From Rhodovulum kholense (GTDB lineage: Bacteria; Pseudomonadota; Alphaproteobacteria; Rhodobacterales; Rhodobacteraceae): DNA of 64,000 bases. The notes under the pieces are model-generated. The model was given only the letters and a program-made list of their open reading frames with translations. It ran no database searches and had not been told where the DNA came from. Numbering within the stretch: position 1 is the stretch's first letter; each line of letters begins with the position of its first letter. Positions 1-64,000 of the stretch are shown here, one piece after another. The stretch covers positions 62,001 to 126,000 of the forward strand of contig NZ_QAYC01000007.1 in NCBI RefSeq assembly GCF_003053725.1, given 5' to 3'. The position numbers and the translations under genes were made by a program.

Positions 1-1533
1 CCGGCCGGTCGGGGCATGCTCGCAGAGCCGAGTTTCGCCGGGCGCGGGGCACAGAAACGCGCGGCCATGCTGGGCCACGACATGCGGGCCGCGATCTCGG
101 ATATTCTCGGCGGACTGTCTCTGGCCGATCTCGGTCCGCTCGACGCCGATTCCCGGTTACAGCTCAAGCGGGTCCAAAGCGCGGCCGAACAGCTTGCCCG
201 GCTGACCGACGAGACCGTCGCGCTGATGTCTGGCGACGAGGTCGACCGGGCCGAAGTGCCGGTCCATACCCAGTTGCGCCCGTTCCTCGACCGGATCGCC
301 AGCCGCTGGCGCGCCCATGCCGACGAGCACGGGCTGAGCTTCGCGCTCGATGCCGATGGCGACCTGCCCGGCATCGTCGGAACCGACCCCGCCGCGCTGG
401 AACGGATCCTGGCGAACGTGATCGGCAATGCGATGAAGTATTCCCCGACCGGAACGGTGCGGCTGCGGGTCCATATGGGTCCGCAGGAATCGCTGTGCCT
501 GCGGGTGCGCGACACCGGCCCCGGCTTTTCCGAGGCGGCGCTGGCGCGGCTTTTCGAATTCGCCGGACGGCCGGTCGAAAGCAGCCGCCCCGGCACCGGG
601 CTGGGGCTTCATATCGTGCGCGATCTGGCACGGCGGGTGCGCGGTCAGCTTCAGGTCGTGAATCTGGCCGAGGGCGGGGCCGAGGTTTCGGTCATCCTGC
701 CGCGCAGCGCCTGGGCGCCAGGAGTGCATGCGCCGGGCGATCTGCATGACCTGCCCGATCTGTCCCGCTGCGACGTGCTGCTGGCCGAGGACAACCCCAC
801 GAACCAGCTTCTCATGCGGCAGATGCTGGAAACCCTTGGCGCGCGCTGCACGCTGGTCAAGGACGGACAGGCCGCGGCCGAGCTTCTGGCCGCGCGCCGC
901 TTCGATATTGCGCTGATCGACATCGAAATGCCGCGCCTGTCGGGCATCGACGTGATCCGGCGCCTGCGCACGTCCGAAGGCGACGGCCCCGGTACCGCGG
1001 TGCTGGCGGTGACGGCCTTCGTGCTGTCGGCCAATCGCGACCAGATCTATGCCGCCGGCGCCGACGGGATCCTCGCCAAGCCGATCCTCAGCCTCGATTC
1101 CTTCGGCGAGGCCATCCTGCGGGTGTTGCGCAAGCGGCCCTGCGGCTGCATGCTGGTTCCGTCCCATGACGCCGCGCCCTTCGACGCACTGCATCTCGAC
1201 CGGTTGCTGGCGCTGGCGGGGCCTGAGGACGGGCGCGAGCTTCTGACACGGATGCGCGACGATCTCGAAACCGTGCGCGCCGGCCTCACCGAAGCCCTCG
1301 CCCAGGGCGACCGCGCGAAGCTGCGCTCGCAGACCCATGTGCTGATCTCGCTGGCGGGCGCGGTCGGCAATGGCGCCCTGCAGGCGCTGGCCGAAAACCT
1401 CAATTCCGCTGCGCGCCTGCCGGACGAGGCCGAAATCGCGCGGCTCTGCCCAAGCACCATCGCCAGCATCGGGGATCTGTGCACCGCCCTTCGGGCCGAA
1501 TTCGACAGCCGTTACAGCAAGGCAGGCGCATGA
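1..1533 (+). CDS. Hybrid sensor histidine kinase with receiver and HPt domains (5' partial)
   Basis: C-terminal part of a multidomain phosphorelay kinase. The frame is open to base 1, so the protein begins outside the window; the first in-window ATG is at 16. Numbering from that ATG: H-box LGHDMR with His21, then an HATPase domain with N-box (NVIGNAMKYS), G1 (DTGPGF) and G2 (GTGLGLH) at about 100-230, a receiver domain at about 252-370 with phospho-acceptor Asp302 (LIDIEMP), and a C-terminal HPt-like region with His441 (THVLISLAG, close to the usual AHxLKG). This is a BarA/LuxQ-type His-Asp-His relay. Its stop overlaps the start of the sigma-54 activator downstream (ATGA), so the two are co-translated and probably form one pathway. 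Sensory input is not visible because the N-terminus is missing. Confidence 0.85.
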   Translation, partial: PAGRGMLAEPSFAGRGAQKRAAMLGHDMRAAISDILGGLSLADLGPLDADSRLQLKRVQSAAEQLARLTDETVALMSGDEVDRAEVPVHTQLRPFLDRIASRWRAHADEHGLSFALDADGDLPGIVGTDPAALERILANVIGNAMKYSPTGTVRLRVHMGPQESLCLRVRDTGPGFSEAALARLFEFAGRPVESSRPGTGLGLHIVRDLARRVRGQLQVVNLAEGGAEVSVILPRSAWAPGVHAPGDLHDLPDLSRCDVLLAEDNPTNQLLMRQMLETLGARCTLVKDGQAAAELLAARRFDIALIDIEMPRLSGIDVIRRLRTSEGDGPGTAVLAVTAFVLSANRDQIYAAGADGILAKPILSLDSFGEAILRVLRKRPCGCMLVPSHDAAPFDALHLDRLLALAGPEDGRELLTRMRDDLETVRAGLTEALAQGDRAKLRSQTHVLISLAGAVGNGALQALAENLNSAARLPDEAEIARLCPSTIASIGDLCTALRAEFDSRYSKAGA

Positions 1534-2948
1534 GTGTTCCCCCGCTTCTGATGATCGAGGACACGCCGTCCCTGCAGATGATCTACGAGACGGTGCTGCG
1601 CAATGCCGGCTACAAGGTGGTGTCCGCCTCGACCGCGGAAGAAGGGCTGGCGGCCTTCCGCGAACTCAAGCCGCCGGTCGTGCTGCTGGATCTGATGCTG
1701 CCCGATCGTCCGGGGCAGGAGTTGTTGCAGGAGTTTCTGGCCCTGGCACCCGAAACCCGGGTGATCGTGGTCACCGCCAACGGCTCGATCAACCGCGCGG
1801 TCGAGGCGATGCGGGCCGGGGCCTATGAATTCCTGCTCAAGCCCTTCAACGAACAGCGTTTCCTGCACGCGGTCGAAACCGCGCTGGCCGAGCGCGGCGC
1901 GGCCAACGAACCACCGGCCCCCGCCCCGCCGGTCCGGACAACCCCGGAACCGCCGACGGGTTTTGTCGGCAGTTCGCCGCAGATGGTGGCGGTCTACGAC
2001 CGGATCGCCTCGGTCGGTCGGTCCAAGGCCACGGTCTTCATCACCGGCGAAAGCGGCACCGGCAAGGAGATCTGCGCGCAGGCCGTGCATGCCGCCTCGG
2101 CCCGGGCCGACGGGCCGTTCGTGCCGCTGAACTGCGCCGCGATCCCGCGCGATCTTCTGGAATCCGAGGTCTTCGGCCATCTCAAGGGCGCCTTCACCGG
2201 GGCGCTGGCCGACAAGCCGGGCGCCGCGGCGGTGGCTGACGGGGGAACGCTCTTCCTCGACGAGATCTGCGAGATGGACATGGGGTTGCAAACCAAGCTC
2301 CTGCGCTTCCTGCAGACCTCGACCGTACAGCCCATCGGCGCCTCGCATCCGCGCAAGGTCAATGTCCGGATCGTCTGCGCGACGAACCGCGATCCTCTCG
2401 AAGAGGTCCGGCTTGGCCGGTTCCGCGAGGATCTCTACTACCGCCTGCACGTGGTGCCGATCCACCTGCCGCCGCTGCGCGATCGCGGCGAGGATGTCGT
2501 CGAGATCGCCCAGGCCGCGCTCGAAAAGCTATCCGCCGAGGAAGAGCGCAGCTTCGACCGGCTCGCCCCCGAGGTGGCGGACCTGTTCCGCCGCCTGCCC
2601 TGGCCCGGCAACGTACGTCAGTTGCTGAACGTGCTGCGCCATGCGGTGGTGCTGAACCAGGGCCCCGAGGTCACGCTCGACATGCTGCCGATCGCGCTGC
2701 AGCAGGAGCGCGGGCGTCTGGCCGGGCCGGGGTTCAGCCCGCCGCCGGCGACCGGCAGTCCGACGCCGCCGGTCCAGATCGAGGACCTGATCGGCCGGAC
2801 GCTGGCCGAGATCGAGCAGGTGGTGATCGAGGGCACCATCGCCCGCGAAGGCGGGTCGTTGCCGCGCGCGGCCAAGGTGCTCGACGTGTCGCCCTCGACG
2901 CTTTACCGCAAGCGCGAGGCTTGGGCGCGCAAGGACCAGGCGGGCTGA
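1530..2948 (+). CDS. NtrC-family sigma-54-dependent response regulator
   Basis: Response regulator that would activate RNA polymerase-sigma-54 promoters. Domains in order: receiver (residues 1-120, acidic pocket IED, phospho-acceptor Asp54 in LLDLMLP, conserved KPF near 105), AAA+ domain (about 150-390) with Walker A GESGTGKE and the sigma-54-contacting loop GAFTGA, and a C-terminal Fis-type helix-turn-helix (RAAKVLDVSPSTLYRK). The ATG at 1530 overlaps the kinase stop, which decides the start; a longer in-frame extension would lie inside the kinase gene. The partner kinase is immediately upstream. It is LuxO/AtoC-like in architecture, but the target genes cannot be deduced from this window. 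Confidence 0.92.
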   Translation: MSVPPLLMIEDTPSLQMIYETVLRNAGYKVVSASTAEEGLAAFRELKPPVVLLDLMLPDRPGQELLQEFLALAPETRVIVVTANGSINRAVEAMRAGAYEFLLKPFNEQRFLHAVETALAERGAANEPPAPAPPVRTTPEPPTGFVGSSPQMVAVYDRIASVGRSKATVFITGESGTGKEICAQAVHAASARADGPFVPLNCAAIPRDLLESEVFGHLKGAFTGALADKPGAAAVADGGTLFLDEICEMDMGLQTKLLRFLQTSTVQPIGASHPRKVNVRIVCATNRDPLEEVRLGRFREDLYYRLHVVPIHLPPLRDRGEDVVEIAQAALEKLSAEEERSFDRLAPEVADLFRRLPWPGNVRQLLNVLRHAVVLNQGPEVTLDMLPIALQQERGRLAGPGFSPPPATGSPTPPVQIEDLIGRTLAEIEQVVIEGTIAREGGSLPRAAKVLDVSPSTLYRKREAWARKDQAG

Positions 2949-2967
2949 CCGGCCCGCAGCGCGACCC

Positions 2968-2988
2968 CGATTTTTCGCAGAAAAATCG
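2968..2988. terminator. Hairpin between convergent regulator and nadK
   Basis: Perfect 8-bp inverted repeat CGATTTTT / AAAAATCG with a 5-nt loop, placed between the stops of two convergent genes. The A and T tracts within the stem could serve termination from either side. Inference from structure only. Confidence 0.5.
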
Positions 2989-3010
2989 CGCCTGCCCTGG
3001 CCGCAGCGCC

Positions 3011-3778
3011 CTAAAGGAACTGTTCGCGGATCAGCCGCTCTTCAAGCCCGTGGCCCGGATCGAACAGAATCCGGTGCGAAATGGCCGATTCCGACCGGAT
3101 CTCTACCATGCTCACGACCCCCGCCCCCCGGCTGTCGCCCTCGGCCATGACCGGGCGTTTGGCGGGTTGCAGGACCTCGATCCGGACCGTCGCCCGCTTC
3201 GGCAGCAGCGCGCCGCGCCAGCGCCGCGGCCGGTAAGGCGCGACCGCGGTCAGGGCCAGCACATCCGATCCGATGGGCAGGATCGGACCGTGGGCCGAAT
3301 AGTTGTAGGCCGTCGAGCCGGCCGGGGTCGCCACCAGCGCGCCGTCGCAGACCAGCTCCTCGAGCCGCACCTTGCCATCGACCGAAATCCGGAGCTTGGC
3401 CGCCTGCGGCCCGGCGCGCAGAAGGCTGACCTCGTTGATCGCCAGCGCCTCCACCACTGCGCCATCCGGCCGGGTCGCCTTCAGCCTCAGCGGGTTGAGG
3501 ATTTCCTCGGCCGCCGCCTCCAGCCGCTCGATCAGCCAGTCCTCGTGGAATTCGTTCATCAGAAAGCCAATGGTGCCGCAATTCATGCCATAGACAGGCA
3601 GATCATGCGCTTGCGTCGCATGCAGCGTCTGCAGCATGAAGCCGTCGCCGCCCAGAGCCACGATCACCTCGGCCGCCTCCAGCGCGGTCTGGCCGTACCG
3701 GGCCGTCAGCCGTTCCAGCGCGCCTTCGGCGCTCGCCGTTTCGCTTGCCAGAAAGGCGATCCTCGTCCTGCCGGCCAT
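3011..3778 (-). CDS. nadK: NAD kinase
   Basis: ATP-dependent phosphorylation of NAD to NADP, cytoplasmic. At 255 residues it matches the compact alphaproteobacterial form. Diagnostic motifs are visible: the diphosphate-binding GGDG (VALGGDGFMLQTLH, about residues 40-55) and the NE/D motif (AINEVSLLR), followed by the glycine-rich TPAGSTAYN segment typical of the family. The ATG at 3778 gives an N-terminus (MAGRTRIAFLAS) that runs straight into the first beta strand. It is transcribed away from glyA, with a 173-bp divergent intergenic region that must hold both promoters. Confidence 0.95.
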   Translation of the reverse strand: MAGRTRIAFLASETASAEGALERLTARYGQTALEAAEVIVALGGDGFMLQTLHATQAHDLPVYGMNCGTIGFLMNEFHEDWLIERLEAAAEEILNPLRLKATRPDGAVVEALAINEVSLLRAGPQAAKLRISVDGKVRLEELVCDGALVATPAGSTAYNYSAHGPILPIGSDVLALTAVAPYRPRRWRGALLPKRATVRIEVLQPAKRPVMAEGDSRGAGVVSMVEIRSESAISHRILFDPGHGLEERLIREQFL

Positions 3779-3951
3779 GTTCCTGTCCTTCGCGCGTTTC
3801 CGGCCAAGTCTTCGCGCGCGCCGATCGGAAACACAAGGCCCGGCTCCGCCCCGCGCTGACCCCGCGACCCGCTGAAAACGGGCTTTTGCGATGCCCGGCC
3901 TTCCGATAAAACCGCCGTCATCCGGCCCAGGCTGTTTCGAGGAGACCCAAG

Positions 3952-5247
<1,296 letters not shown>

Positions 5248-5254
5248 GCCTGCC

Positions 5255-5284
5255 GTCCAGGCGCCTGCCGAAGGCGTTCTGGAC
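5255..5284 (+). terminator. Hairpin downstream of glyA
   Basis: GTCCAG-g-CGCCT pairs with AGGCG-tt-CTGGAC starting 8 nt after the glyA stop. The stem is about 11 bp with a small internal bulge and a 5-nt loop. No U-run follows, as is common for such GC-rich hairpins. Confidence 0.6.
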
Positions 5285-5665
5285 GGGCCTTCCCCGTCCG
5301 ATGACCGGCGGGCAAGTGCCGGACCGGACCTCTGCGACCCTGGCCGTTCTTGCCGGCCGGTCGTCCGATCGGGGTCGAGCTGAACCTTTATTTTGAAACG
5401 CCTGCGGCCCTTTCAGGGGCCGCGCCCGTGTCGCCTATTGGCCCAACAAGGCCCGAGGACGCGTGTCACGCGGCGCAACGGCAGTCTCACGACCGACGCT
5501 CTGGCCTGTCAGACGATCCGATCCATCGGCGGGTCGTTGAGGGCAAAATCGGCGCTTAGGAAGACGCTGAAGCTTCGGCACGTCCCTCGGCCAACGACAC
5601 CGGCCGGACCCGCGCCGGAAGGAGGGTCCGACGTCACGGGGCGGACCGGCACGGCCCCCCGAAGG
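5285..5665. other. Non-coding gap between convergent glyA and hisG
   Basis: No convincing gene is seen. Two inverted repeats are present: GCGGCCC (5404-5410) with GGGCCGC (5417-5423), which on the minus strand is followed by an A/T-rich stretch and could terminate hisG transcription, and CGGACCC (5605-5611) with GGGTCCG (5624-5630). Short open frames here have no start context and no recognisable sequence. Confidence 0.4.
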
Positions 5666-6364
5666 TCAGCGCCCCAGCCCCAGACGGTCCAGAAGCTCGC
5701 GCAGGTTCACGCGGTCCGCGTCGCTGTACTCGGCCGAGCGCGACTTGAAAAGCGTCGCCTGGCTGCGGTGGATCAACCCGTCGGACAATATCTTCAGGTG
5801 ATTGGCCCGCAGCGTCTCGCCGGTCGAGGTGATATCGGCGATGGCTTCGGCGGTCAGGTTCTTGACCGTGCCCTCGGTCGCCCCCTGACTGTCGACCAGC
5901 TGATAGTCGGCCACGCCCGCATCGCGCAGGAAGACCCGGACCAGCCGGTGATACTTGGTCGCGATCCGCAGCCGGTGGCCATGGGCGGCCCGGAAGGCCG
6001 CCGCCGCCGCGTCGAGATCGTCCAGCGTGTCGACATCGGCCCAGCAGCGCGGCACCGCGATGATCAGATCGGCATAGCCGAAGCCCATCGGTTCGAGCGC
6101 CAGCACCCGATGTTCCCAGTCGGCGATCCGTTCCTGTACCAGATCGGACCCGGTCACGCCCAGATGGATTCGCCCCGAAGCCAGCTCGCGCGGGATCTCG
6201 CCCGCCGACAGCAGCATCAGTTCGATCCCCTCGACGCCCTCGACCGCGCCCGAATACTCGCGCTCGGACCCGGTGCGGGCGATAGAGATGCCCCGCTCGG
6301 CGAACCAGTCGAAGGTCTTTTCCATCAGCCGGCCCTTGGAGGGCACCCCGAGTTTCAGCGTCAT
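5666..6364 (-). CDS. hisG: ATP phosphoribosyltransferase, short form (catalytic subunit)
   Basis: First step of histidine biosynthesis: ATP plus PRPP gives phosphoribosyl-ATP. The 232-residue length is that of the short HisG lacking the C-terminal ACT-like regulatory domain, which therefore needs HisZ. Visible features are the N-terminal KLGVPSKGRL strand, GVTGSDLV, and the PRPP-binding region DSQGATEGTVKNLTAEAIAD. The start ATG (6364) overlaps the stop of hisZ (ATGA), so subunits are translationally coupled. Gene order hisS-hisZ-hisG runs on the minus strand. Confidence 0.96.
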   Translation of the reverse strand: MTLKLGVPSKGRLMEKTFDWFAERGISIARTGSEREYSGAVEGVEGIELMLLSAGEIPRELASGRIHLGVTGSDLVQERIADWEHRVLALEPMGFGYADLIIAVPRCWADVDTLDDLDAAAAAFRAAHGHRLRIATKYHRLVRVFLRDAGVADYQLVDSQGATEGTVKNLTAEAIADITSTGETLRANHLKILSDGLIHRSQATLFKSRSAEYSDADRVNLRELLDRLGLGR

Positions 6365-7467
6365 GCCAGCGCCTCCGTCAGCGACAGCACCAGTTCGGGC
6401 CGGACCACGCCGCCGACCGCGGGCACCTCGCGGCCGCGCCCCAAGATGCGGGTCAGCGCGTCATAGCGCCCGCCCGTGGCGACCGGCGGCAGCCCGGGCT
6501 GGCCCTCGGCGTAGAAGCCGAAGACGAAGCCGTCGTAATATTCCATCGTGGTGCGACCGTAGCTGGCCTCGAAATCCAGAAGATCGACGTCGATCCCTTG
6601 CCCCGCCAGCGCGTCGAGCCGCGCCTGCATCCGGTCGACCGCCGGGCCGATGGTCTTGAGATCGACCGCGATGTCGCGCAGATGCGCCAGCGCATGCACC
6701 GAGGTCTCGCGGATCGACAGCAGATCCTCCAGCAATTCGGTCTCGCCGGTCGAGACCGGCGGCTCGGCCGCGTCCTGAACCAGAGCGTAAAGCCGGTAGG
6801 CCACATCGGCGCGCGAGCGCAGTCCGATTTCCGGAGCGGCGGCGTTCAGCACCGCCTCGACGCCATGGGTCTCGATCTCGGCCAGCAGGCGCTTGCGGCT
6901 TTCGGGCACCGGGGTGCGCCCGGCAAACCGTTCCAGCAGCGCGCGGAACCGGCGCGGCCGCCAGACATGGCGCCGCAGCGCCGCCTTGCGCTTGTCCGTG
7001 GTCGAAAGCCCGTCGACAGCCGCAAGGATCAGCCCGATATCGCCGGTCGCGGCCCTGAGGTCGAGCGGCGACAGCGCCTCGGAAAACAGCGCGAAGACCT
7101 CGGCATCGGCCTCGGCCGGGCTTTCGCCGCCGAAAAGCTCGTAGCCCACCTGGATATATTCGTTGGGCCGAGCCGGGTCGCGTTCCTGCCGGCGGAAGAC
7201 CTCGCCGCAATAGGTATAGCGGGCCGGGTCGGCGGCGCTGTCCATATGCATCTGCACCACCGGCACGGTGAAATCGGGGCGCAGCATCTGTTCGCCCCGC
7301 AGCGCGTCCGAGGTCACATAGGCCCGCGCCCGGATATCCTCGCCATACAGATCGAGAAGCGTCTCGGCCGGTTGCAGGATCGCGGTCTGAACCGGCTCGG
7401 CCCCCGCGCCCCGGAAGAACACATGCAGCCGTTCGGCCTGCGCGAGAATGCGGCCCTTGTCCTGCAC
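6361..7467 (-). CDS. hisZ: ATP phosphoribosyltransferase regulatory subunit
   Basis: Histidyl-tRNA-synthetase paralogue without aminoacylation function, which forms the HisZ-HisG hetero-octamer and gives histidine feedback inhibition. It has 368 residues and a class II synthetase-like core: the motif-2-like region RYTYCGEVFRRQE near residue 80 and the motif-3-like GGRYDALTRILG near the C-terminus. It lies between hisS (3-nt gap) and hisG (4-nt overlap). The position, length and paralogy to hisS together make the assignment firm. Confidence 0.94.
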   Translation of the reverse strand: MQDKGRILAQAERLHVFFRGAGAEPVQTAILQPAETLLDLYGEDIRARAYVTSDALRGEQMLRPDFTVPVVQMHMDSAADPARYTYCGEVFRRQERDPARPNEYIQVGYELFGGESPAEADAEVFALFSEALSPLDLRAATGDIGLILAAVDGLSTTDKRKAALRRHVWRPRRFRALLERFAGRTPVPESRKRLLAEIETHGVEAVLNAAAPEIGLRSRADVAYRLYALVQDAAEPPVSTGETELLEDLLSIRETSVHALAHLRDIAVDLKTIGPAVDRMQARLDALAGQGIDVDLLDFEASYGRTTMEYYDGFVFGFYAEGQPGLPPVATGGRYDALTRILGRGREVPAVGGVVRPELVLSLTEALA

Positions 7468-7470
7468 CGC

Positions 7471-9060
7471 TCAGCCCTCGCCCTGCGCGAGCAGCCGCCG
7501 GACCTCGGCCACCAGATCGCTTCGCGCCGCCTCGAACTGGGCAGGCTGGGATTTCCATTCCTCGAGGCTGGCGCTTTCGGCGATCCTCGCGCCCAGCACC
7601 AGATCCTTGATCTGGACGACGCCGCGCGCCGCCTCGTCGCTGCCCTGGATGATGGCGACGGGCGACTGGCGTTTGTCGGCGTATTTCAGCTGGTTGCCGA
7701 AGTTCTTCGGGTTGCCCAGATAGACCTCGGCGCGGATGCCGGCATTGCGCAGCTCGCCCACCATGGTCTGATACTCGGCCATCCGGTCGCGATCCATCAC
7801 GGTCACGATCACCGGACCTTTCGGGTCGGCCCCGGCGCGGCCCTTGGCGCGCAGCGCGGCCAGCAGCCGGTCGACGCCGATCGAGACGCCGGTCGCGGGC
7901 ACGTCCTGCCCGGTGAAACGCTTGACCAGATCGTCATAACGCCCGCCACCCGCGACGGACCCGAATTGCCGCGGCCGCCCCTTTTCGTCGAGGATCTCGA
8001 AGGTCAGTTCGGCCTCGAAGACCGGGCCGGTATAATAGCCAAGCCCCCGCACGACGGACGGATCGAGGATGATCCGGTCAGAATAGTACCCTGAATAGAA
8101 CAGCATCTCAGCGATCTGAGCCAACTCGTTCACACCCTCTCTGCCTTCGACAGAGTGTTCCACGAGAGATAGCAAGCGCTGCAAAGTGTCGTAGTTCGGG
8201 TTCTCTCTTCCTCGCTTGGGAATGAACACGTTTGACGACAGTTCGAAAGGAGTCGGGCGCTGCGCCACCTGTCGCTCCATCGTGTCGAGATTCTTCTCTT
8301 CTACGTTCAAGAAATGAAGAAAATGCTGAATTTGTTCGGGATTAAGTCCCGCGCCTTCAGTGAAGTCGCCGCTTTGGTCCTCCCGACCTTTGCCCAAAAG
8401 AGCTTGAACACCTACAGGTCCGAGTCGGTCAAATTTGTCGAGTGCTCGCAGAACGATGCCGCGTTCCCGTTCAAATTTCGAAGGATCCTCGGGATCGAGG
8501 ATACCCGCCACTTCCATAAGCCCATTCAGGACTTTGCGGCTATTGATTCGGATAATGTAGTCACTACGCTCGATACCGACAGCCTCCAAGGCGTCTGCCA
8601 GCATCATGCAGACCTCGGCATCGGCGGCAACGGTCGCCGCGCCCACCGTGTCGGCATCACATTGATAGAACTGACGGAACCGCCCCGGCCCCGGTTTTTC
8701 GTTGCGCCAGACCGGCCCCATCGCATAGCGCCGGTAGGGGCTGGGCAGATCGTTGCGGAACTGCGCCGCGACCCGGGCCAGCGGCGCGGTCAGGTCATAG
8801 CGGAGCGCGACCCAGTCGCTGTCCTCCTCCTGCCAGGCGAAGACGCCTTCGTTGGGACGGTCGACATCGGGCAGGAACTTGCCCAGCGCCTCGACCGTCT
8901 CGACCGCGGAGGTCTCAAGGGGATCGTAACCATAACGGTGGTAGACCTCGGCGATACGGTCGAGCATCGCCTTACGTTCCGTGACATCGACACCGAAATA
9001 GTCGCGGAAACCCTTGGGCGTCTCGGCCCTGGGGCGGCGGGGTTTCTTGTCCTTGGCCAT
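7471..9060 (-). CDS. hisS: Histidyl-tRNA synthetase
   Basis: Charges tRNA-His. Starting at ATG 9060 ([20 protein letters not shown]) gives 529 residues, longer than the roughly 420 of E. coli but typical of the long alphaproteobacterial HisRS with an extended middle domain. Motif 2 ([21 protein letters not shown]), the histidine-binding [11 protein letters not shown] and motif 3 ([11 protein letters not shown]) are present. An in-frame extension to 9222 is rejected because its sequence is low-complexity and runs across the divergent promoter. Bases about 8080-8600 (roughly residues 153-327) are only about 52 percent GC, while the flanking parts of the same gene are near 70 percent; see findings. 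Confidence 0.95.
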
Positions 9061-9145
9061 CGGTCTCTCGCCACTGCCTACGCGTCGCGCGGGGTCTAGC
9101 GGAAGGGGGGCCGGGGGGCAAGGTCGCGCAAGGTCCGGAGGACGC

Positions 9146-9346
9146 ATGGATCGAGAACTGACGGCACTGGAAACGCGGTTGACCCGGCTGGGCACCGAGG
9201 TCGACGGGCTGACGCGGGCCATCGACCGGCAGGCGAGGGAGATCGCCGGGTTTCAACGGCTGGTCGCCGGGACGCTTGCACGCAGCGCGGCACGCGACCG
9301 GGCGGATGCGGGGTCAGAGCGGCAACCGGCACAAGTGGCGCGCTGA
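9146..9346 (+). CDS. Small coiled-coil protein, function unknown
   Basis: 66-residue ORF starting [16 protein letters not shown], with a GGAGG ribosome-binding site 4 nt before the ATG. Leucine, valine and isoleucine recur with heptad-like spacing over residues 1-45, so a short amphipathic or coiled-coil helix is likely. It resembles SlyX-like small helical proteins in style, but I do not recognise the family. It is divergent from hisS (85 bp between starts) and is followed by a truncated repeat element. A non-coding explanation remains possible because high-GC DNA yields many chance ORFs; the ribosome-binding site and the divergent position favour a real gene. Confidence 0.5.
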
Positions 9347-9380
9347 CCCTGCGGGCCCGCGCGGACGGCCGGTGAAGCGC

Positions 9381-9406
9381 CTTGGGTATTTGAGCCAAGA
9401 AGAAAG
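9381..9406 (+). repeat. Truncated copy of the GGTATT...GCCAAGAAGAA repeat
   Basis: Contains gggtatttgagccaagaag, the conserved tail of the repeat found fully at 16308-16376 and 14235-14303. The two hairpins that precede the tail in the full copies are absent. It lies between the small ORF and the end of dnaE. Confidence 0.65.
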
Positions 9407-9565
9407 TCGCGAAGCGGGCGTCTTGCGGCGGGACGGGCGGGCCGCAGGCACCCCGGGCAACGCATGCCCCCCCTTTTGCGGACGGCACGGTTCCGGACCA
9501 TCGGAGCGCACCGCGATCGGGGGCGGTCGCGCCGCCCCGAAGCCCGGCCGGCGGGCAGGTCGGGT

Positions 9566-12500
9566 TCAGACCTCTTCGACCGTGGCGACGCCGGGCAGGC
9601 TGCGCAGCGCGCCCTTGATCTGGGGATTGACCGGGTAGCGGTCGTTCAGCGCCATCCGGACCTCGCCGGGCAGGTCGGGGGCGATCAGGCAGAATTCAAT
9701 GGGGCCGCGAGCGCGCGGCCCGCTTTCGCTGCGCGCCCGGTCGAGCAGGGCCGCGACCGCCTCGACAGCGGCTTCGGTCTCGACCACCACCTTTAGCCCG
9801 GTCGCCCCGGCATCGGCCACGACGGTATCGACCGGCTTCACCGACCGGCCCAGAAGCTTCAGTTGCTCGTTCTCCAGATTGGCCTCGACCTGGATCACCA
9901 CATTCATGCCGGGTTCGAGACTGTCGCGCGCGACCTCGAGCACATCCGAGAACAGCGTCACCTCGAAAAGCCCCGTCGGGTCCGACATCTGCACGAAGGC
10001 AAAGCGGTTGCCCTTGGCCGATTTCCTCTCTTGCCGCCCGGCCACGGCGCCCGCCATCTGGACGAGGGCCGGCCCCGACTTGGTCTTTTCCTCGACCTCG
10101 GCCCGGGTCATCACCTTCTTCCGACGCAGCGCGGGCATGTAATCGTCGAGCGGGTGGCCCGAGAGGTAGAAGCCGATGGCCTTCTGTTCCTCGGCCAGCC
10201 GTTCGTTCGGCAGCCAGTCGGTCACGGAGGCCAAGCGCGGCTCGGGCAGATCCTCGCCCGCCTCGCCGAAAAGCGACACCTGTGCCGAGGCGCGCTGTTC
10301 GTGAATGGCCGCCGAATAGGCCACCAGCGCATCGAGGCTTTCGAAGACCCGCCGGCGGTTGCCGTCCAGCGCGTCGAACGCCCCGGCGCGGGCCAGCATT
10401 TCCAGCGGCCGCTTGCCCACATGCTTCATGTCGACCCGGCGGGCAAAATCGAAGAGCGAGCCGAAGGGTCGGCCGTCACGGGCCTCGACGATCAACTTCA
10501 TCGCCTCGATACCCACGTTCTTGAGCGCCCCCAGCGCGTAGACCAGCCGTCCCTCCTGCACGTCGAAGGTAGGAAGCGAGCGGTTCACGCAGGGCGCGAC
10601 GATCTCCAGTCCAAGGCCCCGGCGAACTTCTTCGGCATAGACAGCAAGCTTGTCGGTCAGATGGATATCGCAGTTCATGACGCCCGCCATGAACTCGACC
10701 GGGTGGTTGGCCTTCAGCCAGGCGGTCTGGTAGCTGACGACCGCATAGGCTGCGGCGTGCGACTTGTTGAAGCCGTAATTCGCGAACTTTTCCAGGAGGT
10801 CGAAGACCTCGGTCGCCTTCTTGGCATCGACCCCGTTCTTCTTGGCGCCCTCGACGAATTTCGGGCGCTCGGCATCCATCGCCTCCTTGATCTTCTTGCC
10901 CATGGCCCGGCGCAGCAGGTCGGCGCCGCCGAGGCTGTAGCCCGCCATCACCTGAGCGATCTGCATCACCTGTTCCTGATAGACGATGATGCCCTGGGTC
11001 TCGGCCAGGATGTGGTCGATGGTGGGATGGATCGATTCGAGCGGCCTGAGCCCCTGTTTCACCTCGCAATAGGTGGGAATGTTCTCCATCGGGCCGGGCC
11101 GGTAGAGCGCCACCAGCGCCACGATATCCTCGATGCAGGTGGGCTTCATGCGCCGCAGCGCGTCCATCATGCCCGAGCTTTCCACCTGGAACACCGCGAC
11201 CGTATGGGCGGTCGCGTAAAGCTCGTAGGTCTTCGGATCGTCGAGCGGGATATGCCCGATATCGTTTTCGGCCCCGGCCGCCGGCTGGTAAAGCTCGGTC
11301 CCGTCGGCTGCCCGGTGCAGCGGCCGGCCGCTGCCGAGGATCAGGTCGATGGCGTTCCGGATCACCGTCAGCGTCTTCAGCCCGAGAAAGTCGAACTTCA
11401 CCAGACCGGCCTGTTCGACCCATTTCATGTTGAACTGGGTCGCGGGCATGTCGGACCGCGGGTCCTGGTAAAGCGGCACCAGATCGTCGAGCGGCCGGTC
11501 GCCGATCACCACCCCCGCGGCGTGGGTCGAGGCGTTCCGTAGAAGCCCTTCGACCTGCTGGCCATAGGTCAGCAGCCGCTCCACGACCTCTTCGTTCTTC
11601 GCCGCCTCGCGCAGCCGCGGCTCGTCGGTCAGGGCCTGGGAAATCGAGACCGGCTTCACGCCCTCGACCGGGATCAGCTTTGACAGCTTGTCGACCTGGC
11701 CATAGGGCATCTGCAGCACCCGGCCCACGTCGCGCACCGCGGCCTTCGACAGGAGCGCGCCGAAGGTGATGATCTGCGCCACCTTCTCGCGGCCGTATTT
11801 TTCCTGCACGTAATGGATCACCTCTTCCCGGCGATCCATGCAGAAGTCGATGTCGAAGTCGGGCATCGAGACCCGTTCGGGGTTCAGGAAGCGCTCGAAC
11901 AGCAGCGAATAGCGCAAGGGGTCGAGGTCGGTGATGGTCAGTGCATAAGCCACCAGCGAGCCCGCGCCCGACCCCCGACCGGGGCCCACCGGGATGCCGT
12001 GGTCCTTGCCCCATTTGATGAAGTCGGCCACAATCAGGAAATAGCCCGGGAAACCCATCCCCTCGATGATCCCGAGCTCGAATTTCAGCCGCTTCTCGTA
12101 CTCCTCGACCGGCGCGGCATGGGGGATCACCGCCAGCCGGGCCTCGAGCCCTTCCCAGGCCTGACGGCGCAGCTCCTCGACCTCGTCATCGGCAAAGCGC
12201 GGCAGGATGGGCTTGCGCTTTTCCGATTTCACCGCGCAGCGGCGGGCGATCTCGACGGTGTTTTCCAGCGCCTCGGGCAGGTCGGCGAACAGCGCCGCCA
12301 TCTCTTCGGGCGTCTTGAAATAATGCTGGGGCGTCAGGCGGCGGCGCGGCTCGGCCTGATCGACATAGGCGCCGTCGGCGATGCACAAAAGCGCATCATG
12401 GGCCTCGTACATGTCGGATTTGGGGAAGTAGACGTCATTGGTCGCGACCAGCGGCAAATCCATGGCATAGGCCATCTCGACATGAGCGCGCTCGGTCTCG

Positions 12501-13066
12501 CGCTCGGCCTCGGTCGGCTGGCCGCCCTCGCCCGGATGGCGCTGCAACTCGACATAAAGCCGGGTCGGAAAGGCCGCGGCCAGCCGGGTCACAAGCGCCT
12601 CGGCCTTGGCCCGCTGGCCCTCGCGAATGAGCCGCCCCACGGGACCGTCCGGCCCGCCCGTCAGGCAGATCAGCCCGGCCGAATGCCCGATCAGCTGATC
12701 GGGCGTGACCTGGGGCAGCTCGCCCGACTTGCCCAGATAGAGGCAGGAATTCAGCTTCATCAGATTGCCGTAGCCGGCCTCGTCCTGCGCCAGCAGGACC
12801 ACAGGCGCGGGCGGACGCGGACGCTCGCCCGGGGCCGCCGGATCGTAGGCCAGATCGACCTGACAGCCCAGGATCGGCTGGATCCCCGCCCCGGTGGCAT
12901 AGCTGGAAAACTCCAGCGCGCAGAACATGTTGTTCGTGTCGGTCACGGCGACCGCGGGCATCCCGGCGGCCTTGCACAGATCGGGCAGTTTCTTGACCCG
13001 GACCGCCCCCTCGAGCAGCGAGTATTCGGTATGCAGGCGAAGATGGATGAATCGGGGCGCGGCCAT
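9566..13066 (-). CDS. dnaE: DNA polymerase III alpha subunit
   Basis: Catalytic subunit of the replicative polymerase, 1166 residues, full length. Domain order: N-terminal PHP domain ([15 protein letters not shown] at residues 8-22), polymerase core with [16 protein letters not shown] and the catalytic aspartates of [12 protein letters not shown] (about 390-420), a thumb/finger region including [10 protein letters not shown], tandem helix-hairpin-helix, and a C-terminal OB-fold ([15 protein letters not shown] onwards). ATG 13066 places the PHP motif at the expected distance. A GC hairpin (GCCCG-gccgg-CGGGC, 9542-9556) just past the stop may end transcription. The neighbouring VOC gene lies 38 bp upstream on the same strand. 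Confidence 0.97.
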
Positions 13067-13104
13067 GGCCCCACCCTATCCAGAGCCGGCGCCGGGCGAA
13101 AGGC

Positions 13105-13467
13105 TCAGACCGGTTCCAGAAACTCGATCCGGTTGCCGAACGGGTCGTCGATGTAGAACCGTCGCATTCCCGGCAGCGCCCCGTCCCAGCGCGGCGCAAG
13201 GCCCGCCCGTTCCAGCCGGTCGGCAAGCGCGCCCAGCCCGCGCACCTCCAGCGCCGGATGCGCCTTGCGCGCGGCCGCGAAGGGCGTCTCGACCCCCAGA
13301 TGCAGCCGCAACTCGCCGCGCCGGAACCAGACCCCGCCGCGCGCCTCCAGCGCCTCGGGCTTTTGCTCTTCCTCCAGCCCCAGAAGTCCGCCGTAAAAGG
13401 CCCGCGCCTCGTCCTCGCGGCCCTCCGGCATCGCCAGCTGAACGTGATGCAGCGCGTGCGGATACAT
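13105..13467 (-). CDS. VOC (glyoxalase/dioxygenase fold) protein
   Basis: 120-residue single-module VOC protein. The paired beta-alpha-beta-beta-beta modules show as [20 protein letters not shown] at the N-terminus and [18 protein letters not shown] at the C-terminus. These are the usual positions of metal-ligand His and Glu (HHVQL and EFLE). The start is ATG 13467, with GGGAG 6 nt upstream; an upstream extension to 13587 is low-complexity. Substrate is not predictable: the fold covers glyoxalase I, extradiol dioxygenases and fosfomycin-type resistance enzymes. It may be co-transcribed with dnaE. Confidence 0.8.
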
Positions 13468-13544
13468 GTTGCTCCCGGTCCTTCTGCCCCGACAGGGGGC
13501 AGCATAGGGGCGCGGCCCCGCCCCTGCCAAGCCGCATTCCCCGA

Positions 13545-13582
13545 AGGTGGCGCCAGGTCTGCCTGTTTTTTGGGCGCCACCT
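13545..13582. promoter_or_regulatory. 10-bp perfect inverted repeat between VOC gene and xdhA
   Basis: AGGTGGCGCC (13545-13554) pairs perfectly with GGCGCCACCT (13573-13582) around an 18-nt spacer containing a T6 run. The region 13468-13743 is the divergent intergenic space for the VOC gene and the xdh operon, so this may be an operator for the purine operon or a hairpin. No other gene is seen in this 276-bp gap. Confidence 0.45.
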
Positions 13583-13743
13583 GCCACTTCGCCACATCTT
13601 CGCCCGGTTTTCTCTTGCCAAGCCCGGCATCGCCCGATCTGCTGGCCCGGAGGACCCGACAGGGGCCGCTCCTTCTACGCCGCATCGAGGGAGCCCGGCC
13701 CGGGGACGACGGCGACAACCCGGTAAGGCGGCGGATTCACGGC

Positions 13744-15156
13744 ATGGACATCACCTTTCTTCTGAACGGAGAAAGAGTGGCTTTGACGGAGGTTGCGCCC
13801 ACCGCGACGCTGCTCGACTGGCTGCGCGAGACGCGCGGCCTGACCGGCACCAAGGAGGCCTGCCGCGAGGGCGATTGCGGCGCCTGCACGGTGATGGTGA
13901 CGGATGCCGAGGGCAGCAGCGCGCTCAATGCCTGCATCCTCTTCCTGCCGCAGATCGACGGCAAGGCGATCCGCACCGTCGAGGGCCTGGCGGCACCCGA
14001 TGGCCGGCTGCACCCGGTGCAAGAGGCGCTGATCGACCATCACGGCAGCCAGTGCGGCTTCTGCACGCCCGGTTTCGCGGTCTCGATGGCGACCGCCCAC
14101 AAGATGGGGGAAACCGATCTCGACAGCGCGCTTGCGGGCAATCTCTGCCGCTGCACCGGCTATGCCCCGATCCTGCGCGCCGCCGAGGCCGCCCGCAACG
14201 CCCCGGTTCCCGACTGGATCGAGGAAGACGCCAGCTTCTTCTTGGCCGAAATACCCTCGGGGGGGGCCGATCCACAGGATCGGCGGGGGGCGGACAGCCC
14301 CCCCGCCTTCCGCCCGGCCACGGCCGACGCGCTGGCCGCCTGGTATGACGCTCATCCCGATGCCACGCTGATCGCGGGCGCCACCGATGTCGGGCTCTGG
14401 GTCACCAAGGGCCTTCGCGACCTGGGCGACGTGGCCTTCCTGTCGGGTTGCGAGGACCTGAAACGGATCGAGACGACCGAGACCGAGATCCGCATCGGCG
14501 CGGGCGTGACCATCGCGCGGCTTCTCGACCTGATGCGCGATCCCCATCCGCATCTCGCCCGGATGCTGACCCGCTTCGGCTCGGCCCAGGTCCGGGCAGC
14601 CGCGACGCTCGGCGGCAATATCGCCAACGGCTCGCCCATCGGCGACAGCCCGCCCGCGCTGATCGCGCTGGGTGCCACCCTGCACCTGCGCAAGGGCGAC
14701 CGCCGCCGCGCAATGCCGCTCGAGGACTTTTTCCTCGATTATCGCAAGCAGGACCGGGCGCGCGGCGAATTCGTCGAGGCGGTGACGGTCCCGCGCCAGC
14801 CCGATACCCTGCGCTGCTACAAGCTCTCGAAGCGCCGCGATCAGGATATCTCGGCCGTGCTGGGCTGTTTCAACCTGACCCTCCGCGATGGCCGCATCGA
14901 AAGCGCGCGCATCGCCTTCGGCGGCATGGCCGGCATCCCGAAACGCGCCCGCGCGGTCGAGGCCGCACTGACCGGACAGCCCTTCGCGCAAGCCACGCTC
15001 GAGGCCGCCCTGCCCGCCTTCGCGGCCGATTTCCAGCCGATGTCCGACATGCGTGCCTCAGCCAGGTACCGGCTGCGCGCAGCAGAAAACATGCTGCTGC
15101 GTCTCTGGCACGAAGGCCGGAACGAGCCCGCCGATATCGACGAGGTCGCCCCGTGA
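13744..15156 (+). CDS. xdhA: Xanthine dehydrogenase small subunit (Fe-S/FAD)
   Basis: Electron-transfer subunit of molybdenum xanthine dehydrogenase, which oxidises hypoxanthine to xanthine to urate with NAD. 470 residues. The plant-type [2Fe-2S] domain has [11 protein letters not shown] near residues 41-51. The second [2Fe-2S] domain has CGFCTPGF and CRCTGY near 105-140. The FAD domain follows, with [14 protein letters not shown] and the glycine-rich [17 protein letters not shown]. An unusual tract of about 23 residues (roughly 164-187, [20 protein letters not shown]) in the linker between the Fe-S and FAD domains is encoded by a palindromic repeat. The stop overlaps the xdhB start. First gene of a seven-gene operon. 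Confidence 0.95.
14235..14303 (-). repeat. Two-hairpin palindromic repeat inside xdhA
   Basis: On the minus strand it reads: GGGGGGC hairpin (7-bp stem, 5-nt loop), then GCCGATCC-tgt-GGATCGGC hairpin (8-bp stem), a C-run, then gggtatttcggccaagaag. It is near-identical to the copy at 16308-16376: I count three differing bases, two of them in the 3-nt loop of the second hairpin. It is read in frame through xdhA, in the linker between domains. Confidence 0.85.
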
Positions 15157-17504
15157 GCGTGAAAAGCCCCCTGCCCCATGACGCAGCGCGCCTGCATGCG
15201 ACCGGCGAGGCGCGCTATCTCGACGACATCCCGGCCCCGGCAGGCACGCTGCACCTCGCCTTCGGGCTGTCGCAGATCGCCCATGGCAGGGTTCTGGCGA
15301 TGGACCTCGCGCCGGTGCGCGCCGCCCCCGGGGTGGTGGCGGTGCTTGGCCCGGACGATCTCGACCCGATGCCCGACTGTTCGCCCTCGGCCCATGACGA
15401 GCCGTTGCTGGCCCCCGGAGAGATCCGCTATTGCGGCCAGCCGCTGTTTCTGGTGATCGCCGACAGCCATCTTGCCGCCCGCAAGGCCGCGCGACTTGCC
15501 GGCGTGACATGCGAGGACCGGCCCGCGATCCTGACGATCGACCAGGCGCTGGCCGCGAACAGCCGCTTCGAGGACGGGCCGCGGATCTGGGAACGGGGCG
15601 ACGCGGCCGCGGCCATCGCGGGCGCTGCCCACCGCGTCGAGGGCGTGATCGAAATCGGCGGGCAGGAGCATTTCTACCTGGAAGGCCAGGCCGCACTGGC
15701 CCTGCCGCAGGAGGGCGGCGACATGGTCGTGCATGCCTCGACCCAGCATCCCTCCGAAATCCAGCACAAGGTCGCGGACGCGCTCGGCCTGCCGATGCAT
15801 GCGGTCCGGGTCGAGGTGCGGCGCATGGGCGGGGCCTTCGGCGGCAAGGAAAGCCAGGGCAATGCGCTTGCCATTGCCTGCGCGCTGGCCGCGCGCGCGA
15901 CCGGGCGGCCCTGCCGGATGCGCTATGACCGCGACGACGACATGGTCATCACCGGCAAGCGCCACGATTTCCGCATTCGCTATCGGGCGGGCAGCGATGA
16001 CCGGGGCCGGATCGCGGGGGTCGAGTTCTGGCAATATACCCGCTGCGGCTGGGCCCAGGACCTGAGCCTGCCGGTGGCCGACCGGGCGATGCTGCATGCC
16101 GACAACGCCTATTTCCTGCCGGCCGTTCGGATCGAAAGCCACCGGCTGAAGACCCATACCCAGTCCGCGACCGCCTTTCGCGGCTTTGGCGGACCGCAGG
16201 GGATGGTGGGCATCGAGCGGGTGATGGACCATATCGCCCATGCGCTGGGCCGCGATCCGCTGGAGGTGCGGCGGATCAACTATTATGACAGCGCTCCGGC
16301 CGGTGCTGGGGGGCTGTCTGCCCCCCGCCGATCCTCCGGATCGGCCCCCCCCGAGGGTATTTCGGCCAAGAAGAAGACGACCACGCCCTATGGGATGGAG
16401 GTCGAGGATTTCATCCTGCACGAGATGACGGCCGCACTGGCGGAGCGCGCCGACTATACCGCGCGGCGGGCGGCGGTCGCCGAGTGGAATGCCCGGCATG
16501 CCGTGCTGAAGAAGGGGATCGCGCTGACGCCGGTGAAGTTCGGGATTTCCTTCACACTGAGCCATCTGAACCAGGCCGGGGCGCTGGTGCATGTCTATCA
16601 GGACGGGTCGGTCCATTTGAACCATGGCGGCACCGAGATGGGACAGGGGCTGTTCCAGAAGGTGGCGCAGGTCGCGGCCAGTGCCTTCGGGCTGCCGGTC
16701 GGGGCGGTGAAGATCACCGCGACCGATACCGGCAAGGTGCCCAATACCTCGGCCACCGCGGCCTCGTCGGGGTCCGACATGAACGGGATGGCGGTCAAGG
16801 CCGCCTGCGACGAGATCCGTGGCCGGATCGCCGCCCATCTGGCCGAGCTGCATCAGACCGAACCGGACGAGGTGCATTTTGCCGACGGCCGGGTGTTTGC
16901 GGGTGGCAACGAGATGAGCTTCGCCGCGGCCGCGAAAAGCGCCTATGAGGGCCGGGTGAGCCTCAGTGCCACCGGGTTCCACCGCACGCCCGGGCTGAGC
17001 TGGGACCGGATCGCGGGCACCGGCCGGCCGTTCTTCTATTTCGCCTATGGGGCGGCGGCGAGCGAGGTGGTGATCGACACGCTGACCGGCGAGAACCGGA
17101 TCCTGAGGACCGATATCCTTCACGATGCGGGCGCGAGCCTGAACCCCGCGCTCGATATCGGTCAGATCGAGGGCGGTTTCGTGCAGGGCGCGGGCTGGCT
17201 GACCATGGAGGAACTGGTCTGGGACGCCAAGGGGCGGCTTTCGACCCATGCGCCCTCGACCTACAAGATCCCGGCCATCGGCGACCGGCCCGCGATATTC
17301 AACGTGGCGCTCTGGGACGCGCCGAACCCGGCCGAGACGATCTACCGCTCGAAGGCGGTAGGCGAGCCGCCCTTCATGCTGGGCATTTCGGTCCTGATGG
17401 CGCTGTCGGACGCGGTTGCGGCCTGCGGATCGGGCTATCCGGCGCTCGACGCCCCGGCGACGCCCGAACGTATCCTCGCCGCCATCGACAGGGTCCGGGC
17501 ATGA
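15153..17504 (+). CDS. xdhB: Xanthine dehydrogenase large subunit (molybdopterin)
   Basis: Molybdenum-cofactor subunit, 783 residues. GTG at 15153 overlaps the xdhA stop (GTGA); protein begins [20 protein letters not shown]. Visible motifs: substrate/cofactor regions [45 protein letters not shown], and the C-terminal VGEPPFMLG that carries the catalytic Glu of the family. About 23 residues (386-408, [20 protein letters not shown] onward) come from the second copy of the palindromic repeat and interrupt the loop between INYYD and [10 protein letters not shown]. The rest of the protein is intact, so the insertion is apparently tolerated. Confidence 0.95.
16308..16376 (+). repeat. Two-hairpin palindromic repeat inside xdhB
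   Basis: Hairpin 1 GGGGGGC-tgtct-GCCCCCC (16308-16326), hairpin 2 GCCGATCC-tcc-GGATCGGC (16327-16345), C-run to 16352, then the tail ending ccaagaagaag at 16376. It is in frame with xdhB and in the opposite orientation to the copy in xdhA, about 2 kb away. Confidence 0.85.
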
Positions 17505-18448
17505 GCCTCGAGCGGGACGCGCTGGCACGGGCGGTGGCGGCCGAGGGCCGCGTCGTCCGGGTCGTTGTGGCCGAGATCCGCGGGTCGGCCCCGCGCGAGG
17601 CGGGAACGGCGATGCTGGTCTGGGCGGAGGGCCAAAGCGGCACCATCGGCGGCGGCGCGCTGGAATTCGAGGCCGCGGCCGAGGCCCGCCGCCTGCTGCG
17701 GGACCGGGGCAGCGCGCGGGTCGCGCGGGTAGCCTTGGGCCCCGGGCTCGGACAATGCTGCGGGGGGGCGGTGACGCTGGTCAGCGAGGTTTTCGACGCC
17801 GAAGCCGTCGCGGCCCTGACCGGCGAGGTCCATGCCCGCCGGGTCGAGGGCGACAGACCGATGCCGCTGGCGCTGCGCCGGGCACTGGCGGGGGTCCGGG
17901 GCGGGCTGGGTGCGCCGCCGGTCCTGCTGAAGGAGGGCTGGTTTCTGGAACCCCTGGCGCTGCCCGCCCGGGCGCTCTGGATCTGGGGGGCGGGCCATGT
18001 CGGCCGCGCGCTGGTGGGGGTGCTGGCGCCGCTGCCGGGGCTGGCCATCACCTGGGTCGATACCGCGGCCGCACGGTTTCCCGATGTGCTTCCCGACGGC
18101 GTCGTGCCGAGGATCGCATCCGACCCGGCCGCACTGGTGCCCGAGGCCCCGGCCGGGGCGCATCACCTGATCCTGACCTATTCGCACGCGCTCGATCTGG
18201 CGCTCTGTCACGCGCTTCTGGTCCGGGGCTTCGGGTCGGCCGGGCTGATCGGGTCGGACAGCAAATGGGCGCGGTTCCGGACCAGGCTGGGCCAGCTTGG
18301 TCACAGCCCTGCCGAAATCGCACGCATCTGCTGCCCGATTGGGCAGAAGACCCTGGGGAAACACCCTCAAGCCATTGCGATTGGCGTCGCCGCCGCGCTA
18401 CTAAGCGAGGGCGTAGACCGGATCGCAGCGAGGGACATCGCGGGGTGA
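17501..18448 (+). CDS. xdhC: Xanthine dehydrogenase accessory protein XdhC
   Basis: Binds molybdopterin and promotes its sulfuration and insertion into XdhB; not part of the final enzyme. 315 residues. It has the N-terminal XdhC/CoxI domain (REAGTAMLVW, GTIGGGALEFEA, GQCCGGAVTL) and the C-terminal Rossmann part (LWIWGAGHVGRALVG, then GLIGSDSKWARFRTRL). ATG 17501 overlaps the xdhB stop by 4 nt and its own stop overlaps the next GTG start, so translation is coupled throughout. Confidence 0.94.
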   Translation: MSLERDALARAVAAEGRVVRVVVAEIRGSAPREAGTAMLVWAEGQSGTIGGGALEFEAAAEARRLLRDRGSARVARVALGPGLGQCCGGAVTLVSEVFDAEAVAALTGEVHARRVEGDRPMPLALRRALAGVRGGLGAPPVLLKEGWFLEPLALPARALWIWGAGHVGRALVGVLAPLPGLAITWVDTAAARFPDVLPDGVVPRIASDPAALVPEAPAGAHHLILTYSHALDLALCHALLVRGFGSAGLIGSDSKWARFRTRLGQLGHSPAEIARICCPIGQKTLGKHPQAIAIGVAAALLSEGVDRIAARDIAG

Positions 18449-19965
18449 CAGCGCTTCTGACAGTCGAGGGCCTGACCAAGGCCTATCCGGGCGTGGTCGC
18501 CAACGACCATGTGAGCTTCGAGATCGCCGAGGGCGAGGTGCATGCGCTGCTGGGCGAGAACGGCGCCGGGAAATCCACCCTCGTCAAGATGATCTACGGG
18601 CTGGTGCAGCCCGACAGCGGGCGGATGACCCTGCGCGCCGCGCCGTATGCGCCACCCGAGCCCAGCGCCGCGCGGCGCGCCGGGGTGGCGATGGTGTTTC
18701 AGCATTTCTCGCTGTTCGACGCGCTGAGCGTGGCCGAGAACATCGCGCTGGGCATGGAGACGCCGCCGCCGATGCGCCGCCTTGCGGGCCAGATCCGCGA
18801 GGTCAGCGAGACTTACGGGCTGCCGCTGAACCCCGACCGGCTGGTCGGCGATCTTTCGGCGGGCGAGCGCCAGCGGGTCGAGATCATCCGCTGTCTGCTG
18901 CAGGACCCGCGCGTGCTGATCATGGACGAACCGACCAGCGTTCTGACGCCCCAGGAAGTCGATATCCTGTTCGCGACACTTCGCAAGCTGGCGGCCGAGG
19001 GCACCGCCATCCTTTATATTTCGCACAAGCTCGAAGAGATCCGGACGCTCTGCGACCGGGCGACGGTGCTGCGGCTGGGGCGGGTCGTCGAAAGCTGCAA
19101 CCCGCGCGAAAAGACCGCCGCCGAACTGGCCGAGATGATGGTGGGCGCCAAGCTTGCCACCCCGTCGCGGGCGGGCAGCGCGCCGGGCGCGCCGGTTCTG
19201 GAGGTCTCGGGGCTCAGCCTGCCTTCGCCCAACCCGTTCGGCACCAGCCTGCGCGACATTTCCTTCACCGTCCGCGCGGGCGAAATCCTCGGTATCGGCG
19301 GGGTCGCGGGCAACGGGCAGGACGAATTGCTGGACGCGATTTCGGGCGAAGCGCCGGTCGCGCCCGACACGGTGCGGCTGCACGGCCAGGCCATCGGTGC
19401 GCTGGGGCCGAGCCTGAGGCGCCGGATCGCCGTGCTGGCCGCGCCGGAAGAACGGCTTGGCCATGCCGCGGCGCCCGACATGAGCCTGACCGAGAACGCG
19501 ATGCTGACCGCCGCGATCCGCCAGGGTCTGGCGACGCGCGGCTTTCTGAAATGGCCCGCCGCCCGCGCCTTTGCCGAGAAGGTGATCGACACCTTCGACG
19601 TGCGCACCCCCGGCCCCGGCAATGCCGCGCGGTCGCTGTCGGGCGGCAACCTGCAGAAATTCGTCATCGGGCGCGAGGTGTTGCAACGCCCCGAGGTGCT
19701 GGTGGTGAACCAGCCGACCTGGGGGGTCGATGCCTCGGCTGCCGCAGCGATCCGGCAGTCGCTGCTGGATCTGGCCGAGGCCGGCACCGCCGTCGTCGTC
19801 ATCAGTCAGGATCTGGACGAGCTGATGGAAATCTCCGACCGCTTCGCCGCGCTGAACGAGGGCCGGTTGTCGGCCCCGCGCCCGGCCAAGGGGCTGAGCC
19901 TCGAAGAGATCGGTCTGATGATGGGCGGCGCCCACGGGATGGAGGTGGCTCATGTGGCCGAGTGA
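18445..19965 (+). CDS. BMP-type ABC importer ATPase (purine nucleoside-like)
   Basis: Double-cassette ATPase of the CUT2-like nucleoside/simple sugar importer family, 506 residues. First cassette: Walker [10 protein letters not shown], signature LSAGERQRVEI, Walker B VLIMDEPTSVL. Second cassette has the degenerate P-loop of this family (GVAGNGQDEL), signature LSGGNLQKFVIG and VLVVNQPTWGVD. The start is GTG 18445 overlapping the xdhC stop. Linkage to xdhABC suggests import of purines or purine nucleosides that feed xanthine dehydrogenase; this is inference from context, as the family also carries other nucleosides. Confidence 0.9.
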   Translation: MTALLTVEGLTKAYPGVVANDHVSFEIAEGEVHALLGENGAGKSTLVKMIYGLVQPDSGRMTLRAAPYAPPEPSAARRAGVAMVFQHFSLFDALSVAENIALGMETPPPMRRLAGQIREVSETYGLPLNPDRLVGDLSAGERQRVEIIRCLLQDPRVLIMDEPTSVLTPQEVDILFATLRKLAAEGTAILYISHKLEEIRTLCDRATVLRLGRVVESCNPREKTAAELAEMMVGAKLATPSRAGSAPGAPVLEVSGLSLPSPNPFGTSLRDISFTVRAGEILGIGGVAGNGQDELLDAISGEAPVAPDTVRLHGQAIGALGPSLRRRIAVLAAPEERLGHAAAPDMSLTENAMLTAAIRQGLATRGFLKWPAARAFAEKVIDTFDVRTPGPGNAARSLSGGNLQKFVIGREVLQRPEVLVVNQPTWGVDASAAAAIRQSLLDLAEAGTAVVVISQDLDELMEISDRFAALNEGRLSAPRPAKGLSLEEIGLMMGGAHGMEVAHVAE

Positions 19966-19977
19966 GGAGACGGCCCT

Positions 19978-21063
19978 GTGATCCGTCTGGAAAAACGTCC
20001 CTCGCCGTCGCGCGTCTGGACCGCGGCGACCCCCGTGCTTGCGGTCGCGCTGACCATGGTGGCGGGCGGCGTGCTGTTCGCGATGCTGGGCAAGGACCCG
20101 GTCGCGGCGATCCGCATCATCTTCTGGGACCCGCTGTTCAACGAACAGTTCGCGAGCTATTCGCGCCCGCAGCTTCTGGTGAAGGCCGGGCCGCTGATCC
20201 TGATCGCCATCGGGCTGAGCCTCGGGTTTCGCGCGGGCATCTGGAATATCGGCGCCGAGGGGCAGTACATCATCGGCGCGCTGTCGGGCGCGGGTGTGGC
20301 GCTGGCCCTTTATCCGCTGGAGGCCTGGTTCGTCTTTCCCCTGATGGTGATCGCGGGCGGGCTTGGCGGCTGGGCCTGGGCGATGATCCCGGCGATCCTG
20401 AAGACCCGGTTCCGCACGAACGAGATCCTGGTGTCGCTTCTGCTCGTCTATGTGGCCGAGCAGATCCTGGCCGCGATGGCGCTGGGACTCATGCGCAACC
20501 CCGAGGGCGGCGGCTTTCCGGGCAGCCGGAACCTGCAGCAATACCCCGCCGCCGCCAATACCGAGCTGATCGCCAATAGCGGCATGCATTGGGGCGTGGT
20601 CGCGGCCTTCGTCGCGGTGATCGCAGCCTATGTCCTTCTGAACCGGCACATGCTGGGCTTTCAGATCCGGCTGACCGGGCAATCGCCCCGGGCCGCGCGC
20701 TTTGCGGGCGTCAATCCGAACGGGCTGGTGCTGTTCTGCCTGGGCGCGTCGGGTGCGCTGGCGGGGTTGGCCGGGCTTTTCGAGGTTTCGGGGCCCGCCG
20801 GTCAGGTCTCGATCGACTTCAACCAGGGCTACGGCTTTACCGCGATCATCGTGGCCTTCCTCGGGCGGCTGAACCCGGTGGGCATCCTGCTGGCAGGGCT
20901 GCTGATGGCGCTGACCTATATCGGGGGCGAGCTTGCGCAATTCATGCTGAACCTGCCCGCCGCCGCGATCCAGGCGTTTCAGGGGATGCTTTTGTTCTTC
21001 CTTCTGGGGCTCGACGTGCTGACCAATTACCGGCTCCGCTGGGGCAAGAGGGAGATCGCCTGA
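19978..21063 (+). CDS. ABC importer permease 1 (nucleoside type)
   Basis: Integral membrane permease, 361 residues, GTG start at 19978. Many hydrophobic segments are visible, including VLAVALTMVAGGVLFAML near the N-terminus. The family hallmark LGFRAGIWNIGAEGQYIIGA lies at about residues 80-100. The C-terminal YGFTAIIVAFLGRLNPVGIL region matches the YufP/NupP-like BPD_transp_2 family. The 12-nt gap to the ATPase and 1-nt overlap with permease 2 place it in the xdh operon. Confidence 0.9.
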   Translation: MIRLEKRPSPSRVWTAATPVLAVALTMVAGGVLFAMLGKDPVAAIRIIFWDPLFNEQFASYSRPQLLVKAGPLILIAIGLSLGFRAGIWNIGAEGQYIIGALSGAGVALALYPLEAWFVFPLMVIAGGLGGWAWAMIPAILKTRFRTNEILVSLLLVYVAEQILAAMALGLMRNPEGGGFPGSRNLQQYPAAANTELIANSGMHWGVVAAFVAVIAAYVLLNRHMLGFQIRLTGQSPRAARFAGVNPNGLVLFCLGASGALAGLAGLFEVSGPAGQVSIDFNQGYGFTAIIVAFLGRLNPVGILLAGLLMALTYIGGELAQFMLNLPAAAIQAFQGMLLFFLLGLDVLTNYRLRWGKREIA

Positions 21064-21995
21064 TGGACCTGTCCGCCATCGACCCCGTCATCCTGATCGC
21101 CTCGCTGATGGTGGCCTCGACCCCGATCCTGCTGGCCGCGACCGGCGAGCTGATCGTCGAGAAATCGGGCGTGCTGAACCTGGGCGTCGAAGGGATGATG
21201 ATCACCGGCGCGATCTGCGGCTTTGCCGCTTCGGTGCAGACCGGCAGCCCCGCGCTGGGCTTTCTGGCCGCCATTATCGGCGGCGCGGCGCTGTCGATGA
21301 TCTTCGGGCTGCTGACCCAGGTGCTGATGTCGAACCAGGTCGCGACGGGGCTGGCGCTGACGCTGTTCGGGCTGGGGCTGTCAGCGCTGATCGGTCAGGG
21401 CTATGCGGGGATGAAACCGCCGCCGACCCGGCCGCTCGACCTTGGGGTCCTGTCGGATCTGCCGGTGATCGGAAAGATCGTCTTTTCCCATGACGCGATG
21501 GTCTATGTCAGCCTCGCCCTCGTGGCGCTGGTCTGGGCCTTCCTGCGCTATACCCGCGCGGGCCTGATCCTGCGCGCGGTCGGCGAAAGCCACGAGGCCG
21601 CGCATGCGCTGGGCTACAAGGTCGTGCGCATCCGCCTGATGGCGATCGGCTTCGGCGGCGCGATGGCGGGCCTGGGCGGGGCCTATCTGAGCCTCATCCG
21701 CGTGCCGCAATGGACCGAGGGCATGACCGCGGGTGCCGGCTGGATCGCGCTGGCGCTGGTGGTCTTCGCCTCCTGGCGTCCCTGGCGGCTGCTGCTTGGG
21801 GCCTACCTGTTCGGCGGCATCACCGTGCTGCAGCTGAACCTGCAGGCCGCCGGTGTCGCGGTTCCGGCAGAGTTCTTGTCGGCCACGCCCTATCTGGTAA
21901 CCATTCTGGTACTCGTGCTGATGTCGGCCGACCGCAGCCGGGCCGCCCTGCATGCCCCGGCCGATCTGGGCAAGACTTTCCACGCCTCCAGCTAG
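21063..21995 (+). CDS. ABC importer permease 2 (nucleoside type)
   Basis: 310-residue membrane permease, second half of the heterodimeric channel. ATG 21063 shares one base with the previous stop (TGATG). The N-terminus shows ELIVEKSGVLNLGVEGMM, the equivalent of the NIGAEGQ motif in permease 1, and there are 8-10 hydrophobic stretches. YufQ/NupQ-like. Belongs to the same operon as xdhABC. Confidence 0.9.
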   Translation: MDLSAIDPVILIASLMVASTPILLAATGELIVEKSGVLNLGVEGMMITGAICGFAASVQTGSPALGFLAAIIGGAALSMIFGLLTQVLMSNQVATGLALTLFGLGLSALIGQGYAGMKPPPTRPLDLGVLSDLPVIGKIVFSHDAMVYVSLALVALVWAFLRYTRAGLILRAVGESHEAAHALGYKVVRIRLMAIGFGGAMAGLGGAYLSLIRVPQWTEGMTAGAGWIALALVVFASWRPWRLLLGAYLFGGITVLQLNLQAAGVAVPAEFLSATPYLVTILVLVLMSADRSRAALHAPADLGKTFHASS

Positions 21996-22056
21996 AGGCG
22001 CGCGCAACCGACGGGGCCGCCACGCGCCCCGGACACGTATCGGAGACAGAGACCCC

Positions 22057-23130
22057 ATGAAACGCAGAACATTCCTTGCCACCAGTGCGCTGGCCCTGGG
22101 CCTTGCCGGAACCGCTTTCGCCCAGGACAAGGTCAAGGTCGGCTTCATCTATGTCGGCCCCGTCAACGATGGCGGCTGGAGCCAGCACCACCACGAATCC
22201 GCGATGGTGATGAAAGAGCATTTCGGCGATGCCATCGAGCTGGTGGAACAGGAAAGTGTGCCCGAGGGCGCCGATACCGAACGCGCGCTGACCCAGATGG
22301 CGCTGTCGGGCTGCGACATCGTCTTTGCGACCTCCTTCGGCTTCATGGACCCGACGATCAACGTGGCCAAGAAGTTTCCGAAGGTGAAATTCGAGCACGC
22401 CACCGGCTACAAGCGCGCCGAGAACGTGTCGACCTATTCGGCCCGCTTCTATGAAGGCCGCGCGGTGCAGGGCCTGCTGGCGGGCCGGATGACCCAGTCG
22501 AACGTGATCGGATATATCGGGTCCTTCCCGATCCCCGAGGTGATCCGGGGCATCGACTCGGCCTTCATCCACGCCCGCAAGGTCAACCCCGACGTGCAGT
22601 TCAAGGTGGTCTGGGCCAATACCTGGTTCGACCCGGCCAAGGAGGCCGACGCGGCCACCGCGCTGATCAACCAGGGCGCCGACGTGATCCTGCAGCACAC
22701 CGACTCGACCGCGCCCCATGCCGCCGCCGAGAAGGCGGGCAATGTCTACACCTTCGGTCAGGCCGCCGACATGGCCGAATATGCGCCGAAGCCCCGGATC
22801 TCGTCGATCATCGACAACTGGGCGCCCTATTACATCGAGCGCGTGCAGGCGGTGATGGACGGCACCTGGGAAAGCAAGGACACCTGGGGCGGCATCGCCT
22901 CGGGGATGGTCAAGATCGGCGAGATTTCGGACGCGGTCCCGGCCGAGATCCGCGACGAGGCGATCGCGCTGGAAGAGTCGATTTCCAGCGGCGCCTACCA
23001 CCCCTTCACCGGGCCGCTGAACAAGCAGGACGGCAGCGTCTGGCTGGCCGAGGGCGAAGTGGCCGATGACGGCACGCTGGCCGGTCTCAACTTCTACGTC
23101 GAAGGGCTGAGCGGCGAAGTCCCGAAATAA
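22057..23130 (+). CDS. BMP family periplasmic binding protein
   Basis: Substrate-binding protein of the importer, 357 residues, PnrA/Bmp fold. The start at 22057 gives a signal peptide (MKRRTFLATSALALGLAGTAFA) with a likely cleavage after AFA; RR at positions 3-4 is only Tat-like. The mature protein begins DKVKVGFIYVGPVNDGGW, the usual first strand of this family, and IGYIGSFPIPEVIRGID is also conserved. No lipobox cysteine, so it is soluble periplasmic. Purines or purine nucleosides are the likely ligands, by linkage to xdhABC. A strong hairpin follows at 23158-23179 and ends the operon. Confidence 0.9.
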   Translation: MKRRTFLATSALALGLAGTAFAQDKVKVGFIYVGPVNDGGWSQHHHESAMVMKEHFGDAIELVEQESVPEGADTERALTQMALSGCDIVFATSFGFMDPTINVAKKFPKVKFEHATGYKRAENVSTYSARFYEGRAVQGLLAGRMTQSNVIGYIGSFPIPEVIRGIDSAFIHARKVNPDVQFKVVWANTWFDPAKEADAATALINQGADVILQHTDSTAPHAAAEKAGNVYTFGQAADMAEYAPKPRISSIIDNWAPYYIERVQAVMDGTWESKDTWGGIASGMVKIGEISDAVPAEIRDEAIALEESISSGAYHPFTGPLNKQDGSVWLAEGEVADDGTLAGLNFYVEGLSGEVPK

Positions 23131-23157
23131 CCCGGTCGACCCGCAGCAGGACGACGC

Positions 23158-23179
23158 AAGGGCCCGCGCGCGGGCCCTT
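23158..23179 (+). terminator. Operon-end hairpin after the BMP gene
   Basis: AAGGGCCCG-CGCG-CGGGCCCTT, a perfect 9-bp stem with tetraloop, 28 nt after the stop. No U-run follows. Confidence 0.7.
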
Positions 23180-23670
23180 CGCATGTCGAGGCACCCGCGC
23201 ACCTGCGCCCAAGCCGGGCCTCTGGTCGTGCCGTCCGGGCCCAATCCGGCCCTACGGCCGCTTCGTGCGAAAGGCGTCGCATATTGTTTCAAAACCGCAG
23301 CCGAATCTGCTAGTTTCCGCAACGTAACTTATTTGTGGGGCCAGTCGCCCGGGGCTTTCGCTCCGGCGCGACGGGTGGGATCGTCCCCCGACTGCCCTCA
23401 CCGCGAAAAAGGGTATTCCCTGCGGGCACAGCTCCGCAGAGATGTCCGCTCTGTCCACGGACCGGAACCGCGGGCAACCGACCGAACTCTGAGGCGGCAC
23501 TGCCTCCTGCGGCGCCGGTCCTCTGGCGGCCCGGAAGGGTGGTACCTGCCGGGCAGTCCGAGAGACATGCGCCCGCGCGCGATTGCTGCATGATCGCGTG
23601 CACCCGCCGCCTCCGGAGCGGCGCGCGGCGGGGGTTTCCCTCTGCCGCGCGCTTGTGCTTATCTCGCGCC
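23180..23670. other. 491-bp gap with AT-rich patch and multiple inverted repeats
   Basis: No plausible gene is seen. An AT-richer patch at about 23281-23336 contains TTGTTT (23285-23290) and TGCTAG, spaced as a weak promoter. It is followed by nested short hairpins on the plus strand: CTGCGG/CCGCAG (23420-23439), a mutually exclusive CAGAG/CTCTG (23437-23453), GAGGC/GCCTC (23491-23506) and GCCCGG/CCGGGC (23529-23554). The arrangement suggests a structured leader or small RNA ahead of the oxidoreductase gene; see findings. Confidence 0.4.
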
Positions 23671-24750
23671 ATGGATACGGATTTCATCGTCATCGGCGGC
23701 GGCATCGCCGGGGTATCGGTCGGGGCGCGGCTCGCGCCTCTGGGCCGGGTCGCGCTGTTCGAAACCGAAAAGGCGCTTGGCTATCACACCTCGGGCCGCT
23801 CGGCGGCCCTGTTCGACGAATGCCTGGGCGCACCCCCGATCGTCGCGCTGAACCGAGCCGGGCACAGCTATCACCAGACCGCCGATGGCGGCGTGCTGTC
23901 GCCCCGGGGCCTGATGGTCGTCGGCCGGGCGGGTGACGGTGCCGCCTTCGAGGCCGACCGCCGCCACATGGACCTGCGCGCGCTGACGCCCGAAGAAGCA
24001 CAGGAAATCGTCCCGATCCTCGATCCTGCCCGCGTCGCCTTCGCCGGGATCACCGAGCGTGCCTGGGACATCGACACCGACCGGCTGCTGCAAGGCTTCG
24101 CCCGCCAGATCCGCAGCCATGGCGGCCGGATCGAGACCGGGCGCAAGGTCACCGCCATCGCGCGGGTCGAGACCGGCTGGCAGATCACCGCAGGCGGCGA
24201 GACTGTCGAAGGCCGCATCCTGATCAATGCCGCCGGCGCCTGGGTCGACGAGGTGGCCCGGATGGCCGGGCTGGCGCCCCTGGGCTTTACCCCGATGCGC
24301 CGGTCCATGGCCCAGTTGCCCGCCCCCGCCGGTCAGGACCCGCGCCGCTGGCCGATGATCCTCGGCGCGGGCGAACGCTGGTACTGCAAGCCCGAAGCGG
24401 GCAAGCTTCTGGTCTCGCCCGCCGAGGAAGATCCGATGCCGCCCCATGATGCCTTCGCCGACGACATGGTGCTGGCCGAGGGGCTGGCGCGCTACGAAGA
24501 GATGGTGACCGCGCCGGTGACCCGGGTCGAAACCAGCTGGGCGGGCCTGCGCACCTTCGCGCCCGACCGCCTGCTGGTGATCGGCTTCGATCCGCGCGAT
24601 CCGGCCTTCTTCTGGCATGCGGGTCAGGGCGGGGTCGGGATGCAGACCTCGCCCGCCGCCAGCGAACTGGCCGCCGACATCCTGGGCGGCCGCGCCTCGG
24701 AACTCCGGCGCATGCTCGAGGCGACCTTCAGCCCGGCCCGGTTCTGCTGA
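23671..24750 (+). CDS. FAD-dependent amine/amino acid oxidoreductase (DadA/glycine oxidase-like)
   Basis: DAO-fold flavoenzyme, 359 residues. The N-terminal Rossmann motif DFIVIGGGIAGVSVGARLA binds FAD, followed by GYHTSGRSAALFDE as in D-amino acid dehydrogenases. The C-terminus has WAGLRTFAPDRLLVIGFD and AGQGGVGMQTSPAASELAAD, the second FAD-contacting region. Cytoplasmic; a likely reaction is oxidation of an amino or imino acid, but the substrate is not determined. The ATG at 23671 was chosen because it begins directly before the FAD motif. It overlaps the DUF938 gene by one base, so the two are co-transcribed. Confidence 0.85.
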   Translation: MDTDFIVIGGGIAGVSVGARLAPLGRVALFETEKALGYHTSGRSAALFDECLGAPPIVALNRAGHSYHQTADGGVLSPRGLMVVGRAGDGAAFEADRRHMDLRALTPEEAQEIVPILDPARVAFAGITERAWDIDTDRLLQGFARQIRSHGGRIETGRKVTAIARVETGWQITAGGETVEGRILINAAGAWVDEVARMAGLAPLGFTPMRRSMAQLPAPAGQDPRRWPMILGAGERWYCKPEAGKLLVSPAEEDPMPPHDAFADDMVLAEGLARYEEMVTAPVTRVETSWAGLRTFAPDRLLVIGFDPRDPAFFWHAGQGGVGMQTSPAASELAADILGGRASELRRMLEATFSPARFC

Positions 24751-25409
24751 TGCCCCGGCGGCTGGACCTGCCCGACAGCGCCTCGGTCGCGACGCCGGGC
24801 ATGGGCGGGCGGCTCAGCGCGCCCTCGGCCTTGCGCAACGCGGACGCAATCTGCGCGGTTCTGGAAACCCTGGCCCCGCCTCGCGGGCGCGTGCTGGAAC
24901 TGGCCTCGGGCACCGGCGAACATGCCGTGCGTTTTGCCGCCCGCCTGCCCGGCCTCATCTGGCAGCCGACCGAGATCGACCCGGCGCGCCGCGCCTCGAT
25001 CGACGCCTGGGCGGCCGAGGCGGCCCTGCCGAACCTGCGCCCGGCGATCGCGCTTGATGCCTGCCGGCCGGGCTGGGCCGCAGCCCATGCCGGGCAGGAC
25101 CTGATCTTCGTCAGCAACATCCTGCATCTTGTCAGCGCGCCCGAGGCCGAAACCCTGATCGCCGAGGCAGCCCGGGCGCTGGCACCCAAGGGCGTGCTGG
25201 CGATCTACGGGCCCTTCCTGCGCGCGACCGGCTTCGCCAGCCCCGGGGATGCCGCCTTCCATGCCAGCCTGACCGCGCAGGACGCCCAGATCGGCTACAA
25301 GCAGGTAGCTGTGGTGACCGGCTGGGGCGCCGCCGCCGGACTGCAACCTGAGGCACAAATTTCCATGCCCGCCAACAATCTGACGATAATTTTCCGCCAG
25401 CCCCTGTGA
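24750..25409 (+). CDS. DUF938 family SAM-dependent methyltransferase-like protein
   Basis: 219 residues with a class I methyltransferase fold: motif I VLELASGTGEHAVRFA near residue 48, acidic EIDPARR after strand 2, and DLIFVSNILHLVS as motif IV. The N-terminal DSASVATPGMGGRLSAPSALRN and C-terminal PANNLTIIFRQ are typical of the DUF938 family, whose substrate is unknown. Start ATG 24750 overlaps the stop of the upstream oxidoreductase. Confidence 0.82.
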   Translation: MPRRLDLPDSASVATPGMGGRLSAPSALRNADAICAVLETLAPPRGRVLELASGTGEHAVRFAARLPGLIWQPTEIDPARRASIDAWAAEAALPNLRPAIALDACRPGWAAAHAGQDLIFVSNILHLVSAPEAETLIAEAARALAPKGVLAIYGPFLRATGFASPGDAAFHASLTAQDAQIGYKQVAVVTGWGAAAGLQPEAQISMPANNLTIIFRQPL

Positions 25410-25424
25410 TCGCGCAACGAAACC

Positions 25425-25430
25425 TATAAT
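25425..25430 (+). promoter_or_regulatory. Consensus -10 hexamer upstream of AhpD-like gene
   Basis: TATAAT in an AT-richer patch, 54 nt ahead of the ATG at 25484. The -35 is weak (CCCTGT at 25402-25407 with a 17-bp spacer). The perfect -10 stands out in this high-GC background. Confidence 0.45.
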
Positions 25431-25483
25431 TAGGGCAAGGTAAAAAGCATCTCCGACTCAGCTTCGGATCAAAGGAGACCGAT

Positions 25484-25840
25484 ATGGACTGGACCGCCAA
25501 ACGCGATGGAACCAAGGACCAGCTGCGCCGCCTGAACAAGGCCCTTCCCGAGCAGACCAAGGCCTTCGGGGCGCTCGGCAAGGCCGTCAAGGAAGGCGGT
25601 GAGCTTGACTTCAAGACCAAGGAATTCATCGCGCTCGGCATCGCGGTCACCCAGCGTTGTCAGGCCTGCATCGTGCTGCACATGGAAGCCCTGGTGCGCG
25701 TCGGTGCCACCCGCGAAGAGGTCGGCGACGTGCTGGCGATGGCGATCCAGATGGGCGGCGGCCCGGCCATGATGTACGCGGCCGAAGCGATGGAATGCTA
25801 TGACCAGCTGACCGAGGAAAAGGCAGCCGCCGCCGAATAG
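25484..25840 (+). CDS. Carboxymuconolactone decarboxylase/AhpD-like protein
   Basis: 118-residue AhpD-core protein. The redox CxxC motif is present in QRCQACIVLHMEALVRVGAT, with His three residues after the second Cys, matching the AhpD-type peroxidase catalytic triad layout (Glu...CxxC...His). It may be an alkylhydroperoxidase-type disulfide reductase rather than a decarboxylase. AAGGAG precedes the ATG at 25484 by about 7 nt. Single gene with its own promoter. Confidence 0.87.
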   Translation: MDWTAKRDGTKDQLRRLNKALPEQTKAFGALGKAVKEGGELDFKTKEFIALGIAVTQRCQACIVLHMEALVRVGATREEVGDVLAMAIQMGGGPAMMYAAEAMECYDQLTEEKAAAAE

Positions 25841-25943
25841 GCCGAGGGGCATCGGGCGCCTCCGGGCGCCCTGCCCCGGTTGCAGTTGCCGCAGGCCGCG
25901 GATGCGACTACCTCTGGGATACCGCGATCCAAGGAGTCCTCCG

Positions 25944-26387
25944 ATGCGCCGCCCCATCCGTTCCGCCCTTGCCCTTTCGGGCTTCGCCCTTGCCCTTGCC
26001 GCCGGGTCCGCTGGCGCGGACACCCAGCGCGCGCCCATACTCTACGAGAAATGGGACGCCGACCGCAGCGGCACCATCAACCGCCATGAGCTGCAAAGCC
26101 AGGCCCGCCGCATCTTCGCGGCCTTCGATACCAATGGCGACGGCCATCTCGACGCGACCGAAGCCGCGGCCTTCGACCGTGCCCGCGGCCCGCTGGCCTA
26201 TTTCCGCGGCGAAGAGGCCTATGAGCGCAAGGTCGTCGTCAAGGGCCAGAAGCTGATGCGCAACGATATCAACGGCAACGGAGTCATCGACCTGTCGGAA
26301 TTCCGCATGGCGGCCAATGAATGGCTTGCAATGCACGACCGCGACGGCGACGGGCGGCTCACGCTTTGGGACGTGTCCGCCCGCTGA
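25944..26387 (+). CDS. Secreted EF-hand calcium-binding protein
   Basis: 147 residues with a signal peptide (LALSGFALALAAGSAGA). Four EF-hand-like loops follow: DADRSGTINRHE, DTNGDGHLDATE, DINGNGVIDLSE and DRDGDGRLTLWD. All but the last have Glu at position 12, so three are canonical and the fourth is degenerate. AAGGAG lies 7 nt before ATG 25944; a longer frame would have no signal peptide. Calmodulin-like periplasmic calcium sensor or buffer; partner unknown. Convergent with the next gene. Confidence 0.85.
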   Translation: MRRPIRSALALSGFALALAAGSAGADTQRAPILYEKWDADRSGTINRHELQSQARRIFAAFDTNGDGHLDATEAAAFDRARGPLAYFRGEEAYERKVVVKGQKLMRNDINGNGVIDLSEFRMAANEWLAMHDRDGDGRLTLWDVSAR

Positions 26388-26398
26388 CCGGTGGGGAA

Positions 26399-26421
26399 GG
26401 CGGGCGGCTCAGCCGTCCGCC
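26399..26421. terminator. Bidirectional hairpin overlapping the dehydrogenase stop codon
   Basis: GGCGGGCGGC pairs with GCCGTCCGCC (one G-T wobble). It lies 11 nt after the EF-hand stop and includes the stop codon (26409-26411) of the convergent dehydrogenase. Confidence 0.6.
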
Positions 26422-28898
26422 CGGATCCGCGCATTGGTCGGGTCGTGGGGGCTGTCCTCGACGACCTCGACCGCCCAGAGTGCATCGAACATCCTGACGC
26501 TCAGCCGGGTGCCCGGCACCGCCAGGTCGGGCCGCACATAGCCCATGCCGATGGACTTGCCGAAGGCGACCGACCAGCCGCCCGAGGTCAGCCGCCCGAC
26601 CCGGGTCTCGCCGTCATAAAGCGCCTCGCGGCCCCAGGGATCGGCATCCTCCGGCCCGTCGATCAGCAGCGTGACGCATTTCGAGCGGAGGCCCGTCGCC
26701 TCCATCGCGGCCTTGCCGTGGAAATCCTTCGACAGATCGACGAAACGGTCGAGCCCGGCCTCGAGCGGTGTGGCATCGCGCCCGAGCTCGGTGCCGAAGG
26801 CGCGATAGCTCTTCTCTTGCCGAAGCCAGTTCTGCGCCCGCGCGCCCACGGGTTTCAGCCCCTGCGCGGCGCCCGCCTCCATCAGCCGGTCGAACAGGTG
26901 GTTCTGCATCTCGATCGGATGATGCAGCTCCCAGCCCAGCTCGCCCGTATAGGCCACGCGCAGCGCGTTGACCGGGACCATGCCCAGTTCGATCTGCCGC
27001 GCCGACAGCCAGGGGAAGCGCTTGTTCGACAGCGCCGTCGCCGGGTCGGCGTCGCGGATCAGCCCGGCCAGGATCGCCCGCGCATTGGGGCCCGCCAGCG
27101 CGAAGACCCCATAGCGCGTGGTCACGTCCTCGACGATCACCGGGCCGAACTCGGCCGCCTTGTCCTCGGCCGCCTTCAGCAGGAAATCCTCGTCATAGGC
27201 GTGCCAGGCCCCGGCCGAGACCAGGTAATAGACGTCCTCGGCCTGACGGACGATGGTGTATTCGGTCCGGACGGTGCCCGCGCTGCTCAGCGCATAGGTC
27301 AGGTTGACCCGGCCGATCTTGGGCAGCTTGTTGCAGGTGAACCAGTCCAGGAACGCCGTCGCGCCGGGCCCGCGCACGATATGCTTGGCAAAGGCCGTGG
27401 CGTCGATCAGCCCGGCCGTCTCGCGGATCGCCTTCGCCTCGGCCTCGGCATATTGCCACCAGCCGCCCCGGCGGAAGCTGCGCGCGGCATGATCGTCAAA
27501 GCCTTCGGGGGCGAAGTAGTTGGGCCGTTCCCAGCCCTGCACCTGCCCGAACTGCGCGCCCAGCGCCTTCATCCGGTCGTAACAGGGCGCGGTCCTCAGC
27601 GGCCGCGCTGCCGGGCGTTCCTCGTCGGGATGGTGCAGGATATAGACATGCTCATACGCCTCCTCGTTCTTGGCCACGGCATAGTCCGTGGTCATCCAGG
27701 ACCCGTAGCGCTTGGGATCGAGCGAGCCCATGTCGATCTCGGCCTCGCCCTCGGTCATCAGCTGGGCGAGGTAATGGCCCGACCCGCCCGCGGCGGTGAT
27801 CCCGAAGGAAAAGCCCTCGGCCAGCCACATGTTGCGAAGGCCCGGCGCCGGCCCCAGCAGCGGGTTGCCGTCGGGGGTATAGCAGATCGGGCCGTTGAAA
27901 TCGTCCTTCAGCCCCACCGTTTCCGAGCTTGGCAGCCGGTGGATCATCGACATGTATTCCTCCTCGATCCGTTCCAGATCGAGCGGGAACAGATCGGCGC
28001 GGAAGCTGTCGGGGCAGCCATAGGCGAACCGCGCAGGCGCGTTGCGCTCATAGGGGCCGAGGATCCAGCCGCCGCGTTCCTCGCGCACGTACCATTTGGC
28101 ATCGGCATCGCGCAGGACCGGATGCTCGGGGTTGCCGGCCTTGCGCCACGCGACCAGCGCCGGATCGGGCTCGGTCACGATATACTGGTGCTCGACCGGA
28201 ATCGCCGGGATCTTGAGGCCCAGAAGCCGCGCCGTCCGCTGCGCATGGTTGCCGGTGGCGGTGACCACATGTTCGGCGGTGATGACCGTCTGTTCCTCGG
28301 TCGGCACGAGGTTGCCGCCCTTTTCGGCCATCTTCGTGACCGTCACCCGCCATTCGGACCCGGTCCAGTCGTAGGCGTCGACCTGCCATTTCCGCTCGAT
28401 CACCGCGCCGAGCTGCCGCGCGCCCTTCGCCATGGCCTGGGTCACGTCGGCCGGATTGATGTAGCCGTCGGTCGGATGGTAGATCGCGCCGATCAGATCG
28501 TCGCAGCGCATCAGCGGCCAGCGCTCTTTCAGCTGCGCCGGGCTCAGCCATTCATAGGGCACGCCACAGGTCTCGGCCGTTGTGGCGTAGAGCCTGTATT
28601 CGTCCATCCGCGCGCGCGTCTGCGCCATGCGCAGGTTGCCCACCACGCTGAAGCCGGGGTTAAGCCCGGTCTCGGCCTCGAGCGTCTTGTAGAACTTGAT
28701 CGAGTAGTCGTGGATATGCGTCGTCGCGAAGGACATGTTGAAATAGGGCAAAAGCCCGGCCGCATGCCAGGTCGAGCCCGAGGTCAGCTCGTCCCGTTCC
28801 AGAAGCATGGTATCCCAGCCCGCCCTGGCCAGATGATATGCAATCGAGGTGCCGACGGCGCCGCCGCCGACGACCAGGGCTTTGACATGAGTCTTCAT
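26409..28898 (-). CDS. Dimethylglycine/sarcosine dehydrogenase-like FAD and GcvT fusion
   Basis: 829-residue two-part enzyme. N-terminal DAO/FAD domain: ALVVGGGAVGTSIAYHLARAG and the GSTWHAAGLLPYF motif, whose His is the covalent flavin site in DMGDH-type enzymes. C-terminal GcvT (aminomethyltransferase) domain from about residue 430, including YTGELGWELHHPIEMQNHLFD, and GcvT C-terminal barrel near 720-815. It would oxidatively demethylate an N-methyl amine (dimethylglycine, sarcosine or related) and pass formaldehyde to tetrahydrofolate, which fits glycine betaine catabolism. Exact substrate is uncertain. Starts at 28898, MKTHVKALVVGGG. Confidence 0.87.
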   Translation of the reverse strand: MKTHVKALVVGGGAVGTSIAYHLARAGWDTMLLERDELTSGSTWHAAGLLPYFNMSFATTHIHDYSIKFYKTLEAETGLNPGFSVVGNLRMAQTRARMDEYRLYATTAETCGVPYEWLSPAQLKERWPLMRCDDLIGAIYHPTDGYINPADVTQAMAKGARQLGAVIERKWQVDAYDWTGSEWRVTVTKMAEKGGNLVPTEEQTVITAEHVVTATGNHAQRTARLLGLKIPAIPVEHQYIVTEPDPALVAWRKAGNPEHPVLRDADAKWYVREERGGWILGPYERNAPARFAYGCPDSFRADLFPLDLERIEEEYMSMIHRLPSSETVGLKDDFNGPICYTPDGNPLLGPAPGLRNMWLAEGFSFGITAAGGSGHYLAQLMTEGEAEIDMGSLDPKRYGSWMTTDYAVAKNEEAYEHVYILHHPDEERPAARPLRTAPCYDRMKALGAQFGQVQGWERPNYFAPEGFDDHAARSFRRGGWWQYAEAEAKAIRETAGLIDATAFAKHIVRGPGATAFLDWFTCNKLPKIGRVNLTYALSSAGTVRTEYTIVRQAEDVYYLVSAGAWHAYDEDFLLKAAEDKAAEFGPVIVEDVTTRYGVFALAGPNARAILAGLIRDADPATALSNKRFPWLSARQIELGMVPVNALRVAYTGELGWELHHPIEMQNHLFDRLMEAGAAQGLKPVGARAQNWLRQEKSYRAFGTELGRDATPLEAGLDRFVDLSKDFHGKAAMEATGLRSKCVTLLIDGPEDADPWGREALYDGETRVGRLTSGGWSVAFGKSIGMGYVRPDLAVPGTRLSVRMFDALWAVEVVEDSPHDPTNARIRADG

Positions 28899-29010
28899 CG
28901 GCCGAGTCTCCTGCTTGCCGCTCGTTTCTCTCAGTTAGGCAGGATTCTGGTGGCGCGGCGGGGGCCATCCGACCCGAAATGGACAGAAACCGACGCCGGG
29001 CTGCGCGAGT

Positions 29011-30480
29011 TCACTCTTGCGCGGGGCCAAAGTCGAAAAGGGTCACCACCATCTCGCGCGGCGTCCCATCGTCGAAGCGGTAGGGCACGAGGATGTCGCG
29101 AGACAGCACCGGCTCGGGCAGCGTCTCTTCGGGATAGCCCTGCTCCTGCAGCAGGCCCAGAATGCCCGGCACGCCCTTGCGGTCGACGACCACCAGCACC
29201 CGACCCCGCGGCTCGGCCAGACGCCGCGTCGGGAAGGGTGGGAAGGCCTCCCAGTCCGGCAGGTGCAGCAGGAGGTTTCCGGTATAGTAGTGCGGCCCCA
29301 GCAGGACCGGCCGGTCCGGCATCGTCTCGGCGATGGTCCCGGCAAGCAGATCGACCCGAAGCGAGTCGCTTCCGGCGCCGCGCAGGCGGGTATCGGCAAT
29401 GGCCGCGAGGATCAGCAGCGCAAGGCCCGCCATGGCGCGCAGGAAATTGCGCCAGACACGGGCCGGGGCATTGCCGAAAACCGTCATCGCCAGCGGCGGC
29501 AGACCAAGGATGAACAGCGGCATCAGCCAGCGCGACCGCACGAAGCCGGTATCGGTCGCCACCACGCCGATCGCGGTCAGCGCAAGACCGATCAGCGCCG
29601 CCCGCGCCAGAAGCTGCGCCTCGGGCGGGGTTTTCAGGCTGCGCCGCGCCGCGGTCCCGCCCAGCCCCAGCGCGATACCGACGGCCAGCAGGGCCGGGAT
29701 CGACTCGATCAGCACCGACCGCCCCAGATAGCCTAGACCTGCGGGCCACATCGCCTGTTCGGGCCCGCCGGCGCCCGCGCGGAACTCCCACAGGTCGGAG
29801 AAGGCTGCCAGCGGATCGGCCAGCATCGCGGCATAGGGCAGACTGGCCACGGCCAGCGCCACCGCCGCCGTCAGCCAGAGCCGCCGGTCCCTCAGCGCCG
29901 GACGGACCGCCGCCATGCTGAACCCCGCCAGGATCAACGCGGGCGGCACGATCCAGAAATTGGGCTTGGCAAGCCCGCCCAGCCCGACGGCGAGGCCGAA
30001 CAGCAGAAAGCCACGCGTGCCCGGGCGGCGTAGCAGCCACAGAAAGGTCGCGACCGTCAGAACCGTGGTGAAAGCCAGCGCGATGCTGTGCGATCCGGTC
30101 CGCTGCGACCACCAGGCAAGGTTCGGGATCAGACCGAGCGCAAGCGCGCCCGCCATCGCGGCGCGCGTGCCCCCGACCGGACGCAGCGCGAGGAAAGCCG
30201 TCGCATAAGTGCCGAACAGCAGAAGGTTCTTTGCCAGCACCAGACCCAGCGTGTTCACGCCGAACAGGTCGAAGAAGACGGTCTGGTACCAGTTATAAAG
30301 CGGCGGTTGCGAGCCGTAGGCAAAGTGCCAGTCCCGCGACAGCACGACCATCTCGGCCTCGTCACCCTCGAAACTGCCCCCCAGCCCCAGGCGCAGCCCA
30401 ACCTGCGCGGCGAAATAGGCGGCAAGCGCCAGCAGGAACAGCGTGGCGGTCCGGGTGTCAGTCGCGGGGGCGGCGGTCAT
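29011..30480 (-). CDS. GT-C membrane glycosyltransferase (PMT/ArnT-like), paralogue 2
   Basis: 489-residue polytopic membrane protein. The N-terminal hydrophobic helix (ATLFLLALAAYFAAQVGLRL) is followed by an acidic GDEAEM motif near residue 40, the first-loop DE motif expected for a catalytic base in GT-C enzymes, then many transmembrane segments and a C-terminal soluble region. It likely transfers a sugar from a polyprenyl-phosphate donor to lipid A, glycan or protein at the periplasmic face. ATG 30480 overlaps the stop of its tandem paralogue by 4 nt. Donor and acceptor cannot be read from the sequence. Confidence 0.8.
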   Translation of the reverse strand: MTAAPATDTRTATLFLLALAAYFAAQVGLRLGLGGSFEGDEAEMVVLSRDWHFAYGSQPPLYNWYQTVFFDLFGVNTLGLVLAKNLLLFGTYATAFLALRPVGGTRAAMAGALALGLIPNLAWWSQRTGSHSIALAFTTVLTVATFLWLLRRPGTRGFLLFGLAVGLGGLAKPNFWIVPPALILAGFSMAAVRPALRDRRLWLTAAVALAVASLPYAAMLADPLAAFSDLWEFRAGAGGPEQAMWPAGLGYLGRSVLIESIPALLAVGIALGLGGTAARRSLKTPPEAQLLARAALIGLALTAIGVVATDTGFVRSRWLMPLFILGLPPLAMTVFGNAPARVWRNFLRAMAGLALLILAAIADTRLRGAGSDSLRVDLLAGTIAETMPDRPVLLGPHYYTGNLLLHLPDWEAFPPFPTRRLAEPRGRVLVVVDRKGVPGILGLLQEQGYPEETLPEPVLSRDILVPYRFDDGTPREMVVTLFDFGPAQE

Positions 30481-31931
30481 GGCAGGTCGGGCGTTCTGGC
30501 AAGGACATAGCGGAAGGGCATTTCGGCTTCGGAATGGCGATACGGCAACGTGAAGTCGCCCTCGGCCAGCACCTCCGGTTCGGTACCCGGCGGCCATCCG
30601 GCCTGGGCCAGCCCGGCCGCAAGGTCGCGCGGCACGGTCTCGCGCATCAGAAACAGCACCGGTCCGCCCGCAAAGCGGTGCGCCGCGACGGGCAGGTAAG
30701 GCGCGATGCGCCGGTCCGGCTCGGCGGCGGCAAGGTTTCCGGCGGTGTAGAATTCGGCGATGACCGGCACGCCCTCGGCGCCCTCGATCGCGGCCAGATG
30801 CGCAGGCAGGCCAGTGAAATCGACGTCGCGCCGCGCGCCCTCCTTGAAGCGGTCATAGGTCAGGCCCGCGCAGACCAGAACGGCAAAGACCGCCGCGGCA
30901 GCGAATATGCCCCGCCGCGCGGCCGGGCCGATCCGGGGCGCAAGCGCCAGAAAGAGGCCCGGCGCGGCGAGGAAGGCCAGAGGCAGCAGCCAGCGCGCCG
31001 TGACCGTGCCCGCCTGCGCAAGCCAGACGCCCAAGGCCATCAACACGGCCACGACGGCGCCCGCCCGCAGCAACAGCGCAGGCAGCGGCCCGACCGGGTC
31101 CGGCTCGGCCCGCCGACGCCCGAAGGCCCAGGCCAGCGCCGCCACCAGAAGCGGCAGGGCCAGAAGCGACAGCATGCCGCCCGGAAGCATCACCAGCCCG
31201 TCGGGCAGCGCCGCGCGGGCGCCATCGGTTTCAAGCCGCAGCTTGCCGACCGAGGAAAACGCAAGGTCGCGATTCTGCACCATCCAGCCATAGGGCCCGG
31301 CCAGAATGGCCGCGGCGATGGCGGGCACGATCAGGGCCCGGCGGGTCAGGATCCGGGCGCGAAACGGGGCCAGCGTGAGGCCCGCCACCAGAAGGCCGAC
31401 CGGGACCAGGAAGAAGTTGTATTTCGACAGCCCCCCAAGCCCCACGGCAAGGCCCAGCGCGATCCAGGCGGGCCAGCCGCCGCTCCGCATCGCCCAGAGA
31501 AAGGCCGCCAGCGTCGCCGCCGAGGTCGCGATCAGCATGTTGGAATGGGTGGTCGCCCGCTGCGCCTCCCAGGCGATGTCGGGCACGAGAAACAGCGACA
31601 GCGCGCCCAACGCGGCGACGCCGGCCGGCCGCCACAGCCGGACCCCGAGGAAGACCAGAAGAAAGGTCAGCCAGAGAAGCCCGTTCTTGAGCAGGGACAG
31701 CGCTGGCAGAGACCGGCCCAGAAGGTCGAAAAGGCCAAGCTGCAACCAGTTGTACAAGGGCAGCTGCGGCCCGTAGCCCAGGCGCAGACCGGGCGTCATG
31801 ACCAGCATTTCCGCCTCGTCGGTCTCGTAGGCGCCGCCCAGCACCAGACGCAGCCCGACTTGCAGCGCGAAATAGGCGGTAATCGCGAAAAGGAAAATCG
31901 CGGTCGCGGTCCTGCCAGCGGTCCCGGACAT
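30477..31931 (-). CDS. GT-C membrane glycosyltransferase (PMT/ArnT-like), paralogue 1
   Basis: 484 residues, clearly paralogous to the next gene downstream: the N-terminal layout (IFLFAITAYFALQVGLRLVL, then TDEAEMLVM, then PLYNWLQLGLFDLLG) matches it position for position. Around ten transmembrane helices plus a C-terminal periplasmic part. The tandem arrangement with a 4-nt overlap suggests a local duplication with translational coupling. It follows the 2-hydroxyacid dehydrogenase by 9 bp on the same strand. Confidence 0.8.
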   Translation of the reverse strand: MSGTAGRTATAIFLFAITAYFALQVGLRLVLGGAYETDEAEMLVMTPGLRLGYGPQLPLYNWLQLGLFDLLGRSLPALSLLKNGLLWLTFLLVFLGVRLWRPAGVAALGALSLFLVPDIAWEAQRATTHSNMLIATSAATLAAFLWAMRSGGWPAWIALGLAVGLGGLSKYNFFLVPVGLLVAGLTLAPFRARILTRRALIVPAIAAAILAGPYGWMVQNRDLAFSSVGKLRLETDGARAALPDGLVMLPGGMLSLLALPLLVAALAWAFGRRRAEPDPVGPLPALLLRAGAVVAVLMALGVWLAQAGTVTARWLLPLAFLAAPGLFLALAPRIGPAARRGIFAAAAVFAVLVCAGLTYDRFKEGARRDVDFTGLPAHLAAIEGAEGVPVIAEFYTAGNLAAAEPDRRIAPYLPVAAHRFAGGPVLFLMRETVPRDLAAGLAQAGWPPGTEPEVLAEGDFTLPYRHSEAEMPFRYVLARTPDLP

Positions 31932-31940
31932 CGCGTGCGC

Positions 31941-32927
31941 CTAGAGCATGCTCGGCACGACCAGATCCGGCGGCCGGTGCCCATCGGCGAAGGTCTTGAT
32001 ATTGATGATGACCTTTTCGCCCATCTCACTGCGCCCCTCGATCGTGGCGGACCCCATATGCGGCAGAAGAACCACATTGGGCAGCTCGCGCAGGCGCGGA
32101 TTGATCTCGTGCCCATGTTCGAAAACATCAAGCCCGGCGCCCGCGATCTCGCCCGCGCGCAGCATCCGCGTCAACGCGTTCTCGTCGATGACCTCGCCCC
32201 GCGAGGTGTTCACGATCACCGCGTCCTTCTTCATCAGCTTGAGCCGTCGCGCATTCATAAGATGGAAGGTCGAGGGCGTATGCGGACAATTCACGCTGAT
32301 CACGTCCATCCGGCTGACCATCTGGTCGAGGCTGTCCCAGTAGGTCGCCTCGAATTCCTGCTCGATCTCGGGGCGCAGGCGCTTGCGGTTGTGATAGTGG
32401 ATCTGCATGCCGAAGGCGCGGGCGCGTCGCGCGACCGCCTGCCCGATCCGCCCCATCCCGAGAATCCCCAGCCGTCGGCCGCCGATCCGCCCGCCCATGA
32501 AGGCCGTGGGCGCCCAGCCGTGCCAGTCGCCCGCCTGCATCACATGCAGCCCCTCGGGGATTCGGCGCGTGACCGCCAGCATCAGCGCCAGCGTCATGTC
32601 CGCGGTATCCTCGGTCACCACGCCGGGCGTGTTCGACACCAGAATGCCGCGCTGGCGGGCGGTCTGTACATCCAGATGGTCCACCCCGGCGCCGTAATTC
32701 GCGATCAGTTTCAGCCGGTCCCCGGCCTGGGCCAGCATCGACTGGTCGATCACGTCGGTCACGCAGGGCACCAGCACATCGGCGCGGCGCATCGCATCGA
32801 CCAGCTGTTCGCGGGTGAGCTTGACATCGGCCTCGTTCAGCTCGACGTCGAAAAGCTCCTTCATCCGGGTCTCGACCGCCTCGGGCAACCGTCGCGTCAC
32901 AACCACACTGAGACGTTGTGCGGGCAT
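31941..32927 (-). CDS. D-2-hydroxyacid dehydrogenase (glyoxylate/hydroxypyruvate reductase type)
   Basis: NAD(P)-dependent D-isomer-specific dehydrogenase, 328 residues from ATG 32927 (GGGAGG about 7 nt upstream). The nucleotide-binding GILGMGRIGQAVARRARAFG is followed by the catalytic set Arg (NTSRGEVID), Glu (GAGLDVFE) and His (LLPHMGSAT). Length and the IHYHNRKRL segment (Arg/Lys after strand 2, suggesting NADP preference) fit glyoxylate or hydroxypyruvate reductases. In-frame sequence upstream of 32927 is low-complexity and rejected. Divergent from the SH3 gene. Confidence 0.88.
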   Translation of the reverse strand: MPAQRLSVVVTRRLPEAVETRMKELFDVELNEADVKLTREQLVDAMRRADVLVPCVTDVIDQSMLAQAGDRLKLIANYGAGVDHLDVQTARQRGILVSNTPGVVTEDTADMTLALMLAVTRRIPEGLHVMQAGDWHGWAPTAFMGGRIGGRRLGILGMGRIGQAVARRARAFGMQIHYHNRKRLRPEIEQEFEATYWDSLDQMVSRMDVISVNCPHTPSTFHLMNARRLKLMKKDAVIVNTSRGEVIDENALTRMLRAGEIAGAGLDVFEHGHEINPRLRELPNVVLLPHMGSATIEGRSEMGEKVIINIKTFADGHRPPDLVVPSML

Positions 32928-33023
32928 CCCAGAGCCTCCCTGCTTTTCATCCCTTGGCGTCAGTGGCAAACTGTCCGAGATCGGGGCGCGGCACAAGACC
33001 CCGAAACCAGCTGGCAGGACGTT

Positions 33024-33545
33024 ATGCGGGCACGACTGCGCGGACGCGCATTTCTGGCGATTTCCCTTTTGTTTCTGATCGGCGCGCTGTCCTGGACGGG
33101 TCCCGTCCTGGCCGAAGAGCGCGGGCGGGTGACCAATCTGCCGCTGCCGCGCTATGTCTCGCTGAAGGCGGCCGAGGGCAATGTGCGGCGCGGCCCGAGC
33201 CTCAGCCACCGGATCGACTGGGTCTATACAAGGCGCGGCGTGCCCTTGCAGATCACGGCGGAATTCGGCCATTGGCGGCAGGTGCGCGACCGCGACGGCG
33301 CGGGCGGCTGGGTGCATTATTCCCTGCTGTCGGGCGTCCGCACGGTGATCGTCGATCAGGACATGCTGCCGCTTCTGCGCGCGCCCCGCCCCGAGGCCGA
33401 AGTGCTGGCGAAGGCCGAAGCCGGGGTGATCGCCCGGCTGGGAGAATGCAGTATCGACTGGTGCCGGATCAGCGCCGACGGCGCGTCGGGCTGGGTGCCC
33501 AAGACCGCGATCTGGGGCGTGGACGCCGACGAGATCCGCGAGTGA
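33024..33545 (+). CDS. Secreted bacterial SH3-domain protein
   Basis: 173 residues. N-terminal hydrophobic signal (FLAISLLFLIGALSWTGPVLA). The mature part has two SH3b-like repeats: one with SLKAAEGNVRRGPSLSHRID and GGWVHYSLLSG, the other starting VDQDMLPLLRAPRPEAEVL and ending GWVPKTAIWG. It probably binds peptidoglycan or a periplasmic partner. The ATG at 33024 begins the signal peptide; the long in-frame extension 5' of it overlaps other genes and is spurious. Confidence 0.85.
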   Translation: MRARLRGRAFLAISLLFLIGALSWTGPVLAEERGRVTNLPLPRYVSLKAAEGNVRRGPSLSHRIDWVYTRRGVPLQITAEFGHWRQVRDRDGAGGWVHYSLLSGVRTVIVDQDMLPLLRAPRPEAEVLAKAEAGVIARLGECSIDWCRISADGASGWVPKTAIWGVDADEIRE

Positions 33546-33605
33546 CCTTGCCCCGCCGGGCGCTCTGCTGATAAGCGGGGGCCGCACCCTGTCGAGCCCG
33601 CCGCC

Positions 33606-34478
33606 ATGCCCAAGACCTCCCGCCTGAACCTCTCTGCCGGGGTCGCCTCTGTCGCGACCGCAATCACGCTTGTCGCGCTGAAGCTCTGGGCGCTGGGCCA
33701 GACCGGGGCGCTGTCAATCGCAGCCTCGCTGGCCGACAGCGCGCTCGATCTGATGGTCTCGCTGGGCGCGCTGGCCGCGATTTTCTATGCCGCCCGACCG
33801 CCGGACGACGATCATGCCTTCGGCCACAGCGCAGCCGAGGATCTGGCTGCGCTGGGACAGGCGGTGTTCATCCTGGCCTCGGCCAGTATCATCGCTTTCG
33901 CGGCCATGACCCGGCTTCTCGATGCCGATCCCGAACCGCTGTCGCAGGAAGGCCCGGGGATCGTGGTGATGGCGCTGTCGATCGCGCTGACGGCCATGCT
34001 GGTGCTGTACCAGCGCTGGGTCGCGCGGCGGACCGGCAACCGCGTCGTGGCCGCCGACTCGCTGCATTATCTGGGCGATCTGCTGCCCAATATCGGGGCG
34101 ATCTTCGCGCTTTGGGCCTCGGCCAATCTGGGGCTGGTGCGCATCGACGCGGTGGTCGCGCTGGCCGCGGCGGGGATGCTGGCGGTCGGCGCGCTGGGGA
34201 TCGGCAAGGGGGCGTGGGACGCGCTGATGGACCGCGCCGCGCCGCCCGAAACCATCGCGCGGATCGAGGCGCTGGCCAAGGCCTGCGCGGGCGTGCGGGG
34301 CTTTCACGACCTCAAGACCCGCCGGTCGGGCCCGCGCCTTTTCGTGAACCTGCATATCGAGCTTGATGGCGCGCAAAGCCTGAACGATGCCCATGCCATC
34401 GGCGCCCGGCTGAAACACGCGATCCTTGCAGAGTTTCCGGTCGCGGATGTGATCATCCACTTCGACCCGGTGCGCTGA
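33606..34478 (+). CDS. Cation diffusion facilitator family transporter (FieF/YiiP-like)
   Basis: 290-residue metal/proton antiporter of the inner membrane. Metal-site residues match the family: SLADSALD in TM2, the cytosolic DDDHAFGH motif, and ADSLHYLGDLLPN in TM5. A C-terminal cytoplasmic domain (about 205-290) ends VADVIIHFDP, as in YiiP. Likely substrates are Fe(II), Zn(II) or Cd(II). No metal-responsive regulator is adjacent. Confidence 0.9.
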   Translation: MPKTSRLNLSAGVASVATAITLVALKLWALGQTGALSIAASLADSALDLMVSLGALAAIFYAARPPDDDHAFGHSAAEDLAALGQAVFILASASIIAFAAMTRLLDADPEPLSQEGPGIVVMALSIALTAMLVLYQRWVARRTGNRVVAADSLHYLGDLLPNIGAIFALWASANLGLVRIDAVVALAAAGMLAVGALGIGKGAWDALMDRAAPPETIARIEALAKACAGVRGFHDLKTRRSGPRLFVNLHIELDGAQSLNDAHAIGARLKHAILAEFPVADVIIHFDPVR

Positions 34479-34494
34479 GCCTTAAGGTGTACCC

Positions 34495-35538
34495 TCAGGG
34501 ACGGGGTGCGCCGCAGACCGGGCAGTCGGCGCGGCGGTGGAGCGCGATGGTCCGGGTCTCGCCGTAAAGCGCGTCGTAGATCAGCATTCGCCCGCCAAGC
34601 CCCTCGCCCGCGCCGGTCACGAACTTGATCGCCTCGACAGCCATCATCGCACCCACGACCCCCGGAAGCGCCCCCACGACGCCCGCCTCGGCGCAGGTGG
34701 GGGCAAGACCGGGCGCAGGCGCCTCGGGGAAGATGCATTGATAGCAGGGCGTCCCGTGCGCCGGGTCGTACAGGCTGATCTGGCCTTCCCACTGGGCGAT
34801 GGCGCCGGCGATCAGCGGCTTGCCCAGACGCGCGGCCATCCGGTTGACCAGATAGCGCGTTTCGAAATTGTCGGTGCCGTCGAGGATCAGATCGTAATCG
34901 GGAAAGAGCGCCGCAGCTGTCTCTTCATCCAGACGCCGCTTGTAGGGACGCACGGTGACAAAGGGATTCTGAGCCAGAATGGCCTTTTGCGCGGAAAAGA
35001 CCTTGGGCATGCCCAGCCGCGTATCGGTATGGATCACCTGACGCTGAAGGTTCGAAAGATCCACCTCGTCGGGATCGACGATGCCGATGGTCCCGACCCC
35101 GGCCGCCCCCAGATACAGCAGCGCGGGCGAGCCGAGCCCACCGGCGCCGATCACCAGAACCCGCGCCTCTTTCAGCTTGCGCTGGCCCGGCCCGCCGATT
35201 TCGCGCAGCATGATGTGGCGGGCATAGCGGTCCAGTTCGACCGGCCGCAGCGGGCCTTGGGGGGCCATCGGCACGACCTCGCGGGCCACACGCCGCTTGA
35301 GTGCACCCAGCACGCCGCGATAGGCTACGACCAAAAGCGCCAGGACCCCAAGCGCCGCCCATCCCTCGGGCGTGCCGCCGATGGCCTGGCGCAGCGGATG
35401 GCTCGCGGGCATGGCGAGTTGCAGGATCAGGACGCCCGCGTAAAGGCCGCCGATCATGCCCCAGCGACCCTGGCGCGAGATGCGGAGGATCATCCCCAGC
35501 GACCAGAGCACCAGCGCAATTCCCAGCACCAGTCCCAT
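34495..35538 (-). CDS. moeB: Molybdopterin-synthase adenylyltransferase (MoeB/ThiF) with membrane N-terminus
   Basis: Adenylates the C-terminus of MoaD (or a ThiS-like protein) during molybdenum cofactor synthesis. 347 residues, about 100 longer than E. coli MoeB. The extra N-terminus holds two hydrophobic helices (LVLGIALVLWSLGMIL, MIGGLYAGVLILQLAM). The E1-like core has GAGGLGSPALLYLGAAG and DEVDLSNLQRQVIH, and four Cys in C-x2-C pairs (CYQC and CPVC) form the Zn site. Mo cofactor is needed by the xanthine dehydrogenase encoded nearby. Start overlaps the dut stop. Confidence 0.88.
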   Translation of the reverse strand: MGLVLGIALVLWSLGMILRISRQGRWGMIGGLYAGVLILQLAMPASHPLRQAIGGTPEGWAALGVLALLVVAYRGVLGALKRRVAREVVPMAPQGPLRPVELDRYARHIMLREIGGPGQRKLKEARVLVIGAGGLGSPALLYLGAAGVGTIGIVDPDEVDLSNLQRQVIHTDTRLGMPKVFSAQKAILAQNPFVTVRPYKRRLDEETAAALFPDYDLILDGTDNFETRYLVNRMAARLGKPLIAGAIAQWEGQISLYDPAHGTPCYQCIFPEAPAPGLAPTCAEAGVVGALPGVVGAMMAVEAIKFVTGAGEGLGGRMLIYDALYGETRTIALHRRADCPVCGAPRP

Positions 35539-36005
35539 CAGCCGCGCCCCGTCGACCCGAACCCGCCCTCGCCGCGAACGGTCTCGTCCAGCGCCTCGAC
35601 CACCTCGAAGGCCGCCTGCACCACCGGCGCCACGATCATCTGGGCGATCCGGTCGCCATGGCGGATGGTGTAGGGTTCGCCCCCGAAATTGACCAGCAGC
35701 ACGCCAAGCGGCCCGCGATAGTCGCTGTCGATGGTGCCGGGCGTATTCGGAAGCGTGATCCCGTGCTTCAGCGCCAGCCCCGAGCGCGGGCGGATCTGCA
35801 CCTCGAACCCGGCGGGAAAGGCCATCCGGAAGCCTGTGGGCACGATCCGGCGCTCCATCGGTGCCAGCGTCAGCCCGGCCTCGCGATCTTCGGGCGGCAG
35901 GTTCGCGCGAATGTCGGCGCCGGCCGAGCCCGGGGTCTGATAGGCAGGCAGCGGCAGGCTGCGGTCGGCCCAGTCTTCCCAGACGATCTCAAGACGCGGG
36001 CTCAT
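35538..36005 (-). CDS. dut: dUTP pyrophosphatase
   Basis: Hydrolyses dUTP to dUMP; trimeric, 155 residues from ATG 36005. Five family motifs are visible: [10 protein letters not shown] (motif 1), [12 protein letters not shown] (motif 2), [14 protein letters not shown] (motif 3), [10 protein letters not shown] (motif 4) and [12 protein letters not shown] (motif 5). Upstream in-frame sequence lies in coaBC and is rejected. The coaBC-dut pair is a common bacterial arrangement. Confidence 0.96.
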
Positions 36006-37198
36006 GCCAGCGCCTCGGCGATCCGGCGGGCGAGCCGCTGGGCGACCTCGTCCTTCGACAGACGCGGCCAAGCCTCGGCGCCCGAGCCGGTAATCAGGGT
36101 CACCTCGTTCTCGGCGCCCCCCATGATGCCGGTCGCGGGCGAGACGTCATTGGCGACGATCCAGTCGCAGCCCTTGCGCGCGCGCTTGGCCTCGGCATGG
36201 GCCACGACATCATGGGTTTCAGCGGCAAAGCCCACCACGAGACGCGGCCGGTCTTCGGCCCGCCGGGCGATGCGGGCCAGAATGTCCGGGTTTTCGGCGA
36301 AATCCAGAACCGGCGCCCGGCCCGATCCGTCCTTCTTCATCTTCTGATCGGCGGCATTGGCGACATGCCAGTCGGCGACAGCGGCGGCGCAGACGGCGGC
36401 ATCGGCCGGAAGTGCGGCTTCGACCGCCGCCAGCATCTCGCGCGCGGTCTCGACCCGAACGATTTCGACACCCTGGGGCGGCGGCACCGCGGCCGGGCCG
36501 GTCACGAAAACCACCTCGGCGCCCAGCGTCGCCAGCGCCCGGGCCAGCGCCGTGCCCTGCGCCCCCGAGGACCGGTTGGCGATATAGCGGACCGGATCAA
36601 TCGGTTCATGCGTCGGTCCCGAAGTCACGACGATGCGGCGCCCGGCAAGCGGCCCCGCGCCCAGCGCGGCCTCGATCGCGGAAAGGATCTCGGGCACCTC
36701 GGCCATCCGCCCCGGCCCGTATTCACCGCAGGCCATGTCGCCCTCATTGGGCCCGACGACGCGGATACCGTCCGATTGCAGCACCCCCAGATTGCGCCGG
36801 GTCGCGGGATGGGTCCACATCCGCACATTCATCGCGGGCGCCAGCAGAACGGGCGTGTCGGTCGCCAGCAGCAGGGTCGAGGCCAGATCGTCGGCGAGCC
36901 CGCCCGCCATCTTCGCCATCAGGTTCGCGGTCGCGGGCGCCACCACCACCAGATCGGCCGAGCGCGACAGCTGGATATGCCCCATCTCGGCCTCGCGGGT
37001 CAGATCGAAGAGGTCGCGATGCACCGCCTCGCCCGCCAGCGCGGAAACCGACAACGGCGTCACGAAGCGTTCGGCCGCCTGCGTCATCACCGGGGTGACC
37101 GCCGCGCCCCGTTCGCGCAGGCGGCGGATCAGATCGAGCGTCTTGTAGGCGGCGATGCCCCCCGCGACGATCAGTAGAATGCGTTTGCCGGAAACCAT
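36002..37198 (-). CDS. coaBC: Bifunctional phosphopantothenoylcysteine decarboxylase/synthetase
   Basis: Two steps of coenzyme A synthesis in one polypeptide, 398 residues. The N-terminal flavoprotein CoaC domain (about 1-185) has [31 protein letters not shown] and [12 protein letters not shown]. The C-terminal CoaB domain has [28 protein letters not shown] and [12 protein letters not shown] 37198 is the first start before the flavoprotein motif. The stop overlaps the dut start. Confidence 0.96.
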
Positions 37199-37286
37199 GC
37201 CGCCCGCCCGTCAACCTCTTGCCAGAACCCCTTGGAAAGACAGTCTTAGGCCCCGGACGGGGCCGAGACAAGCGCCGCTGCCAGCC

Positions 37287-38105
37287 CTAGCCGCCGGTCA
37301 GCGCGGTGCAGGGGTCACCACGCTCGGCCGCCCCCGTGACCAGCCAGTAGTCATAGGGCGGAGTGCCCGTCGCGGCCCCCTCGAGCTGGCCGACAGAGAT
37401 CAGCCGGGCGCCCTCGGCAACCCGGGCAAAGGCCGCGGGCAGGCCCCAGTCGGTCCGGGCATGGCCGTTGCCCGCGATCACCGCGACCGGCCCGCCGGTG
37501 TCGTCCAGCGCCTGCCGCGCGGCCCGGGCCAGCGCGGCATCGCGCAGCCGCTGTGCCTCGACCATGCCGGGCAGAAGATGGTCGGGAAGCGCGTTGCAAT
37601 GGGCCTCGCGCTGATCGTTGATCCGTTCTTCGCGTTCGGCCTCGGGCAGCGGGTCGGTCAGACCATAGGTCGCGGCATCGGCCCCGAAGACGGCGGCCGC
37701 CCCTTCGGTCACGGCCCGGCGGACCTCGTCGCGCGGCAATGCCGCGCCATAGACCCTTGCCTCGGGCGCGGCCGAGAAAATCGGGAAATACATCGCGAAA
37801 TCGGGCCAGCCCGATGCTTCCCAGCCCAGCGCCTGGCCCAGTGCCACGCCGTCGAGACGAAGCCCCGGCGTCACCTTCGCAGCCTGGTCCGGCGTCAGCA
37901 TCTCGAAGACCAGAGCCTTCGGCGCCAGCGCCCTGACGGCCGCAGCCTGATTGGCATGCTGGTCGGGGTTGTCATGGGTCTCGCCCAGCACCACCACATC
38001 GGCGGCAGGCAGCGAGGAGAAAGCCGCCGAGCCGATTTCCTCGGCGCCGGCGGCATGGGCGGTCAGGGCCGCGGCCAGCGCGGCGATTCTTGCAACATGT
38101 CTCAC
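37287..38105 (-). CDS. ChaN-like haem-binding/Tiki superfamily secreted protein
   Basis: 272 residues from a GTG start at 38105 that overlaps the rpoH stop. Signal peptide (RIAALAAALTAHAAGA) without a lipobox Cys at the cleavage site. DVVVLGETHDNPDQH near residue 40 and AVIAGNGHARTDWGLP near 215 are the conserved GETHD and GxGH motifs of ChaN (DUF399). ChaN binds haem in Campylobacter; the Tiki relatives are metalloproteases, so either function is possible. Coupling to a heat-shock sigma gene is unusual. Confidence 0.82.
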   Translation of the reverse strand: MRHVARIAALAAALTAHAAGAEEIGSAAFSSLPAADVVVLGETHDNPDQHANQAAAVRALAPKALVFEMLTPDQAAKVTPGLRLDGVALGQALGWEASGWPDFAMYFPIFSAAPEARVYGAALPRDEVRRAVTEGAAAVFGADAATYGLTDPLPEAEREERINDQREAHCNALPDHLLPGMVEAQRLRDAALARAARQALDDTGGPVAVIAGNGHARTDWGLPAAFARVAEGARLISVGQLEGAATGTPPYDYWLVTGAAERGDPCTALTGG

Positions 38106-38980
38106 GCCAGGAAGTGAAGCACCTCGGGCGACTGGGCTTCAAGGCTCTTGCGCATCTTGCCGAAGGCCGCGGCCTCTAGCTGACGCACCCGCTCTTTGGA
38201 CAGGCCAAGCTCGTTGCCGAGGCTTTCCAGCGTGCGGGGGTCGTCGCGCAGCTTGCGTTCCTTGACGATGAAGCGTTCGCGGTCGTTCAGCTGGCCCATG
38301 GCATGCACCAGCCAGCCGCGCAGTTGCGCCCGGTCGCGCCCCTCCTCGACCAGTTCGGCTGCCTGCGCGCTGTTATCCTCGATGGTCTCGATCCATTCGC
38401 GCCCCTCCTCGTCGGTGGATTGCGAGGCGTTCAGCGAGAAATCGGACCCCGACAGCCGGCCCTCCATCATCTCGACATCCTGCAAGGGCACGCCGACCTC
38501 GGAGGCGATCATCTGGCGCAGCTGGTGGCGATCGAGCGACTCTCCCCGCCCCGCCGCCTCGCGTTCCAGTCGGGCCTGAACCCGGCGCATGTTGAAGAAC
38601 AGCGATTTCTGACTTGAGGTCGACCCGGTCCGGACCATCGACCAGTTCCGCATCACGTAGTCCTGGATCGAGGCCTTGATCCACCAGACCGCATAGGTCG
38701 AAAAGCGCACGCCCCGGTCAGGGTCGAACTTGTCGGCCGCCTTCATCAGGCCAAGGCTCGCCTCCTGGATCAGGTCGTTCATCGGCGCGCCGTAACGCTT
38801 GAATTTTGCCGCCATCGAGATCGCCAGCCGCATATAGGCCGTGATCAGGCGGTGAAGGGCTGCCTCGTCACGTTCGTCGCGCCAGGCATAGGCAAGCTTC
38901 AGTTCGGTCTCGGCGTCCAGAAGCTCCGCCTTCATCGCCTGACGCGACAGCGTGTTCGCATCGAATCCATCAAATGCCAT
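38102..38980 (-). CDS. rpoH: RNA polymerase sigma-32 factor (RpoHII-like)
   Basis: 292 residues. Region 2.1-2.4 shows AYMRLAISMAAKFKRYG, DLIQEASLGLMKA and RFSTYAVWWIKASIQDYVMR. The RpoH box is QKSLFFNMRR, slightly different from QKKLFFNLRR of canonical RpoHI. Region 4 has the helix-turn-helix LGLSKERVRQLEAAAFGKMR. In Rhodobacter, RpoHII is induced by RpoE under singlet-oxygen stress; the promoter-like sequence at 39019-39048 fits that regulation. The RpoHII assignment is inferred from the box variant and promoter. Confidence 0.88.
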   Translation of the reverse strand: MAFDGFDANTLSRQAMKAELLDAETELKLAYAWRDERDEAALHRLITAYMRLAISMAAKFKRYGAPMNDLIQEASLGLMKAADKFDPDRGVRFSTYAVWWIKASIQDYVMRNWSMVRTGSTSSQKSLFFNMRRVQARLEREAAGRGESLDRHQLRQMIASEVGVPLQDVEMMEGRLSGSDFSLNASQSTDEEGREWIETIEDNSAQAAELVEEGRDRAQLRGWLVHAMGQLNDRERFIVKERKLRDDPRTLESLGNELGLSKERVRQLEAAAFGKMRKSLEAQSPEVLHFLA

Positions 38981-39018
38981 GCCAAATTCCCGTCAGACAG
39001 AGTTTTATCGTTACCTAA

Positions 39019-39048
39019 ACTATACTGCGCCGATCCGGTTCCGGATCA
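39019..39048 (-). promoter_or_regulatory. RpoE-like promoter of rpoH inside a palindrome
   Basis: On the minus strand TGATCC (39048-39043), 18-nt spacer, TATAGT (39024-39019), 38 nt before the rpoH ATG. This agrees with the TGATC-N18-TA-type sites of Rhodobacter RpoE. The -35 lies in the perfect inverted repeat GATCCGG-tt-CCGGATC (39032-39047), which could be a second regulatory site. Confidence 0.55.
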
Positions 39049-39086
39049 CACAAGAGCTTGAACGAATCGAAATATTCGCGCGATGC

Positions 39087-39106
39087 ATGTGTGCATATAC
39101 GCACAT
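39087..39106. promoter_or_regulatory. Near-palindromic operator-like sequence upstream of GST gene
   Basis: ATGTGTGCATATACGCACAT, 8 of 10 pairs complementary, in an AT-rich patch between divergent rpoH and the glutathione S-transferase gene. Possible binding site for a dimeric regulator. The 219-bp gap otherwise holds only promoter-like sequence. Confidence 0.4.
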
Positions 39107-39199
39107 ATTCAGCGGTTCCGTCCTGACACCGCGCGCCGGTATCGGAACGATCACGAAAATGCGCTTTCTCCGGACGCGCCCGGAGGCTAGCCTCAGTCC

Positions 39200-40087
39200 A
39201 TGACATATACGCTTTTCATCGGCGACCGGACCTATTCCAGCTGGTCTCTGCGCGGCTGGCTGATGCTGGAGAAATTCGGCCTGCCCTACCGGATTGCCGA
39301 GGTCGGGCTTTACACCGGCACCATGCGCCGCGACCTGGCTCCGGCCGCGCCCGCGCATCTGGTGCCCGCGCTTCTGACCCCCGAGGGCGAGCCGATTGGC
39401 GACACGATGGCCATCGCCGAGACCCTGGCCGAACGCCATCCCGGGGCCGGGCTCTGGCCCGAGGACGTGGCCGCGCGGATGCGCGCGCGCTGGCTGGCGG
39501 CCGAGATGCATTCGGGCTTTCCCGCGCTGCGGTCGCGCTGTCCGATGGTGCTGTCCCATTCCTACGACGGCTTCCTGGCCCCGCCCGAGGTGCTGGCCGA
39601 ACTCGACCGCCTGCAGGCGATCTGGGCCGAGGCCCATGCCCGGTTCGGCGCCGGCGGCCCCTGGCTTTTCGGGCGCTATTCGCTGGCCGATGCCTTCTAC
39701 GCCCCGGTCGCGGCAAGGATCGCGGCCTATGGGCTGCCGGTGGGCGATGCCGCCGCCAATTACGTGGCGCAGCATCTGGCGGACCCGGCCTTCCGCCGCT
39801 GGCGCGCCGAGGGGATGACCGTCGGCTACGACCCCGAGCCCTATGCGATGGATCTGCCGCGCCTGCCCTGGCCCGGCCCCGAACCGGTCGCCGCCCGCGC
39901 CATTGCCTCAGGCCCCTCGGTCAACGCGGCCTGCCCGTTCTCGGGCCAGCCGCCGACTCATTTCCTCAAGACGCAAGGTGTGGTGATCGGCTTTTGCAAC
40001 GCGCGCTGCCGCGACAAGGCCGCGAACGACCCCGAAGCCTTCCCCGAAGTCAGCGCTATTTACCATTCGGTAACCAAGCAGGCGTAG
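39200..40087 (+). CDS. Glutathione S-transferase with C-terminal YHS-like Cys domain
   Basis: 295 residues. The N-terminal thioredoxin-like domain has RTYSSWSLRGWLML (catalytic Ser/Tyr region) and the GSH-binding segment GDTMAIAETLAERHP. The alpha-helical domain runs to about residue 215. An added tail of about 60 residues contains CPFSGQPPTHF and GFCNARCRDKAANDPEAFP. This pattern (Cys-Pro-x-Ser-Gly, then Phe-Cys-x3-Cys-Arg-Asp-Lys) resembles YHS/TRASH metal-binding domains. Divergent from rpoH, consistent with stress defence. Start ATG at 39200. Confidence 0.85.
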   Translation: MTYTLFIGDRTYSSWSLRGWLMLEKFGLPYRIAEVGLYTGTMRRDLAPAAPAHLVPALLTPEGEPIGDTMAIAETLAERHPGAGLWPEDVAARMRARWLAAEMHSGFPALRSRCPMVLSHSYDGFLAPPEVLAELDRLQAIWAEAHARFGAGGPWLFGRYSLADAFYAPVAARIAAYGLPVGDAAANYVAQHLADPAFRRWRAEGMTVGYDPEPYAMDLPRLPWPGPEPVAARAIASGPSVNAACPFSGQPPTHFLKTQGVVIGFCNARCRDKAANDPEAFPEVSAIYHSVTKQA

Positions 40088-40118
40088 CCGTTTTCCGGTT
40101 CAGACCGGAGAACGCGAG

Positions 40119-41630
40119 ATGGTGGCCCGGGCCTATACGGTGGCTTTCGACGGCATCGAGGCACAGATCGTCGAGGTGCAATGCGCGGTCGCCCCCGGGC
40201 TTCCCGCCTTTTCAGTGGTGGGCCTCCCCGACAAGGCGGTCAGCGAGGCCCGCGACCGGCTGCGCGCGGCGCTGGCGGCAATGGGCGTGGCGCTGCCCTC
40301 GAAGCGGATCACGGTCAATCTCTCGCCCGCCGATCTGCCGAAAGTGGGGTCGCATTTCGACCTGCCCATCGCAGTGGCGCTGCTGGCCGCGCTCGAGGTC
40401 ATCCCCCGCGACATGGCCGAAGGGGTGGTGGCCCTGGGCGAGCTGTCGCTCGACGGGCGGCTGGTGCCGGTGATCGGGGCGCTGCCCGCGGCGATGGCCG
40501 CCGCCGAAGCCGACCGGGCGCTTTTATGTCCGCGCGCCTGCGGCGCCGAGGCGGCCTGGGTCGGCGCGACCCAGGTGCTGGCCGCGCCCGATCTCGCCTC
40601 GGTGGTGCGCCATTTCACCGGCCAGGCCCCTCTGGCCCCGGCCGAACCGGGCGAGGTCCAGCCGGACGCGCCGACGCTCGATCTGGCCGAGGTCAAGGGC
40701 CAGGAACGCGCCAAGCGCGCGCTCGAGATCGCCGCGGCGGGCCGACATCACCTGCTTCTGGTCGGCGAACCCGGCTCGGGCAAGTCGATGCTGGCCGCGC
40801 GGATCCCGGGCCTTCTGCCACCGCTGTCGCCGACAGAGGCGCTTGAAACCTCGATGATCCATTCGCTGGCGGGACTGCTGGACGAGGGCGGCATCTCGCG
40901 CCAGCGCCCGTTTCGCGACCCGCATCACACCGCGTCGGTGGCCGCCATTGTGGGCGGCGGGCGCGGTGCCGGACCGGGTGAAATCAGTCTGGCCCATAAC
41001 GGCGTGCTGTTCATGGACGAGTTTCCCGAATTTCCGCGTCAGGTGCTGGACACGCTGCGCCAGCCGATCGAGACCGGTGAGGTCGTGATCGCCCGCGCCA
41101 ATGCCCATACGCGCTATCCCTGCCGCTTCCTGCTGGTCGCGGCGGCAAACCCCTGCAAATGCGGCTATCTCGCCGACCCGTCCCGAGCCTGCGCCCGCGT
41201 GCCCCAGTGCGGCGAGGACTACCTTGGCCGGATCTCGGGTCCGCTGATGGACCGGTTCGACCTGCGCGTCGAGGTGCCGCCGGTCGCGTTCCGCGACCTC
41301 GACCTGCCCGCTTCGGGCGAAAGCTCTGCCACCGTGGCGGCCCGGGTCGCCACCGCCCGCGCCCGGCAAACCGCGCGTTTCGAGGCGCATCCCCGGGTGC
41401 GAGTGAACGCCGAGGCAGAGGGAGCGCTGCTCGACGAGATCGCAACGCCCGATGCCGACGGGCGCGCGCTGCTTTTGCGGGCGGCAGAGCGGTTCCGGCT
41501 GACCGCGCGCGGCTATCACCGCGTGTTGCGCGTCGCCCGGACCATCGCCGATCTCGACGGCGCCCAGCAGGTTGCGCGGCCCCATGTCGCCGAGGCCGTC
41601 GGCTTTCGTCTGGCCGTCGGCGACAGCTAG
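40119..41630 (+). CDS. comM: YifB/ComM family Mg-chelatase-like AAA ATPase
   Basis: 503 residues. N-terminal ribosomal S5-like domain (GLPDKAVSEARDRLRAAL), then AAA+ Walker A GEPGSGKSML, the Mg-chelatase-type segments RPFRDPHHTASVAAIVGGG, and HNGVLFMDEFPEFPRQVLD as Walker B, plus a Cys cluster (CKCGYLADPSRACARVPQC). ComM promotes branch migration during natural transformation recombination in other bacteria. The gene is followed by a hairpin at 41656-41677. Confidence 0.93.
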   Translation: MVARAYTVAFDGIEAQIVEVQCAVAPGLPAFSVVGLPDKAVSEARDRLRAALAAMGVALPSKRITVNLSPADLPKVGSHFDLPIAVALLAALEVIPRDMAEGVVALGELSLDGRLVPVIGALPAAMAAAEADRALLCPRACGAEAAWVGATQVLAAPDLASVVRHFTGQAPLAPAEPGEVQPDAPTLDLAEVKGQERAKRALEIAAAGRHHLLLVGEPGSGKSMLAARIPGLLPPLSPTEALETSMIHSLAGLLDEGGISRQRPFRDPHHTASVAAIVGGGRGAGPGEISLAHNGVLFMDEFPEFPRQVLDTLRQPIETGEVVIARANAHTRYPCRFLLVAAANPCKCGYLADPSRACARVPQCGEDYLGRISGPLMDRFDLRVEVPPVAFRDLDLPASGESSATVAARVATARARQTARFEAHPRVRVNAEAEGALLDEIATPDADGRALLLRAAERFRLTARGYHRVLRVARTIADLDGAQQVARPHVAEAVGFRLAVGDS

Positions 41631-41655
41631 AGGGCCGCCGATGCTTGCGCCAAGG

Positions 41656-41677
41656 GTCACGATCCCTTGATCGTGGC
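41656..41677 (+). terminator. Hairpin downstream of comM
   Basis: CACGATC-cctt-GATCGTG (7-bp perfect stem, extended by a G-T and a G-C pair), 25 nt after the comM stop, followed by ATTT. The next 50 nt hold an 8-bp inverted repeat TTTGCAGG/CCTGCAAA (41679-41729) that may be a control site for the next gene. Confidence 0.5.
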
Positions 41678-41750
41678 ATTTGCAGGAACCCTGCGGCACC
41701 CGGGTTGTTGACTCGGTCGAACCTGCAAACATCGAAGGAAGGATGTCACG

Positions 41751-42203
41751 ATGACCGACAGACATGGCCTCATGACCGACAACCCCACCCCGCTGTCGAG
41801 CCGGTTCGGCTGGCCGCTGCTGAGCAATCGCAAACCCGATGTCGAGCTGGACAAGGTCCGCGATTACCCGCTGTCAGACGCGCTGAACCTGCCATTGCTG
41901 AGCCAGAAACAGGGCTCGTCGACCGAGCTGATGACCGACAGCCCCACCCCGTTTTCCAGCCGGTTCGGCTGGCCGCTGCTCAGCGGGCGCCGCTCCGACC
42001 TCGCGCTGATGACCGACAATCCGACGCCGTTCTCGGCCGCCCTGGGGCTGCCGCTTCTCAGCAAAAGCGAAACCAATGTCGGGACGGACCCGAAAGGCGG
42101 CAGCACCTCGCACCGGCCCTGGACCGCACGCCAGGGTTCCGGCTCGGACGGTCCGGTCGCGAAATTCTTCCGGCAGATCGTCACCGGCGAAGTCCAGAAG
42201 TGA
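41751..42203 (+). CDS. Unrecognised four-repeat protein with MTDxPTPxS...PLLS motif
   Basis: 150 residues, no family recognised. Four units end in PLLS at residues 25, 51, 78 and 104, a 26/27/26-residue period. Units 1, 3 and 4 carry the full 19-residue block, for example LMTDNPTPLSSRFGWPLLS at 7-25; unit 2 (33-51, ending SDALNLPLLS) has lost its front half. The spacers are charged and variable. The C-terminus (about 108-150) is Gly/Ser-rich and ends with an amphipathic KFFRQIVTGE segment. AAGGAAGG lies 8 nt before ATG 41751. No signal peptide or cysteine. It could be a scaffold, a multi-copy peptide precursor or a repeat adaptor. Convergent with gshB. Confidence 0.75.
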   Translation: MTDRHGLMTDNPTPLSSRFGWPLLSNRKPDVELDKVRDYPLSDALNLPLLSQKQGSSTELMTDSPTPFSSRFGWPLLSGRRSDLALMTDNPTPFSAALGLPLLSKSETNVGTDPKGGSTSHRPWTARQGSGSDGPVAKFFRQIVTGEVQK

Positions 42204-42208
42204 AAGGC

Positions 42209-42239
42209 AGGCGATGCGGGGTTCAGCCCCGCTTCGCCT
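42209..42239. terminator. Bidirectional hairpin containing the gshB stop codon
   Basis: AGGCGA-t-GCGGGG pairs with CCCCGC-t-TCGCCT (12 bp plus one mismatch, 5-nt loop). It begins 6 nt after the repeat-protein stop, and the gshB stop (42223-42225) lies in its loop region. Confidence 0.65.
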
Positions 42240-43164
42240 CGATCGCCTCCCAGATCCGGGCGGCGATATTGACCTTGTCGAAGCGCTCCAGCTCCTGGAT
42301 GCCGGTGGGCGAGGTCACGTTGATCTCGGTCAGATGATCGCCGATCACGTCAATACCCACGAAAACCTGACCGGCCTCCTTCAGCGTCGGGCCGATGGCG
42401 GCACAGATCTCCAGATCGCGGGGCGTCAGATCCGCCCGTTCGGCACGGCCCCCCACATGCATGTTCGACCGGGTCTCGCCCTCGGCCGGGACCCGGTTGA
42501 TGGCTCCGACCGGCGCGCCGTCGACCAGAATGACGCGCTTGTCGCCCTTGCGAACCGCAGGCAGGAATTTCTGCGCGATCAGCGGCTCGCGGCTTAATCC
42601 CGAGAAAAGCTCATGCAACGAGGCCAGGTTGCGATCGTCGGGGTCGAGCCGGAAGATCCCGGCCCCGCCATTGCCATAGAGCGGCTTGAGGATGATGTCT
42701 CCGTGCAGGTCCTTGAAGGCGCGCAGGGTTGCCAGATCGCGGGCGATCACGGTCGGAGGAATAAGCTCGGGGAAACGAAGAACCAGAAGCTTTTCCGGAA
42801 AATTGCGCACCCAGAACGGATCGTTCACGACGAGGGTGCCAGGCGCCAGATGTTCCAGAAGATGCGTTGTGGTGATGTAGCCCATATCGAAGGGCGGGTC
42901 CTGCCGCAGCCAGACGACATCATAGGCGCCAAGATCGACCTCCTGCTCCGGCCCCAGTGTGAAATGATCACCCCGCACCCGGCGGACCTCCAGCGGCCAG
43001 CCCCGCGCCATGACGCGCCCGTCATTCCAGAAAAGCCGGTCTGGGGTATAGTAGAACAGGCTGTGCCCGCGCGCCTGCGCCTCTTCAGCAATCCTGAACG
43101 TGCTGTCCGCGTCGATATTGACGGCCCCGATCGGGTCCATCTGAATGGCAACCTTCAACGGCAT
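42223..43164 (-). CDS. gshB: Glutathione synthetase
   Basis: ATP-grasp ligase joining gamma-glutamylcysteine and glycine, 313 residues. It begins [23 protein letters not shown], as in bacterial GshB. Further motifs are [37 protein letters not shown] (ATP binding) and [21 protein letters not shown] near the C-terminus. Upstream in-frame extension to 43257 is low-complexity and rejected. It supplies glutathione for the transferase encoded at 39200. Confidence 0.96.
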
Positions 43165-43263
43165 CTGGTGCTCCCTCGCCCGGCCTTCCCCACCGCCGCC
43201 CGTCGCCCGGGCGCCACGGCGCCCGCTCTGGATGGCCGAGCCACCAAGGATTTGCAACCGCGC

Positions 43264-43617
43264 TCAGGCGCAGAACGCGTTCTCGAGAATATCGACCTCG
43301 CCGATCCCGTTCACCAAAGCGACATCAAAGCGAATATCGGTGAGTTGCCCCTTCGGCTCGTCGGCCAGAAATTCCTGCGCGGCCGTCATCACCCGAACCA
43401 TCTGCCGCCGCGTGATCCGCTCGGCCGCGCGAGCGAAGCTTCGGCTGGCCTTGACCTCGACGAAGACGAGACCATCGCCGTCGCGCGCGATCAGATCGAT
43501 CTCGCCGCCGCCGCCGCGCCAGCGGCGCGCCGCAATGGCCATGCCGCGCCGTTCATAGCCGCGGGCAACGCAATCTTCGGCCGAGACCCCAGAATGATAA
43601 GACACAGTTCCGCTCAC
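43264..43617 (-). CDS. yraN: YraN/UPF0102 nuclease-fold protein
   Basis: 117 residues from GTG 43617, with GGAGGG about 7 nt upstream. The restriction-endonuclease-like core is visible: GGGGEIDLIARDGDGLVFVEVK carries the Asp...Glu-x-Lys signature (EIDL and FVEVK). Member of the widespread UPF0102 family, of unknown but probably nucleic-acid-related function. It follows rsmI by 16 bp, reproducing the rsmI/lpoA/yraN grouping known from gammaproteobacteria. Confidence 0.87.
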   Translation of the reverse strand: MSGTVSYHSGVSAEDCVARGYERRGMAIAARRWRGGGGEIDLIARDGDGLVFVEVKASRSFARAAERITRRQMVRVMTAAQEFLADEPKGQLTDIRFDVALVNGIGEVDILENAFCA

Positions 43618-43633
43618 AATCCGCCCTCCAGAG

Positions 43634-44494
43634 CTACGCCTTGCCCTCCCGGTCGAGGGCTGCGCGATAGACCTGCCGCCGGGGCAGGTCCAGCGACGCG
43701 GCAACCTCGGCCACCGCATCCTTGACCGAGAGCCGCGCCAGAGCCTCGTCAAGCGCGGCCTCAAGATCTGCGGCCTCGGCCTGGCGTGGCAAAGCCCGCC
43801 CGACCACAAGCACGATCTCGCCCTTGACCTCGCGCCCGGCAAAGGCCTGGGCAAGGTCCGCGAGCGTGCCGCGCGAGATTTCCTCGAACCGCTTGGTCAG
43901 TTCCCGACAGACCGCAGCCTCGCGATCCGGGCCGAGGGATACCACCATTTCCTCTAACAGTCGGCTAATGCGCCTGGGCGATTCGTAGAACACCAGCGTC
44001 GCTGGCACCGAAGCGAGATCGTCCAGCATCCGGCCGCGCGCTCCGGCCTGGGCGGGAGGAAAGCCGGCAAAAAGCACCCTGTCGCTCGGCAGCCCCGCCA
44101 CCACCAGCGCCGCCAGCATCGCCGAGGGCCCGGGCGCGGCATGCACCGCAACCCCGGCCGCGATGGCGGCGCGCGCAAGCGGAAAGCCGGGGTCCGACAC
44201 CATCGGCGTCCCCGCCTCGCTGACGCAGGCGACCGACTTGCCAGAGGCCGCCATTCCGACCAGGCCATCCCGAACCGACGGCGCCGAATGGTCGTGATAG
44301 GCGATCAGCGGCCGGTCGCCCAGCGCAATCCCGTGGATCTGCATCAGGTGCCGCGCCGTGCGCGTGTCTTCGGCAGCAAGGACGTCGGCCGAAGCCAGAA
44401 TATCCAGCGCTTTCAGCGTGATATCGCGCGCGGCACCGATCGGCGTAGCGACGAAATAAAGCCCCGGGGGCAACGGATTGCGCAGGATTTCCAA
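43634..44494 (-). CDS. rsmI: 16S rRNA 2'-O-methyltransferase RsmI
   Basis: Methylates C1402 of 16S rRNA. 286 residues when started at TTG 44494, equal to the E. coli length. The tetrapyrrole methylase fold shows LYFVATPIGAARDITLKALD, LAAEDTRTARHL, CVSEAGTPMVSDPG and LVFYESPRR. No ATG exists close by; an alternative ATG at 44581 would add 29 residues and overlap the divergent gene's start codon. The TTG choice is therefore likely but not certain. Confidence 0.9.
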   Translation of the reverse strand: MEILRNPLPPGLYFVATPIGAARDITLKALDILASADVLAAEDTRTARHLMQIHGIALGDRPLIAYHDHSAPSVRDGLVGMAASGKSVACVSEAGTPMVSDPGFPLARAAIAAGVAVHAAPGPSAMLAALVVAGLPSDRVLFAGFPPAQAGARGRMLDDLASVPATLVFYESPRRISRLLEEMVVSLGPDREAAVCRELTKRFEEISRGTLADLAQAFAGREVKGEIVLVVGRALPRQAEAADLEAALDEALARLSVKDAVAEVAASLDLPRRQVYRAALDREGKA

Positions 44495-44579
44495 GGATTC
44501 TTTTACCTGTCTGACGTTTACTTGCCCCGCCGATCCGCATAGGGTCGCCGTCGAGACCGCCCCAGTGAAGGAGAGGGTC

Positions 44580-45776
44580 ATGATCGCCGTTTTTCGCGCC
44601 TGCCGCAAGCGGTTGGCTCCCGTCCTGGAACCGGTCCTGGCGCCGATCCTGGGCTTGGCCGCCCTTGCTCTGGTCGCGGCCTGCCAGCCGTCAGGACTGG
44701 GAGGCGGCCCCTCGATCAATGCCTCGAAACCGGTTCCTGTGGCGCTTCTGGTGCCCCACGGGTCGGGCACTCCGGGCGATGAGGTGGTCGCGCGCAGCCT
44801 TGAGAATGCGGCGCGGCTTGCGATTTCCGACCTCAAGGGCGTACAGATCGACCTTCGCGTCTACAATACCGCGGGCAATCCCGACATCGCCGCGAAGGTC
44901 GCGGCCGAGGCCGCCTCGGACGGGGCCAAGATCATCCTCGGTCCGCTTTATGCCCAGTCGGCCAATGCCGCGGGCCTGGCCGTCGCCCGGCGCGGGATCA
45001 ACGTGCTGAGCTTTTCCAACAATACCCAGATCGCCGGCGGCAACGTCTTCGTGCTGGGACCCACCTTCGAGAACACCGCCGACCGGCTGGCCCGCTATGC
45101 CATGGCCCAGGGCCGAAGCCAGGTCATGATCGTGCACGACCCTGACGTGGCGGGCGAGGCCGGTCGGGCGGCCATCGCCTCGGCCGTCGCGCGAAGCGGC
45201 GGCACGGTCGCGGCAACCGGCAGCTACGAGCTGTCGCAGAACGGCGTCGTGCAGGCCGTGCCCGGTCTGGCCCGCAAGGCCCGCGATTCGGGAGCCTCGG
45301 CGATCTTCTTCACTGCCAGCACCGCGGGCGCGCTGCCCCTTCTGGCGCAGCTCCTGCCGGAGAACCGCGTCGATCCCGCCGAGGTCAAGTTCATCGGGCT
45401 GACGCGCTGGGATATTCCGCCCTCGACGCTCGCGCTGCCGGGCCTTCAGGGCGGCTGGTTCGCCCTGCCCGATCCGGGCGTTTCGGACCGGTTCGAACGG
45501 CGCTACATGGCCGCCTATGGCGAGCCTGCCCATCCCGCCGCCGGCCTTGCCTATGACGGCATCGCCGCGATCGGCGCCCTTGCCAGCCAGGGCCGCAGCG
45601 ATGCGCTGACGGTCTCAGGGCTGACACAGCCTTCGGGCTTTGTCGGTGTGAACGGCGTGTTCCGCCTGCGCTCCGACGGCACGAACGAGCGGGCCTTGGC
45701 CGTGGCCGAGATCCGCGACAACCAGGTGACTGTGATTGACCCCGCTCCAAGAAGTTTCGGCGGCGCAGGCTTCTAG
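44580..45776 (+). CDS. Penicillin-binding protein activator LpoA-like lipoprotein
   Basis: 398 residues. Lipoprotein signal LAALALVAACQPSG places Cys35 or so as the lipidated residue. The mature part has a type I periplasmic binding fold: PVPVALLVPHGSGTPGDEVV, ISDLKGVQIDLRVYNTAGN, GAKIILGPLYAQSANAAG. This is the N-terminal/C-terminal organisation of YraM (LpoA), activator of PBP1A, in the DUF/Peripla_BP_6 superfamily. Its position beside rsmI and yraN supports this. Outer-membrane lipoprotein by family. AAGGAGAGG precedes ATG 44580. Confidence 0.82.
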   Translation: MIAVFRACRKRLAPVLEPVLAPILGLAALALVAACQPSGLGGGPSINASKPVPVALLVPHGSGTPGDEVVARSLENAARLAISDLKGVQIDLRVYNTAGNPDIAAKVAAEAASDGAKIILGPLYAQSANAAGLAVARRGINVLSFSNNTQIAGGNVFVLGPTFENTADRLARYAMAQGRSQVMIVHDPDVAGEAGRAAIASAVARSGGTVAATGSYELSQNGVVQAVPGLARKARDSGASAIFFTASTAGALPLLAQLLPENRVDPAEVKFIGLTRWDIPPSTLALPGLQGGWFALPDPGVSDRFERRYMAAYGEPAHPAAGLAYDGIAAIGALASQGRSDALTVSGLTQPSGFVGVNGVFRLRSDGTNERALAVAEIRDNQVTVIDPAPRSFGGAGF

Positions 45777-48552
45777 CCCGTCCAGATCCCGCCGCGCAGA
45801 CCCGGCGCCGGACAGCCTGATCTGTCCGGCGTCCGACATTTTCGACATGGCCTCCTTCGAGGCCGAACTGACCCGCCTGACCGCCGAGGGGGTCGACCCC
45901 AAGGCGCTGCGCGGTGCCGTGGTGCAGTATCTGGCCGAGGCCCGGCAGAAAGGCCGCGAGGTCATCGCCGCGGGCTTCGCCGAACGGCCCTTCGACGCGG
46001 GCCCGACCGTGCGCGCCTATACCTGGCTGACCGACTGTCTGCTGCGCGCGACGATGAAAGTCTCTTGCGAGATCCTGCACCCGCGCCCCAACCCGACCGA
46101 GGGCGAGCGCCTCGCCGTCTTCTCGGTCGGCGGCTACGGCCGGGGCGAGATGGCGCCCCATTCCGATGTCGACCTGCTGTTCCTGACCCCCTACAAGCTG
46201 ACCGCCTGGGCCGAGAGCGTGATCGAATCCATGCTCTACATGCTGTGGGACCTGCGACTGAAGGTCGGCCATGCCTCGCGCACGGTGAAGGATTGCGTCC
46301 GGCTGGGCCGCGAGGATTACACGATCCGCACGGCCTTGCTGGAAAACCGCTTTCTCGGCGGCCACGAGCCGCTGGACAAGGCCCTGAACACCGCGCTCTG
46401 GGACGATCTCTTCAAGGGCACCGCCGCCGAATTCATCGAGGCCAAGCTGGCCGAGCGGTCCGAACGGCTGCGCAAGCAGGGCGGTCAGCGCTACGTGCTG
46501 GAACCCAACGTGAAAGAAGGCAAGGGCGGGCTGCGCGATCTGCAATCGCTCTACTGGATCGCGAAATACGTCTATCGCGTCGACCGCGCCTCGCAACTGG
46601 TCAAGCTTGGCTTCTTCACCAGCGACGAGTTCAACGGCTTCGTCGAGGCCGAGCGGTTTCTCTGGGCCGTCCGCTGCCATCTGCACCTGATCGCCGACCG
46701 GGCGATCGACCAGCTGACCTTCGACATGCAGGTCGAGGTGGCGGCGCGGATGGGCTATGCCGACCATGGCGGGCGCCGCGCGGTCGAGCATTTCATGCAG
46801 GACTATTTCCGCCACGCCACCACGGTTGGCGACCTGACCCGGATCTTCCTGACCAAGCTCGAGGCGGCCCATGTCAAGAAAGAGCCCGCGCTGATCGGGC
46901 TGTTCCGGCGGCGTCGCAAGGTGCCGAAGGGCTACGAGATCGTGCAGAACCGCATGAACGTCTCGGACCCCAAGGCGTTTCTGGCCGACAAGCTGAACCT
47001 TCTGAAGATCTTCGAAGAGGCGCTGCGGACCGGCACGCTGCTGCACCCCGACGCGATGCGGCTGATCCAGGCCAATCTGCGGCTGATCGACGACGAGGTG
47101 CGCAGCGACCCCGAGGCTCAGCGGATCTTCCTCGATCTGCTGCTGAAACACGGCAACCCCGAACGCTCGCTGCGGCGGATGAACGAGTTGGGCGTGCTGT
47201 CGGCGCTGATCCCGGAATTCGAGCCCATCGTGGCGATGATGCAGTTCAACGTCTATCACAGCTACACGGTGGACGAGCATACCATCCAGTGCATCTCGAC
47301 GCTGGCCCAGATCGAGCGCGGCGAACTGGTCGAGGAACTGCCCATCGCCAGCCGCATCCTGAAGGACGGCGTGAACCGGCGCATCCTGTATGTCGCGCTG
47401 CTGCTGCACGATATCGGCAAGGGCCGGCCCGAGGATCATTCGGTGCTGGGGGCGCAGATCGCGCGCAAGGTGGCGCCGCGCCTGGGGCTGAAGGCCGAAG
47501 AGTGCGAGACCGTCGAATGGCTGGTGCGCTATCACCTGCTGATGTCGGACATGGCGCAGAAGCGCGACCTGTCCGATCCTCGGACGGTGCGCGACTTCGC
47601 CAAGGCGGTGAAGACCCGCAAGCGGCTCGATCTGCTGACGGTTCTGACGGTCTGCGACATCATCGGGGTGGGTCCGGGGACCTGGAATAACTGGAAGGCC
47701 CAGCTGATCCGCAGCCTTTACCGCGAAACCGTGACCGCGCTTGAAGGCGGGCTCGAGGATATCAACCGCGAACGCCGCGAGGCTGAATCGAAACGCGCGC
47801 TGCGCGAGGCGCTGGCGGGCTGGGATGCCAAGGAGCTTCGGCTTGAAACCGGGCGCCATTACGGGCCCTACTGGCAGGGCCTGCCGAGCGGTACCCATGT
47901 GGTGATGGCCAACCTCCTGCGCGGCATCAGCAATGACGAGATCCGGATCGACCTGGCCGAGGATGCCGACCGCGACGCCACCCGCGTCTGCTTTGCGCTG
48001 TCGGACCATCCGGGGATCTTTTCGCGGCTGGCGGGGGCGCTGGCGCTGGTCGGCGCCAATGTCGTCGACGCGCGCACATATACCACCAAGGACGGCTACG
48101 CCACAGCCGCCTTCTGGGTCCAGGACGCGGACGGGTCGCCCTACGACTCCTCGCGGCTGTCCCGGCTCAGCCAGATGATCGAAAAGACCCTGATGGGCGA
48201 GGTGCGCCCGCGCGAAAAGCTTGCCGACCGCGACAAGGTCAAGAAGCGCGAGCGCGGGTTCAAGTTCCCGACCTCGATCACCTTCGACAATGACGGGTCC
48301 GAGATCTACACCATCATCGAGGTCGATACCCGCGACCGGCCGGGGCTGCTGTACGACCTGACCCGGATCTTCGCGACCTCCAACATCTACATCGCCTCGG
48401 CGATGATCGCGACCTATGGCGCGCAGGTGGTCGACAGCTTCTATGTGAAGGACAGTTTCGGGCTGAAGCTCTATTCGAAATCCCGGCAGGAGTCGCTGGA
48501 ACGCAAGCTGCGCGAGGCCATCGAGAAGGGCACCGAGAGGGCCTATAACTGA
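45736..48552 (+). CDS. glnD: PII uridylyltransferase/uridylyl-removing enzyme
   Basis: Bifunctional nitrogen sensor that uridylylates PII proteins (GlnB/GlnK) when glutamine is low, 938 residues. Nucleotidyltransferase domain with GGYGRGEMAPHSDVDLLFL near residue 131-149, HD hydrolase with LLLHDIGKGRPEDHS near 556, and two C-terminal ACT domains (HPGIFSRLAGALALVGANVV and RPGLLYDLTRIFATSNIYIA) that bind glutamine. The start is unclear: TTG 45736 overlaps the preceding gene by 41 nt and keeps the LICPASDIFD segment, while ATG 45847 would remove 37 residues. Confidence 0.94.
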   Translation: MTPLQEVSAAQASSPSRSRRADPAPDSLICPASDIFDMASFEAELTRLTAEGVDPKALRGAVVQYLAEARQKGREVIAAGFAERPFDAGPTVRAYTWLTDCLLRATMKVSCEILHPRPNPTEGERLAVFSVGGYGRGEMAPHSDVDLLFLTPYKLTAWAESVIESMLYMLWDLRLKVGHASRTVKDCVRLGREDYTIRTALLENRFLGGHEPLDKALNTALWDDLFKGTAAEFIEAKLAERSERLRKQGGQRYVLEPNVKEGKGGLRDLQSLYWIAKYVYRVDRASQLVKLGFFTSDEFNGFVEAERFLWAVRCHLHLIADRAIDQLTFDMQVEVAARMGYADHGGRRAVEHFMQDYFRHATTVGDLTRIFLTKLEAAHVKKEPALIGLFRRRRKVPKGYEIVQNRMNVSDPKAFLADKLNLLKIFEEALRTGTLLHPDAMRLIQANLRLIDDEVRSDPEAQRIFLDLLLKHGNPERSLRRMNELGVLSALIPEFEPIVAMMQFNVYHSYTVDEHTIQCISTLAQIERGELVEELPIASRILKDGVNRRILYVALLLHDIGKGRPEDHSVLGAQIARKVAPRLGLKAEECETVEWLVRYHLLMSDMAQKRDLSDPRTVRDFAKAVKTRKRLDLLTVLTVCDIIGVGPGTWNNWKAQLIRSLYRETVTALEGGLEDINRERREAESKRALREALAGWDAKELRLETGRHYGPYWQGLPSGTHVVMANLLRGISNDEIRIDLAEDADRDATRVCFALSDHPGIFSRLAGALALVGANVVDARTYTTKDGYATAAFWVQDADGSPYDSSRLSRLSQMIEKTLMGEVRPREKLADRDKVKKRERGFKFPTSITFDNDGSEIYTIIEVDTRDRPGLLYDLTRIFATSNIYIASAMIATYGAQVVDSFYVKDSFGLKLYSKSRQESLERKLREAIEKGTERAYN

Positions 48553-50096
48553 TGCAGCCGATCCGGCTGGTGTCGGGCTTTCTGACCGTCGGCGTCTGGA
48601 CCCTGGCCAGCCGCATCCTCGGTTTTGCCCGCGATATCCTGATCGCGGCCTATCTGGGCACCGGACCGGTGGCCGAGGCCTTTCTGGTGGCCTTCTCGCT
48701 GCCCAACATGTTCCGCCGCTTCTTCGCCGAGGGCGCGTTCAACATGGCCTTCGTGCCGCTCTTCTCGAAGAAGCTGGAACGGGACGAGGGCGCGCTCGAC
48801 TTCGCGCGCGACGCCTTCACCGGGCTGGCGACGGTGCTGATCGGCTTTACGCTGCTGGCGCAACTGGCGATGCCCGTGCTGGTGCTGGCCATGGCGGGGG
48901 GCTTCGCGGCCGATGAGCGGTTCGACATCGCGGTGGTCTATGGCCGCATCGCCTTTCCCTATATCCTCTTCATTTCGCTGGCGGCTCTTCTGTCGGGCGT
49001 GCTGAACGCGACCGGCCGCTTTGTCGCTGCGGCCGCGGCCCCCGTCCTGCTGAACGTCCTGCTGGTCGGCGCCATGCTGCTGGCGGCCACGATGGGCTGG
49101 CCGGTGGGCGACGCGCTGGTCTGGACGGTGCCGCTGGCCGGGATCGCGCAGATGGCGCTGGTCTGGACCGCCGCCGCGAAGGCCGGGTTCCGGCTGACCC
49201 TCCGCCGCCCCCGCCTGACGCCCGAGTTGAGGCGGCTGGCCATCATCGCGGCCCCGGCGGCGCTGGCGGGGGGCGTGGTGCAGGTCAACCTGCTGATCGG
49301 GCGGCAGGTCGCCAGCTTCTTCGAGGGCGCGGTGGCGTGGCTATCCTATGCCGACCGGCTGTACCAGTTGCCGCTGGGCGTGGTCGGCATTGCCATCGGT
49401 GTCGTGCTCTTGCCCGATCTCTCGCGCCGTCTGGGCGCGGGCGACACGGCGGGCGGGCGCGACGCCTTCAACCGCGCGGGCGAATTCGCGCTGGCCTTGA
49501 CCGTGCCCGCCGCCGTCGCGCTGGCCACGATCCCCGGCCCCATCGTGGGCGTGCTGTTCAGGCGCGGCGCCTTCGATCAGGCGGATGTCGCGGCCACCGC
49601 GCTGGCGGTCGCGGTCTATGGCGCGGGGCTGCCGGCCTTCGTGATCCAGAAGGTGCTGCAGCCGCTCTTCTTCGCGCGCGAGGATACGCGGCGGCCGTTC
49701 TATTACGCACTTGGCGCGCTGGCGGTGAATGCGGGCGTCGCGATTGGGCTGGCCCCGGTCTTCGGCTATATCGCGGCGGCCTGGGGCACCACGCTGGCCG
49801 GCTGGGCGATGGTCGCGCTGCTTTGGTACGGATCACGCCGCTATGGTGCGGCGGCCGAAATCGACGCGCGGCTCAGGCGCCGGGCCGGGCGGATCGTGCT
49901 GGCCTCGGGGCTGATGGGGGCGCTGCTTTGGGGCGCGGCCCGCGCCGCCCAGCCCTGGCTGGCCGAGGGCGGGCTGCGCTATCCGGCGCTGGCCGGTCTG
50001 GTGGCGCTGGGGATCGTTTCGTATTTCGGGCTGGGCCACGCTTTGGGCGCGTTCCGCCTGTCCGAATTCCGCCGGGCGATGCGCCGTCAGCGGTGA
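48552..50096 (+). CDS. murJ: Lipid II flippase MurJ
   Basis: 514 residues, about 14 transmembrane helices of the MviN/MurJ MOP superfamily. The N-terminus TLASRILGFARDILIAAYLG and FRRFFAEGAFNMAFVPLFSK are family signatures with conserved Arg residues in the central cavity. It translocates lipid-linked peptidoglycan precursors across the inner membrane. ATG 48552 overlaps the glnD stop. The C-terminal end overlaps the convergent rhomboid gene by 10 bp. Confidence 0.96.
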   Translation: MQPIRLVSGFLTVGVWTLASRILGFARDILIAAYLGTGPVAEAFLVAFSLPNMFRRFFAEGAFNMAFVPLFSKKLERDEGALDFARDAFTGLATVLIGFTLLAQLAMPVLVLAMAGGFAADERFDIAVVYGRIAFPYILFISLAALLSGVLNATGRFVAAAAAPVLLNVLLVGAMLLAATMGWPVGDALVWTVPLAGIAQMALVWTAAAKAGFRLTLRRPRLTPELRRLAIIAAPAALAGGVVQVNLLIGRQVASFFEGAVAWLSYADRLYQLPLGVVGIAIGVVLLPDLSRRLGAGDTAGGRDAFNRAGEFALALTVPAAVALATIPGPIVGVLFRRGAFDQADVAATALAVAVYGAGLPAFVIQKVLQPLFFAREDTRRPFYYALGALAVNAGVAIGLAPVFGYIAAAWGTTLAGWAMVALLWYGSRRYGAAAEIDARLRRRAGRIVLASGLMGALLWGAARAAQPWLAEGGLRYPALAGLVALGIVSYFGLGHALGAFRLSEFRRAMRRQR

Positions 50097-50773
50097 CGGA
50101 TCTTCGCCCGCACCCGGGACCAGCCGCCGGGGCTGACCAGGAAAGACAGCACGAACCCGGTGCAGAACCCGGCCAGATCGGCAACCCAGTCCATCGACCC
50201 GCCGAAAAGCAGGCTGAACAGAAGCTGGATGCCCAGCAGCACCCCGATCAGCGTGAAGGCCCGGTATTGCGTGGCCCCTGTCCCCGCCAGCCGCACCCAC
50301 ATCAGGAAGGTGAAGGCGCCGATCAGCCCGTAGACCGCAGGATAGCCGCCGATCAGCGGCACCGGGCTGTCGATCAGAAGCCCATAGACCGCCGCCCCGA
50401 CGATGGCCGCGCCGAAAAAGACGAAAAGCACGGCCCAGGCGCGAAACACCTCGCCCACCATCTTGCCCAGCGCGAGGATGAAGACCACCACGAAGACCGC
50501 ATGGGTCACGCTGCCATGGATAAACGGATAGGTGACGAAGCGCATCATCTGGTCGGCCGGAAACTGGCCGGTCTTCAGCATCCAGTCGAAGACCTGCCCC
50601 GAGAAGCCGTAATCGCGGATCGCCTCCATCCGCCAGCCGACCGCGCCAGGCCCGCCCGCCAGCCCGCTTTCGCCGAGGCTCAGCACCGCCTCCATCGCGA
50701 TCACCGGCAGGGTCAAAAGCCAGACCACGGCGGGCAACGGGTTGATCGGCGGAGCGTTGGGATCGGACTGCAT
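50087..50773 (-). CDS. Rhomboid family membrane protein lacking catalytic residues
   Basis: 228 residues, six hydrophobic segments in rhomboid order, starting at ATG 50773. The usual GxSG segment before helix 4 reads [13 protein letters not shown] here, so the nucleophile Ser position is Tyr and Gly is Pro. The His of the final helix is Asp ([11 protein letters not shown]), and the oxyanion-site Asn after the HxxxH region is not seen ([15 protein letters not shown]). It is probably an inactive rhomboid-like protein that binds rather than cleaves membrane partners. Proteolytic activity is unlikely on this reading. Confidence 0.78.
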
Positions 50774-50789
50774 GCGACACGGGCCTCGG

Positions 50790-50818
50790 TTGACGCTGTT
50801 CCCCTGCATCGGTAAGCG
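50790..50818 (+). promoter_or_regulatory. Candidate sigma-70 promoter of trpS
   Basis: TTGACG (50790-50795), 17-nt spacer, TAAGCG (50813-50818), 34 nt ahead of the trpS ATG. Good -35, weak -10. Confidence 0.45.
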
Positions 50819-50852
50819 AGCGGGGCGTGAAATTCCAGACGGAGATGAACCG

Positions 50853-51875
50853 ATGGCCGAGGTGGTCCACACACCGCGAGTCTTTTCCGGCATCCAGCCC
50901 TCGGGCGGGCTGACGCTGGGCAACTACCTGGGCGCGCTCAAGCGCTTTGGCGAGACTCAGGACCGGGGCGACATGCCCACGATCTATTGCATCGTCGACA
51001 TGCATGCGATCACCGTCTGGCAAGATCCCGAAAAGCTGAACCGCGCCACGCGCGAGCTGACCGCGGGCTTCATCGCCAGCGGCATCGACCCGACCAAGTC
51101 GATCCTGTTCAACCAGTCGGCGGTGCCGGGCCACGCCCAGCTGGGCTGGATCTTCAACTGCGTCGCCCGGCTGGGCTGGATGCAGCGCATGACCCAGTTC
51201 AAGGACAAGGCGGGCAAGAATTCCGAAAACGTGTCGCTGGGGCTTTTTGCCTATCCGGCGCTGATGGCGGCCGACATCCTCGTCTATCATGCCACCCATG
51301 TGCCGGTCGGCGAGGACCAGAAGCAGCATGTGGAACTGACCCGCGACATCGCGATCAAGTTCAACAATGACTATGGCGTCGAATTCTTCCCGGTGCCGGA
51401 ACCGGTGATCGAGGGGGCCGCGACCCGAGTCATGTCCCTGCGCGACGGCACCAAGAAGATGTCGAAATCGGACCCGTCCGACATGAGCCGGATCAACCTG
51501 ACCGACGACGCCGATGCCATCGCCAAGAAGATCAAGAAGGCCAAGACGGACCCCGAGCCCCTGCCCGAGACCCTTGAGGGGCTGGAGGGTCGGCCCGAGG
51601 CCCGCAACCTCGTCAACATCTATGCCGCCCTTTCCGGCAAGACCGCGGCCGAGGTGGTGGCCGAGTATGCCGGGCAGCAATTCGGCACCTTCAAGCCCGC
51701 GCTGGCCGATCTGGCGGTCGACCGGCTGTCGCCGATCTCGACCGAGATGAGCCGCCTGATGCAGGACCCGGCCGAGATCGACCGCATCCTCGCCCATGGC
51801 GCCGAGCAGGCCAATGCAATCGCCGAACCCATCGTGCGGCGCGCCTATCAGATCGTCGGCATGGTCGGCGCCTGA
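50853..51875 (+). CDS. trpS: Tryptophanyl-tRNA synthetase
   Basis: Class I synthetase, 340 residues, charging tRNA-Trp. The HIGH-like motif appears as [13 protein letters not shown] (residues 15-27), [18 protein letters not shown] is the family dimer/substrate region and KKMSKSD is the KMSKS loop. ATG 50853 places it downstream of the TTGACG promoter; an in-frame extension to 50742 lies in the divergent rhomboid gene and is rejected. Confidence 0.97.
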
Positions 51876-51889
51876 GGCATTGCAAAATC

Positions 51890-51923
51890 GCACATACCAC
51901 GTGGGGTTCCATGCGGTATGTGC
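51890..51923. promoter_or_regulatory. Long imperfect palindrome between trpS and VOC gene
   Basis: GCACATACC...GGTATGTGC extended inwards to a 15-position stem (13 Watson-Crick pairs, one G-T wobble, one mismatch) with a GGTT tetraloop. It lies 15 nt after the trpS stop and 45 nt before the VOC ATG. It could be a trpS terminator or an operator for the VOC gene. Confidence 0.5.
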
Positions 51924-51967
51924 GCACCATGCGGGATGCTACCTTTCGACCCGAAAGGAGACACCCC

Positions 51968-52489
51968 ATGCCCCCCATTTCGCCTGAAACCCGCATCGGC
52001 CATGTCCATCTGAAGGTGGCCGATCTGGACCGTGCCATGGCCTTCTATTCCGGCGTGCTGGGTTTCGAGCTGCAACAGCGCTACGGCTCCGGCGCCGCGT
52101 TTCTCTCGGCCGGCGGCTATCACCACCATATCGGCCTGAACACCTGGGACAGCCTTGGCGCGACGCCGCCGCCCCCGGGCCATACCGGACTTTATCACAC
52201 CGCGATCCTCTATCCCGACCGCAAGAGCCTCGGCACCGCGCTGGCGCGCGTGCTGGCAGCAGGTATCCCGATTGACGGCGCGGCCGATCACGGTGTCAGC
52301 GAGGCCATCTACCTGACCGATCCGGACGGCAACGGAGTCGAGCTTTACCGCGACAAGCCCGAGGCCGACTGGCCGCGGGACGCTGCGGGCAACCTGCGGA
52401 TGGTCAATGACCGGCTGGACCTGCAGGCGCTGCTGGACGAGGCCGACTCGGTCCCCGGCGGCGAATTCACAAAACGGACTCCGGCCTGA
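51968..52489 (+). CDS. VOC family protein, extradiol dioxygenase-like
   Basis: 173 residues, two VOC modules. Module 1 begins IGHVHLKVADLDRAMAFYSG, module 2 has LYHTAILYPDRKSL and ends YLTDPDGNGVELYRDKP. The two His (GHVHL, YHTAI) and the Glu (VELYRD) are the expected metal ligands of catechol 2,3-dioxygenase-type (CatE-like) proteins. Whether it cleaves an aromatic diol or acts on another ligand is unknown; no aromatic catabolism genes are nearby. AAAGGAG precedes the ATG by 7 nt. Confidence 0.85.
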   Translation: MPPISPETRIGHVHLKVADLDRAMAFYSGVLGFELQQRYGSGAAFLSAGGYHHHIGLNTWDSLGATPPPPGHTGLYHTAILYPDRKSLGTALARVLAAGIPIDGAADHGVSEAIYLTDPDGNGVELYRDKPEADWPRDAAGNLRMVNDRLDLQALLDEADSVPGGEFTKRTPA

Positions 52490-52630
52490 CACAAAACGGA
52501 ATCGCTCGCCGCACAGGGTTGGGTGGTCGGGTTCCGCTACGGTACCGTTTATCCGGGGGCCGCCTCGTCATCCCCAAGTCCGGCGCATCCGCCCGTTGCG
52601 CCAGTGCCCGCGGACTGCGAGACCCGATCC

Positions 52631-52665
52631 GCCCCCGGCCGCCCCGCCGGGGGCGCGTCTTTTCT
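52631..52665 (+). terminator. Rho-independent terminator
   Basis: GCCCCCGGC-cgcccc-GCCGGGGGC (9-bp perfect stem) followed by GCGTCTTTTCT. It ends the VOC transcript within the 273-bp gap before the aminotransferase gene. The remaining part of this gap holds no gene I can see. Confidence 0.75.
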
Positions 52666-52762
52666 GCCGGGGCGTCCGCTTGGATGGTGGCAATGTTCTG
52701 CGGTCTGGACGCTCCCGCGGCCCGGGTCTAGGGTGCGCGACGAATTTCCGAAGAGGTACGCC

Positions 52763-53626
52763 ATGGCCACAGGCACGAATATTCGCACATATTACAACGG
52801 AACCTGGCACCGGGGCGACATTCCGGTGATGTGCGCCGCCGATCACGGGTCCTGGCTGGGCACCACGGTCTTCGACGGCGCGCGCTATTTCGAGGGCATC
52901 GCCCCCGATCTTCAGGCCCATTGCGACCGGATCAACCGCTCGGCCGAGGCGCTGATGATCACCCCCACTATCGCCGGCGACGAGATGGCCGAGATCGTTT
53001 GGGAAGGGCTGAAGACCTACCCGGCCGATGCCGCCGTCTATATCCGGCCGATGTACTGGGCGCTTGAGGGCGACTCGCTGGGCGTCGCGCCGAAGCCCGG
53101 CGCCACCGGCTTTGCGATCTGCCTTGAGGAAATCCCGATGGCCGCGCCGGGCAGCGCCACGACGATGACGACGACGCGCTTCCGCCGCCCGACGCTGGAC
53201 TGCGCCGTGGTCAATGCCAAGGCGGGCTGCCTTTACCCCAACAACGCGCGGATGCTGGCCGAGGCACGCGCCAAGGGCTTCGGCAATGCGCTGGTCGCGG
53301 ATGCGCTGGGCAATGTCGCCGAGACCGCGACCGCGAACGTCTTCATCGTCAGGGACGGCGAGTTCTTCACCCCCATCGCCAACGGCACCTTCCTCGCCGG
53401 GCTGACCCGCAAACGGCATATCTCGAACCTGACGGCGGCGGGCTACAAGGTCCATGAAGCCGTGCTGAGCTTTGACGATGTGCGCCAGGCCGACGAGGTG
53501 TTCCTGTCGGGCAATATGATGAAGGTGACACCGGTCAAGGCCTTCGACGATGTCCAATACCAGCCCGGGCCGCTGACCGCGAAGGTGCGCGAGCTGTATT
53601 GGGACTGGGCCCATTCGGCCGCCTGA
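52763..53626 (+). CDS. ilvE: Branched-chain amino acid aminotransferase (class IV)
   Basis: PLP transaminase acting on Leu, Ile and Val, 287 residues. GTTVFDGARYFEG lies near residues 35-47, and VVNAKAGCLYPNNARMLAEA carries the PLP-lysine in the fold-type IV context. The VAETATANVFIVRDGEFFTP segment and LAGLTRKRHI are also present. The D-amino acid transaminase/ADC lyase relatives share this fold; the length and motif order favour IlvE. The start ATG follows AAGAGG by about 8 nt. An upstream extension to 52523 crosses a terminator and is rejected. Confidence 0.88.
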   Translation: MATGTNIRTYYNGTWHRGDIPVMCAADHGSWLGTTVFDGARYFEGIAPDLQAHCDRINRSAEALMITPTIAGDEMAEIVWEGLKTYPADAAVYIRPMYWALEGDSLGVAPKPGATGFAICLEEIPMAAPGSATTMTTTRFRRPTLDCAVVNAKAGCLYPNNARMLAEARAKGFGNALVADALGNVAETATANVFIVRDGEFFTPIANGTFLAGLTRKRHISNLTAAGYKVHEAVLSFDDVRQADEVFLSGNMMKVTPVKAFDDVQYQPGPLTAKVRELYWDWAHSAA

Positions 53627-53632
53627 TCCCGG

Positions 53633-53674
53633 CCCCGTTGACGGGGAATAATGGGTATTCAGGCCAAGAAGAAA
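53633..53674 (+). repeat. Repeat element copy with short hairpin, downstream of ilvE
   Basis: CCCCGT-tg-ACGGGG hairpin (53633-53646), then the tail gggtattcaggccaagaag (53653-53671), the same tail as the copies at 9381, 14235 and 16308 but with a different, smaller hairpin ahead of it. This copy is intergenic. Confidence 0.7.
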
Positions 53675-53683
53675 TCAGCAGGT

Positions 53684-53710
53684 CAGGCCCGTCTCCCGCG
53701 GACGGGCCTG
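53684..53710 (+). terminator. Hairpin after ilvE and repeat element
   Basis: CAGGCCCGTC-tcccgcg-GACGGGCCTG, a perfect 10-bp stem with a 7-nt loop. No U-run follows. Confidence 0.65.
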
Positions 53711-53782
53711 CGGCAGGAGGGGGGAGTTGCCAGCGCGCGGCCGGTCGGTCATGCTGAGGCGCGGTTCCCGGAGGAGGCCCCG

Positions 53783-54238
53783 ATGCGCAAGTTTCTGGTG
53801 GTGCTGGACGACAGCCGCGAATGTCTGAACGCGATGCGCTTTGCCGCGCTCCGGGCCGCGAAGACGGGCGGCGGGGTTCAGATCCTGTCGGTGATCGCGC
53901 CCGAGGAGTTCAACCACTGGATCGGCGTCGGCGATCTGATGCGCGAAGAAGCCCGCGAACGGATCGAGGCGCATTTCGAGGTCTTCGCCAAATGGATGCG
54001 CGACCGGCAGGGGATCGACCCCGAACTGGTGATCCGCGAGGGCGAGGCGGTGCCCGAGATCCTGGCGCAGATCCGGGAGGATTCCGAGATCGGCGTGCTG
54101 GTTCTGGGCGCGGGCACTGACAGCAAGGGGCCGGGGCCGCTTGTCACCCAGCTGACCCGCGGGGCGGGAAGCCTGCCGATCCCGGTGACGATCGTGCCCG
54201 GCGGGCTGTCGAAGGAACGGCTGGAAGCGGTGTGCTAG
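53783..54238 (+). CDS. Universal stress protein (UspA family)
   Basis: 151 residues. The Usp fold begins MRKFLVVLDDSRECLNAMRFA, with the Asp of the nucleotide-binding site after strand 1. The C-terminal LVLGAGTDSKGPGPLVTQLTR is the G-x2-G-x9-G(S/T)-like ATP-binding region in variant form, and IPVTIVPGG is the last strand. GGAGGAGG sits about 8 nt before ATG 53783. Role in stress survival by family; partner unknown. Confidence 0.9.
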   Translation: MRKFLVVLDDSRECLNAMRFAALRAAKTGGGVQILSVIAPEEFNHWIGVGDLMREEARERIEAHFEVFAKWMRDRQGIDPELVIREGEAVPEILAQIREDSEIGVLVLGAGTDSKGPGPLVTQLTRGAGSLPIPVTIVPGGLSKERLEAVC

Positions 54239-54295
54239 GCACCCGCTCCGAGGCGCTCCAGAGACCGCGCAAAGCGGCCCGCAGTTGCACAAAAG

Positions 54296-54324
54296 TTGAC
54301 AAATCGGCCTGTCGGGCGCATATC
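54296..54324 (+). promoter_or_regulatory. Candidate sigma-70 promoter of nfuA operon
   Basis: Perfect -35 TTGACA (54296-54301), 17-nt spacer, CATATC (54319-54324), 26 nt before the nfuA ATG. Confidence 0.55.
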
Positions 54325-54350
54325 CGAGCGCAAAGCTAAGGAATAGGCAC

Positions 54351-54917
54351 ATGTTTATCCAGACCGAATCCACTCCGAACCCCGCCACGCTGAAGTTCCT
54401 GCCCGGGCAGGCGGTGCTGGAGGCGGGAACGGCGGACTTTCCCTCGGCCGAGACCTCCGGAGCCTCGCCGCTTGCGACAAGGATCTTCAGTGTCGAGGGC
54501 GTGCGCGGGGTCTTCTTCGGCACCGATTTCGTGACCGTGACCAAGGCCGAAACGGTCGACTGGGATCATATCAAGCCCGCGATCCTCGGCGCGATCATGG
54601 AGCATTTCCAGTCCGGCCAGCCGGTCATGACCGGCGAGAACGCCGAGGCGGGGCACGCCGACCATGACGGGCCGGATGGCGATATCGTGCGGCAGATCAA
54701 GCAGTTGCTCGATACGCGCGTGCGTCCGGCCGTGGCTCAGGACGGCGGCGACATCACCTTCCACGGCTTCGACCGGGGCGTTGTCTATCTGCACATGCAG
54801 GGTGCCTGCGCGGGCTGCCCGTCCTCGACGCTGACCCTCAAGATGGGCATCGAGAACCTGCTGCGGCACTACATCCCCGAGGTTACCGAGGTCCGTCCGG
54901 TCGCCGACGCGATGTGA
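54351..54917 (+). CDS. nfuA: NFU-type iron-sulfur cluster carrier
   Basis: 188 residues. N-terminal NFU_N domain (FIQTESTPNPATLKFLPG, residues 2-19) and C-terminal NifU domain (RPAVAQDGGDITFHGFDRG) with the cluster-binding CAGC motif (GACAGCPSSTLTLK). It delivers [4Fe-4S] clusters to apoproteins, which here include Fe-S enzymes. First gene of nfuA-tsaB-rimI; its stop overlaps the tsaB start (TGATG). Confidence 0.93.
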   Translation: MFIQTESTPNPATLKFLPGQAVLEAGTADFPSAETSGASPLATRIFSVEGVRGVFFGTDFVTVTKAETVDWDHIKPAILGAIMEHFQSGQPVMTGENAEAGHADHDGPDGDIVRQIKQLLDTRVRPAVAQDGGDITFHGFDRGVVYLHMQGACAGCPSSTLTLKMGIENLLRHYIPEVTEVRPVADAM

Positions 54918-55600
54918 TGGGCCGCGCCCTCGCTCCGATCCTCGCCTTCGACACGTCCGGCCCCTATTGTACCGCGGCCCTGCTGCGGGACGGGGTGGTC
55001 TGCTTGTCGCGGCACCGGGACATGGCGCGCGGCCAGGCCGAGGCGCTGATGCCGCTTCTGTGCGAGATGCTGGCCGAGGCCGGGCTGGGCTGGTCCGATC
55101 TGGGCGGACTCGGCGTCGGTATCGGCCCGGGCAATTTCACCGGCATCCGCGTATCGGTCGCCGCAGCGCGGGGGCTGGCGCTGGCATCACGCGTGCCGGC
55201 CGTGGGCGTCTCGATGTTCGAAGTGCTGCGGCGCACCCAGCCCGACCCGGCCCCCGATCTGCTGAGCCTCGAGGCGCCGCGCGGGTTGGCCTATGTCCAG
55301 CCGCGATCGCGCGGCGTGCCGGGCCCCGCCCGGATGATCGCGCCCGACACCCCCGGCGAGGCGGCGCTGCTGGACGCCGCGGGCGCCCGTCATGTCACGG
55401 GCTTTGCCGCCCGCCAGATCGGCACCGCACTCGGCATCGGCTGGACCGAGGCCGCGCCCACCGAGATCGCGCCCCGGATCGCCCGTGCGGCCGCCGAAAT
55501 CCTCGCGACCGGTGCGATGCCGATGCGTCCGGCACCGCTTTACGTCCGTCCCGCCGATGCCGCGCCGCCCGCCGATCCGCCGCCGGTGATCCTGCCGTGA
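54917..55600 (+). CDS. tsaB: tRNA threonylcarbamoyladenosine synthesis protein TsaB
   Basis: 227 residues from ATG 54917 (a GTG 3 nt earlier is possible). Non-catalytic partner of TsaD in t6A37 tRNA modification. It shows the ASKHA-fold N-terminus ILAFDTSGPYCTAALLRDG and the family-typical GIGPGNFTGIRVSVAAARGLAL. The rimI gene directly follows, the common tsaB-rimI pairing. The C-terminus is fairly divergent, as usual. Confidence 0.93.
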   Translation: MGRALAPILAFDTSGPYCTAALLRDGVVCLSRHRDMARGQAEALMPLLCEMLAEAGLGWSDLGGLGVGIGPGNFTGIRVSVAAARGLALASRVPAVGVSMFEVLRRTQPDPAPDLLSLEAPRGLAYVQPRSRGVPGPARMIAPDTPGEAALLDAAGARHVTGFAARQIGTALGIGWTEAAPTEIAPRIARAAAEILATGAMPMRPAPLYVRPADAAPPADPPPVILP

Positions 55601-56043
55601 TGCCCGATGCAAGCCGGGCCCTGAATTCCGGCGCCCTTGCCGATCTGCATGCGCGGTGCTTCACGACGCCCCGCCCCTGGAGTGCCGCGGAATTCGACGA
55701 CCTGCTGGCAACACCTGGGACCTTTCTTTGCGGCGATGCGCAGGGCTTCTCGATGGGTCGCGTGGCCGCTGGCGAGGCCGAGCTTCTGACCATTGCGGTC
55801 GCCCCCGAATGCCGCCGGACCGGCCTCGGCCGCGCCAGACTGGACGGGTTCGAGGCCGAGGCGCGGGCCCGCGGCGCGCAGGAAGCCTTTCTTGAGGTGG
55901 CGGTCGACAATGCGGCGGCCTGCGCGCTTTACACGGGCGCGGGGTTTGTGCTGGCCGGGCGGCGGCCGCGCTATTACGGCACGCCCGACGGCCGCCGCAT
56001 CGACGCTTTGGTGATGCGCAAGGCGCTGCCCGCGAATTCCTAA
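55600..56043 (+). CDS. rimI: Ribosomal protein S18-alanine N-acetyltransferase-like GNAT
   Basis: 147-residue GNAT acetyltransferase. The acetyl-CoA loop reads PECRRTGLGRARLDGFEAEA, and EVAVDNAAACALYTGAGFVLAGRRPRYY matches the RimI C-terminal block. ATG 55600 overlaps the tsaB stop by one base. Assignment as RimI rests on family similarity and the tsaB linkage; other GNAT substrates cannot be excluded. Confidence 0.85.
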   Translation: MPDASRALNSGALADLHARCFTTPRPWSAAEFDDLLATPGTFLCGDAQGFSMGRVAAGEAELLTIAVAPECRRTGLGRARLDGFEAEARARGAQEAFLEVAVDNAAACALYTGAGFVLAGRRPRYYGTPDGRRIDALVMRKALPANS

Positions 56044-56050
56044 AATCCGG

Positions 56051-56080
56051 TTGACGCTCGCCCCGGCGGGCGGCCTTAAT
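56051..56080 (+). promoter_or_regulatory. Candidate sigma-70 promoter of second BMP importer
   Basis: TTGACG (56051-56056), 18-nt spacer, CTTAAT (56075-56080), 74 nt ahead of the binding-protein ATG. Confidence 0.5.
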
Positions 56081-56154
56081 CGGGGCGGGCAAACGGCCTC
56101 CCCGGGCGCGCAGGATCGCCCCCGAGGCCGGCCAACCAACCGGGAGAAATCTGG

Positions 56155-57144
56155 ATGACGAACACGCAGAAGGTTCTGGGCGCCGCGGCCGCTCTGGCGC
56201 TGACCGGAGGCACCGCGCTGGCCGACCCGGCCCTGATCTACGATCTGGGCGGCAAGTACGACAAATCCTTCAACGAGGCGGCCTTCAATGGCGCCGAACG
56301 CTGGAAGGCGGAAACCGGCGGCACCTATCGCGAGATCGAGCTGCAATCCGAAGCCCAGCGCGAACAGGCGCTGCGCCGCTTTGCCGAGGCCGGGCTGAAC
56401 CCGATCGCGATGACCGGCTTTGCCTTCAAGTCGGTTCTGGAAGAGGTCGCGGCCGATTATCCCGACACGAAATTCGAGATCATCGACGATCTGGTCGATG
56501 CGCCAAACGTGCGCTCGATTGTCTTTGCCGAACATGAGGGCAGCTATCTGGTCGGAATGATGGCCGCCATGGCGTCAAAATCGAACACCGTGGGGTTTGT
56601 CGGCGGCATGGACATCCCGCTGATCCGGAAATTCGCCTGCGGTTATGCCCAGGGCGCGAAGGCGGTCGACCCCGAGACGACGGTTCTGCAGAACATGACC
56701 GGCACCACGGCCGAAGCCTGGGCCGATCCGGTCAAGGGCAGCGAACTGGCTCGCGCCCAGATCGGCCAGGGAGCCGACGTGATCTTTGCCGCAGCGGGCA
56801 CCACCGGGCTTGGCGTGCTGCAGGCCGCGGCCGATGAGGGGATCCTGTCGATCGGGGTCGACAGCAACCAGAACCACCTGCATCCTGGGCAGGTTCTGAC
56901 CTCGATGGTCAAGGGCGTCGATGTCGCCGTCTACAGCGCCTTCAAGGCGGGCGATGCGCTGGAAACCGGCATGTTCCGCCTTGGGCTGGCCGAGGATGGC
57001 GTCGGCTATGCCATGGACGACAACAACAAGGATCTGGTGACGCCAGAGATGATCGACGCGGTCGAGGCCGCCAAGGCCAAGATCATTTCGGGCGAGATCG
57101 CGGTGCATGACTACATGTCCGACAATACCTGCCCGGTGAAGTAA
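56155..57144 (+). CDS. BMP family periplasmic binding protein (second importer)
   Basis: 329 residues. Signal peptide MTNTQKVLGAAAALALTGG..ALA, without a lipobox Cys, so a soluble periplasmic receptor. The mature start DPALIYDLGGKYDKSFNEAAF is the Bmp/PnrA first strand with the conserved DKSFN; VGFVGGMDIPLIRKFACGYAQG and GIGVDSNQNH-like IGVDSNQNHLHPGQ are ligand-pocket segments. Closer in sequence to PnrA-type nucleoside receptors than the protein at 22057, whose DKSFN is replaced by VNDGGW. First gene of its operon. Confidence 0.9.
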   Translation: MTNTQKVLGAAAALALTGGTALADPALIYDLGGKYDKSFNEAAFNGAERWKAETGGTYREIELQSEAQREQALRRFAEAGLNPIAMTGFAFKSVLEEVAADYPDTKFEIIDDLVDAPNVRSIVFAEHEGSYLVGMMAAMASKSNTVGFVGGMDIPLIRKFACGYAQGAKAVDPETTVLQNMTGTTAEAWADPVKGSELARAQIGQGADVIFAAAGTTGLGVLQAAADEGILSIGVDSNQNHLHPGQVLTSMVKGVDVAVYSAFKAGDALETGMFRLGLAEDGVGYAMDDNNKDLVTPEMIDAVEAAKAKIISGEIAVHDYMSDNTCPVK

Positions 57145-57149
57145 CCGGC

Positions 57150-58715
57150 ATGGCAGGGGCAGCGGATGCCGGGGCCGTCGCGACATCGGCCCCGGCCATC
57201 GAATTACGGAGCATTTCCAAGGCGTTCGGGCCGGTCCGGGCGAACCGCGACATCTCGCTTGTGGTGCGGCGGGGCACGATCCACGGCATCGTCGGCGAGA
57301 ACGGCGCGGGCAAGTCGACGCTGATGTCGATCCTTTACGGCTTCTACAAGGCCGATGCCGGCGAGATCCTGATCGGCGGGCGTCCGGTCCAGATCGGCGA
57401 CAGCCATGACGCGATCCGCGCGGGCATCGGCATGGTGTTCCAGCATTTCAAGCTGGTCGAGCCCTTCACGGTGCTGGAGAACGTGATCCTCGGCACCGAG
57501 GACGGGGCGCTTCTAAAGCCCTCGCTGGCCAAGGCGCGCGGCACACTCCGCCAGTTGGCCGCCGATTACGAGCTTGAGGTTGATCCCGACGCGCGGATCG
57601 AGGATCTGGGCGTCGGCATGCGCCAGCGGGTCGAGATCCTGAAGGCGCTGTATCGGCAGGCGGATATCCTGATCCTCGACGAACCGACCGGGGTGCTGAC
57701 ACCCGCCGAGGCCGATCACCTCTTCCGGATATTGGAAAACCTCAAGTCGCAGGGCAAGACGATCATCCTCATCACCCACAAGCTGCGCGAGATCATGGCC
57801 GCGACCGATACGGTTTCCGTCATGCGGCGTGGAGAGATGACTGCCACCTTGCGGACCGCCGACACCAGCCCCGCCGAGCTGGCCGAGCTGATGGTCGGGC
57901 GAAAGGTCTTGTTGCGAATAGACAAGTCTCCGGCTCGGCCGGGCCGCACGGTGCTGGAGATCGAAAAGCTCTGCGTCACCGATGCGCAGGGCATCGCCCG
58001 GCTGTCCGACGTGTCGCTCAGCGTCCGGGCGGGCGAAATCCTCGGCCTTGCCGGGGTGGCCGGAAACGGCCAGTCGCATCTTCTGGAGGTGCTGGGCGGC
58101 ATGCGGCCCGCGACTGGGCATGTCCGGATCGACGGCAAAGAGCTTGATCTGTCGGGGCCGGGCTGCGACGGGCGCTCGCGCCGCGCGGCGGGCATCGCCC
58201 ATGTGCCCGAGGACCGCCAGCGCGAGGGGCTGATCATGCCGTTCCATGCCTGGGAGGATTCAGTCTTCGGCTATCACACCGACCCCGCTCTGCAGAGCGC
58301 GCCGGGTCTGATGGACAATGCCCGCATCCGCAGCCATGCCGAGGACCAGATGGCGCGGTTCGACGTGCGGCCGCCCAATCCCGATCTGGCAGCGCAAAGC
58401 TTTTCCGGCGGGAACCAGCAAAAGCTGGTTCTGGCGCGCGAAATCGAACGCAATCCCGACCTGTTGCTGGTCGGTCAGCCGACCCGCGGCGTCGATATCG
58501 GCGCCATCGAGTTCATCCACCGCCGCATCCTCGAGTTGCGCGATGCGGGCAAGGCGGTTCTGCTGGTCAGCGTCGAGCTGGACGAGATCCTGGGCCTTTC
58601 GGACCGGATCGCGGTCATGTGCGGCGGGCGGATCATGGGCGAGCGGCTGACCTCGGAAACCGACGAGACCGAACTGGGCCTGATGATGGCCGGAATGAAG
58701 GGAAAGGCCGCCTGA
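57150..58715 (+). CDS. BMP-type ABC importer ATPase (second importer)
   Basis: 521-residue double ATPase, homologous to that at 18445. First cassette Walker [11 protein letters not shown], signature [12 protein letters not shown], Walker [12 protein letters not shown]. Second cassette with [10 protein letters not shown], signature [14 protein letters not shown] and [15 protein letters not shown]. Six nt after the binding-protein stop and 1 nt before the first permease. Expected to power nucleoside uptake. Confidence 0.91.
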
Positions 58716-58716
58716 G

Positions 58717-59811
58717 ATGAGCGCGATGCCGAAATGGGCCGATCTGGTCCTCATTCCGCTGATCAGCCTGTCTCTGGCCGCGCTGCTGTCGGCGCTGGTG
58801 ATCCTCGGCATCGGCGAGGACCCGGTCGCGGCCGTCAGGATGATGGTCACCGGCGCGCTCGGCTCGACCTATGCCTGGGGCTACACGCTTTACTACGCGA
58901 CCAATTTCATCTTCACCGGGCTTGCGGTCTCGGTCGCCTTCCATGCGCGGCTGTTCAATATCGGCGGCGAAGGGCAGGCAACGCTGGGCGGGCTGGGCGT
59001 GGCGCTCGTTTGCCTTGCGCTGCCCTGGCCGCATTGGGCGCTGGCCTTGCCGGCGGCGGCCCTTGGCGCGGCGCTGTTCGGCGCGGCCTGGGCGGCCATT
59101 CCGGCCTGGCTGCAGGCCCGGCGCGGCAGTCATATCGTCATCACCACGATCATGTTCAACTTCATCGCGGCCTCGCTTCTGAACTATTTGCTGGTCAACG
59201 TGCTGCGCCCGGTGGGCTCGATGGACCCGTCGACCGCGCGGTTCGCAGACGGCACCCACCTTCCTACGCTGCATGACCTTCTGGCGCCCTTTGGCATCGC
59301 CTTCTCGAAGGCCGCGCCCGCCAATATCAGCTTTCTGCTGGCGCTGGCGGCCTCGGTCGCGGTCTGGCTGCTGATCTGGCGCTCGCGGCTCGGATATGAG
59401 ATCCGGGCGCTCGGCCATTCCGAACCGGCCGCGATCTACGCCGGCATCCGGCCGGTGCGCACGGTGATGTGGGCGATGCTGATCTCGGGCGCGCTGGCCG
59501 GGCTGATGGCCGTCAATACCGTGATGGGCGAGGCCGAGCGGCTGGTGCTGAACTCGGTCGAGGGGGCGGGCTTCATCGGTATCGCGGTCGCGCTGATGGG
59601 CCGGAACCACCCCGTCGGCGTGTTTCTCGCGGCGATCCTGTTCGGCTTTCTCTATCAGGGCGGGGCGGAGCTGGCGCTTTGGACCGACATCCCGCGCGAG
59701 CTGATCGTGGTGATTCAGGCACTGGTGATCCTGTTTACCGGCGCGCTCGACAACATGGTGCGGATGCCGCTGGAACGACTGTTCCTCGCGCTCCAGAAAG
59801 GGCCCGCGTGA
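58717..59811 (+). CDS. ABC importer permease 1 (second importer)
   Basis: 364 residues, multiple membrane helices, with the family hallmark [20 protein letters not shown] near residue 75. [23 protein letters not shown] at the C-terminus is the second typical block. The stop shares its last base with the next ATG. Same family as the permease at 19978. Confidence 0.9.
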
Positions 59812-60776
59812 TGGATTTTCCGACGCTGCTGCAGGTGCTCGATTCCACCGTCCGGCTGGCCACGCCGCTGCTGTTGGCCTGCCTTGCCGGGCTGTTCTCG
59901 GAACGCTCGGGCATCTACGACATCGGGCTCGAGGGCAAGATGCTGGCCGCGGCCTTCTGTTCGGCCGCGACGGCGGCGGTGACGGGCTCGGTCTGGCTGG
60001 GGCTGCTGGCCGGGATCGGCGGGTCGATGGCCCTGGCCGGGCTGCATGGGCTGTCGGCCATCACCTTCCGGGGCAACCAGCTGATTTCGGGCGTCGCGAT
60101 CAACTTCCTTGCGGCCGGGCTGACCGTGGTGCTGGCCCAGGACTGGTTCCATCAGGGCGGGCGCACGCCCTCGCTTCTGGGCGGAGCGCGGTTCGAGGCC
60201 ATTACCCTGCCCTTCGCCGAGACGCTGCGCCCGGTGCCTGTGCTGGGCCCCGTCTATGCCGAGCTGATCTCGGGTCACACGCTGCTGGTCTATGTCGCCG
60301 CCCTGCTGGTTCCGGCCAGCTGGTGGGTGCTGTACCGGACGCGCTTCGGACTGCGGCTGCGCGCGGTCGGCGAAAACCCCGAGGCGGTCGATACCGCGGG
60401 CGTCTCGGTCCAGGCCACGCGCTATGCGGCGGTGGCGATCTGCGGGCTTCTGTGCGGGCTGGCGGGGGCCTATCTGGCGACCGCGCTGCAGGCGGGCTTT
60501 TCAAGGGACATGACCGCCGGGCGGGGTTATATCGCGCTGGCAGCTTTGATCTTTGCGAAATGGCGGCCGTGGCAGGCGCTGGGCGCGACGCTTCTTTTCG
60601 GGCTGCTGCAGGCCATTGCGCTGCGCTATCAGAACATCGAGCTTGGCGGGGTCGGCCTGCCGGTGCAGGTGATGGATGCGCTGCCCTATATCCTGACCGT
60701 GGTGATCCTCGCGGGCTTCGTCGGACGCGCAATCCCTCCCCGCGCAGGCGGCGAGCCCTATGTGAAAGAGCGGTAA
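59811..60776 (+). CDS. ABC importer permease 2 (second importer)
   Basis: 321-residue permease paired with the preceding one. LAGLFSERSGIYDIGLEGKM is the equivalent of the SGVLNLGVEGMM motif at 21063, and the C-terminal MTAGRGYIALAALIFAKWRP block is typical of the family. Ends the operon; no clear terminator follows. Confidence 0.9.
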   Translation: MDFPTLLQVLDSTVRLATPLLLACLAGLFSERSGIYDIGLEGKMLAAAFCSAATAAVTGSVWLGLLAGIGGSMALAGLHGLSAITFRGNQLISGVAINFLAAGLTVVLAQDWFHQGGRTPSLLGGARFEAITLPFAETLRPVPVLGPVYAELISGHTLLVYVAALLVPASWWVLYRTRFGLRLRAVGENPEAVDTAGVSVQATRYAAVAICGLLCGLAGAYLATALQAGFSRDMTAGRGYIALAALIFAKWRPWQALGATLLFGLLQAIALRYQNIELGGVGLPVQVMDALPYILTVVILAGFVGRAIPPRAGGEPYVKER

Positions 60777-60839
60777 AATCTGACCCCGCCGGGCCGCGCA
60801 TCCTTGCCAGGACCGGGAGAGGCGCTTTAGGGACCGGTC

Positions 60840-61751
60840 ATGCAGATCTACCTACCCATCGCCGAGGTTTCCGTGAACGCCTTCGTCCTGCTGGGCCTGG
60901 GCGGGATCGTCGGCATCCTGTCGGGGATGTTCGGCGTCGGCGGAGGGTTCCTGCTGACGCCCCTGCTGTTCTTCATCGGCATCCCCCCGGCGGTCGCGGT
61001 GGCGACCCAGGCGGCGCAGATCGTCGCCTCGTCGATCTCGGGCGTGCTGGCGCATTTCCGGCGCAAGACGGTCGATCTGCGCATGGGAACGGTGCTGCTG
61101 GCGGGCGGCATGTGCGGCGCGGTGCTGGGGGTCTGGATCTTCAACCTGATGCGCGGCATCGGCCAGGTCGATCTGCTGGTCAAGCTCTGCTACGTGGTCT
61201 TCCTGGGCGTGATCGGCGCCCTGATGTTCATCGAGAGCCTGGCCGCCATCAACCGCACGCGCAAGGGCGTCGTGCGCAAGCGCAAGCAGCGGATCTGGTT
61301 CGACGCCCTGCCCTTCAAGATGAAGTTCCGCACCTCGGGGCTGTACCTCTCGGCGATCCCGCCGCTGATCGTCGGCGCCTTCGTGGGCGTGCTTTCGGCG
61401 ATCATGGGCGTCGGCGGCGGCTTCATCATGGTGCCCGCGATGATCTACCTCCTTGGCATGCCGACCAAGGTGGTGATCGGCACCTCGCTGTTCCAGATCA
61501 TCTTCGTCAGCGGCTTTACGACGATCCTGCATGCCACGACCAACCACACCGTCGATCTGGGGCTGGCGCTTCTGTTGCTGATCGGGGGCGTGGTCGGCGC
61601 GCAGATCGGCACCGGCATCGGGCTGAAGATGAAGGCCGAACAGTTGCGCATCTGGCTCGCGATCCTGGTGCTGGCGGTCTGCGGCAAGCTCGCGCTCGAT
61701 CTGCTGATCGAACCGGCCGAGCTTTATTCGATTGCCGAGAGGGTGCGCTGA
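60840..61751 (+). CDS. TauE/SafE family sulfite/sulfonate exporter
   Basis: 303-residue membrane protein of the TSUP family. Two related halves each carry a Gly-rich helix start: LSGMFGVGGGFLLTPLLFF near residue 25 and LSAIMGVGGGFIMVPAMIYL near 185. Probably exports sulfite, sulfonate or another sulfur anion. The stop overlaps the downstream gene start, which is a known partner of such exporters in alphaproteobacteria. Confidence 0.9.
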   Translation: MQIYLPIAEVSVNAFVLLGLGGIVGILSGMFGVGGGFLLTPLLFFIGIPPAVAVATQAAQIVASSISGVLAHFRRKTVDLRMGTVLLAGGMCGAVLGVWIFNLMRGIGQVDLLVKLCYVVFLGVIGALMFIESLAAINRTRKGVVRKRKQRIWFDALPFKMKFRTSGLYLSAIPPLIVGAFVGVLSAIMGVGGGFIMVPAMIYLLGMPTKVVIGTSLFQIIFVSGFTTILHATTNHTVDLGLALLLLIGGVVGAQIGTGIGLKMKAEQLRIWLAILVLAVCGKLALDLLIEPAELYSIAERVR

Positions 61752-62509
61752 TGGTCTGGCGTCTGATCGTCGTGCTGCTGCTGGCCACCCTGCCCGCCCG
61801 GGCCGAGCAGGTGGTGGCAGGACTCAGCCAGACCCGGGTGTCGATCACCACCAATTTCGCGGGCTCCGAGATCCTGATCTTCGGTGCCGTCAAGCGCGAC
61901 GCCCCCGCCCCCGAAGGTCCCCCACTCGAGGTGGTGGTAACGGTGGCCGGGCCCTCGACGCCCGCCACCGTCCGCAAGAAGGACCGCCGCGTCGGGATCT
62001 GGGTCAACACCGAATCCGTCCGGATCGCGGCGGCGCCCAGCTTCTATGCGGTGGCCACGACCGCGCCATTGGATCAGGCGCTGTCCCAGACCGAGGACCT
62101 GCGCCACAAGGTGTCGATCCCGCGCGCAATCCGGGCGGTGGGGGCTACCGAAGAAACTGCCGAGGCGCAAAGCTTCATCGACGCGCTGATCCGCATCCGC
62201 TCCGAGACGGGGCTTTATCAGGAACTGCCCGGCGCGGTCGAGCTGGACGAACAGACCCTGTTCCGCACCTCGATCGCGCTGCCCTCGAACCTGACCGAGG
62301 GCGACTATGCCACCCGGATCTTCCTGACCCGGGGCGGCGAGGTGGTGGACGCCTTCGAGACCACCATCGGCGTGCACAAGGTCGGGCTGGAACGCTGGAC
62401 TTACCTGCTGGCCCACCAGCATCCGCTGGCCTATGCGATCCTGTCGCTCGGCATCGCCATCGCCGCGGGCTGGGGGGCCTCGGCCGCGTTCCGGATGATG
62501 AAAAGCTGA
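61751..62509 (+). CDS. TIGR02186 family membrane-anchored periplasmic protein
   Basis: 252 residues. N-terminal signal sequence (WRLIVVLLLATLPARA), periplasmic domain with SITTNFAGSEILIFGAVK and VGIWVNTESVRIAAAPSFYA, and one C-terminal membrane helix (YAILSLGIAIAAGWGASAAF). The uncharacterised family is largely restricted to Alphaproteobacteria and commonly accompanies a TSUP exporter, as here with a one-base overlap. It may be a periplasmic partner of the exporter. Confidence 0.82.
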   Translation: MVWRLIVVLLLATLPARAEQVVAGLSQTRVSITTNFAGSEILIFGAVKRDAPAPEGPPLEVVVTVAGPSTPATVRKKDRRVGIWVNTESVRIAAAPSFYAVATTAPLDQALSQTEDLRHKVSIPRAIRAVGATEETAEAQSFIDALIRIRSETGLYQELPGAVELDEQTLFRTSIALPSNLTEGDYATRIFLTRGGEVVDAFETTIGVHKVGLERWTYLLAHQHPLAYAILSLGIAIAAGWGASAAFRMMKS

Positions 62510-63244
62510 TCAGCCGCGCCCGATATAGGGCATCGTCGTCGCCATCACCGTCATGAACTGCACATTGGCCTCGGGCGGCAGGTCGGCCATGTGCAAGACC
62601 GCACGCGCGGCATGGGCGACATCCATGGTGGGCTGCACCGGCCGGCCCTCGGCCCGCGCGCGTTCCGTCAGATCCTCGACCAGCGCGGTGCGGGCATTGC
62701 CGATGTCGATCTGCCCGCAGGCGATCCCGAAAGGCCGCCCGTCGAGGCTGAGCGTCTTGGTCAGCCCGGTCACCGCATGCTTGGTCGTCGTGTAGCAGAC
62801 CGAGCCCTCGCGCGGGACATGGGCCGAGAGCGAGCCGTTATTGACGATCCGCCCGCCCTGCGGGTCCTGCCGTCGCATCCGCGCGAAGGCCGCGCGCGCG
62901 GCCAGGAACATGCCGCCGACATTGACCGCCAGCACCTGCGCCCAGGCAGCCGGATCGATTTCGTCGATCGAACCCGAGGGGCCGAAGGTGCCGGCATTGT
63001 TGAACAGCACGTCCAGCCGCCCGGCCCAGGCCATGAAGGCGTCGAAGGCGGCCTCGACGTCCCCGGCATCGGTCACGTCGGCAGGTAGCGACAGCGCACC
63101 CTCGTGCCCCGCCGCGATCTCGTCCAGCAGATCGGCACGGCGGGCCAGAAGCCCGACCCGCCAGCCATTGGCCAGAAACAGCTCGGCCGTGGCGCGGCCG
63201 ATGCCGCTGCTGGCGCCGGTGATCAGGATCGTCCTTGCGGTCAT
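62510..63244 (-). CDS. Short-chain dehydrogenase/reductase
   Basis: 244-residue NAD(P)-dependent oxidoreductase, starting at 63244. Cofactor motif TGASSGIGRATAELF (residues 9-23), NNAG near 84, and the catalytic Ser (NNGSLSAHVP), Tyr and Lys. The Tyr-x3-Lys motif reads CYTTTKHAVTGLTKTL. Substrate is unknown. It begins inside the last codons of the helicase gene (4-nt overlap), so both are co-transcribed. Confidence 0.88.
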   Translation of the reverse strand: MTARTILITGASSGIGRATAELFLANGWRVGLLARRADLLDEIAAGHEGALSLPADVTDAGDVEAAFDAFMAWAGRLDVLFNNAGTFGPSGSIDEIDPAAWAQVLAVNVGGMFLAARAAFARMRRQDPQGGRIVNNGSLSAHVPREGSVCYTTTKHAVTGLTKTLSLDGRPFGIACGQIDIGNARTALVEDLTERARAEGRPVQPTMDVAHAARAVLHMADLPPEANVQFMTVMATTMPYIGRG

Positions 63245-64000
63245 GGGCGCGCCTCCTCGGCGGTCAGGGTCAGGGGCGCGGGCGCGGCCACCAGATCGTC
63301 GGCCGTCAGCGCGCGGGTCGGCCGCGCCAGCCGGTAGCGCGTGACCCAAAGCAGGCGCTCTTCGGCGCGGGTGATCGCGACATAGGCCAGCCGTTTCCAA
63401 AGCGGCTGGCCCGCCTCGACGCGGCCCGCCCGGGCGGCCGCGTAAAGATCGGGGGCAAAGACCTGCACCGCAGGCCATTGCGACCCCTGCGCCTTGTGGA
63501 TCGTCACCGCAGCCCCGTGCAGGAAGGCCGCACCCATGGTCGCGGCATAGGGGATGAAGGGTTCCTCTTCGTCGGGCAGTTCGATCTTGACGATCGAAGC
63601 CACCGACAAGCGCGGGTCCTCGGCGCCGATCACATGCATGATCGAGAAGCCCGGCTTGCGACCCGCCCCCACATAGATCACCTGCGCGCCCTTGATCAGC
63701 CCGCGCGCCTCGAGGTCGATCCGTTTCTTGCGGTGTTTCAGCGGCAGCTCGATCCCGTCGCAGATCAGCGGCTCGCCCGGCAACAGCGCGTCCTCGGGCG
63801 CGCCATGGGCCTGGCGGAAGGCGTTGATCAGCCGGATGCGGGTGGCGTTTCGCCAGACCAGCACCGGCGAGCGCGCCATCAGGTCGGAATCGACCCGGGG
63901 CGCCAGCTCGACCCGGGGGTCGCGGGCGGCGGCGTCTTCGACCATCCGTTCGAACCGCTCGAAATCGACCTCGGGGTCGGCCAGCGCATGGGCAAGATCG
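63241..64000 (-). CDS. UvrD/RecD-like ATP-dependent helicase (partial, cut by window end)
   Basis: C-terminal 253 codons or so of a larger protein; the frame stays open to base 64000. Visible helicase motifs are TIHKAQGSQWPAVQVF (motif V) and YVAITRAEERLLWVTRY (motif VI) of the UvrD_C_2 type, as in RecD-like and PIF1-like superfamily 1 helicases. The N-terminal P-loop lies outside the window. Its stop overlaps the SDR start. Confidence 0.8.
   Translation of the reverse strand, partial: DLAHALADPEVDFERFERMVEDAAARDPRVELAPRVDSDLMARSPVLVWRNATRIRLINAFRQAHGAPEDALLPGEPLICDGIELPLKHRKKRIDLEARGLIKGAQVIYVGAGRKPGFSIMHVIGAEDPRLSVASIVKIELPDEEEPFIPYAATMGAAFLHGAAVTIHKAQGSQWPAVQVFAPDLYAAARAGRVEAGQPLWKRLAYVAITRAEERLLWVTRYRLARPTRALTADDLVAAPAPLTLTAEEARP

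Follow-up and report, generated by a model that had tools for sequence, protein, structure and literature searches.

The window analysed here, a stretch of 64,000 nucleotides from Rhodovulum kholense, carries at 41751..42203 of the forward strand an open reading frame for a repeat protein (150 residues and a stop codon), which belongs to class A of the paralogues described below. A Shine-Dalgarno-like sequence, AAGGAAGG, lies at 41735..41742 (+), 8 nt 5' of the ATG, as an earlier sequence-only reading of this DNA had noticed. The upstream neighbour at 40119..41630 (+) is presumably a comM-like AAA ATPase gene, and the downstream convergent neighbour at 42223..43257 (-) is gshB for glutathione synthetase, a name taken from the earlier reading; their counterparts in locus L031 are 98% and 97% identical, respectively. 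Read by eye, the neighbours of the window gene were comM, gshB, glnD and an rpoH-like sigma factor gene, and no maturation or export gene was seen among them. The window gene is not adjacent to photosynthesis genes, having comM and gshB beside it, not pucBA or pucC. By eye, the gene at 38102-38980 (-), about 3 kb upstream of the repeat gene, encodes an RpoH-type heat-shock sigma factor.

The nearest named relative of this Rhodovulum is Rhodovulum visakhapatnamense, where an orthologue with 84% identity to the window protein lies between the same two neighbours (comM and gshB). Set against the 98% and 97% identity of comM and gshB, this value indicates that the window protein evolves faster, yet is constrained, and dN/dS between the window gene and this orthologue was 0.47. 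Upstream inverted repeats, reported before, are present, but they are weak: the scan found one at 41651-41664/41669-41682 with a 79% match, and a second of TTTGCAGG/CCTGCAAA at 41679-41686/41722-41729. A terminator shared with gshB had also been proposed; no terminator turned up between or beyond the ends of the two genes when 41550-42350 was scanned.

Repeat units and predicted properties of the window protein

The window protein contains four tandem units of 26/27 residues, and PLLS ends at residues 25, 51, 78 and 104, the same positions as in the earlier reading. Unit 1 (residues 8-33; 41772..41849, +; MTDNPTPLSSRFGWPLLSNRKPDVEL) and unit 3 (residues 61-86; 41931..42008, +) are of the W-type, while unit 2 (residues 34-60; 41850..41930, +; ALNLPLLS) and, in the window protein, unit 4 (residues 87-112; 42009..42086, +) are of the L-type. 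The unit cores begin at residues 13, 39, 66 and 92, so their spacing is 26, 27 and 26 residues. The 26-residue unit of the window gene can be written as [KM]TD[DN]PTP[LF]S-x-x-[MLF][GN]WPLLSxRKxNVEL. Over 143 units from Rhodovulum, the core reads T-P-[LF]-S-x-x-[MLF]-[GN]-W-P-L-L-S, in which the fixed Ser is partly owed to the regular expression that found the units.

Within the 18-residue core, units 1 and 3 share 16 residues, units 1/4 and 3/4 share 13, and unit 2 shares only 6-9 with the others. Unit 2 had been described as half degenerate, but simple decay does not account for it: among the other 8 proteins of class A, four (G005, G006, G007 and G008) also have the L-type core (LxLPLLS or LxLSLLS) in second place, the second unit of the remaining four being W-type. 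At the DNA level, repeats of 81 nt begin at 41769, 41928 and 42006, and the later copies are 80% and 68% identical to the first. The DNA repeats are thus visible as claimed, but their codons have diverged only in part, since units 1 and 3 have 14 of 18 codons in common. Selection on the peptide motif, which had been deduced from codon divergence, is better shown between species, where pairwise dN/dS ranged from 0.10 to 0.48 in 13 comparisons across classes A-D.

Behind the units, the C-terminal segment (42153..42200, +) has a predicted helix at residues 135-145 and a conserved end, FFRQIVTGEVQK. A segment of this kind, with the helix, is common to classes A and B, where its end follows F[FIL]R[QG]I[IVM]TGE[VP]QK, and both helix and end are absent from classes C and D. 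The hydrophobic moment of the helix was borderline in comparison with shuffled sequences (fractions 0.079 and 0.025). A membrane-binding amphipathic helix in the repeat core was considered and rejected, because its hydrophobic moment was no better than that of shuffles (0.42 and 0.74). The protein has no Cys and a GRAVY of -0.58. AlphaFold2 gave a mean pLDDT of 49 and no fold except the C-terminal helix; the alignment held only four sequences, which makes the low pLDDT weak evidence for disorder.

Neither Pfam nor NCBIfam contained a match to the window protein at E<=1, and searches of the PDB gave no convincing sequence match for the Rhodovulum repeat protein. A phage or plasmid origin was rejected: the window protein had no tblastn match in phages or plasmids, and a scan of viral contigs with class C found no relative.

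Paralogues in Rhodovulum

Using the window protein alone as query, we found full-length relatives in G005 (E 9e-81) and G006 (E 3e-42); two weak matches, in G031 and G052, were discarded because they read through stop codons. The class A profile matched all 16 Rhodovulum genomes, with 2-5 matches per genome, so that homologues with conserved repeats do exist. Unit HMM and synteny together told four paralogues, A-D, apart. Three or four of them occur in 14 of the 16 genomes and two in G010 and G014, the D copies of G012 and G013 being weak matches from the class A profile search only. The number of units, which the earlier reading had wished to see compared among relatives, varies from 1 to 5 across the classes.

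Class A has 9 members in its alignment (A2); among the 8 whose units were counted, seven have four units and one, that of G011, has five. Its locus is not conserved, being comM/gshB in the window's genome (G000) and R. visakhapatnamense and other genes elsewhere. Class B has 15 members, 12 of them with three units and 3 with two, and 14 of these genes adjoin the same dnaG-side gene. For class D, whose 11 members have one or two units, cbbY is close by in 9 cases; the names cbbY and dnaG-side gene are our own assignments and are presumed here. Of the 16 class C proteins, 15 have three units and one has two; in 15 of the 16 genomes, their gene is divergent from the LH2 antenna operon pucBAC. All 16 genomes contain four LHC-family genes, that is, one pucBA and one pufBA pair, and class C therefore adjoins the only LH2 operon. 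The best matches of the 16 class C proteins were at E 0.016 in Pfam and 0.03 in NCBIfam, with no family found in more than 3 members.

The intergenic region between class C and puc contains a palindrome, TGTCAACGnAGnCTKACA, in 14 of 16 genomes (a count made with no chance control), which we take to be of the PpsR type. No PpsR-type site (TGT-N12-ACA) was found upstream of the A, B and D genes scanned, including 8 class A genes. Within 200 nt upstream of class B genes, the pattern TTG-N18-21-CATNT occurred in 10 of 15 cases compared with 1.4% of random 200-nt stretches; the groES gene of the genome is not matched by this pattern and by eye has TTG-N19-CTATCT. The features used for this comparison came from the accessible part of a report on RpoH promoters (PMC3441632). 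The same pattern scan found no RpoH-like promoter upstream of the window gene and a match at only one of 8 class A genes. Judged from its pattern and conservation, the class B upstream region is an RpoH-like promoter with a conserved 5' leader, and some paralogues may accordingly act under stress.

Three further observations concern these genes. A strongly conserved region lies upstream of class B genes (L034:8435-8584 and equivalents), with CTTG-N-CCATCT at about -78 and TTTGGTGGACAGGATCAA just 5' of the start. Three class B proteins (L043:8448-8852, L048:7932-8303 and L057:5842-6219) have a tandem repeat of about 10 residues, TFTNPQVETK, before two normal units. At L064:5604-5981 of G011, about 2 kb from cbbY and at the site expected for class D, there is a four-unit repeat protein of a further type, which was kept outside classes A-D.

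Taken together, a motif kept across paralogues and species, a copy number that varies and a weak prediction of disorder support the repeated binding motif suggested by the sequence-only reading.

Repeat-tail proteins at puc loci

The family at first appeared to be restricted to Rhodovulum, and this reading was overturned by a class-wide search with the class B profile. Among 385 genomes of the Alphaproteobacteria, four outside Rhodovulum matched at E<=0.01. Three of them, from three different families, encode an N-domain of about 100 residues followed by a related repeat tail, and all three genes lie in or beside a puc locus. The fourth match (G549) is on the opposite strand of a long response-regulator ORF and was set aside as a chance match.

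LH2 loci were then sought with PucC, independently of the repeat protein. Of the same 385 genomes, 25 outside Rhodovulum had a PucC match and 13 loci were read at length; in the other 12 genomes, the best PucC locus had no LH2 alpha gene within about 1.5 kb. In 394 genomes of the family, taken as Rhodobacteraceae, with about one genome per genus, there were 52 non-Rhodovulum loci, all of which were read. Of 66 pucC loci, the Rhodovulum locus L035 included, 53 have the N-domain gene as judged by a domain HMM: 44 of 52 in the family, 9 of 13 in other families and 0 of 1 in Rhodovulum. Three of the four other-family loci lacking it contain a pucC paralogue but no LH2 gene. Wherever the gene occurs in Rhodobacteraceae loci (44 of 44), it lies 0-175 nt from pucC, measured between stop-to-stop ORFs.

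When loci outside Rhodovulum were counted only if an LH2 alpha gene lay no more than 3.5 kb from PucC, 60 remained, and 52 of these have the N-domain-plus-tail gene. It is missing at L171, L172, L173, L175, L185, L217, L221 and L133, at one of which (L221) the contig ends inside pucC; the gene is thus not essential for LH2. Two further loci, L098 with the gene and L170 without it, were left out of this count, as their alpha gene lies at a greater distance from pucC. L185 presumably has the LH2 of Cereibacter sphaeroides. The LH2 of Cereibacter sphaeroides is described as having no gamma subunit in PMC9618040.

The tails of the 54 proteins differ in length and regularity. Long complete tails of 242-253 residues occur in 11, with 8 units in eight proteins and 7 in three as counted by a regular expression; their array has the consensus FPRHARMANWPIPLISRRKPYTGS, and with two more tails cut by contig ends, 13 of the 54 belong to this group of the family. 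By eye, the long tails close with one further unit of the SxxFGxPT kind. The remaining tails are shorter and less regular, so the unit number generally does not equal the ring size, LH2 rings being usually octamers or nonamers according to the part of PMC12654162 available. In the other families, the tails have NPAPLSSLLGMxxLS alternating with SSFGLPLLS units. The heart that the units share is a hydrophobic residue, often followed by G, then W/F/L-P and L-[LI]-S. His is present in 72% of 95 long-tail units and absent from the Rhodovulum unit consensus; the His of the long-tail array is a possible pigment ligand.

To compare the Rhodovulum units with these tails, profiles were built from nine N-domain-plus-tail proteins (A6) and from 50 (A7). 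Profile-profile alignment with hhalign gave 98.8% (E 1.1e-16) for A6 against class A, the subfamily of the window protein, 97.9% (E 5.1e-13) against class C, 96.9% (E 1.3e-10) against class B, and 98.3% (E 2.6e-14) for A7 against class A, scores that may be inflated by repeats. When the Rhodovulum unit HMM was run against 10,603 ORFs of 65 non-Rhodovulum pucC loci, ranks 1-23 were all N-domain-plus-tail proteins, as were all 21 matches at E<=1e-3, while only 28 of the 54 such proteins were reached at E<=0.1. Controls with reversed units and 5 column permutations matched none of these proteins. An A6 search of 289 genomes of the Alphaproteobacteria gave nine matches at E<=1e-5, seven of them A6's own members at puc loci; the window gene was found at E 3.3e-10 as the sole match in its genome. 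Another match, in G505, is on a contig with bchG, bchP and def, whose ORFs were read by eye.

In the 16 Rhodovulum genomes, all 36 matches of the A7 profile were at model positions 107-223 of 224, that is, in the tail, from which it follows that the N-domain is absent from Rhodovulum (0 of 16). With the class C profile, no match was obtained beyond Rhodovulum in the 394 family genomes, though 44 carry the tailed gene, so the link rests on the other profiles and the profile-profile scores. The match to the puc-linked tails is no worse for class A units than for class C units. These profile comparisons show homology between the repeat unit of the window gene and the tails of a protein whose gene accompanies pucA and pucC in most of the alphaproteobacterial LH2 loci examined, a relation that is new here. 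The statement that no family like it is known holds for the curated libraries, since no Pfam or NCBIfam model convincingly covers the window protein or its puc-linked relatives, but a large family exists. On sequence grounds, the window gene belongs to this large family, which has no curated name, as a dispersed paralogue of a repeat protein linked to the LH2 antenna.

Searches of the PDB with A6 gave only chance-level matches. A whole N-domain protein had no match among plasmids, and a search with the C-terminal repeats of L187 gave no match either. The YflT domain (PF11181) matched 8 of 50 N-domain proteins weakly (best E 0.0013), and in one case with bits given the match was below the family cut-off (13.5 versus 26.2); the likeness is limited to the N-domain, a part that the window protein lacks. 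PucE, an extra 14-kDa LH-II polypeptide encoded in a puc operon of Rhodobacter capsulatus, could be a known member, and no description of it was found in the literature searched. The puc-linked repeat protein likewise had no description in that literature, in which subscription journals were mostly out of scope and which included accessible parts of PMC9230146, PMC6030561, PMC9618040, PMC12654162, PMC12817894, PMC10890935, PMC10949492 and PMC3176799. In the part of PMC10890935 available, the puc operon of Dinoroseobacter shibae is given as Dshi_2897-2900; going by tag count, these four locus tags would fit pucB, pucA, pucC and a repeat-tail gene.

Some loci have unusual arrangements. Downstream of one pucC there are two tandem N-domain-plus-repeat genes (L176:4175-4858 and 5069-6178), one with eight units and the other with a different tail. 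In L131 and L132, two LH2 alpha genes flank the repeat gene, in the order pucA, repeat protein, pucA and pucC. A gene that by eye resembles peptide deformylase (def) at L098:311-823, L099:6429-6977 and L232:6549-7178 adjoins pucC at two of these loci and lies near the N-domain gene at one. Carboxymethyl-Met 1 of LH2 alpha binds B800 according to the accessible part of PMC9618040, and for this reason a dedicated deformylase might be of interest.

Comparison with the gamma subunit and possible function

In PMC9618040, the gamma subunit of Rhodopseudomonas palustris (Rps. palustris) is described as an extended ribbon of six repeats, EYKGHSGHPLIKQEG, which has no secondary structure and lies on the outside of the LH2 ring near the cytoplasmic face. 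One repeat falls to each alpha/beta pair, six repeats to six pairs, and each Ser ligates a bacteriochlorophyll; by BLASTp, gamma was found there only in Rhodopseudomonas. Gamma (PDB 7zcu chain S) and the Rhodovulum protein are both short, with tandem repeats containing G-x-P-L-[IL]. Gamma is extended without secondary structure, and for the window protein disorder is weakly predicted from the four-sequence AlphaFold2 model; gamma is associated with LH2, and the Rhodovulum family is linked to LH2 genes. The repeat, however, has 16 residues in gamma (EYKGHSGHPLILKQEG) compared with 26/27 in the window protein. The bacteriochlorophyll-ligating Ser of gamma stands just before G, whereas the window units have F or L at this place: they read RFGWPLL, ALNLPLL, RFGWPLL and ALGLPLL, with no Ser just before G-x-P-L. 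A 91-residue gamma fragment scored -4.4 and -9.2 bits against the two unit HMMs, giving no detectable homology, and 1010 and 1043 of 2000 shuffles scored as well as gamma. Gamma was not found in 17 genomes of G731's family in a search run without a positive control.

From the tandem G-x-P-L-type repeats, the predicted disorder and the linkage to LH2 genes, we infer a gamma-like function. The likeness would be one of working and does not show the protein to be gamma, since homology in sequence was looked for and not found. As its relatives are usually encoded beside the LH2 genes, the window protein probably serves as a ribbon-like part that holds or tunes this antenna. That the window gene, as a paralogue of the LH2-linked repeat protein, itself encodes a gamma-like ribbon with one unit per alpha/beta pair is a reading, drawn by analogy, to which we give about even weight. 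The units would then form an extended and undulating ribbon along the cytoplasmic side of the LH2 ring, with one of them docking to each alpha/beta pair in the manner of Rps. palustris gamma. Contacts with the alpha/beta helices would be made through the hydrophobic face [MLF]xWPLL, and those with the lipid head groups through the charged spacers. The Rhodovulum proteins have units homologous to those of the puc-linked A6/A7 proteins and share the puc linkage through class C; unlike A6/A7 proteins, they lack the N-domain, have 1-5 units and occur as several paralogues per genome. Less firmly, we suppose that the ribbon in Rhodovulum may have been freed of the N-domain and then duplicated, and that the 1-5-unit proteins A-D, expressed from different promoters, may bind to the one type of LH2 and modulate its stability, size or pigment load. 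The A form of the window would contribute four units and a C-terminal amphipathic helix. Because class A lies away from puc and has no PpsR-type site, the partner of the window gene is less certain.

The puc-linked protein may instead be an assembly or quality-control factor for LH2 that works with PucC, its repeats serving as transient docking sites and not residing in the ring. The close spacing to pucC in 44 of 44 Rhodobacteraceae loci that have the gene, the weak resemblance of the N-domain to the stress domain YflT (8 of 50, best E 0.0013) and the many short, irregular tails would agree with such a role. The near-fixed length of the 11 long tails, at 7-8 units, suits a stoichiometric ring partner better, and Rhodovulum retains the repeats without the N-domain; we regard this alternative as unlikely overall, though still credible. 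It is also conceivable that Rhodovulum has co-opted A, B and D as stress or metabolic adaptors for another protein, leaving an antenna role to C only. The dnaG-side position of class B (14 of 15) and its RpoH-like promoter (10 of 15), the position of class D near cbbY (9 of 11) and the C-terminal helix found in A and B but not in C and D all point in this direction, and the fit of A units to the puc-linked tails, at least as good as that of C units, weakens the proposal, which we consider unlikely.

A generic disordered osmo- or stress-protectant of the hydrophilin type, with no specific partner, would explain the GRAVY of -0.58, the predicted disorder and the RpoH-like promoter of class B, but the W/P/L/L core conserved across species, the purifying selection and the strong puc linkage make it very improbable. 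The multi-core, RiPP-like peptide precursor considered in the earlier reading, which the repeated cores and variable spacers had suggested, can practically be dismissed, as the protein has no Cys, no maturation gene was seen by eye among the neighbours, and the relatives are fused to a conserved N-domain at puc loci beside antenna genes.

If the gamma-like reading is extended beyond the window, gamma-like ribbons would be a common and unrecognised part of alphaproteobacterial LH2, interchangeable in Rhodovulum, with the window gene encoding one of them; we put this forward tentatively and think it rather doubtful. Most LH2 operons would then encode a ribbon whose unit number, in one group, comes close to the number of alpha/beta pairs in the ring, and each unit would dock one pair and possibly an extra bacteriochlorophyll. 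Rhodovulum could retune its one LH2 type by exchanging one ribbon for another, these having 1-5 units and different promoters.

LH2 serves as a model antenna and is usually regarded as consisting of alpha, beta and pigments. Gamma is the one known ribbon and, in the part of PMC9618040 available, is reported only from Rhodopseudomonas. With a conserved repeat protein encoded beside pucC in 52 of 60 LH2 loci, a subunit or assembly partner may have been missed in many antennas, one that would bring a countable number of docking repeats. Such a component would be relevant to ring size, B800 content and unusual LH2 spectra.
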